Shown here piece after piece: positions 1 through 43,814 of a DNA stretch of 43,814 nt. Both the position numbers and the translations under genes were made by a program. The notes under the pieces were generated by a model. That model worked only from the letters and a program-made list of their open reading frames with translations, had not been told where the DNA came from and did not search any database. The first letter of the stretch is position 1. Every line of letters starts with the position of its first letter. The stretch comes from Verrucomicrobiales bacterium (GTDB taxonomy: Bacteria > Verrucomicrobiota > Verrucomicrobiia > Verrucomicrobiales > DEV007), in the NCBI GenBank assembly GCA_022361255.1, contig JAKSBG010000091.1:1-43814 (forward strand). Direction: 5' to 3'.

Positions 1-1859
1 ATTGGAATGGTGTGCTTTTCAATCGCGTCATTGATCAGGACCCCATTGGCCAAATCGACAAGAATATTGCGGAGCGCTTCATCACCAAAATCCTCAATGA
101 TGTGTTTCACTACCAGCATCGATTGATAGTAGGCAAACATAACATGCTCTCCACTTTCGGCCTGAAAGAATGCCTGGCTCATTTCACTGATAGGAGTGGC
201 CACGTCCTCTTCCAGTATCATTTTCCGGTATCGGGGCGTCATGCGTTGCCCCCAGTTCGATTGCCGCTCGATTTCTTCGTATACTGAGATCCCCTCACTG
301 AGCCATCGCGGCATCTTGTTTTTTGTCTTTGTTAGAGTTATGACATGACAATACTCGTGCCACAACGTCGCCTCCCAGTTGTTTTTCCCCGCAGTGACAC
401 TTCCCGGGCTGTTCATCGTTACGACAGATCCAAAACAGACTCCCAGCAAACCCTGCCCTCCAAGAGATCCGAAAGAGCGAATCGCGAAATCCTGCTGGTT
501 TGGATAGAACTCAACCAGCGTCCTTTCTTCGATGTTGAGTCCGTATTTTTCTCCGAGCACTTGTTTTGCTTCGGTCAGAATTTCGAGCACCCGGTCACCA
601 TATATCTCCGCCTCCTCAGGCGGCATCCGGATAATGAAATCATCACTTCGGATCGAGGCAAAACTCTCGATTTCCTTTTTCAGGATCTCCAGATTGTAGG
701 CGAGAACGTTGTATTCATCCGCCTCCGCCACTTCCGCCGCGAGCGGCCAGGCAGCATCGATTTCTCCCAGTCGGAGATAATCGAGCGCAAGTTGCAATTT
801 CGCAGGGAGAAAATCGGGATCCATAGCAAGGGCTCGCTTCTGCGCATCAGCTCCTTCCTGATACCGGTATTTCTTCGAAAGGACTCGACCAATCAGGTGA
901 TCGATTTCCGGATTGTTCGCATAAACCGAGAGAGCCTCCTGACGGTATTTCTCAAATCCGGCATGATCGTTGTGTTCGAGCTCGGCAAGGATCGCCCGGT
1001 AGGCAGCGGCAAGCGGGTGACGCGGGTTCACGCTTTCAAGCAGCCCCAGATTTTTGTGCGCCTCATCGTAGCGCTCAAAATTAATCGCGTATTCCGCCTG
1101 TAACAAAAGAGCCCCGAAATGAAGGGGGGCGGGAGTGAAAACGCGCTCCAGATACTCCCCTCCTTTTTTCCGGTCGCTGGGAAAGAAGGACTCGGCGAGG
1201 CCGAATAGAACCTCCGGATTATCAGGAGCCAACTTGTATGCCTCCTGAAACTCCTTCGCCGCACGGGCAAAGTCGTCTTTTTCCAACGCGAGGTTTCCCG
1301 CCGCGAGATAAGCATCGATCAAGCCCTCCGGAACATTCTCGCCTTTTGCTTTGAAAGTCTTCGCCACGTCGAAATACTGATCGATCACGGTTGAAGGATC
1401 CGCCCCGAGAATGAGAGCAGCCCGCCCCAGATGGACATAGTCGAGGGCTGTTCGCCTTTTCTCCGGAACCGCTGCTGCTGCTTCATTGATCGCAGCATGA
1501 ATTCCGGCAGCCTCTTCCTCCAGCCCCATTGCCGTGAACATTTCATGGGCTTCGAGAAGAGCTCCGAGCTTGTCACTGAACCTCGTCGTTGTCGCTACCG
1601 CCTCCTCTACCGCTTCTTCGTACCGCCCCAGATTCGCGAGCGACTGGAAACGGAGCGTTCGCCATTCCCAGGACGGCTGACCGCGACGCAGGGCGTAGTC
1701 GCAAACCTGGACAACGATGTCATAGCGCCCGCGCTGGAAAATTTCCCGGACCTTGGGCAGGTTGTCCTCGTCGTAGTAGCGTTTGTAGTCGGCCTGGGAA
1801 AAAGCACTGCCTGTCAATAAGAGGGAAAGGAGAAGGCCTAGTGAGAGGAGAGAACGCAT
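1..1859 (-). CDS. TPR-repeat protein with C-terminal gluzincin-type (HExxH) metallopeptidase-like domain, 3' end truncated by the window edge
   Basis: Reverse-strand reading from ATG at 1859: MRSLLSLGLLLSLLLTGSAFSQADYKRYYDEDNLPKVREIFQRGRYDIVVQVCDYALRRG... with a signal peptide, TPR-like helices, then ...EATLWHEYCHVITLTKTKNKMPRWLSEGISVYEE... Open to position 1 with no stop, so absent from the ORF track. Confidence 0.8.
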   Translation of the reverse strand, partial: MRSLLSLGLLLSLLLTGSAFSQADYKRYYDEDNLPKVREIFQRGRYDIVVQVCDYALRRGQPSWEWRTLRFQSLANLGRYEEAVEEAVATTTRFSDKLGALLEAHEMFTAMGLEEEAAGIHAAINEAAAAVPEKRRTALDYVHLGRAALILGADPSTVIDQYFDVAKTFKAKGENVPEGLIDAYLAAGNLALEKDDFARAAKEFQEAYKLAPDNPEVLFGLAESFFPSDRKKGGEYLERVFTPAPLHFGALLLQAEYAINFERYDEAHKNLGLLESVNPRHPLAAAYRAILAELEHNDHAGFEKYRQEALSVYANNPEIDHLIGRVLSKKYRYQEGADAQKRALAMDPDFLPAKLQLALDYLRLGEIDAAWPLAAEVAEADEYNVLAYNLEILKKEIESFASIRSDDFIIRMPPEEAEIYGDRVLEILTEAKQVLGEKYGLNIEERTLVEFYPNQQDFAIRSFGSLGGQGLLGVCFGSVVTMNSPGSVTAGKNNWEATLWHEYCHVITLTKTKNKMPRWLSEGISVYEEIERQSNWGQRMTPRYRKMILEEDVATPISEMSQAFFQAESGEHVMFAYYQSMLVVKHIIEDFGDEALRNILVDLANGVLINDAIEKHTIP

Positions 1860-1904
1860 CGCAAGGCAATGAAGCGGAGTTTTCGACTCCGGTAAAGCCC
1901 GTGT

Positions 1905-2644
1905 TCAAGTCACGTCCGTGTGGGCAACCACTTCGTCAAACGACCTGCCCTTGTCGAGAAACGGCTGGATGTCGATTGCGTAGAGTTCCCCGTCGGCTGC
2001 CCGGACGTAGTTTCGCGGGTGGCAGTCCTGAACGAGAACACCATCTTCCTTCCGATAAAATCCGAGCTGCTTTTCGTCCCAGATAAAACGCAGAGAAGCC
2101 ATGTATTTCGACACATCTTCTTCAGTTGGGACTCCTTCGAACGGATCGGGAAGGATGTATCGTTGCGAAGTCACAATACTTGGTCCGTCCCGACGGGGCC
2201 AGATTCCCTCGAAGCGGACATCATCCCCGAAAATCAAATTCGATAGGCGCAGGCGCCGAAGGTAGCCGATCGGAGTCGTATATCCGGACGGACCGAAGCC
2301 GGCCTGTTCCGGAAAAGTGGACTTCCAGAAGCGGTCGCCCGCTTCATCATGAAAAATTTCATGCTCCATCCCCCCTTTCCCGTAATCGAGTTCAGGTAGG
2401 TCAGGCCGGGTCAGGATACAGTCGTTCCGTTTCGCAAATTCGGTAAGATTTCGGAACTGGGTGCTGATGGCTCGCTCCCAGGCTTCAACCGGATCCCGTG
2501 GTGGTGGAACATCTGAAATTCCGCCGCCTGCTTTACCAGCTCCCGATCCGCCTGAGACAGCGGCTCTTTCTGCTTCATCAAGTTCCATAGCCGTTTGGCA
2601 TCGGAGCGGGAGATCGGTTGAGGGGTTGACCGTGAATCGCTCAT
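1905..2644 (-). CDS. Kinase-like/uncharacterised protein, possibly interrupted by a frameshift near 2490-2510
   Basis: ORF 1905..2588 has coherent C-terminal sequence (...DGVLVQDCHPRNYVRAADGELYAIDIQPFLDKG...). The plausible N-terminus (MSDSRSTPQPISRSDAKRLWNLMKQKEPLSQADRELVKQAAEFQMFHHHG) lies in the overlapping frame 2411..2644. Confidence 0.5.
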
Positions 2645-2803
2645 AAATTCATAATAATCAGAAAAGAAAGAGGAACAATTAATTTCTTAGCATCTTTAAA
2701 CTTTTGCGCGTTTTCCGTCATCTCTTACGGCGGGAAAGACACTCTGTTCTCTCGTCTTGCATTTGCCTCTTCGCGCGTCTTTGCTACAACAATCACCGAT
2801 TCA

Positions 2804-3658
2804 TTGAGCGACACAGATACAGACCCTTCCGCGCCCGACCCGACTGAGGAACCGGCTGTCGCGGAACCTGACGGGACAGATACCGCCACGGAGAGCGTTC
2901 CAGACGACGAAGCCCCGTCCATCGAGGTCAGCGGCTCGACTTACAAAGTCGAGCTCGACGTCTTTGAGGGGCCAATGGACCTCCTGCTCTATCTCATCAA
3001 GAAAGATGAGATCGACATCTACGACATTCCGATCGAGAGCATCACGAAGCAATACATGTCCTATCTTGAGACCTTCAAAATGCTGAACATCGGTCTCGCA
3101 GGCGAATTCCTCGTGATGGCGGCAAACCTCTGCTACATCAAGAGCCGGATGATGCTTCCCAAGCACGTCCAGCCGCCTGAAGAAGACGCCGACGAGGAAG
3201 ATCCCCGGTGGGACCTGATTCGCCAGCTGATTGAGTACAAGAAATTCAAGGAAGCCGCGAACTACCTCGGCAAAAAGGAAGAGGAGCAGCAGGACCACTT
3301 CACACGAAAACCCGAGAAGATCAAAACCGACAAAGACGAGGAACGTCCTCTTTCGGATGAGCTCGGCATTTTTGATCTGATCCGGGCATTTCAGAACATT
3401 CTTGACCGGTTCGACGAAGGGGATCTCGGCGAAATTGTCGACGACCGCTTCACTGTCAGCGATAGAATCGATCACCTGCTCGAAAAGGTTCCTCCCGGGG
3501 GGACGGTCCGCTTTTCCTCACTCTTTGACGAAGCTGTGACCAAAGGCGAACTCATCGTCACCTTCCTCGCCGTTCTCGAACTGATGAAACTCAACTTTTT
3601 CCGTGTCCGCCAGGAGGTGATTCTCGGCGATATCGAGCTGCAACGGAACGAAGAATAG
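2804..3658 (+). CDS. scpA: Segregation and condensation protein A (TTG start, acidic N-terminal extension)
   Basis: YKVELDVFEGPMDLLLYLIKKDEIDIYDIPIESITKQYMSYLE typical of ScpA/kleisin; followed by scpB. Confidence 0.93.
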   Translation: MSDTDTDPSAPDPTEEPAVAEPDGTDTATESVPDDEAPSIEVSGSTYKVELDVFEGPMDLLLYLIKKDEIDIYDIPIESITKQYMSYLETFKMLNIGLAGEFLVMAANLCYIKSRMMLPKHVQPPEEDADEEDPRWDLIRQLIEYKKFKEAANYLGKKEEEQQDHFTRKPEKIKTDKDEERPLSDELGIFDLIRAFQNILDRFDEGDLGEIVDDRFTVSDRIDHLLEKVPPGGTVRFSSLFDEAVTKGELIVTFLAVLELMKLNFFRVRQEVILGDIELQRNEE

Positions 3659-3725
3659 TTGTGGAGAATCCACTTTCATTTCCCGCGAATCACGGCACCA
3701 TTAGCGAGCATTTTTCTCACCCCAC

Positions 3726-4481
3726 ATGCAGCTGATTCAGATCATCGAGGCACTCATTTTTGCCGCACCGGAGCCAGTCACCACTGCCGAAATCATGAAG
3801 GCAGTACGCCGGGCTGCGGCTGACTCTGAAGCTCCGCAAGCCCGCGAGTGGGAAAGCATTTCCCAGAAAAAAATCGAGACCGCCATTGCCGAGCTGGGAG
3901 AACATCTCGCAGAGACAGAGCGTTCGATAGAGCTTCAGGAAGGGGCCAGTGGGTGGCGTTTTGTCACCCGCAGCGATTACGCAGACTGGATCCGCGCCCT
4001 GCTCCCCGAGATGCGGCCCGAAAAGCTTAGTCCCGCCGCACTGGAAACGCTTGCCCTCGTGGCCTACCGGCAGCCCATCACCAAAGCCGACATCGAAGCC
4101 GTCCGCGGCGTATCGGTTGATGGTCAAATCCACAAGTTGGTCGACCGGAATCTCATTCGTGTCGGCGGCAGGGCCGATCTCCCGGGCCGTCCCATGCTCT
4201 ATGAGACAACCGATGAGTTCATGGAGCACTTCGGTGTAAAAGACCTCGAAGACCTGCCCAATTCGGAAGAACTCCGCACCGTCGACCTGCCGACGGCGGA
4301 GGACGAAAAAGAGGAGGAGGAAGCGGAAAACCCCGAAGCCGATTCCCCCGGGGAAGAACCCGCCGAACTTTCGCCGGAAGAGGAACGCCTCGCCGCCCTC
4401 GCGGCTGCGGAACAGGCCCTTGCCGAAGAAGAAAAACCGTCATCGGAGGACCAATCCGAAACTACTGAAGAAGAATCATGA
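3726..4481 (+). CDS. scpB: Segregation and condensation protein B with acidic C-terminal tail
   Basis: [72 protein letters not shown] is ScpB-typical. Confidence 0.93.
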
Positions 4482-5536
4482 GCCTCGAAGACCTGCGAGA
4501 TAGAATCGATAAAATCGACACCGAAATGATTCGGCTGCTCAATGAGCGCGCCGATATCGTCCACGAAGTCGGCGTCGTGAAGAAACGGGAAGGCCTCGAA
4601 ATCTACGCTCCGGAAAGAGAGGAGAAACTGCTTCGCAGCCTCGTCGCCAAGGGCGAAGGAGGTCGACTTCCCGAAGACTCGATTCGCGCGATCTATCGTG
4701 AAATCATGTCAGCAGCGCTCGCTCTGGAGGAGGATCTGAAAATCGCCTACCTTGGCCCTGCCGGAACATGGACCCACCAGGCAGCCATCGGTAAATTCGG
4801 CCACAGCGTCAAATACCTGCCTCAGCCGAGCTTTGCTGATGTGTTCGAACAAGTCGAACGACGCGTTGCCGATTACGGCGTCGTGCCGATTGAAAACTCG
4901 ACAGAGGGAGCCGTCACACACACCCTCGACCTCTTCGCGGACTCGCCCCTGAAAATTTATGGTCAGGTGATGCTTCCCATCGAGAACAACCTGATGGCGA
5001 ACTGCAAGCGTGAAGACATTCAGCAGATCTACAGTCACCCGCAGATCATCGCGCAGTGCCGTGCCTGGCTCGGAAAGAATTTCCACGAGATTCAGCCCAT
5101 CGAAAAATCGAGCTCCGCCGTCGCGGCCGAGCTCGCTGCAGCAGAGCCGAACTCCGCAGTTCTCGGTGGCACCCTGCTCGCAGAAATGTATGGCCTGAAG
5201 GTCCTCGAAACATCGATTCAGGACATCGCGCACAACACGACCCGCTTTCTCGTCATCAGTCACAAAACCTGCCCGCCAACCGGCAACGACCGGACCTCGG
5301 TTATGTTCTCCGTCCGCGATCAGCCGGGCTCTCTTCACAAGGCGCTTGAGCCGTTCGAAGAATTTGAGATCAACATGTCCAAGATCGAGAGCCGCCCCTC
5401 GAAGCGCCGCGCCTGGGAGTATTTTTTCTTTGTTGATCTCGCCGGGCACTGCGAAGACGAAAAATTCGCCCGCGTCATCGACCAGCTTGAACAACACTGC
5501 TCTTTTGTGAAAGTGTTAGGCAGCTACCCCGCCTGA
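4478..5536 (+). CDS. pheA: Bifunctional chorismate mutase/prephenate dehydratase with C-terminal ACT domain
   Basis: N-terminal chorismate mutase ([26 protein letters not shown]), PDT domain ([25 protein letters not shown]), ACT domain ([27 protein letters not shown]). 4-bp overlap with scpB. Confidence 0.94.
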
Positions 5537-5543
5537 TTTCCCC

Positions 5544-7499
5544 ATGCTTGCCGTAGACAAAGTGTCGATCGAATACGGCGCGAGATCGCTTTTCAAAGAT
5601 CTCTCCTTTACCGTTCGTGCGAAGGAGCGCTGGTCACTGGCAGGGCCAAACGGAGCCGGTAAATCGACCCTGATGAAAATCATCGCCGGGATCGAATATC
5701 CCGATACCGGGCGCATTGTCAAAGCAAAGCAAACCACCGTCGGCTACCTTCCCCAGGAAGGCGTCCAGCACAGCGGAACCTCCATTTTCGAAGAAGCGGC
5801 AAAAGCATTCGACGACGTCAAACAACTCCAGGAACAACTCGTTGAAGTGGAGAAAGAAATGGAGTCCGGCGATCCGCAGTCGGAAGAATACGGTGATCTG
5901 CTCGAGGTATTCGGTGATTTGCAGCTCCGGCTCGAACACCATGACGTGAGCCGAATGAAGCCCCGCATCGAAACTGTCCTCGGCGGGCTCGGCTTCAAAC
6001 AATCCGACATGACTCGCGAAACCGGTGAGTTTTCCGGAGGGTGGCAAATGCGAATCGCGATGGCGAAACTCCTTCTGCAGGAACCTTCCGTCCTCCTTCT
6101 CGATGAGCCGACGAACCACCTCGATATCGAGACCGTCCAGTGGCTTGAACAATGGCTTCGGAACTACGGCGGCGCACTCATCCTGATTTCACACGATCGA
6201 AGCATGCTCGACAATCTCACCAATCGAACCCTCGCGTTCGAAAATGGCGGCGTCGAACAATACTCGGGAAACTATTCCTTCTTTCTCCGGGAAAGAGAGG
6301 CACGACGCGAACAGGCCGAACGGGCCTTCCGCAACCAGCAGAAGGAAATCGAAAAAGCCGAGAAACTGATCAACCGCTTCCGGGCGAAAGCCAGCAAGGC
6401 AAAGATGGTTCAGTCGCGGATCAAGCAGCTGGAGAAAGTGGAGCGCATCGAGCTGGAGCAGGATGCTGCCACCGTTGACTTCCGCTTCCCCCAGCCCGAG
6501 CGCAGTGGACAGACCGTTCTCAAACTCGAAGGAGCCTGCAAACATTACGGCGACAACAAAGTGATCGATCAACTCGATTTCACAATCGAGCGGGGCGACA
6601 AAATTGCCATCGTTGGAGTCAACGGAGCCGGCAAATCGACTTTCTCCCGTCTTATTTCCGGTGACGAGGAACCGACATCGGGAGAAAGAACCGTTGGCCA
6701 CAAAGTCGGCATTGCCTACTTTTCGCAAACTCACGCCGATGAACTGGACCCGAACAAAACCGTCCTCGAAACGATGGAGGGCAGCGTCACCACCGAAGCG
6801 GCCGGAAATCTGCGCACCCTCCTCGGCGCATTTCTTTTTCGTGGAGACGACGTTTTCAAATCGGTAAGTGTTTTGTCAGGCGGTGAGCGGGGACGTCTCG
6901 CCCTCGCCAGAATGCTGCTTCAACCGGCCAATTTCCTGATTCTCGACGAACCGACCAACCACCTCGACCTGCACTCTCAGGAAGTTCTCCAGAAAGCCCT
7001 GGTCGACTACACAGGTGCTTACGCAATCGTCTCCCACAATCGCTCGTTTCTCGATCCTATCGTCACGAAAGTGCTCGAGTTCATTCCCGGCAATGCGCCG
7101 AAGCTCTACTACGGGAACGTCAGTGACTACATTGAGAAAAAACAGGCTGACCTCGAAGCAGCCCGGCCGAAATCCACTGCCGCCGGCAACAATACCGGAA
7201 AGTCGACCAGCGGAAGCGCCAACCGGAAAGAGCAGCGAAGGCTGGAAGCCAAAGCCCGCGAAGAGAAAGCAGCCAAACTGAAACCACTGGAGGCTGAATT
7301 CGAAACCGTTGAGGAAAAAATCGGCTCGATCGAACAGGAGAAGGCTGACCTCACCGCAAAACTCGTTGATCCCGAATTCTTCAAAAAGGGAGAGGAAGCC
7401 GCCGAAGCAACGAAACGATTTGCTGAAGTCGAATCGGAGTTGGAAGGGCTCTACACGAAGTGGAGCGAGCTGAGCGATGCGATTGAGGAGTTGAAGTGA
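5544..7499 (+). CDS. ABC-F family ATP-binding protein (two ABC domains)
   Basis: Walker A GPNGAGKST and GVNGAGKST, signature FSGGWQMR and LSGGERGRLAL, LLDEPTNHLD twice, coiled-coil C-terminus. Confidence 0.93.
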   Translation: MLAVDKVSIEYGARSLFKDLSFTVRAKERWSLAGPNGAGKSTLMKIIAGIEYPDTGRIVKAKQTTVGYLPQEGVQHSGTSIFEEAAKAFDDVKQLQEQLVEVEKEMESGDPQSEEYGDLLEVFGDLQLRLEHHDVSRMKPRIETVLGGLGFKQSDMTRETGEFSGGWQMRIAMAKLLLQEPSVLLLDEPTNHLDIETVQWLEQWLRNYGGALILISHDRSMLDNLTNRTLAFENGGVEQYSGNYSFFLREREARREQAERAFRNQQKEIEKAEKLINRFRAKASKAKMVQSRIKQLEKVERIELEQDAATVDFRFPQPERSGQTVLKLEGACKHYGDNKVIDQLDFTIERGDKIAIVGVNGAGKSTFSRLISGDEEPTSGERTVGHKVGIAYFSQTHADELDPNKTVLETMEGSVTTEAAGNLRTLLGAFLFRGDDVFKSVSVLSGGERGRLALARMLLQPANFLILDEPTNHLDLHSQEVLQKALVDYTGAYAIVSHNRSFLDPIVTKVLEFIPGNAPKLYYGNVSDYIEKKQADLEAARPKSTAAGNNTGKSTSGSANRKEQRRLEAKAREEKAAKLKPLEAEFETVEEKIGSIEQEKADLTAKLVDPEFFKKGEEAAEATKRFAEVESELEGLYTKWSELSDAIEELK

Positions 7500-7530
7500 C
7501 TCGGGAGACGCCCACTTCCTGCGGAGCCTT

Positions 7531-7770
7531 GTAGCCGCGTTCGCAAGAACGTGGCCCGCCAATTCTCCGCCCCACCGCTTTGCAGCGGCGGCTACACTTC
7601 CCCAATCCACTATCGAACCAAACTCCGCAGCACTGTAGCCGCGTTCGCAAGAACGTGGCCCGCCTACTCTCCGCTCCACCGCTTTGCAGCGGCGGCTACA
7701 CTTCCCAATCCACCATCGAGCCAAACCCCGCAGAATACTGTAGCCGCGTTCGCAAGAACGTGGCCCGCAA
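7531..7770. repeat. REP/BIME-like tandem array, 2.3 copies of a ~104-bp unit with two hairpins per unit
   Basis: gtagccgcgttcgcaagaacgtggcccgc begins at 7531, 7635 and 7740 (period 104/105). Each full unit also has ccaccgctttgcagcggcggctacacttccc. Hairpins CCGCGTTC-GCAA-GAACGTGG and CCGCT-TTGC-AGCGG; outer arms GTAGCCGC/GCGGCTAC. Confidence 0.9.
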
Positions 7771-7847
7771 CTTCCCCCGCCCTTTCGAAACAAATTCGTT
7801 CCGTTTTTTCTCTCATCCTTCTGAAAATATTCTACGATAGAACAACG

Positions 7848-8432
7848 ATGAAATTCCGACTTCACCTGCTATTCTCCCTGCTTTTTCCGGTCTGCTTTTC
7901 CCCCGCGATCCAGGCAGCAGACTGGGATCCCGAAGACACCGATTTCGACCCTGCGATTGAGAGCGTCATCGTCCAGGGTTCCACCAGGATTGGAGATCCG
8001 ACCCCGTTCTTCAAAGAAGGATTCAATGTTCAGTCCTACACCCATATCGAAGCAAAAGCAGACGACAATCTCGGCGCAACGATCTGGTTCAGCCTGATCG
8101 TCCCATTCGTCCCCGGCCAGACCGGCCCTCAGGAAGGTGCGTTCCTCGTTCTCTCAGTCGATCAGGCGTCCGATCTCATCCGCTTTCTGGAAAAGGCCAT
8201 CCAAGCGCCGGAAAAGGAGAAATCCTTTGGTAAAATTTTTCAGGAAGGGAAAAACGAAATCTGGACCGTGAAAGTCGACCCGGGCGACGAATCCCTTCCT
8301 GTCGTTCTCGAGATGGAGGTAAACGAGGAAACCGATCGCTATCATTTCGGCATCAATCCCGCCACTAAACTCGTCGACACCCTGAAAAAAGTCTCGGCAC
8401 AGGCAAACGAGATTGCATCCGGCGGGCAATGA
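7848..8432 (+). CDS. Secreted/periplasmic hypothetical protein
   Basis: In-frame ATG at 7848 starts a signal peptide MKFRLHLLFSLLFPVCFSPAIQAADWDPED; upstream part of ORF 7551..8432 is repeat-derived. 4-bp overlap with the next gene. Confidence 0.75.
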   Translation: MKFRLHLLFSLLFPVCFSPAIQAADWDPEDTDFDPAIESVIVQGSTRIGDPTPFFKEGFNVQSYTHIEAKADDNLGATIWFSLIVPFVPGQTGPQEGAFLVLSVDQASDLIRFLEKAIQAPEKEKSFGKIFQEGKNEIWTVKVDPGDESLPVVLEMEVNEETDRYHFGINPATKLVDTLKKVSAQANEIASGGQ

Positions 8433-9397
8433 AAATCGCCCTGCTCGTCACCCCCTTTTCCGACGAAAACCTCGCTCTCGCCGCTCAGGTCGGCGTCGAG
8501 GAAATTGTCGCTACCTGGCCCGGCCTTGATCCAGCAATCCTTGACGGGAACAGGCGCCGTGTCGAAGCGCACGGCATGAAACTCGGTGTGATCGAACGGT
8601 ATGTCCCCACTCTCGATTTCATTCACGGGACGGAGAACTGTCGACAGCAGACCGAAAATTTCAAAACCCTGCTTCGCAACATGGGCGAAGCCGAAGTCCC
8701 CGTCCTCTGCTACAGCTGGATGCCCAACGACGACTGGCAGCGAACGCGGCTCGACCTACCGGACCGCGGAGGCGCTCTCGTTACCGAGTTCGACATTCGA
8801 AATCCTGACAAAGCAATCAACGCAACCGGATTTAATTTCTCTCCCACTGACCCAACTCCCGCCTCAAAGCTCTGGGAAAATCTCGAACGTTTTCTTAACG
8901 AAGTCATTCCCGTAGCCGAAGATGCCGGTGTTCGCCTCGCGATGCATCCCGATGATCCTCCCATGGCAGAAGCATTCGGCCAACAGCGTATCATGCACAC
9001 TCCGGAAGCATTCGAGCGAATGGTGAAAATGGTCGACTCCCCAGCCAATGGAATCTGTCTTTGTCAGGGTTCTTTTGCCTCCTCCGCTGCAGAATACGAT
9101 ATCCCTGCCCTGATTCGGAGACTGGCTCCTCACATAGTCTTCGCGCACTTCCGCGACGTCACGGGGGCCGTCCCCCATTTTCAGGAAACCTTTCACGATC
9201 TGGGAAAAACTGACATGGCCGCCTGCATCCGGGCCTATCAGGATTGCTGTTCCAACATCCCCATTCGGCCCGACCATGTCCCCACTCTCCACGGGGAATC
9301 CAATAAACACCCGGGATACCACATGATGGGACGGCTCTGGGCAGTCGGATATATGCGGGGACTACTGGACGCAAGCACTTCCGCCAAACAGGGTTAG
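8429..9397 (+). CDS. Mannonate dehydratase (UxuA)-like protein, TIM-barrel
   Basis: CYSWMPNDDWQRTRLDLPDRGGALVTEFD, VRLAMHPDDPPM, NGICLCQGSF, HFRDVTGAVPHFQETFHDLGKTDM, HGESNKHPGYHMMGRLWAVGYMRGL resemble the UxuA family. Confidence 0.75.
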   Translation: MKIALLVTPFSDENLALAAQVGVEEIVATWPGLDPAILDGNRRRVEAHGMKLGVIERYVPTLDFIHGTENCRQQTENFKTLLRNMGEAEVPVLCYSWMPNDDWQRTRLDLPDRGGALVTEFDIRNPDKAINATGFNFSPTDPTPASKLWENLERFLNEVIPVAEDAGVRLAMHPDDPPMAEAFGQQRIMHTPEAFERMVKMVDSPANGICLCQGSFASSAAEYDIPALIRRLAPHIVFAHFRDVTGAVPHFQETFHDLGKTDMAACIRAYQDCCSNIPIRPDHVPTLHGESNKHPGYHMMGRLWAVGYMRGLLDASTSAKQG

Positions 9398-9439
9398 ATC
9401 GCGCCCTCAACAGGGTTGAGTGACCGAAGGAACAGGGTC
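9387..9439 (+). repeat. 22-bp-phased AACAGGGTT triplet, cluster 1
   Basis: AACAGGGTT at 9387, AACAGGGTT at 9409, AACAGGGTC at 9431; spacing 22/22. Confidence 0.8.
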
Positions 9440-9457
9440 AGGTGAAAACATTCACCT
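9440..9457. other. Perfect inverted repeat AGGTGAA-AACA-TTCACCT between convergent genes
   Basis: 7-bp stem, 4-nt loop, directly after cluster 1; no T-run on either side. Confidence 0.55.
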
Positions 9458-9471
9458 CAAAAACGACGTGC

Positions 9472-9981
9472 TCAGGGTGACCCCACCGGCGGGATATAAA
9501 CCGGCCTGAACTTACCGTGGGTCTTCACAATGGTAAACATAGCTGGACTCTCTCCATACTTCACAAACAGGTCTCCTTTTGTATTCGAGTAGTATTCGGC
9601 GGAGTAGATGCGTATGACCTCGTGCCCCTCTTGTGTCGGTGCGCCGAGACGAAGTTCCAGAAGAGAAACTCGATTCCCTCCCACAACTCCACGTTGCAAT
9701 TCCGCATCTGTGATGGTTCGGATTCCGCCATTGTTTCCCAAAGCATCCCACCACCCGAGCGGAATGTTCCTGGAAATCACGGCAATATCTCCGTCGATCC
9801 GGTAGATATCTTCGGGATGAAAGTGAATCCGCTCGATGAGTTCCCCGAGATCCCACAACACTTCGGCCCCTTCCGCTGCCGTGATTCGAATTCGCTTCTG
9901 CGATTTTTGATACTCATAAACCGCTCCCACTGCAACCAGAGCCATCAGCCCTACCGCCAGTGCGGGAAAGAGCCTTGTCAC
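9472..9981 (-). CDS. Hypothetical membrane-anchored protein
   Basis: N-terminal hydrophobic segment [25 protein letters not shown]; 4-bp overlap with upstream DUF1501 gene. Confidence 0.65.
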
Positions 9982-11435
9982 GATACCACCTCCCGGATCA
10001 CACTTCCAAAATCCTGATCGAGGCGTTTGTGTCCGGGGACTTCAAGAGTGTGGGATTTCAGCCCTAACTGATGCAAAATGGTCGCGTGGATATCCGTCAC
10101 ATAATGCGGATTTTCGATGGCGTGAAATCCAAGCTCGTCAGTCGCACCGTGAACCGTTCCCCCTTTGACCCCTCCTCCGGCCATCCAGACACTGAATCCG
10201 TAAGGGTGATGATCGCGACCGTCGCTTCCCTGCGTTCCCGGGGTGCGACCAAATTCCGTCGCAAAAACAACGAGCGTTTCCTCGAGCTGCCCCCGCTGTT
10301 TCAAATCTTTCAGCAATCCGGCGATAGGCCGGTCAACCTGCATAGCCAGCTCGGAGTGCTTCTCTTTCAGCTTGGAATGTTGATCCCACGCTCCGGCAGC
10401 CCCGTCACCATGCATAATCTGAATGAACCTTACTCCGCGCTCTGACAACCGTCTTGCCGCAAGAAGTTGCTCCCCGAACGATTTCGTTTCCTTCTGATCC
10501 AGTCCGTAGAGTTTCTTCGTCTCTTCCGACTCGGTATCAAAGTTGATGACGTCGGGCACTTCCGTCTGCATCCGGAACGCCAACTCGTAGGATTTGATCC
10601 GGGCCTCCAGCGCTGCATCATCCGGATATTGCCTTGCCGCAAGGCGGTTCAGCCGTCCAACGAGATTAAATCCCCGTTGTTGTTCCTCCCGGGTCTGGTC
10701 CCCCGCCGGCTTTGCGAAATCGAGGGGATTGTTCAAATCGACCTTCAACTTCACCGAGTCATACGCAGGACCGAGATAGTGTCCGTCGCGCTTGTCGAAA
10801 AAGCGCGGCCCCATACTCACGAATTGCGGAAGATTATCATTCAATGACCCGAGTCCGTAGGTCACCCAGGCACCGATGGTGGGAGCCGGGGGATCCAGAC
10901 GATGTTTTCCGGAATGAAACTGCACCTGTGCACCGTGGTTGTCATCAGTCGTCCACATGGATCGAATCACTGCAAGGTCGTCAGCGCAGCTTCCGATATG
11001 AGGAAACCAGTCGCTTACCTCGATTCCGCTTTCGCCGTATTTCTTATATCCAACCTGGAGCGGGTAAATCACGTTGCGCTGCTGACCGTTCGCATCATTC
11101 ACCACCACGACCCTGACATTCTTCAATTTGTCCGGATTCTGAACATCAGCGAAAGGCGTTTCAGCGATCGTCTTGCCTCCGTATTTCGTGAGCATCGGCT
11201 TCGGGTCAAAGCTCTCCATGTGGCTGACCCCGCCACGCATAAAGAGCCAGATCACATTTTTCGCCCTGGGCGCAAACTGGGAGCGACCGTCGATGCGCAG
11301 AGAACTACCTGCTCCGAGCGCCTCCCGGCTCAGCAAAGACTGCAGGGCCACGCCGCCAAAACCGAGACCGGCACCATGAAGAAACCTGCGGCGGTCAACA
11401 TGACCAAATTCTGAATTTGCGGGAAAGACATTCAT
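9978..11435 (-). CDS. DUF1501 domain-containing protein (Tat-like signal)
   Basis: [92 protein letters not shown] are typical DUF1501 motifs. Confidence 0.92.
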
Positions 11436-11441
11436 CGCAGA

Positions 11442-14400
11442 CTAACGGATCGTAATAAAATCGTTGTGGTTCAATAAAGCGTGAACCAACCGGGCACGGG
11501 CCCGTTCCTTCTCTTTCGGGGAGAAAAGGGACAAAAAGGTTTCGCATTCACTTGTTTCTTCTGCACTTGGATCACGCCCCAGAATGGCGAGAAACAGATC
11601 TGCGATCAGTTCGCTGTTTCCATCCCCCTCGAGGAGGCTTGCCATTTTCTCCGACGCGTCGAAGGCAAGTTCGCTGTTCGACAGGGCCAGCGCCTGCTGC
11701 GGAACGACGCTCTCACCGCGGCGATAGCACTGCAGAAGGTCGGCATCATCGAAAGTTGCCAGAAAGAGGCTTCGCTTCTCCGGCGAATGGGTGAAGTAAA
11801 GGCTGCGGCGTTTCGATTTCCCATCGGGAGCGACCGAAGGACCGCCACGGGTCAAATCGAGTTCGCCTGACATATGCAGCAAACTGTCGCGGACGACCTG
11901 CGCTTCCATGCGACGGGGATTCATCCGCCAGTAAAACCTGTTTTCCGGATCCTTCTCCCGGGTCTGCGAGTCAACCTTCGCGGTTGAGGTATCGCGACGC
12001 CAGGCTTCTGACGTTACGAGCAGGCGGTGAAGATGTCGAAAGCTCCATCCCGATTCCATGAACTCCGAAGCAAGAAAATCGAGAAGCGCGAGGTGTTCCG
12101 GCTCCTTCGCCTGACGTCCGAAATCGAAAACGGAATCAACGAGCGGCTCACCAAAGTGCCGCATCCAGACATGATTTACCGCGACACGCGCCGTCAGCGG
12201 ATTCTCCCGGGAAACAATCCACTTCGCCAGCATGGTGCGCCGTCCTGTCGATTTGTCAGGAAACACACCGGGGTAGTCTTCAAACTTGTGCGCCGGCGTC
12301 TCGAGGGCTTTTCTCGTAACTCGCAACGGCTCATAGTCCACCTCCCCTTCTTTCAGCTTCGCGAGTTGCTTCTTCGCCTTTTTCTTCGCTTCGCCCGCAG
12401 CCTTTTTCTTCCTGGCATCCGATCCTAACAGATCAACTTCGGCTTTCGCCAGAGTCGCAGCGATCTGTGCCTGCGCTGCAGCAAGAATCAACTTTTCCTC
12501 CGCCTTTTCCGGGTTGGAAAAACGGGATCTGTCGGCCGCAATGGTCGCTTCCACAGATCGAAGTTCCGCCCGCGCCGCCTCCACTTTGAGCCGCGCCAAT
12601 TTCAGTTCTGATTCCGATTTTCCGGGAACATCCTCCACTTTGTTGCTTGCTTCAGTCAGTTTGAAATCCCCGGGTAGCGGTCGGATTTCAATGAAATCAA
12701 ATTCAGCAGTCGCATCGAAAGCAGAAAGAGAGAATTTTCCCCGCCCCGGCTTTTCGGGATAGCGGTACGCGAAAGCAAATGCCCCGTTATGCCAGACATT
12801 GACGAGATCCCCGCGAACGGCGAGTCGCAATTCCTGCGGCACGCCGGTGAGCTGCTGCTTCTTCTTCCGCCCGTCTCCCGGGTACGTCACTTTTCCGTTT
12901 CGCGTAAACGCAGCTTGAACTTTCGGCCCGGGGGCATGCTCGCTGGTGTAGACAAAATTGGCATCGCGACCGTCACCACTGCGGTGGAACCGGAAGGAAA
13001 CCGAACGGTAGGTCGGCCCTCCCGTTGTCGTATAGCGACAGGTGACCTCAAAGTCGTCCGGAAGAGTTTGTTTCGAAATCAGTTCCGCCGGATCCCGACT
13101 CGCAACCGAATGAACCAGCTTTCCATCTTCGATCTCCAGTCCTTTACCTTTCACCTCCCAGACTTCGTCATCGATTGAATAGAAATCATCCCTGGCGGCA
13201 ACGAATGATGGTGAATCGGCTGCTACTTCTTTCGGAGAACCCGTGTGCTTACCGGCACTCTCCCGGGCACTGGCAAGACCGGCGACCGCCTGTTTCACTT
13301 TCTCAGCCGCAGCCTTCAACTGTTCATCCTGCACCCACTTCTTCGAACCGGGAGCATAGGCCTCCAACGGAAGATCCACCCCGGAAACCGGCCCTGCAAA
13401 GGACGAGAGAAACTCCGGTACCTGCGGAACAATTTTCGTATTTTTGTCAGGCTGTTTCTCATCGCCGCGTTTGTGAATCCAGGTAACGGCTTCGAGATTG
13501 TCATCAAAAACCCGGGGGAGCCCGTTTTTGTCCAGATCCGTCTCGCCCGGAACCGGATCAAGCCTCACCTGGTGTGGTTCGAAGATGGCCCGGAATCGAT
13601 AGTAGTCCGCCAGGGATATCGGATCGTACTTGTGATCGTGGCATTTGGCACAGTTGATCGTGAGGCCGAGAAACGCTTTTCCGGTATGCTCGATTGTGCT
13701 GTCGAGCCAGGTGGTTCGATTGAAGAGAAAGTAGTTTCTCGCGAGAAAACCGGTCGCCCGTACCTTTTCCGGATCGCCCGGGTGCAACTCATCCCCGGCC
13801 AGCATCGCGAGAACCATTTCATCATAGCCGAGATCATCATTGAGCGATTCAACGATCCAGTCGCGCCAGTGCCAGAGATGTTTCTGAGAATAACGAAGCT
13901 GCGATCCGAGCCCGTACCAGTCCGAGTAGCGCCAAACATCCATCCAGTGACGAGCCCACCTTTCCCCGTGCTGTGGACTCGCAAGCAGCTCATTGACAAC
14001 TTCCCCCCAGGGTCTGCCATCGTCGAGCTGGTCAACGGTCGGTGGCAATCCAATCAGATCCAGATAGAGACGACGAATCGCGAGACCTCGATCAGCAGCC
14101 CCTACCGGCGTGAGTCCCAACTCCGCCTGCTTCGCGGCGAGAAAGGCATCCACCGGATGGGATACACCCTCGACTACCGGAACGTCAGGACGTTTGATCT
14201 TTTGAAACGCCCAGTGCTCGAGCGGATCATCTTCCGGACGCTCTCCATCCGGTGCCGGAGCACCTGCCGCAATCCACTCGACAATTACGTTCACCTGATC
14301 CGGCGACAGCGCGTGCCCTTCCGGCGGCATTCTTTCGTCATCATCTCCGCTCCGGATACGGGCGACCAACTCACTTGCATTCGGATCCCCCGCTACCAGA

Positions 14401-14618
14401 GCATTGGCCTCTTTGAGAAAAGCGACCGTGTCGACCCGGAGTCCTCCTTTCTGTTTCAGCGCCCCATGACAGGCGTAACACCGCTCTTTGAAAAGCGGCC
14501 TGATTTCGTTTTCATACGACGCAACCGCTCCCGCACCGGAAATCGTCGCGGTAGAAAGAACCAGAAAGAAGGCTGTAACGACCCATTTCACAGCTTCGAT
14601 TATTGCATCACGAGGCAT
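11442..14618 (-). CDS. PSD1 / planctomycete-type cytochrome c (DUF1549/DUF1553) protein with inserted LamG/DUF1080-like segment
   Basis: ENEIRPLFKERCYACHGALKQKGGLRVDT (CxxCH), RLYLDLIGLPPT, GERWARHWMDVWRYSDW, NCAKCHDHKYDPI, RVAVNHVWMRHFGEPLVDSVFDFG, LARDSLLHMSG-like region. Confidence 0.92.
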   Translation of the reverse strand: MPRDAIIEAVKWVVTAFFLVLSTATISGAGAVASYENEIRPLFKERCYACHGALKQKGGLRVDTVAFLKEANALVAGDPNASELVARIRSGDDDERMPPEGHALSPDQVNVIVEWIAAGAPAPDGERPEDDPLEHWAFQKIKRPDVPVVEGVSHPVDAFLAAKQAELGLTPVGAADRGLAIRRLYLDLIGLPPTVDQLDDGRPWGEVVNELLASPQHGERWARHWMDVWRYSDWYGLGSQLRYSQKHLWHWRDWIVESLNDDLGYDEMVLAMLAGDELHPGDPEKVRATGFLARNYFLFNRTTWLDSTIEHTGKAFLGLTINCAKCHDHKYDPISLADYYRFRAIFEPHQVRLDPVPGETDLDKNGLPRVFDDNLEAVTWIHKRGDEKQPDKNTKIVPQVPEFLSSFAGPVSGVDLPLEAYAPGSKKWVQDEQLKAAAEKVKQAVAGLASARESAGKHTGSPKEVAADSPSFVAARDDFYSIDDEVWEVKGKGLEIEDGKLVHSVASRDPAELISKQTLPDDFEVTCRYTTTGGPTYRSVSFRFHRSGDGRDANFVYTSEHAPGPKVQAAFTRNGKVTYPGDGRKKKQQLTGVPQELRLAVRGDLVNVWHNGAFAFAYRYPEKPGRGKFSLSAFDATAEFDFIEIRPLPGDFKLTEASNKVEDVPGKSESELKLARLKVEAARAELRSVEATIAADRSRFSNPEKAEEKLILAAAQAQIAATLAKAEVDLLGSDARKKKAAGEAKKKAKKQLAKLKEGEVDYEPLRVTRKALETPAHKFEDYPGVFPDKSTGRRTMLAKWIVSRENPLTARVAVNHVWMRHFGEPLVDSVFDFGRQAKEPEHLALLDFLASEFMESGWSFRHLHRLLVTSEAWRRDTSTAKVDSQTREKDPENRFYWRMNPRRMEAQVVRDSLLHMSGELDLTRGGPSVAPDGKSKRRSLYFTHSPEKRSLFLATFDDADLLQCYRRGESVVPQQALALSNSELAFDASEKMASLLEGDGNSELIADLFLAILGRDPSAEETSECETFLSLFSPKEKERARARLVHALLNHNDFITIR

Positions 14619-14705
14619 GTGATGCCAGCAAGTCGCAGTCGCGAATGCGTAGTCTACAACACTTCTCTTCTTGCCTCAGGCCCCGTCCACCGCTCTGATA
14701 CTGCT

Positions 14706-17501
14706 ATGCCGGAATCTCCGAACCGACTCTTTCTTCTCGATGGGATGGCGCTCATTTATCGCGCTCATTTTGCCCTGATCCGCAGCCCGATCTACACCTC
14801 GAATCGCGTCAACACCTCGGCGCTTTTCGGTTTTACCAATACGCTTCTCGATCTTCTCGAGAAACAGGCACCGACTCACCTCGCTGTTGCCTTCGATACG
14901 AGCGACCCGACTCCGCGACATGAGATATATCCGGAATATAAGGCAAACCGCGATGCGATGCCCGAGGATCTGGCTCTTCAGCTGCCACACGTGAAGCGCC
15001 TCGTCCAGGCATTCAACATTCCCGTCATCGAATGCCCCGGTTGGGAAGCTGATGACATCATCGGCACCCTGGCAAAACAGGCGGAGGAAATGGGGGGCTT
15101 CGAAACCTACATGGTAACGCCCGACAAGGACTTTGCCCAGCTCGTCACCGACTCGACAAGAATTTACAAACCCGGCCGACAAGGTAGTGAGGCGGAGATT
15201 CTCGACCGCACCGCTATCTGCGAAAACTGGATGGTCGAAGACCCGCTTCAAACGATCGATATTCTCGGATTGTGGGGGGATGCTTCCGACAATATTCCCG
15301 GTGTTCCCGGTGTCGGTGAAAAGACCGCAAAGAAACTCGTCGCACAGTTCGGAAGTGTCGAAAAACTCCTCGATAGCACCGACCAACTCAAGGGCAAGCA
15401 GAAGGAGAATGTGGAAAACAACAGGGAACAGGCCCTGCTATCTAAAAAGCTCGTCACCATCATGACTGACGCACCCGTCGATGTCGGGTTTGACGAAATC
15501 AAGATCAGCGAACGCGACGACGATGCGATTCAGTCGCTCTTCGTCGAGTTCGAATTCAATTCCCTCGGCAAGCGACTTTTCGGAGATGACTTTCAGGCAG
15601 GCCGCGGTCACAGCACTTCGGAATCGGATGCCGGCCTTTCCGCCAATCTCAAGACAATCGACGATTTTGAAAAGGACTACCGTTTTATCCGCAGTGATGA
15701 CAGAAGTGCGCGAACAAAGCTGATTGCGGAATTGCAATCGAAGGAAGCCTTCTGCTTTGACCTCGAAACAACATCGCTCGACGAGAAAACCACTCACATC
15801 ATCGGTCTCGCCTTCTCGTGGAAGGAACACGAAGCATACTATGTGGAGGTTACGCCTGATGACGCTGGCAGGAAGATTGCCGAAGAATTCCGTGCCGTTT
15901 TTGAGAACCCCGACATAGAAAAAATCGGGCACAACCTCAAGTTCGACATCGGGGTGTTGCAATGGCAGGGCTATTCCGTGGCGACGCCGGTTTTTGACAC
16001 GATGCTCGCTCACTCCCTCATCGAGCCCGATCAACGGCACAAGATGGACTACCTTGCGGAGTCCCTGCTCGGATACACTCCCATCTCCTACGATTCCGTT
16101 TTCGGAAAAGAGGCGGAGAAATCCGGGCAAATGAATCTGTTCGACGAAGCCGAAATGTCCGGGGAGGGCCCCGATTTTGAGGCCATTGCCCGATATGCCT
16201 GCGAAGATGCCGACATTACCTGGCAGCTCGCCGGCCTGCTGAAAGAGAAGGTGAAAGAGCTGGACCAGGAAAAAGTTCTCTACGAAATCGAATGCCCGCT
16301 CGTCCCGGTTCTTGTGGCAATGGAGGCGGAAGGAATCCGGGTCGACCGGGAAACGCTTGCCGACATTGGCACCGTTCTCGGAAGCCGGATTTCAGAACTG
16401 CAGAAAGCCGTTTTCGACGCGGCGGACGGGGAATTCAATCTCAATTCCCCCAAACAGGTCGGCGAGATTCTTTTCGACAAACTGAAGCTAGTGGAAAAGC
16501 CGAAGAAGACCAAAACCGGCCAGTACAAAACTGACGAACAGACTCTGACATCACTTGCTGCGAGCCATCAGATTGTGCGGGACATGCTCTCCTACCGGGA
16601 GGCCGCGAAACTGAAGAGCACCTACGTGGACGCATTGCCCGAATCTATTTTCCCCGGAACGGAACGGATCCACACGACCTTTCATCAATTGATGACCGCA
16701 ACAGGTCGCCTTGCCTCCAACAATCCGAACCTGCAAAATATTCCGATCCGATCCGACATGGGCCGGGAAATTCGACGGGCTTTCGTCCCGCGAAGCGACG
16801 AGTTCACCCTGCTTGCCGCCGACTATTCGCAGATTGAGCTGCGTGTCATGGCGTCGCTTTGTGAAGACCCTGCGATGATCGAGGCATTTCAAAACGATCA
16901 GGATATTCACACCACCACTGCCGCCCGGGTTTTCGGAGTGGGCAATGACGACGTCACCTCCGACATGCGTCGCACCGCGAAGATGGTGAATTTCGGAATC
17001 ATCTACGGCATTTCTGCATTCGGGCTCTCTCAGCGCCTCAACGGCGAAGTCTCCCGCACCGAAGCCGGCGAGATCATCGAGGAATATTTCCGCCAGTATC
17101 CCGGCGTGAAAGAATTTCAGGAGCGCACCATCGAGCAGGCAAAATCAGACGGCTACGTGGAAACCCTGACCGGCCGCCGGCGCTACCTCCGCGACATCGA
17201 TTCCCGGAACGGGATGATTCGTTCCGCCGCCGAGCGGACCGCGATCAACACACCCATCCAGGGTACCGCCGCCGATATGATCAAAATCGCGATGGTAAAT
17301 GTCGCTGCCGTTCTCCGCTTGAGTGACTACCGGACGAAGATGCTGCTTCAGGTGCACGACGAACTCGTCTTTGATTTGCACAAAGAGGAAGCGGAAACCG
17401 TTATCCCCGAAATCGAAGCAGCGATGAAAGACGCCCTCCCTCTGAGCGTTCCGATCGTCGTGGAATCAGGGACGGGAGGAAACTGGCTCGAGGCACACTA
17501 G
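14706..17501 (+). CDS. polA: DNA polymerase I (5'-3' exonuclease, 3'-5' exonuclease and polymerase domains)
   Basis: MPESPNRLFLLDGMALIYRAHFALI start; FDLETTSLDEKTTHIIGLAFSW exo motif; LLAADYSQIELRVMASLCED, RRTAKMVNFGIIYGISAFGLSQRL, LLQVHDELVFD. The ORF track start at 13245 is over-extended. Confidence 0.96.
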   Translation: MPESPNRLFLLDGMALIYRAHFALIRSPIYTSNRVNTSALFGFTNTLLDLLEKQAPTHLAVAFDTSDPTPRHEIYPEYKANRDAMPEDLALQLPHVKRLVQAFNIPVIECPGWEADDIIGTLAKQAEEMGGFETYMVTPDKDFAQLVTDSTRIYKPGRQGSEAEILDRTAICENWMVEDPLQTIDILGLWGDASDNIPGVPGVGEKTAKKLVAQFGSVEKLLDSTDQLKGKQKENVENNREQALLSKKLVTIMTDAPVDVGFDEIKISERDDDAIQSLFVEFEFNSLGKRLFGDDFQAGRGHSTSESDAGLSANLKTIDDFEKDYRFIRSDDRSARTKLIAELQSKEAFCFDLETTSLDEKTTHIIGLAFSWKEHEAYYVEVTPDDAGRKIAEEFRAVFENPDIEKIGHNLKFDIGVLQWQGYSVATPVFDTMLAHSLIEPDQRHKMDYLAESLLGYTPISYDSVFGKEAEKSGQMNLFDEAEMSGEGPDFEAIARYACEDADITWQLAGLLKEKVKELDQEKVLYEIECPLVPVLVAMEAEGIRVDRETLADIGTVLGSRISELQKAVFDAADGEFNLNSPKQVGEILFDKLKLVEKPKKTKTGQYKTDEQTLTSLAASHQIVRDMLSYREAAKLKSTYVDALPESIFPGTERIHTTFHQLMTATGRLASNNPNLQNIPIRSDMGREIRRAFVPRSDEFTLLAADYSQIELRVMASLCEDPAMIEAFQNDQDIHTTTAARVFGVGNDDVTSDMRRTAKMVNFGIIYGISAFGLSQRLNGEVSRTEAGEIIEEYFRQYPGVKEFQERTIEQAKSDGYVETLTGRRRYLRDIDSRNGMIRSAAERTAINTPIQGTAADMIKIAMVNVAAVLRLSDYRTKMLLQVHDELVFDLHKEEAETVIPEIEAAMKDALPLSVPIVVESGTGGNWLEAH

Positions 17502-17521
17502 CCGCCGCACTCCCCATTCAC

Positions 17522-17890
17522 TCACTCCTTCCCGAAATCGTAGGACTTCTCCTCCTGGCCGAAGCCTACCAGTTCCACTTCCTCGTTTTCCTCTAAGTCC
17601 TCCTGCAACGGGGCAAACCGTTCCGCCCGGAAACCGAGCTCCTGCTCGATGCTGGAATGCGGATCGTTCGGGTTCACGAGCTCTTCAAGCAGAAGCAGGA
17701 TATCAAACTCCGCCGCACTGATGGAGAGGTTTGCGTCATCGTCGACCACGAAGTTGGGATTGGATCGACCGGGGCGAACGGATCGCACGGTGTAGATCGA
17801 GTTCTTTTTTGGGAGCGCCTTAAAAAGATCAAAAACCCAGGGATCGAATGAATCGTCAATGCAGACAACGCGTTGGCCATTTTGGAACAT
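17522..17890 (-). CDS. Hypothetical protein
   Basis: 122-aa ORF MFQNGQRVVCIDDSFDPWVFDLFKALPKKNSIYTVRSVRPG...; convergent with polA. Confidence 0.6.
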   Translation of the reverse strand: MFQNGQRVVCIDDSFDPWVFDLFKALPKKNSIYTVRSVRPGRSNPNFVVDDDANLSISAAEFDILLLLEELVNPNDPHSSIEQELGFRAERFAPLQEDLEENEEVELVGFGQEEKSYDFGKE

Positions 17891-17914
17891 GATGAAATGA
17901 ACTATCGTTTTGAA

Positions 17915-18244
17915 TTACTGCACCTTCTTTACAAACTGTGCCTTCAGCCCGATCGCCATTCCGTCCATTTTACAGGAAATTTCATGATCCCCGTCGACGA
18001 GGCGGATCGGCTTGGATTTCATTCCGCTCTTTAACGTTTTGGAAGTGCCTTTTAATTTCAGATCTTTGACCATCTGGACGACATCCCCGTTCTCGAGCAC
18101 ATTTCCGTAGGCATCTTTCACGACCCGTTCCCCGGGCTGCTCCTCCTCTTTCTCCCATTCGTGACCACAGGTCATACACTCGAACTTCTCCGGAAACTCC
18201 AGAAGATCGTTCATGGTGCACATCGGGCAGGTTTGATCTGACAT
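17915..18244 (-). CDS. yjdM: YjdM/PhnA family zinc-ribbon protein
   Basis: CPMCTMNDLLEFPEKFECMTCGHEWE zinc ribbon plus VKDAYGNVLENGDVVQMVKDLKLKGTSKTLKSGMKSKPIRLVDGDHEISCKMDGMAIGLKAQFVKKV. Confidence 0.9.
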   Translation of the reverse strand: MSDQTCPMCTMNDLLEFPEKFECMTCGHEWEKEEEQPGERVVKDAYGNVLENGDVVQMVKDLKLKGTSKTLKSGMKSKPIRLVDGDHEISCKMDGMAIGLKAQFVKKVQ

Positions 18245-18298
18245 GAGGGAGTAAAAGCCCAGTTTCTTTTGTCCTGCAAGCAGGATTAGGTCGAATTC

Positions 18299-18351
18299 AA
18301 CAGGGTTCGGTCATTCAGTCAACCCTGTTGAACCGGTCTCGATACCCTGTC
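18299..18351. repeat. 22-bp-phased AACAGGGTT triplet, cluster 2 (one core inverted relative to the other two)
   Basis: AACAGGGTT at 18299, AACCCTGTT at 18321, TACCCTGTC at 18343; spacing 22/22. First two form a 12-bp perfect inverted repeat TTCAACAGGGTT/AACCCTGTTGAA. Confidence 0.8.
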
Positions 18352-18365
18352 GGGTCCACAAAAGG

Positions 18366-18400
18366 AAAAAGCCCGACTTCCACAGGGAGGTCGGGCTTTT
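18366..18400 (-). terminator. Rho-independent terminator downstream of tsf (potentially bidirectional)
   Basis: aaaaagcccgacttcc-acag-ggaggtcgggctttt: long stem with A-tract and T-tract at the two ends. Confidence 0.85.
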
Positions 18401-18429
18401 CAGAAATCCTGGTTTCAGGAGAAGCTAGC

Positions 18430-19323
18430 TTACGCTTCCTCTTCAACGAGCTCTCCGAGGCCGTAACGCTCGAAGCGGGAGATCGCGATTTCATCGCCGG
18501 TCTCTTTCGCCACTTCGGCGACGAGATCTTTGATGCTCTTGTCTCCGTCTTTGATGAAAGGCTGCTCGAGAAGGCAGTTCGTGCTGTAGAATTTGCCCAT
18601 CTTGCCGTCGATGATCTTTTCAATGATCTCGGCAGGCTTGTCTTTCATCTGCTCACGGAAAATGTCTTTCTCCTTTTCAACGAGGTCAGCAGGCACCCCA
18701 TCGCGATCGATGCAGATCGGCTGAGACGCTGCGATGTGAAGAGTGAGATCCTTCACGAACGACTGGAAAGCATCGTTGGAAGTGGTTGCGGCATTTCCGC
18801 AGGTCACTTCGGCGAGAACACCAACCCGGCCCTGCATGTGAATGTAGGTCGCTTCCACGCCTTCCCCATCGAGCTCGAATTTGGCAAAACGGCTGAGACC
18901 CATGTTCTCGCCGAGTTCACCGATTTTCGCTTTGATGAATTCCTCGAGCGTCGCGGCATCTCCGGAGAAATCCTGAGCCAGAAGCGCTTCGAGACTGTCT
19001 ACCGAGTCGCTGCTTTCGACGTGATCGAGAATCTCGTTCACGAAGCTGGTGAAGTTTTCGTTCTTTGCGACGAAGTCGGTTTCGCAGTTCACTTCTACGA
19101 GAATACCGGTCTTGCCGTCTTCGCTGATCCGGGAAGCAACAACGCCCTCTTTGGCTGCGCGTCCGGCTTTCTTGTCCGCATCGGCGATTCCTTTTTTGCG
19201 GAGAATGGTTTCGGCTTCCTCCAGATCACCACCTGCTTCGGCGAGGGCTGCCTTGCAGTCCATCATTCCGGCGTTGGTTTTATCGCGAAGGGTTTTAATC
19301 AGTTCTACTGTGATTTCGGCCAT
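18430..19323 (-). CDS. tsf: Elongation factor Ts
   Basis: MAEITVELIKTLRDKTNAGMMDCKAALAEAGGDLEEAETILRKKGIADADKKAGRAAKEGVV is EF-Ts-typical. Confidence 0.96.
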   Translation of the reverse strand: MAEITVELIKTLRDKTNAGMMDCKAALAEAGGDLEEAETILRKKGIADADKKAGRAAKEGVVASRISEDGKTGILVEVNCETDFVAKNENFTSFVNEILDHVESSDSVDSLEALLAQDFSGDAATLEEFIKAKIGELGENMGLSRFAKFELDGEGVEATYIHMQGRVGVLAEVTCGNAATTSNDAFQSFVKDLTLHIAASQPICIDRDGVPADLVEKEKDIFREQMKDKPAEIIEKIIDGKMGKFYSTNCLLEQPFIKDGDKSIKDLVAEVAKETGDEIAISRFERYGLGELVEEEA

Positions 19324-19451
19324 GATTTTGAATTGGGTGAAAGTGTTCGTAGTGGTTCACAGATTTCCCAAGGGAAATTCCGTGACGATTTGATCAGAAT
19401 GGGATGGCGGTGCGTTCCGCCATCCGCAGGATGATCCGGGAAAGAGAGCGC

Positions 19452-20132
19452 TTACTTCGCTGCTCCTACGATCGGATCGATCAGATTTTTGAGAATGACA
19501 CGGATCGAACGGATCGCATCGTCGTTGGCAACGATCGGATAGTCGACCTTGTCGGGATCCGCATTGGAATCAACGAGAGCCACGATCGGAATACGAAGCT
19601 TGCGGGCTTCGTTGATCGCATTGTACTCACGCGCAGAATCAACAATAACAACTGCGTCCGGCAGATTCACCATGTTGCGAATTCCGGAAAGGCGAAGGTG
19701 GAGCTTCTCTTTCTCGCGATTGAGAGAAGCGATTTCCTTTTTACTCATTTTCTTGAAGTCTGGGGACTTCTGCAGATTCTCAAGAGACTCCATGCGACCG
19801 ACAGAACGACGAACCGTTTCCTGATTCGTAAGCGTGCCACCGAGCCAGCGGTGATTGACGTAAAACTGTCCAGTTGCCTCTGCTGCTTCGCGGACCGCGT
19901 CCTGTGCCTGGCGCTTGCAGCCGACAAAGAGAATTTTCTTTCCTTTGGAAACCAGTCCGGAAAGGTATTTCCCGGCTTCTTCCAGCTGGAGAATCGTCTG
20001 CTCCAGATCGATGATGTGCACGTTGTGCTTTTCGCCGAGGATGTAGTTCCGCATTTTCGGGTTCCACTTGCGGGACTGATGGCCGAAGTGAACGCCGGCT
20101 TCGACGAGTTCAGTAATGAGTTCGTTAGACAT
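19452..20132 (-). CDS. rpsB: 30S ribosomal protein S2
   Basis: VEAGVHFGHQSRKWNPKMRNYILGEKHNVHIIDLEQT, YVNHRWLGGTLTNQETVRRSV, PIVALVDSNADPDKVDYPIVANDDAIRSI. Confidence 0.97.
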   Translation of the reverse strand: MSNELITELVEAGVHFGHQSRKWNPKMRNYILGEKHNVHIIDLEQTILQLEEAGKYLSGLVSKGKKILFVGCKRQAQDAVREAAEATGQFYVNHRWLGGTLTNQETVRRSVGRMESLENLQKSPDFKKMSKKEIASLNREKEKLHLRLSGIRNMVNLPDAVVIVDSAREYNAINEARKLRIPIVALVDSNADPDKVDYPIVANDDAIRSIRVILKNLIDPIVGAAK

Positions 20133-20344
20133 GTGATGTAAGTCGGTCCTTTTAGCAGGGATCCGATAGTGTTTCGAAAAGCGCCATCCGGTTTCTCCCG
20201 GCTCTCACGAGCGTCCGCTTTTCTCTTGTTTTTCAAGGAGATGGTTCGGGAGGGGCGGGAATATGCGTGGAAAACGGCAGATTGCAAGGGGAAAGGCAGA
20301 GTCCACGGTTTTCTGCTCCTCTGAGAATTTTCCCGAAAGTGGAT

Positions 20345-20373
20345 AAAAAAACGCGGACAGTTTCCTGTCCGCG
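20345..20373 (-). terminator. Rho-independent terminator of rpoC
   Basis: Minus strand CGCGGACAG-GAAA-CTGTCCGCG followed by a T-run (plus strand aaaaaaa at 20345-20351). Confidence 0.9.
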
Positions 20374-20409
20374 CTCTTTCGGTATGAATTATCTTTGGTC
20401 AGCCGACGC

Positions 20410-23400
20410 TTATGCAGTCTCTTCGGCTTCTTCCAGCTCTTCTGCTTCCGGCTCCTTGTCGGCAATGATCTCGGAAGGATCAACGAGTTCCTCGACCCGC
20501 AGGTTCCGGGTTTCGTGGAATCCGGTTCCGGCAGGGATAAGGTGACCCATGATGACATTTTCCTTGAATCCGCGGAGGTAGTCCACTTTACCGAGCGTGG
20601 AGGCTTCGGTAAGAACACGGGTGGTGTCCTGGAAGGATGCTGCAGAAATGAAGCTGTCCGTTTCAAGCGACGCTTTCGTGATTCCGAGAAGAACCGGCTC
20701 GCCTTCGGCGGGCTTACCACCCTGCTCGGCGATGTCGTCGTTGATGATCTCAAAGGTCGTTTTCTCGACCTGATCACCCCAGAGGAACTGGGTGTCACCC
20801 GGATCGGTAATGCGAACCTTGCGAAGCATCTGGCGAATGATGATCTCGATATGCTTATCGTTGATCTCCACACCCTGCAGACGGTAAACGTCCTGGACCT
20901 CGGAAACGAGGTGTTCCATGAGCGCGTGTGGCCCGAGAATTTCGAGAATGTCGTGAGGAATCACGGCACCTTCGGTGAGTTTCTGACCTTTGTGAACCGT
21001 ATCGCCGGGCTGCACGAGGTAGTGCTTACCGAGCGGGATGAGGTGTTCCTCCTGCTCTCCGGACTCTGAATCCGTGACGATCAGCTTGCGCTTCGCGCGG
21101 ACCGTTCCACCCAGGGAAACTTCACCGTCGATCTTCGCAATTTCAGCAACCTCTTTCGGTTTCCGTGCTTCGAAAAGCTCGGCAACACGGGGAAGACCAC
21201 CGGTAATATCTTTCGTCTCGGAAACTTTACGGGGAGTCTTCGCGAGCTGGTCACCACCATTGACTTTGGCTCCCTCCTTCACAGAGAGGTGAGCGCCTGT
21301 CGGAATGGAGTAGGTCGCGAGTTCCTCTTTCGTCTTCGGATCAACAATGATGATCTGCGGATGCAGGTCCTCTTTGTGCTCGATCACGACGAGGCCCTTG
21401 GTGTTGGTCTCTTTATCGATCTCGGTGTCGAGGGTAATCCCCTGAATCATGTCGCGGAAGACAATCTTACCGGGCTTCTCCGTAATGACCGGAACACTGT
21501 AGGGGTCCCAGGTCGCGAGAGTCGCGCCTTTTTTGATGTCTGCATTGTCGGCCACGCGAATCTCCGATCCGCTGACAATGTTGTAGGACTCCAACTCCCG
21601 ACCGTCTTTGTCGTGAATCGAAACCGTTCCGTTCTTGTTCAGGGCAACGAAAGTCTTGTTCGGTGTCTCAACAACGCGGAGGTTGTTGTAGTGAACCGTT
21701 CCTTTCGTCTTCACCTTGATGATCGGCTGCTTGAATGTTCCCGAAGCAACACCACCGACGTGGAAAGTACGCATCGTAAGCTGCGTTCCCGGCTCACCGA
21801 TCGACTGCGCGGCAATAATCCCGACCGCTTCACCGATCTTCGCCATTTCGTTTGTGGCGAGGTTCATGCCGTAGCACTTCGCACAACAACCGCGACGACT
21901 TTCGCAGGTAAGCACCGAACGGATCTTGAGCTGCTCGTGACCGATGTTGTAGAGGTCGAGAGCGATAGCTTCGTCGATCATCTGACCGGGCTTCACAACC
22001 GTCTCGTCTCCGTTCACCACTTTCTCGGCAGCGACACGTCCGTAAATTCGGGTCTTCAGGTCAACAACCTCTTCGTCACCCTCGTAAATCGACTTCACGG
22101 TAATGCCGTTTGCCGTTCCACAATCGGGCTCGGTGATGATCACATCCTGGGACACGTCGACAAGTTTCCGGGTCATGTAACCGGAGTCAGCCGTCTTCAA
22201 CGCAGTATCGGCAAGACCTTTACGGGCACCGTGCGTGGAGATGAAGTATTCCAGAACAGAAAGACCGGAGCGGAAGTTCGAAATAATCGGGCGCTCAATG
22301 ATCTCACCGGACGGCTTGGCCATGAGACCCCGCATACCGGAAAGCTGCTTAATCTGCTGGCGGTTACCACGGGCACCGGAATCGACCATCATGAAGAGCG
22401 GACTCGGGAGGTGCTGTCCCTGGTTGTGCTCAATGGTCCGGAAAAGCGCTTTGGTGATCTCATCACCGGCGTGGGTCCAGAAGTCGACGATCTTGTTGTA
22501 ACGCTCTTTGTTGGTAATGATACCAGCGCGATACTGCTCGTTTGCTTCCTGCACTTTGGCAGCGGCATCGTTGACTTCCGTCTCCTTCTCGTCCGGAATG
22601 ATCATGTCGAAAATACCGACCGAAGTTCCGGACCTCGTCGCCTCTTTGAATCCGAGAGACTTGAGGGCATCGAGTGATTTCACCGTTCCGCTCTGACCGG
22701 ATACCTGGTAGCAACGCCAAATGATGTCCGACAATTGCTTCTTGCCGGCGGTCTCGTTGAAGAAACCGAGATTCTCCGGCCAGATTTCGTTGAAGCGAAC
22801 CCGACCGGCAGTCGTTACGATGACTTTCTTTTCGGTATCCCCGTAGATGCGACCTTCCGTTCCGAAGTCCGGGTTGCGCATACGGATCGGGTCGTGCATG
22901 TCGATGGAGCGGTTTGCCACCGCAAATTCGACCTCGGTCGTGTCAGCGAAGAGCGGCAAGGTAGGCTCCAGATCCGGATCACGGAGAGGAATCTGACGGC
23001 AGTATGTCAGGAAGTAACTTCCCAGGGTAATATCCTGCGACGGAGTCGTGATCGGCTTACCGCTCGACGGGGTGAAGATATTATTCGGCGCCAGCATCAG
23101 CATGCGGGCCTCCATTTGTGCCTCAACGGAAAGAGGCACGTGAACCGCCATCTGGTCACCGTCGAAGTCCGCGTTATACGCAGTACAAACGAGCGGGTGA
23201 ACGCGGATCGCTGATCCCTCAATGAGAACCGGCTCGAATGCCTGGATCGAGAGTCGGTGCAACGTTGGCGCACGGTTCAGGAGAACCGGGTGCCCCTTTG
23301 TCACCTCTTCGAGAATATCCCAGACCTCGGAAGTCTTGCGCTCGATGAGCTTCTTCGCGGAACGAACCGTGTGGACGTAACCGAGCTCCTTGAGGCGGCG

Positions 23401-24573
23401 AATGATGAAGGGCTCGAAAAGCACGAGAGCCATCTTCTTCGGAAGACCGCACTGGTGAAGCTTGAGCTCGGGGCCAATCACAATAACGGAACGGCCGGAG
23501 TAATCGACGCGCTTACCGAGAAGGTTTTGACGGAAACGCCCGCCTTTCCCCTTGAGCATGTCGGAAAGCGACTTGAGCGCACGATTTCCGGCACCGGTCA
23601 CGGCACGTCCATGACGACCGTTGTCAAAGAGAGCATCAACAGCCTCCTGCAACATGCGCTTTTCGTTACGGATAATGACGTCCGGAGTCTTGAGCTGAAG
23701 CAGGTTCTTGAGACGGTTGTTCCGGTTGATAACACGGCGGTAGAGGTCATTGAGGTCAGACGTTGCAAAACGTCCTCCTTCAAGAGGAACAAGCGGACGA
23801 AGATCCGGCGGGATCACAGGAAGCACTTCGAGAATCATCCACTCGGGACGGGTCTTCGAGTAGTGGAAGCCCTGGGCGAGCTTAAGTCGCTTCGCGAGCT
23901 TCTTACGAACCTGCTTCGAGCGGGTTTTGCCCATCGCTTCTTCAAGCTCTTCGATAAGCTTGGGAAGTTCAACGCGGGAGAGAATATCACGAACCGCCTC
24001 CGCACCCATTCCAGCGGAAAAGCCTTCCATGCCATACTCTTCCTGAGCGTCACGGAATTCAAGTTCGGTAAGGAGCTGCCCCGGCTCGAGCGGTGTATTG
24101 CCCGGGTCGATAACAATGTAATCCTCGTAGTAGATGACTCGCTCCAACTGGCGGGCACTCATGTCGAGCATGAGACCAATGCGTGAAGGCATGCACTTGT
24201 AGAACCAGATATGAGACACCGGAACGGCAAGTTCGATGTGCCCCATGCGCTCGCGACGGACGCGGCTGAGAGTCACTTCGACGCCACAACGGTCACAGAC
24301 GGTTCCTTTGTGCTTGATTCGCTTGTATTTTCCGCAAGCGCACTCCCAGTCCTTGGTGGGACCGAAGATTCGCTCGCAGAAGAGACCGCCTTTTTCAGGT
24401 TTGAAGGTCCGGTAGTTGATCGTCTCCGGATTCTTCACCTCGCCACGACTCCAGGAACGGATCGTGTCGGGGTTGGCGACCGTGATGCGGACGTTATCGA
24501 AGCTGTCGGACTTGCGCTCAAGGCCGAAGATTTCGTCCAGATGGGTTTCTGAGCTGAGTGTTGGGACTGACAC
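20410..24573 (-). CDS. rpoC: DNA-directed RNA polymerase subunit beta'
   Basis: [71 protein letters not shown]. Confidence 0.98.
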
Positions 24574-24621
24574 GGTACTAATGGGCTTAAGGTTCGGGAA
24601 GGGTGGGCTGAAGAAGAAAAA

Positions 24622-28476
<3,855 letters not shown>

Positions 28477-28605
28477 ATTGGCGATGGTAGTTGGTCTGAG
28501 TCTCGCCCGCGTTTTCGTTTTGCTCCGACTAACCCACACAATCCAACCCTGACATCCGTACAGGGGGAAACGTTGAGTAGCTGGAAGCCAAATCGTTCAA
28601 ACGCG

Positions 28606-28651
28606 AGACGACGAAGCCCGACCACTTCAAAGTGGCCGGGATTCGACGTCT
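28606..28651 (-). promoter_or_regulatory. Long imperfect hairpin in the rplL-rpoB intergenic/rpoB leader
   Basis: Minus strand AGACGtCGAAtCCCGGCCACT-TTGA-AGTGGTCGGGcTTCGtCGTCT: helices separated by 1x1 mismatches, one G-U on the transcribed strand. Confidence 0.65.
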
Positions 28652-28734
28652 AAGGTTCAGGAAATCGCAGGGACAGACAACACGCTCTCGTTACTTAATA
28701 CGCCTAAAGCAAGAAATTTCTTATACTTTTTTCG

Positions 28735-28778
28735 AAAAAAATGTTCGGCCCGCCGGATTTCCACCGGCGGGACCGAAC
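28735..28778 (-). terminator. Rho-independent terminator/attenuator between rplL and rpoB
   Basis: gttcggcccgccgg-atttcca-ccggcgggaccgaac, with plus-strand a-run (28735-28741) giving a T-tract downstream on the minus strand. Confidence 0.85.
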
Positions 28779-28792
28779 CGAAAAGGATTCGA

Positions 28793-29176
28793 TTACTTGA
28801 GTTCGACCTTCGCGCCAGCCTCTTCAAGCTTGCTCTTGATCTCTTCAGCTTCGTCCTTGGAAGCGCCTTCCTTGATGGTCTCAGGAGCACTTTCAACAAT
28901 CTTCTTGGCATCGGCGAGACCGAGACCGGAGATTGCTTCGCGAACTGCTTTAATCACAGCGATCTTGTTGTCTCCGAAAGACTCAAGAACAACATCAAAG
29001 GAGTCTTTCTCCTCTGCTGCTTCGCCTCCGCCTCCAGCACCAGGTGCTGCAACGGCAACGGCTGCGGGTGCAGCAGCGCTGACTCCCCATTTTTCCTCAA
29101 GGGCTTTCACAAGGTCTGCAACCTCGAGAACGGTAAGCCCACTCAACTGATCAACTAATGCATCTGTATCTGCCAT
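28793..29176 (-). CDS. rplL: 50S ribosomal protein L7/L12
   Basis: [37 protein letters not shown]...[47 protein letters not shown]. Confidence 0.96.
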
Positions 29177-29325
29177 ATTTTTGGTTGGGTATCGCCGCGT
29201 CGAAAAGCGTTTCGACAATTAAGGAGCCGCGCACGGCACTCGACAAGGAACCCGGTTTATTTGTTTTGGGTAATCAGGAAATCCAGTTCGGATCCCCGAA
29301 AGGGTTTAAAAAAGTATAATGCAAC

Positions 29326-29838
29326 TTATCCCTGATCGTGCTTTGCCTGGAGAACACGGGCGAGGGAAGCACCCGGCTGGTCGAGAACAGTAACGAGCTG
29401 CTGAGCAGGCATATTGAGAACGCCGAGCAACTGCGCCTGCAGAACTTCCATCGAGGGAAGATCGGCGAGAGCCTTCACCTTTGCTTCGTCGAGCAGCTCC
29501 CCGTCGAGAACGCCACCGCGGATCTCAGGCTTTCCTGCTGCTTTCGCAAAATCTTTGAGCGCTTTTGCCGCTGCACAAACATCGCTTTCACCGGTGACAA
29601 CTGCAGTTTGACCCGACAGCATATCGCCGATTCCATCCGGCAGCTCTGCCGAAGCGGCAGCCTTTTTAACAAAGGAGTTTTTGGCTACCTGAAATTTGGC
29701 GCCCTGCTCCTTGAGCTTTCCGCGAAGCTCCTCGAACTGGGGGACTGTCATGCCGCCGTAGTCGGCAACCAGCAGGAACGGAGAATCGTTCAAGCGTTCA
29801 AGAATTTCGTCGATGATGACCTGTTTGACTTCTTTCAT
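29326..29838 (-). CDS. rplJ: 50S ribosomal protein L10
   Basis: MKEVKQVIIDEILERLNDSPFLLVADYGGMTVPQFEELRGKLKEQGAKFQVAKNSFVKKA; upstream of rplL. Confidence 0.94.
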   Translation of the reverse strand: MKEVKQVIIDEILERLNDSPFLLVADYGGMTVPQFEELRGKLKEQGAKFQVAKNSFVKKAAASAELPDGIGDMLSGQTAVVTGESDVCAAAKALKDFAKAAGKPEIRGGVLDGELLDEAKVKALADLPSMEVLQAQLLGVLNMPAQQLVTVLDQPGASLARVLQAKHDQG

Positions 29839-29886
29839 GGTCTGAAATGGGTAGTAGAAATAACGTTCAGTTTCGCTTCCGTTCGA

Positions 29887-30582
29887 TTATCTCCAGGGTG
29901 AAACATCGAGGGTAATTCCGGGGCTCATCGTGGCTGCGACTGCCCCACTCTGGAGGAAGTCACCTTTCGCAGATGCCGGACGTGCTGCGGCGATGGAGTC
30001 GACGACGGCGCGACCGTTCTCAACCAGCGCGCTCTCTTCGAATGAAACCTTACCGATTGGAACAGAAATATTACCGTTCTTATCGAGTTTGAAATCTATT
30101 TTACCGGCCTTCACAGCCTTGACCGCAGCCGCAGTATCATCAGTCACAGTTCCCGTCTTCGGGTTCGGCATCAAGCCGCGCGGCCCGAGCTGCCGACCGA
30201 GTTTACGAACTTCAGACATTGCAGCCGGTGTCGCCACAACAGCGTCAAAGTCCATCATTCCACCCTGAACCTCTTTGATCAGAGACTCGAAACCAACGTG
30301 ATCCGCACCGGCATTTTTCGCCTCGGTAGCTGCCTCACCTTCGGCAAAAACAAGAACCTTCACGTCTTTACCGCTTCCATTCGGAAGAGGGCAGGAACCG
30401 CGAACCATTTGGTCGGACTGACGCGGGTCAGCACCCATCTTGAAAGTGAGAGTGACCGTCTGGTCGAACTTGGGCGCCGGGAGTTTCTTCACCAGCGTGA
30501 CTGCCTCCTCGAGAGAGTAGAGCTTTTCCGCGTCCACCATCTCGGCGGCCTTTTCGTATCTTTTGCTGCGTTTTTTCGCCAT
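29887..30582 (-). CDS. rplA: 50S ribosomal protein L1
   Basis: KRSKRYEKAAEMVDAEKLYSLEEAVTLVKKLPAPKFDQTVTL, PRGLMPNPKTGTVTDD. Confidence 0.96.
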   Translation of the reverse strand: MAKKRSKRYEKAAEMVDAEKLYSLEEAVTLVKKLPAPKFDQTVTLTFKMGADPRQSDQMVRGSCPLPNGSGKDVKVLVFAEGEAATEAKNAGADHVGFESLIKEVQGGMMDFDAVVATPAAMSEVRKLGRQLGPRGLMPNPKTGTVTDDTAAAVKAVKAGKIDFKLDKNGNISVPIGKVSFEESALVENGRAVVDSIAAARPASAKGDFLQSGAVAATMSPGITLDVSPWR

Positions 30583-30670
30583 TTTATTTGATGCAGTTCA
30601 AGCGGACACCTGCGCGCCCTCCTGCTTTTTGTTTTTCAGATTCCGGAAACAGAATGTCTCCGAAAAAAAA

Positions 30671-31096
30671 TTAATCAACGATCTCCAGACCCATCTGGCG
30701 CGCCGTCCCTGCGAGAATGCGACATGCCATTTCAGGATCGTCCGTATTGAGGTCATCCATTTTCACCTCAGCAACTTCAAGAAGCTTGGCCCGACTCAGC
30801 GTTCCGACCTTCACCTTATGGGGCTCACCGGAACCGGAGGCAATGTTCGCCGCCTTCTTGAGAAGAACCGCTGCAGGTGGCTTCTTCGTTACGAACGAGA
30901 AACTCTTGTCCGCGTAGACACTGATCACAACAGGAAGAAGATCCCCGGCGTTTTGCTGCGTCTGAGCGTTAAACTCTTTGCAGAATTCCATGATATTCAG
31001 CCCGGCTTGTCCAAGAGCCGGACCGACAGGGGGAGACGGGTTTGCCCCACCTGCGGGAATCTGCAGTTTCAGTTGTTGTACCACTTCTTTAGCCAT
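30671..31096 (-). CDS. rplK: 50S ribosomal protein L11
   Basis: [39 protein letters not shown]. Confidence 0.97.
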
Positions 31097-31148
31097 CGTG
31101 CTGCTTTATGTGAAAGTTTGTATTCGGGAGGATGCAAAACAGGAAGTT

Positions 31149-31201
31149 AACAGGGTTGAATCAGTAACCTGACAGGGTCAATTTACCACCCCGACAGGGT
31201 T
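31149..31201 (+). repeat. 22-bp-phased AACAGGGTT triplet, cluster 3
   Basis: AACAGGGTT at 31149, GACAGGGTC at 31171, GACAGGGTT at 31193; spacing 22/22; between nusG and rplK. Confidence 0.8.
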
Positions 31202-31213
31202 ACTCCATTTTCT

Positions 31214-31783
31214 TCAGCCATTTTCCACCTGCCAGTATTCGAGAGGAACGAGAGTTTCCCGTCCAAAGATATTTACGGACACCATAAGCTCGCCCTTGTC
31301 TTCGTTGACCTCGGCGATGATTCCAGTCTGACCCTGGAACGGTCCGTCAGATACGACCACGGTATCACCAATTTCGTAAGCCACCGCCGGCATGACACTG
31401 CCTTCACGCTCTTTGATCTGAGCAAGCATGCCCTCGACCTCGTGCATCGGCATTGGCATCGGGTGGTCCTTGGTTCCTGCAAAATTAATTACCCCGTCTG
31501 TCTCCTGGATGAAATACCAGGTCTTATCAACGAGAGTGTTATCATCGTGCAGCAGGTGCATATTGATGATGATATAACCGGGAAAGAACTTCCGGTTCGC
31601 TTCACGCTTTTGCCCCGCCTTCACCTCGGAGACACGCTCCTGGGGAACGAGGACTTCGAAAATCACATCAGACGCCTCTTCGGCCTCGATACGACGCTCA
31701 ATGCTGTCGCGCACCTTCAACTCCTGCCCGGAGAGAACATGAACCACATACCACTGATCGTTGGGTGCGGGGATGGTTGGCAT
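31214..31783 (-). CDS. nusG: Transcription termination/antitermination factor NusG
   Basis: QWYVVHVLSGQELKVRDSIERRI..., RKFFPGYIIINMHL, VSDGPFQGQTGIIAEVNEDKGELMVSVNIFGRETLVPLEYWQVE; start likely MPTIPAPNDQW at 31783. Confidence 0.95.
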   Translation of the reverse strand: MPTIPAPNDQWYVVHVLSGQELKVRDSIERRIEAEEASDVIFEVLVPQERVSEVKAGQKREANRKFFPGYIIINMHLLHDDNTLVDKTWYFIQETDGVINFAGTKDHPMPMPMHEVEGMLAQIKEREGSVMPAVAYEIGDTVVVSDGPFQGQTGIIAEVNEDKGELMVSVNIFGRETLVPLEYWQVENG

Positions 31784-31830
31784 CGTTACAGCGTGTTGGA
31801 GAGTATAATCAATTGAGAGGTTCCCCCGGA

Positions 31831-32046
31831 TCAAAACCCGGTCGTAAGAAACGTCATGAACTGCCGCATCGCGAAATCGATCGTCGCGACATAGGCACCA
31901 AGCAGAACCATGGCGATCATGACAACAATCGTGGAATCAATGAGCTGCTTGTATTTTTTAAAACCCTTTTCCTTGGGATCCCACGGCCACGTCGCCTTCT
32001 TCAGTTCAGCACGAACTTCACCGAAGTATTTCATCATCTTCTTCAT
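31831..32046 (-). CDS. secE: Preprotein translocase subunit SecE
   Basis: 71-aa protein MKKMMKYFGEVRAELKKATWPWDPKEKGFKKYKQLIDSTIVVMIAMVLLGAYVATIDFAMRQFM; upstream of nusG. Confidence 0.92.
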   Translation of the reverse strand: MKKMMKYFGEVRAELKKATWPWDPKEKGFKKYKQLIDSTIVVMIAMVLLGAYVATIDFAMRQFMTFLTTGF

Positions 32047-32100
32047 CGGTCTGTGTCAGGGAGTTGGGAAAGGTGTTTAGAGGCGGTGAAAAGTGCCGGA

Positions 32101-32176
32101 TGGCAGGGCAGCCGAGACTCGAACTCGGAACCAACGGTTTTGGAGACCGCTACTCTACCAATTGAGCTACTACCCT
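32101..32176 (-). tRNA. tRNA-Trp (anticodon CCA)
   Basis: Minus strand AGGGTAGTAGCTCAATTGGTAGAGTAGCGGTCTCCAAAACCGTTGGTTCCGAGTTCGAGTCTCGGCTGCCCTGCCA folds as a cloverleaf. Confidence 0.95.
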
Positions 32177-32351
32177 TTCACCGAAATTTGTTTTTCCTTC
32201 AAAACGGGATCAGCTCGAAAGCCAATGCCCAGTGGCGGAAAGAGGGGAGCTGACGAATCAGGTCCCCTCGCTAGCTTTGATCCCCCTGCCCGGCCCCATT
32301 CAGAGGAGACCGGACCGGGGATAAAAACGGGTCCGTATCGTTCTTCGACTC

Positions 32352-33536
32352 TTAGTCAAGAATGTCAGCAACACGACCGGCACCAACGGTGCGACCACCT
32401 TCGCGGATCGCGAAGCGGATGGTCTTCTCCATGGCGATAGGCGTGATCAGCTCAACCTCAACGGAAACATTGTCACCGGGCATAACCATCTCAACACCGT
32501 CGGGAAGAGTTACAGAACCAGTCACGTCCGTAGTACGGAAGTAGAACTGAGGACGATAGTTGTTGAAGAAAGGAGTGTGGCGGCCACCCTCATCTTTACT
32601 GAGCACGTACACCTCAGCAGTGAACTTTTTGTGAGGAGTGATCGATCCGGGCTTGGCAATAACCTGACCGCGCTCGATGTCATCCTTCTTGAGTCCACGA
32701 ACGAGGAGACCAACATTGTCACCTGCGCGACCTTCGTCAAGAAGCTTACGGAACATCTCAATGTCAGTGATCGTGGTGGACTGCGTGTCGCGAATACCAA
32801 CGATTTCAACCTCTTCCATCTTCTTGATGATTCCACGCTCCACACGGCCGGTTGCAACGGTTCCGCGACCCTCAATTGAGAACACGTCCTCGATCGGCAT
32901 GAGGAAATCCTGATCCACTGGACGGTCAGGCTCAGGAATGTAGTCATCAACAGCCTCCATGAGCTTCATGATGTTATCCTGGTGAGTTGCGTCGCCCTCA
33001 AGAGCCTTAAGCGCGGAACCGCGAACGATCGGAATGTCGTCGCCGGGGAACTCATACTGGCTGAGAAGCTCACGAACTTCCATCTCAACGAGGTCGAGAA
33101 GCTCTTCATCGTCAACCTGATCAACCTTGTTGAGGAAAACAACAAGAGCAGGAACACCAACCTGACGAGCCAGGAGGATGTGCTCACGAGTCTGAGGCAT
33201 GGGGCCGTCAGCAGCGGAAACCACGAGGATTCCACCGTCCATTTGAGCCGCACCGGTGATCATGTTTTTCACATAGTCAGCGTGTCCAGGACAGTCGACG
33301 TGAGCATAGTGACGGTTGTCCGTCTCATACTCAACGTGAGCAGTTGAAATTGTAATTCCACGCTCGCGCTCTTCGGGTGCTCCGTCGATCTCGTCGTAGG
33401 CGCGCTTCTCAGCAAAGCCCTTGTCAGCAAGTGTGGTGGTGATAGCAGCGGTGAGGGTAGTCTTACCATGGTCAACGTGACCAATGGTGCCTACGTTCAC
33501 GTGCGGCTTATTCCGTTCGAATGATTCTTTAGCCAT
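32352..33536 (-). CDS. tuf: Elongation factor Tu
   Basis: [82 protein letters not shown]. Confidence 0.98.
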
Positions 33537-33672
33537 TGTCGTTTGGTTGGTTGGTTTGTTGGTGTCGTATTAAAAATTCGACTTTCCAGCGACAGGGTTT
33601 GGTAAGCTACCGCTGCGTATTCGCAATCTGTTTTCGTTACGTTTGTTTTTGATTGGTTCCTGTTGCCGGAGA

Positions 33673-33747
<75 letters not shown>

Positions 33748-33912
33748 CTTTCAGCACCTTGAGCGATTAAGATCTTCCGGAAACACTCCGGGGTTTGCGA
33801 TCTCAGTAACTCAGGCCCTAATTATGTCGGTAGGCAATAAGCCTCCGGAAACCTTCCACATCCTGGGAGGAAACTCGGAGGCAAAACTGAAAACCGCCAA
33901 AATTAGGCGCGC

Positions 33913-33940
33913 AAACTACCTTACCGGTCGCGTCTGTCAA
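33913..33940 (-). promoter_or_regulatory. Candidate sigma70-like promoter for tRNA-Thr/tuf operon
   Basis: Minus strand TTGACA (33935-33940) - 16 nt - TAGTTT (33913-33918), preceded by an A/T-rich aatattttt tract. Confidence 0.5.
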
Positions 33941-34006
33941 AAAAATATTGCCAAAAGGCTAAAATTTTCGTTGTACGCGGCCTTTCACTGCTCAGAAAAG
34001 AAGAAA

Positions 34007-34810
34007 TCAGGGTTCATCAGGGCCAAAATCACGGGAAAAACGCTCAATTTTCACTGACTTTCCAGACCCGGGGTCGACTTCGACAATCACTCCCCGAAGG
34101 CCGACAGTTCCACCGGCGACAGGAAAGCGTTGTGGAGTGGACGAGCGAAAACGCTCTACAATGGGTTCAATTTCACGCCCGAGTATGGAATCAACCGGCC
34201 CGCACATTCCGGCATCAGTCAGATAGGCAGTTCCTCCCGGGAAAATGGTCTCGTCAGCTGTCTGCACATGAGTGTGGGTACCTACGACAGCTGAAACCAA
34301 TCCGTCACACATGCGGCCCATCGCGATTTTTTCGCTGGTTGTCTCGGCATGGAAATCGAGAAAGATGATCTTTGCGTTCTCCTCCTCGTGCAGACGCTTT
34401 ACTTCATTTTCGACAGCAAGATAGGGATTTTCCAATGGTGGCTGTATAAAACTGCGGCCCTGCGCATTTATCACGGCGACCGTTCCTTTGTCCGTGTCGA
34501 GCACCATCGTTCCGCCTCCCGGCGTTCCCGCAGGATAGTTCATCGGACGAAGCACACGCGGTTCAAGGTCGAGAAAATCGACAATTTCCTTCTGATCCCA
34601 AATGTGGTCTCCCGAAGTAATCACCGCGACTCCGGCCCGCATCAGGTCGATCGCAATTTTCGGAGTGATCCCCCGCCCTCCCGCTGCGTTTTCCCCGTTC
34701 GCGATCACAAAATCAATTTCTTTCTCCTCACGAATCGATGCGAGATTTCCGATCACCGCTTTGCGGCCCGGTTCTCCCACAATATCTCCTAGAAATAAAA
34801 TCCTCAGCAT
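34007..34810 (-). CDS. YmdB-family metallophosphoesterase (TIGR00282 type)
   Basis: MLRILFLGDIVGEPGRKAVIGNL, DFVIANGENAAGGRGITPKIA, TSGDHIWDQKEI, DFHAETTSEKIAMG, VVGTHTHVQTADETIFPGGTAYLTDAGMCGPVDSILG. Confidence 0.94.
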   Translation of the reverse strand: MLRILFLGDIVGEPGRKAVIGNLASIREEKEIDFVIANGENAAGGRGITPKIAIDLMRAGVAVITSGDHIWDQKEIVDFLDLEPRVLRPMNYPAGTPGGGTMVLDTDKGTVAVINAQGRSFIQPPLENPYLAVENEVKRLHEEENAKIIFLDFHAETTSEKIAMGRMCDGLVSAVVGTHTHVQTADETIFPGGTAYLTDAGMCGPVDSILGREIEPIVERFRSSTPQRFPVAGGTVGLRGVIVEVDPGSGKSVKIERFSRDFGPDEP

Positions 34811-34866
34811 GCTTACCTTTACATGGCCGGTATTTCCTCCGGAGGAAACCAAAATCTTTTCTGCGT

Positions 34867-36156
34867 GTGAGCAAGTCTTCCCGAGTTCCCCTTCCATTCC
34901 TTCCGATTGCGCTTGCCATCCTTCTCGCTTCGGTCGGAAATGCGCTTTCCGATCAGGAATCGGATTTCACTCCGCCGCAACCCTACGTCGCCCGCCTGGG
35001 CGATCCGCCCGACTGGTCACATCTCGATCCGTTCCAGCGAACGATCACGCGGGAGGAATTCACCTACCTTCTTCAACATTGCTATGCCCGCAGCCCGGAA
35101 GAATTCGCCGGACTGATCGAAATTGAAGAAGACCGCGCCCTGATCGTAAAACAGTCCAACTTCCCCGAGCGCGGATGGTATGACCTGCGGTTTCGCACGC
35201 AAAACCACCTACCGGCAGAGGCACCCAAATTCTGGAGGCGCCCCGTAGAATTGCCCGATCTTCCGGAGAATTCGACACGACCTCTCGAGGGACTCCGCAT
35301 CGCGGTCGACCCCGGACACATCGGCGGCCGCTGGGTAACCTGGGATGACCGGCATTTCCGCATTGGCAAGGACACCATCGAAGTCCGCGAAGGCGAAATG
35401 ACACTGAAAGTCGCGAAGATCCTGCAACGCGACCTCGCTCTGCTCGGCGCTACCGTTGTTTTGACCCGCGATACCAACAACCCGGTCACAAGCGAGCGGA
35501 TCGAAACACTTCAGGGGGAGGCCCGCGACTACCTGAAAAGCCGCAACCTCGTCCCGTCCTCCGGACTGCTTGCCAGCACGGCGAAGAAAATGTTCGCCAT
35601 CTCCAGCGAAATTCGCTCGCGCGGAGTGAAGGTAAATCAGGAGTTGCGTCCGGATCTGGCCCTCTGTCTGCACTTCAACGCATCACCATGGACCTCGCGA
35701 CGCCCCACATTTCGCAGTCCGAATCATCTTCACCTGCTCATCAATGGCTGCTACAGTGCCGGCGAAATCAAAGAGGACGACACCCGCTTCGAGATGGTCA
35801 TGCGAATCCTCCAGCGGGTTTATCACGAAGAACTGGCCATGGCCGATATCGTCGCAAAGACAATGGAGGCAGAAACCCGCCTCCCTGCATTTCACTACGA
35901 CGGGACAAATGGCATGGCGGTGAATGACAACGAATTTGTCTGGGCCCGGAACCTACTCGCCAATCGTGTTTTTTTCTGCCCGGTCCTCTTTTTCGAACCC
36001 TATTGCATGAACCACAAAGAGATTCACGCGCGGGTCCAGGAAGGCGAATATCCCAGACTGCGCGAGATCAACGGAGTCTATCGGAAGAACATTTATCAGG
36101 AGTATGCGGACGGAGTGACCGCAGGACTGGTGCGTTACTATCGGGAAAAGCGGTGA
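34867..36156 (+). CDS. N-acetylmuramoyl-L-alanine amidase (Amidase_3-like), secreted
   Basis: LRIAVDPGHIGGRWV, EVREGEMTLKVAKILQRDLALLGATVVLTRD, LCLHFNAS; likely GTG start at 34867 before the signal peptide VSKSSRVPLPFLPIALAILLASVGNALS. Confidence 0.82.
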   Translation: MSKSSRVPLPFLPIALAILLASVGNALSDQESDFTPPQPYVARLGDPPDWSHLDPFQRTITREEFTYLLQHCYARSPEEFAGLIEIEEDRALIVKQSNFPERGWYDLRFRTQNHLPAEAPKFWRRPVELPDLPENSTRPLEGLRIAVDPGHIGGRWVTWDDRHFRIGKDTIEVREGEMTLKVAKILQRDLALLGATVVLTRDTNNPVTSERIETLQGEARDYLKSRNLVPSSGLLASTAKKMFAISSEIRSRGVKVNQELRPDLALCLHFNASPWTSRRPTFRSPNHLHLLINGCYSAGEIKEDDTRFEMVMRILQRVYHEELAMADIVAKTMEAETRLPAFHYDGTNGMAVNDNEFVWARNLLANRVFFCPVLFFEPYCMNHKEIHARVQEGEYPRLREINGVYRKNIYQEYADGVTAGLVRYYREKR

Positions 36157-39100
36157 TCACCCCCGGTAAAACGAAGGCTCCACTCCGATCGAACCATTGA
36201 TCCGCGCGATATATGCGTCAGGATCGGCCTCGAAATCAGCGAGAGCCTCTTTCGTTTTCTCAAGGCGGTCGCCCAGGTCTAATCGTTCAGCCTCCAGCGC
36301 GTAACTCGATTTTTCGAGAAACTGCTCGAGGCAGCGGATGTGATCTTTCATCATCCGGATCCGTAGATCCTTCTTCGCGGTGAGACGCTCCTGATACCAG
36401 TCGCTCGCAAGAACCTTCTCCCGGTCAAACAACTCACGGACTTCAGGGTCGTGAATCGTTTTTCCTTCGTACTCGCCGTGAGCCATGATGCTGAGAAGCG
36501 CTTTCAGCGGGGGAATGGCCAATTCGATGCCCCCATCCTCAAAATACGCTTTGGCGACACGCTGCTGCGTTTCCGTAATGTTCTTAATGCCATCGACAAA
36601 CTGATCGTGGTCCTGCAATTCCGGACGCAGCATCTCCTCTTTGAAAACCTTGCCCGGCTCGGAAAACACTCGACCGAAAAACATTTCGACAAACTTCGAT
36701 GTGATGCGATACCCGAGGCGGCTTCCATATATGGTCTCGCAATCATTTTCGAAGTCATTGATCGCTTCGAGATAATTGTTTTCAATCAGCCATTTCGGAT
36801 CGCGTTCGGTAAGGAACATACGGCTCCATACTTCCGGAACGACGAGACTGATGTCGTGATCAAAACGATACTTCGGCCCGATGTATCCGGCCGCTGTGCT
36901 GAATCCTTCGTATCCGGTCATCAGGTAACTGAGCAGCGCCGCATTCAGATCGACAACCGGCAACAGAGCATTAAACGGACCTTTCGTCAGCGCCCCCTCC
37001 GAACCGGCACCGGTCGTTGACGGCGACTTACCGGTCAGACTCGCGATGAAGTCCATAAACAACTCCGGAAGCTCCTGATAATGAATCGGCCCGAACACCG
37101 CAAGCGGTCGGATTCCCGCTTCGGGGTCCCCGGGGTTGTTTCGACGTCCCGGCAAAACAGCATGTACCGGATTGTAAACCGGATCACTTGCATCAAGACG
37201 ACGGTATAACCTGGAACCGATATCAGCGAGGTATTCAGATCCGGGGTCTTCCAAATCGGGACGGTTTTGCAGGTAACGCGGATTTTCACTCGGCTTCCCG
37301 TCGACGATTCGCGGGTGCGCCGAACTGATAACATAGTCGGGACCATTCATGTCCTTCACGTATCCTTTCAGCGTTTTTCGCATCGGCTTCGTGAATTGCT
37401 CAAACCGGATCGCGTCCTCGACAATCGCTTCGCCTTCCGCACGCGTTTTCGGCTCGTAGTTGGAGAAGAAATTCCCCCCCTTGGAAAAATCGATTTCCGT
37501 CTGCTTGTCATACCCGCGATGAATTGCCTCATCAGGACGCTGGAACAGGCGATATTCGCAGTTATCGGCAAATTTGTAGGCAGGGAATCGCACATCGGGA
37601 TGGAGGAACCGCTCATCAAGATCGCCTGCCGGTACCGTCACAGATGCCGTGATGTCATCTTCGCGCTGCAACTTTGTCGCCGGGGAAAAGTCTTTCCGGA
37701 GACCGAACATCCGCCATGAGCCGTCGACATCGTACCCGACGCGAAGGTACCCGGTCATAACGCGGTTGAGCTGGTATTTCAGCATCACTCCCGCCTCGCC
37801 GTCGATACCGTCGACCCGAAAGCGTGAACGCCAGTCATCGCCCCAGGACGGCTTCCAGTATCGCTTCAAGGTGAGAATAAAATCGCGAACCGACCGGGGA
37901 ATCGTCGCGATAAATTTATTGTATTCATCGGTGAATGCCTCGCTGTGAGTAAAAAGCCTCATCGTCGAACCGAGGGATCGCTCCGGATCGAGAATTCCAC
38001 GGCTTGGCTTGCCCGGCTCATTCGGATTCTTGAACCGGTCGCCATAGTCGCGCTGCAACAATTGCTCGACCAGAAACATATCCTGTTCGAAACGCGGCAT
38101 AATGACCGGACCTTCCTCCATCGCGTCCGAGAGCGATTTGGAAATCTCAGATTTCCCTCCACCCGAGACCGTGCAGGGCTTGTGGCAGAAAGTTCCCTCT
38201 GCATTTGTTCCGACGAGGCACCAGCGTTGTCCCGCCGACGGCTTTCGCATTTCCACTTTATAACCGGATGGAAGCACGTAGGTCCTGTCCGGTTGCAAGG
38301 GGATACTTTTTTCCTCCCCGTCCCTTGTCCAGGTGACATTCTGATTTCGCAGAGAAATACGCGCGTCCTCAGGAATGTAGAAAATGGAGGGCCACTGCCG
38401 GTCGACACCGTACCCTTCCGGCTGCATATCCATCCGTTCGCCATAGCGCTCAACGACCTCGTCCAGAGTGTGATCCACCTGCTGCCGAAAGTCGCTCAGC
38501 GAAAAGGATTCTCCCAGATCGAAAGAGGGAAAAACGAGCGCGCCTCCTGCGTGTTCCTCTTCTGCAAGGCCATACAGATTGGCAGCATAGCTGATCTGCG
38601 TCTTCACCTCCTTTTTGCAGTAGCCAAAGTAGTTGTCCGCAATCAGCGTAACAACGACGCCTTTCTCATCACGGGCCGTCAACTTGAAGGCGGAACCATT
38701 GTTGTAGAGCTCGTCCTCCGATTCCCAGCACATGCCATGCTCCTTCTGCCGATCCGTCGCTTCTGAGATATGCGGCAGTCCGACATCTTTTTTCTTCATC
38801 GTAGTGAGATGCGGAGCGAGAATCACGCACCCCGTGTGACCAGTCCAGTGAACCACATCGAGACGGGCGTCATTCTCGGGCAGAAAGGGGTCGCCGGCGT
38901 TGCCGAAAATCGATTCTACAAAATCGAGATTGCTGACGAGATTACCCGGAGCAAAGAAGCGGGTTTCCATCGTTTTCTTCTCCCAAACCCCGGGAACTTC
39001 CGGACTCACCATCGGACGCAGCATCAGGGAAACGAATGCCTTCACCGGTTCCTCCTGCTCGCTCGTGAACGGAATCACCATCAGTTCTTCCGGAGGATTC

Positions 39101-39648
39101 AGGGCCGCCTTCAGCATGTGGGCAAAAGTCTTTCTCGGCACCGCAAGCTTGTCCGCCGCAATTGGCAATCCATCTTCCGCTACGTGAAATACCCCTTTCG
39201 TTGTACGACGGTCCTTCGCCGGATTATGACAAACACCCTGCCAGGTCCGGTAACTGGACACAATGTCCGACTGGAATCTGTCTCCCTCGGCCGGTAGAGA
39301 AAGCAATCTCGCAAGACCGTGGCGCTCGAGGAAAAGCGGTTTCGGAAGCAAATCATCCCCCTCCGCAAAGACGTCCGTTCCCTCGAGGTAGCCGGTAAGC
39401 CACTCACAGATATGATTGTCCACCGGAGCACGCTGATCTTCCAACTGACGAAGGCGCTCCTGAAAATTGAGAATCAGTGAGCGCGCCATCTCGAGAAAAG
39501 GAAAGTCCTCCTCCGCCCCGACGATCGGGAACCCCCGCGCCGCCAGTTTCAAATTGATATAATCACGAGCTGACTGATCAGCTCCCGCGCCCGGTTTCGG
39601 AGCTTCGCCGTTGAAGCCAATGCGATCTTCGAGAGGGTGTTTTGTCAT
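36157..39648 (-). CDS. Large 1163-aa protein, candidate PPi-type phosphoenolpyruvate carboxykinase
   Basis: Size and motifs (VTLIADNYFGYCKKEVKTQISYAANLYGLAEEEHAGGALVFPSFDLG; KPCTVSGGGKSEISKSL) match my recollection of the ~1150-aa PPi-PEPCK family; not verified by search. Confidence 0.55.
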   Translation of the reverse strand: MTKHPLEDRIGFNGEAPKPGAGADQSARDYINLKLAARGFPIVGAEEDFPFLEMARSLILNFQERLRQLEDQRAPVDNHICEWLTGYLEGTDVFAEGDDLLPKPLFLERHGLARLLSLPAEGDRFQSDIVSSYRTWQGVCHNPAKDRRTTKGVFHVAEDGLPIAADKLAVPRKTFAHMLKAALNPPEELMVIPFTSEQEEPVKAFVSLMLRPMVSPEVPGVWEKKTMETRFFAPGNLVSNLDFVESIFGNAGDPFLPENDARLDVVHWTGHTGCVILAPHLTTMKKKDVGLPHISEATDRQKEHGMCWESEDELYNNGSAFKLTARDEKGVVVTLIADNYFGYCKKEVKTQISYAANLYGLAEEEHAGGALVFPSFDLGESFSLSDFRQQVDHTLDEVVERYGERMDMQPEGYGVDRQWPSIFYIPEDARISLRNQNVTWTRDGEEKSIPLQPDRTYVLPSGYKVEMRKPSAGQRWCLVGTNAEGTFCHKPCTVSGGGKSEISKSLSDAMEEGPVIMPRFEQDMFLVEQLLQRDYGDRFKNPNEPGKPSRGILDPERSLGSTMRLFTHSEAFTDEYNKFIATIPRSVRDFILTLKRYWKPSWGDDWRSRFRVDGIDGEAGVMLKYQLNRVMTGYLRVGYDVDGSWRMFGLRKDFSPATKLQREDDITASVTVPAGDLDERFLHPDVRFPAYKFADNCEYRLFQRPDEAIHRGYDKQTEIDFSKGGNFFSNYEPKTRAEGEAIVEDAIRFEQFTKPMRKTLKGYVKDMNGPDYVISSAHPRIVDGKPSENPRYLQNRPDLEDPGSEYLADIGSRLYRRLDASDPVYNPVHAVLPGRRNNPGDPEAGIRPLAVFGPIHYQELPELFMDFIASLTGKSPSTTGAGSEGALTKGPFNALLPVVDLNAALLSYLMTGYEGFSTAAGYIGPKYRFDHDISLVVPEVWSRMFLTERDPKWLIENNYLEAINDFENDCETIYGSRLGYRITSKFVEMFFGRVFSEPGKVFKEEMLRPELQDHDQFVDGIKNITETQQRVAKAYFEDGGIELAIPPLKALLSIMAHGEYEGKTIHDPEVRELFDREKVLASDWYQERLTAKKDLRIRMMKDHIRCLEQFLEKSSYALEAERLDLGDRLEKTKEALADFEADPDAYIARINGSIGVEPSFYRG

Positions 39649-39737
39649 AAGGTTGATAGCTTAGAACTACGGCCGTTCACAGACGCAGTTCCCGTGCCAC
39701 CACTCCTACGAAAAACCACCTACTGGCCAAACAGTTT

Positions 39738-39766
39738 TTGAAACAATTCTGGCGCTTTTGTATACA
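39738..39766 (+). promoter_or_regulatory. Candidate sigma70-like promoter upstream of queD-like gene
   Basis: TTGAAA (39738-39743) - 17 nt - TATACA (39761-39766). Confidence 0.6.
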
Positions 39767-39847
39767 AACAGGGCTGCACGTATCAGATTCCTATCCGGAT
39801 CCTCCTTGCGTTATCCATTGAGACGTCGCAACTTCGCCACCCATCCT

Positions 39848-40303
39848 ATGCCCTACCGAATCTGCAGACTCTTCGAAATCGAGAACGGCCACATGCTGAG
39901 CAAGCATCCTGACAAATGCCAGTTTCCTCACGGTCATTCGCGCAAAGTCGAATGTGTCCTCGAAGCACCTGATCTCGACGAACGCGAAATGGTCTGCGAT
40001 TTTAAAGTGCTGAAGCTGATCCTGAATGACTACCTCGACCGCTTTGACCATGCCATGTGCATGAACACCGACGATCCGGCCTACGGGGAATTCAAAAAAC
40101 GCTACGGCGACCGCGTCATCGGATACGAATCGCAGGATCCCACCACCGAAGTGTTGGCCCGGCAATTTTACGACCACCTCGTGAGGTCGCTGGAGGCCTA
40201 CCGCACGGACGGAGACGAAGAATTCCCACTGCGGGATTCAGTGAAAGTGGTGTCTGTGAAAGTCTGGGAGACGTCCAGTTCCTGGGCGGAGTATGGGGAA
40301 TAG
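39848..40303 (+). CDS. queD: 6-carboxytetrahydropterin synthase/PTPS family protein
   Basis: FEIENGHMLSKHPDKCQFPHGHSRKVECVLE (zinc His motif HGH), DFKVLKLILNDYLDRFDHAMCMN, PTTEVLARQFYDHL, VSVKVWETSSSWAEY. Confidence 0.86.
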   Translation: MPYRICRLFEIENGHMLSKHPDKCQFPHGHSRKVECVLEAPDLDEREMVCDFKVLKLILNDYLDRFDHAMCMNTDDPAYGEFKKRYGDRVIGYESQDPTTEVLARQFYDHLVRSLEAYRTDGDEEFPLRDSVKVVSVKVWETSSSWAEYGE

Positions 40304-40312
40304 CAAAACGAC

Positions 40313-40657
40313 ATGAGAGATCCTGTCGTCTATTTCGCATTTCTAACTCTGCTGCTCAGCCTGCAACTTTTCATCTGGCTTGTAGCCCGACACGTCTCGG
40401 ATGTTCCCTGGTGGAACACATTCGGAATCACCTTCGTAGTCCTCACGGGGACTCTTATCGGCACCTACGTGTCCTTTTCATTCGCAAACGTGATCGCAAC
40501 CTACCTTGCCTGCGGTTTCATCGTTTGGCTCGTCGCCGGCTGGCTCTATGAAATGGAAATTTGGCAACGGGCAATCGTCTCCGCATTCTCTCCGGCACTC
40601 GGTTGGGGAGCATTGATCGGGGCGTCCTACTTCGTTCCAAAGATATTTGGCTGGTAG
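40313..40657 (+). CDS. Small hypothetical integral membrane protein
   Basis: 114 aa with about four hydrophobic segments (VVYFAFLTLLLSLQLFIWLVA..., TFVVLTGTLIGTYVSFSFA, YLACGFIVWLVAGWLY). Confidence 0.65.
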   Translation: MRDPVVYFAFLTLLLSLQLFIWLVARHVSDVPWWNTFGITFVVLTGTLIGTYVSFSFANVIATYLACGFIVWLVAGWLYEMEIWQRAIVSAFSPALGWGALIGASYFVPKIFGW

Positions 40658-40697
40658 GGAAGCACGGAAAGAACGCCGGGGAAAAAGCGGACCGCCC

Positions 40698-41399
40698 TCA
40701 CCTCACCCGGAATGTCATCCTGCCCGGACGATTGAGAAAAGCCTCCATCGCAGCGATTTCCGCTTCTGTGAAATCGCCGGTAATGGAAGCCCCGGTCGAG
40801 AACGGCTCGCGAACTACCGGAGCCGAAATCACCTCTTCTCCGACAATGATTGCGATGCGCTCATTTACGAGTCGCTTGGTAAACTTCCCCATTTCGTCCG
40901 CCGCCTCCGGCGTAAAATTCACGGAAAGGGCCCAGCCACCAGCTCCGGAAAACCGTTCTGCTGAGGCAATCGCGCGCTCATCGAAATACGGATCCTTCTC
41001 AACCAGGATGGAACTCTGCGATGGATCGCGGAAACCCATCCAGTGCCAACCTTCGGGAATATCGGCGCTCTCCGGATCAAACGTAGCGGACTCGCGGTGA
41101 ACTTCCGCAAAAATCACTCCGCCGCTTTCTCTGCAATTCGACAAGAACAATTTTGCGTCCTCCACGCGAGTCGCGGGGACTTCAGCAGAGAGAAGGGTCG
41201 GCGTCGTAAAACGAATCTTCACGTTGCGCTCCGGAACACTCAAATTCGCAGAGAGTGATTCGTGGAACCAGCTCACGATCTCCTCCTGCTCCGCTCCATT
41301 TGCATCGATTTCGATGTCAAACCCTGCGAGCGGAACCAACGGCCCCTTTGAGCAACCAACAAGGAGCAGCAGGATCGAAAAAATCCCGGCCCACCTCAT
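40698..41399 (-). CDS. Lipoprotein with SecD P1-head-like domain
   Basis: Lipobox ILLLLVGCSKG; C-terminal WALSVNFTPEAADEMGKFTKRLVNERIAIIVGEEVISAPVVREPFSTGASITGDFTEAEIAAMEAFLNRP resembles the SecD periplasmic region. Confidence 0.7.
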   Translation of the reverse strand: MRWAGIFSILLLLVGCSKGPLVPLAGFDIEIDANGAEQEEIVSWFHESLSANLSVPERNVKIRFTTPTLLSAEVPATRVEDAKLFLSNCRESGGVIFAEVHRESATFDPESADIPEGWHWMGFRDPSQSSILVEKDPYFDERAIASAERFSGAGGWALSVNFTPEAADEMGKFTKRLVNERIAIIVGEEVISAPVVREPFSTGASITGDFTEAEIAAMEAFLNRPGRMTFRVR

Positions 41400-42007
41400 C
41401 CCAGATCCTCCCGGGCCTGAAGAAATTCGTTTTTCAAAGCGGCATAATCTGTCGCCACCGGAAACTGCGGGAATTCGTCGATTACGTTCTGCGGCGGGCA
41501 GAAGAGGATGCCACGATCCGCCTCTCCCAGCATCGTTGTGTCGTTGTAGGAATCACCGGCCGCAATAACCTGGAAGTTCAGCTCGTGAAACCGCTTCACC
41601 GCTTCCCGTTTCTGATCCGGCATGCGGAGACGGTACTCATTCACATTCCCCTCTTCATCAATTCCCAGCTTATGGCAAAAGAGCGTCGGGAAATCGAGCT
41701 GACGCATCAATGGCTTCGCAAATTCGTAGAAGGTGTCGGATAAAATGATGACCTGAAATTCCGACTTCAACCAGTCGAGGAAATCCTTCGCTCCATCGAG
41801 CGGGCCGAGACTGTCGATGACCTCCTCGATGTCCTGTATCTTCAAATTGTTCTCTTTCAAAATACGGAGGCGCTGCGTCATCAGCACGTCGTAATCCGGA
41901 ATGTCACGCGTCGTAGCGAGCAATTCATCGATGCCCGTTTTCTGGGCAAAGTTAATCCAGATTTCCGGGATGAGGACTCCTTCGAGGTCGAGACAGGCGA
42001 GTTGCAC
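41396..42007 (-). CDS. thrH: Bifunctional phosphoserine phosphatase/homoserine phosphotransferase ThrH (HAD family)
   Basis: VQLACLDLEGVLIPEIWINFAQKTGIDELLATTRDIPDYDVLMTQRLRILKENNL, VIAAGDSYNDTTMLGEADRGILFCPP; likely GTG start at 42007. Confidence 0.9.
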   Translation of the reverse strand: MQLACLDLEGVLIPEIWINFAQKTGIDELLATTRDIPDYDVLMTQRLRILKENNLKIQDIEEVIDSLGPLDGAKDFLDWLKSEFQVIILSDTFYEFAKPLMRQLDFPTLFCHKLGIDEEGNVNEYRLRMPDQKREAVKRFHELNFQVIAAGDSYNDTTMLGEADRGILFCPPQNVIDEFPQFPVATDYAALKNEFLQAREDLG

Positions 42008-42083
42008 GATGTGAGTTGGTTGAAGTTCGAAAGTATCCGTCCGCCAAGGCCACAGAATTTTCAATCGGATTTGTTGGTGAGTT

Positions 42084-42136
42084 AACCCTGTCCACTCCGC
42101 CACGGTACCCTGTTGAGCCCTGAACTGAACCCTCTT
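42084..42136 (-). repeat. 22-bp-phased AACAGGGTT triplet, cluster 4
   Basis: Plus-strand AACCCTGTC at 42084, TACCCTGTT at 42106, AACCCTCTT at 42128 (one base degenerate); spacing 22/22. Confidence 0.75.
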
Positions 42137-42264
42137 TCCTGCGCCCCTTTCCCGTTTTCTGCTGCTGTGGCTCCATCTGGAATTCTCAGGAAAAAGAAAA
42201 GGATGAAGATAGGGAAAAGGAGTCGTTGCATTCCCCCTACTCTCATCCGTTGATAACCATCTCT

Positions 42265-43011
42265 ATGTCCACCGATTCCCCCAAAGTCCTCGGAGTGATC
42301 CCGGCCCGCTGGGGCTCCACTCGCTTTCCCGGCAAGCCGCTCCACCCCATTGCGGACAAGCCGCTGATACAACATGTCTGGGACCGCTGCCTCGGCTGCA
42401 AAAATCTGGCGCACCTCACCGTCGCAACGGACGATGAACGGATCGCCGATGCCGTTCGCGAATTCGGAGGCCACGTCACGATGACGCGGGACGATCACCC
42501 GTCCGGAACAGATCGTGCAGCAGAAGTCGCCGAAGCCTTTCCGGAAATGAGTCACATCATTAACATCCAGGGCGATGAGCCTCTCATTGATACCGGCCTC
42601 ATTGATCGCCTCGCCGGAGACCTTCTCGCCCAACCCGGTCTGCCAATGATCACTGCAGCGAACCCGCTCCTTCCCGATCACCCCGACCTCGCTGACCCGA
42701 ACGTCGTCAAGGTCACCATCGATGCCAACGGGAACGCACTCTATTTCTCCCGCAGCGTCATTCCGCACCCGCGAAATGTACCGGAAGGCCTTATGTATTT
42801 TCGGCACAAAGGTATCTATGGTTTTCGTCGCGATTTCCTTTTCGACTTCGTCAATTGGGAACCCTCCCTACTCGAGCGGACCGAAGGCCTCGAACAACTC
42901 CGGGCGCTCGAAAATGGTGGGCGAATCCGTGTGGTTTTAACCGATGATGAGTCGCCCGGCGTTGACACGCCCGAGCAGGCAGCGATACTCGACCAACAGT
43001 TGCGCACATGA
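42265..43011 (+). CDS. kdsB: 3-deoxy-manno-octulosonate cytidylyltransferase
   Basis: [56 protein letters not shown]; start ATG at 42265. Confidence 0.95.
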
Positions 43012-43814
43012 AATATATTTTTGTTACAGGAGGAGTTGTCAGCTCTCTCGGAAAAGGCCTCGCAGCCGCCGCTCTCGGAACCCTACTCGAGCAGCGCGGG
43101 CTCAAAGTCCTGATGCAGAAATTCGACCCGTATCTCAATGTGGATCCGGGCACCATGAGTCCGTTCCAACACGGTGAGGTATACGTCCTCGATGACGGTG
43201 CAGAAACAGATCTCGATCTCGGTCACTATGAACGGTTTACGAGCGGAAAGCTTTCCCAGCTGAACAATCTTACCAGCGGTCAGGTCTACGAGAATGTAAT
43301 CAAGAAGGAAAGAAAGGGAGATTACCTCGGCGCCACCGTTCAGGTAATCCCCCACGTGACAGACGAGATCAAAAGGAGAATCTACGACGTCACCGATGTG
43401 ACCGATGCTGACGTGATTATCACTGAGATTGGAGGAACCACAGGCGACATCGAGGGACTTCCCTTTCTCGAAGCGCTCCGACAGTTCAACGACGAGGTAG
43501 GCCACGAAAACGTGGCTTTCATGCACGCCACTTTGATTCCCTACATCAAAGCAGCTGAGGAACTGAAAACGAAACCGACCCAGCAAAGCGTCGCGAAACT
43601 TCGGGAAATCGGTATCGCGCCTGACGTCATCATTTGCCGCTCCGAATACCCGATCGACAAAGAGCTGAAACGAAAGATCTCGATGTTTTGCAACATCAAA
43701 CCGAAAGCGGTCGTGCCCTTTGTCGATATCAAAGGCACCATCTACGAAGCTCCGCTCAAGCTTCACGATCAGAACCTCGATGAGATCATTTGCGAACGTC
43801 TCGGCCTCGAAACC
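43008..43814 (+). CDS. pyrG: CTP synthase, 3' end truncated by the window edge
   Basis: [77 protein letters not shown]; 4-bp overlap with kdsB; open to window end so absent from the ORF track. Confidence 0.97.

Follow-up and report, generated by a model that had tools for sequence, protein, structure and literature searches.

Arrays of short imperfect palindromes, repeated in strict helical phase and scattered through intergenic DNA, form a family confined to one genus of uncultured Verrucomicrobiales. We propose that these arrays are the predicted cooperative sites of a putative DNA-binding protein that co-evolves with them and most likely has a role in chromosome architecture. To this reading, which is drawn from sequence comparison, we give a probability of about one half.

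The window, that is, the whole stretch of 43,814 nucleotides that was analysed, carries four arrays, whose units have a core read either forward (F) or in reverse (R). The earlier note had placed the cores of the first array at 9387, 9409 and 9431, positions that we confirmed, and had described the same architecture at 18299, 31149 and 42084. These three further sets are real, but their orientation differs, the set at 18299 being F-R-R and the one at 42084 lying wholly on the minus strand. A fifth set was searched for and none was found, in line with the claim that phased sets in the window are limited to four. The features are as follows.

Array 1, 9387-9439, plus strand: units F-F-F with cores at 9387, 9409 and 9431, in a convergent intergenic region.
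Array 1, core 1, 9387-9395, plus strand: AACAGGGTT.
Array 1, core 2, 9409-9417, plus strand: AACAGGGTT, with the extended form CTCAACAGGGTTGAG.
Array 1, core 3, 9431-9439, plus strand: AACAGGGTC.
Array 2, 18299-18351, mixed strand: units F-R-R (AACAGGGTT, AACCCTGTT and TACCCTGTC) with cores at 18299, 18321 and 18343; tsf (EF-Ts) on one side and a PhnA-domain gene on the other.
Array 3, 31149-31201, plus strand: units F-F-F with 0, 2 and 1 mismatches, in the nusG/rplK gap.
Array 4, 42084-42136, minus strand: units R-R-R with 1 mismatch per unit, between divergent HAD-hydrolase and cytidylyltransferase (kdsB-like) genes.

Successive arrays are separated by 8.9, 12.9 and 10.9 kb. Core 1 of array 1 does overlap the stop codon of the uxuA-like gene, as had been claimed: its last base supplies the T of the TAG (9395-9397) that ends this UxuA-family gene (PF03786, E = 6e-70). 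Elsewhere in the window, positions 7500-7870, in the gap before an 8.4 kb gene, hold several imperfect copies of a repeat with a VAAFARTWPA-like translation, which is unrelated to the arrays.

The genomes analysed are fragmented metagenome assemblies with home-made gene calls, and the window's own genome, G000, comprises 5.85 Mb in 548 contigs. Across the whole of G000, the pattern AACAGGGTT-N13-AACAGGGTT, with up to three mismatches allowed, gave 573 pairs (287 + 286), compared with 2 (1 + 1) for a reversed-pattern control, a genome-wide excess at 22 bp that upholds the helical phasing first described in the window. In a 428-kb sample of this genome, made up of the window and 20 stretches from large contigs, core pairs with at most one mismatch occurred 44 times at 22 bp and 23 times at 44 bp, and three times in total at all other distances up to 150 bp. 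Unbiased sampling gave about 25 triplets per 428 kb, a density that predicts a few hundred arrays genome-wide in G000. Exactly three units were present in 41 of 44 sampled G000 arrays; the three-unit architecture proposed from the window thus holds in this genome, but it is not family-wide, as other species have two or four to six.

The extended G000 unit reads GAYYYAAC-AGG-GTTRRRTC, a 19-bp imperfect palindrome with a 3-bp linker, which bears out the pseudo-palindrome suggested earlier. Half-sites of alternating direction recur at 11-bp steps, and in the 428 kb the G000 arrays occur in three registers, the fourth being absent. Either core orientation is allowed at a fixed register, and the central AGG is strictly kept, though in either direction; this freedom of orientation in the same register marks the site as double-stranded DNA with central symmetry. 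The exact 22-bp repeat (21 bp in one species) places all units on the same side of the helix. Exact cores lie mostly inside arrays (43/47 in G000 and 40/40 in G030), lone exact cores are not enriched over permuted 9-mers in either genome, and over-representation is limited to arrays of at least two units. Since lone cores stay at chance level, it is the array, rather than the core, that is kept. Where neighbouring cores are opposite in G012, they always run forward-then-reverse (13 vs 0) and form one long palindrome; G000 follows this rule weakly (11 vs 7), and opposite-core pairs are almost absent in G030.

The intergenic location described for the window was borne out, with 23 of 25 G000 arrays lying between genes although only about 11% of the DNA is intergenic. 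The arrays are also more evenly spaced than random placement into intergenic regions would make them, in all three species measured. The gap CV was 0.44 in G012 against 0.93 expected (658 kb; 0/5000 simulations) and 0.45 in G030 against 0.88 expected (340 kb; P = 0.0006); even spacing was repeated on independent G030 contigs (P = 0.0002) and was also seen in the small G000 sample (P = 0.0012). The mean interval between arrays is about 16-23 kb in the two best-measured species.

Placement bears on whether the arrays are operators through which a global transcription regulator would control several hundred genes. Their palindromic, cooperative-looking sites would suit such a role, and some arrays are no more than some tens of bases away from a start codon. 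However, with three species pooled, arrays were found in 10% of tandem and 12% of convergent regions but in 5.6% of divergent ones, a mild depletion at divergent promoters (P = 0.06) rather than an enrichment, which agrees with the earlier view that a simple promoter operator is unlikely. The usual position of G012 arrays near the upstream stop codon, the even spacing and the identity of the neighbours, which are unrelated housekeeping genes, also argue against operators, an explanation that we regard as very unlikely. BrnT/BrnA-like toxin-antitoxin genes adjoin arrays at three or four loci, which may be coincidence.

Comparison with G002, the nearest relative of G000, allowed individual sites to be followed. 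Over seven orthologous arrays, 172 of 189 core positions were identical (91%) as against 125 of 182 spacer positions (69%; P = 6e-8), and this higher identity indicates that the cores are maintained. The expected conservation of arrays in close relatives was thus seen at orthologous intergenic sites of this pair, in which 3 of 21 aligned units were flipped in place. A G012 counterpart was found for only about one in seven of the G000 arrays tested, and most array positions differ between G000 and more distant members. At the array 3 locus, the triplet is complete in G000 and G009, and the others have at most two units, all degenerate.

Such turnover of positions, a copy number that is patchy in the genus, the tandem duplication of units in some arrays and the many identical 12-nt spacers of G030 are all features that a mobile or copied repeat of the REP, REPIN or MITE type, multiplied separately in each species, could leave. 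Like REP, BIME and REPIN elements, the arrays are intergenic, palindromic, high in copy number and patchy between species; unlike them, they are without a GTAG/CGTC tag, inverted-repeat covariation or a Y1 link, and their spacers are unique in G000. In that genome, none of 85 spacers were identical, a larger list of 100 gave one identical pair, and spacer similarity was near the column-shuffled expectation, with a slight excess. Spacers that nearly all differ beside constant cores, in the part of all arrays that was compared, argue against recent copying in G000, and copying alone would leave the even spacing and the core-only conservation unexplained. Nor do Y1 transposases track the arrays. 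REP/RAYT was rejected as a candidate because Y1_Tnp does not follow repeat abundance (G002, 75% complete, has 119 dimers and 0 Y1_Tnp, and G035 has 36 Y1_Tnp and 1 dimer) and because the covarying arms of its hairpins were not found in 129 G000 units. The mobile repeat that the earlier note had offered as an alternative is disfavoured, though less so in G030, whose homogeneous spacers may stem from copying, and overall we judge it quite unlikely.

Within the same 129 units, the arms had no excess complementarity except for an A/T pair at -4/+13. Together with the in-place flips, this lack of covariation fits a symmetric protein on double-stranded DNA and not an RNA or single-strand hairpin. 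The earlier note had also raised a structured RNA, and the arrays might in principle act as transcript hairpins, as RNA elements or transcription terminators: an F-R array, the most frequent type in G012, can form a single long hairpin, and the arrays of that species stand shortly downstream of stop codons. Nevertheless, almost every array of G030 is F-F or R-R, independent of sense (6 FF and 6 RR relative to transcription), and array 2 already adjoins a separate terminator-like hairpin at about 18363-18400. An Rfam search of the window returned two tRNAs only and no array match. We consider an RNA role highly improbable.

Throughout a species, the arrays share their unit number (two, three or four to six), core spelling and phase (22 or 21 bp). 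Arrays have three units in G000, two throughout several other species and up to six in SLGN, and where G000 has a triplet, the orthologous site in the sister species G026 has two units. The core dialect of G025 is AACAGGGTA then CARTC. G030 has zero AACAGGGTT pairs; its motif, found de novo, is AATAGGGTA-CAAT at 21 bp, a dialect that gave 437 pairs across the G030 genome and hardly any in the rest of the genus. Spelling, unit number and even helical phase have thus shifted together at hundreds of dispersed sites, with the chromosomal spacing still even, and concerted change at so many sites implies one reader protein per genome.

The 22-bp pair was matched in 32 of 34 genomes of the genus, with counts from one to hundreds; the exceptions are G003, whose assembly is about half complete, and G030 with its separate dialect. 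The rest of the order gave stray matches to the pair at most, and the extended single unit was confined to this genus. A scan of 85,488 species genomes yielded, among the matches listed, Verrucomicrobiota records only, and those listed with an order or family were labelled Verrucomicrobiales or Akkermansiaceae. A viral origin appears unlikely, the exact pair being present in just 4 viral contigs across the whole collection. In the open-access literature, we found no description of the motif or of evenly spaced or repeated sequences in Verrucomicrobia. Three outcomes had been named beforehand as refuting (no excess at 22 bp, no conservation in relatives and a match to a catalogued repeat), and none of them occurred. 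A conserved ORF of two species (contigs of UBA6138 and UBA2381) contains a two-unit array whose spacer is identical in both, so a few arrays either are coding sequence or imitate it.

Some members of the genus are array-poor, namely G010, G011, G022 and, outside one island, G027, and this near-absence suggests that the system is dispensable. De novo searching of G010, G022 and G008 for a dialect of their own found no motif, which indicates that these three have few arrays, not arrays in another detected dialect. In a tree of the nusG-rplK region, which groups G000 with G002 and then with G026, arrays are nearly lost in the G011/G022 pair and kept in the sister pair G032/G014. Within the examined part of G027, arrays are limited to one metal-efflux island and are spelled in a AACAGGGTT dialect; the island was likely acquired horizontally from a relative and brought its arrays along. 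Four arrays stand there 10-17 kb apart (G027:C50:240-278 kb) around a high-GC block that resembles metal-efflux genes, with CzcA-like pumps, a CDF protein and a metal ATPase.

The main rival to the architecture reading is a DNA-uptake signal. In this case, a DUS/USS-like uptake or self-recognition receptor would prefer array DNA, and biased transformation would spread the motif and keep the dialects. Concerted genome-wide dialects, which the arrays possess, are a hallmark of DUS (PMC3630211). The arrays share with the DUS and USS of Neisseriaceae and Pasteurellaceae a number of hundreds of copies or more, a concerted genome-wide motif and within-family dialects, and the intergenic excess, the even spacing, which is also expected for such signals, and the AACAGGGTT-dialect arrays in the horizontally acquired island of array-poor G027 point the same way. 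Known uptake signals, however, are single short motifs at about one per kb, the USS of H. influenzae having an average spacing of ~1,000 bp (PMC7811141), whereas the arrays are multi-unit, strictly phased and, at one per 16-23 kb, about 15-20 times sparser. They are also without enriched lone cores, and a strict 21/22-bp multi-unit phase is not known to play a part in uptake. On this evidence, we hold an uptake signal to be unlikely.

Several other known systems resemble the arrays in part. The arms of the array unit match the consensus of the R''/R' boxes of integron attC sites (RYYYAAC / GTTRRRY); unlike attC sites, the arrays have a 3-bp gap between the arms, a tandem 22-bp phase and a dispersed, even distribution. 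The attC assignment was rejected, as an integrase scored over the cut-off in the array-less G035, G040, G042 and G054 and below it in the array-bearing G012. Full-length integron integrases are common in the order, often several per genome, with no link to arrays. The NBS of Noc, the SBS of SlmA and the matS of MatP are palindromic sites of single proteins, spread across much of the chromosome and architectural in role. The arrays are likewise palindromic and scattered chromosome-wide, but these known sites are single and conserved in spelling, whereas the arrays are phased and evenly spaced, with variable unit number and species dialects. A Noc/ParB-type system was rejected, since one ParB_N protein, and not an extra ParB paralogue, was found in nearly all members of the genus. 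In architecture, the arrays recall the OL/OR triplets of lambda and the paired ARG boxes of ArgR, where two or three imperfect palindromes lie ~21-24 bp apart centre to centre and are bound cooperatively on a single face of the helix; DNA looping is a further property of lambda CI. Those sites occupy one or few loci per genome, in contrast to hundreds for the arrays. ArgR itself was rejected, the family being absent from the genomes searched (0/57).

Under the reading we prefer, that of a co-evolving binding protein, a putative sequence-specific dimeric protein would bind neighbouring units cooperatively, and its dimers would line one face of the helix by analogy with the lambda operators. The species-wide unit number and the dialects of G025 and G030 suggest that this reader co-evolves with its sites. 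With lower confidence, the even intervals, the avoidance of divergent promoters and the unrelated neighbours suggest that the bound nodes may act at the scale of the chromosome, for instance as domain boundaries or in bridging or looping, compaction or segregation, and not in single-gene control. Gene families flanking the arrays, named by eye (yajC, nuoM/nuoN, hisA, obgE, brnT/brnA and sulfatases), gave no convincing candidate for the reader, and the G027 island was rejected as its carrier, its content looking like metal-efflux genes. More tentatively, and at less than even odds, the phased multi-unit arrays, set at near-regular intervals over the entire chromosome, could be a new kind of landmark system read by a fast-evolving, genus-specific protein, with dialects possibly isolating species genetically.

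The arrays point to a chromosome-marking (or DNA-exchange) system, as yet uncharacterised, in a little-studied group of bacteria. They present a natural experiment in the co-evolution of a bacterial protein and its genome-wide sites, and the dialects, together with the near-absence of arrays in some species, make the putative reader protein findable through proteome comparison.
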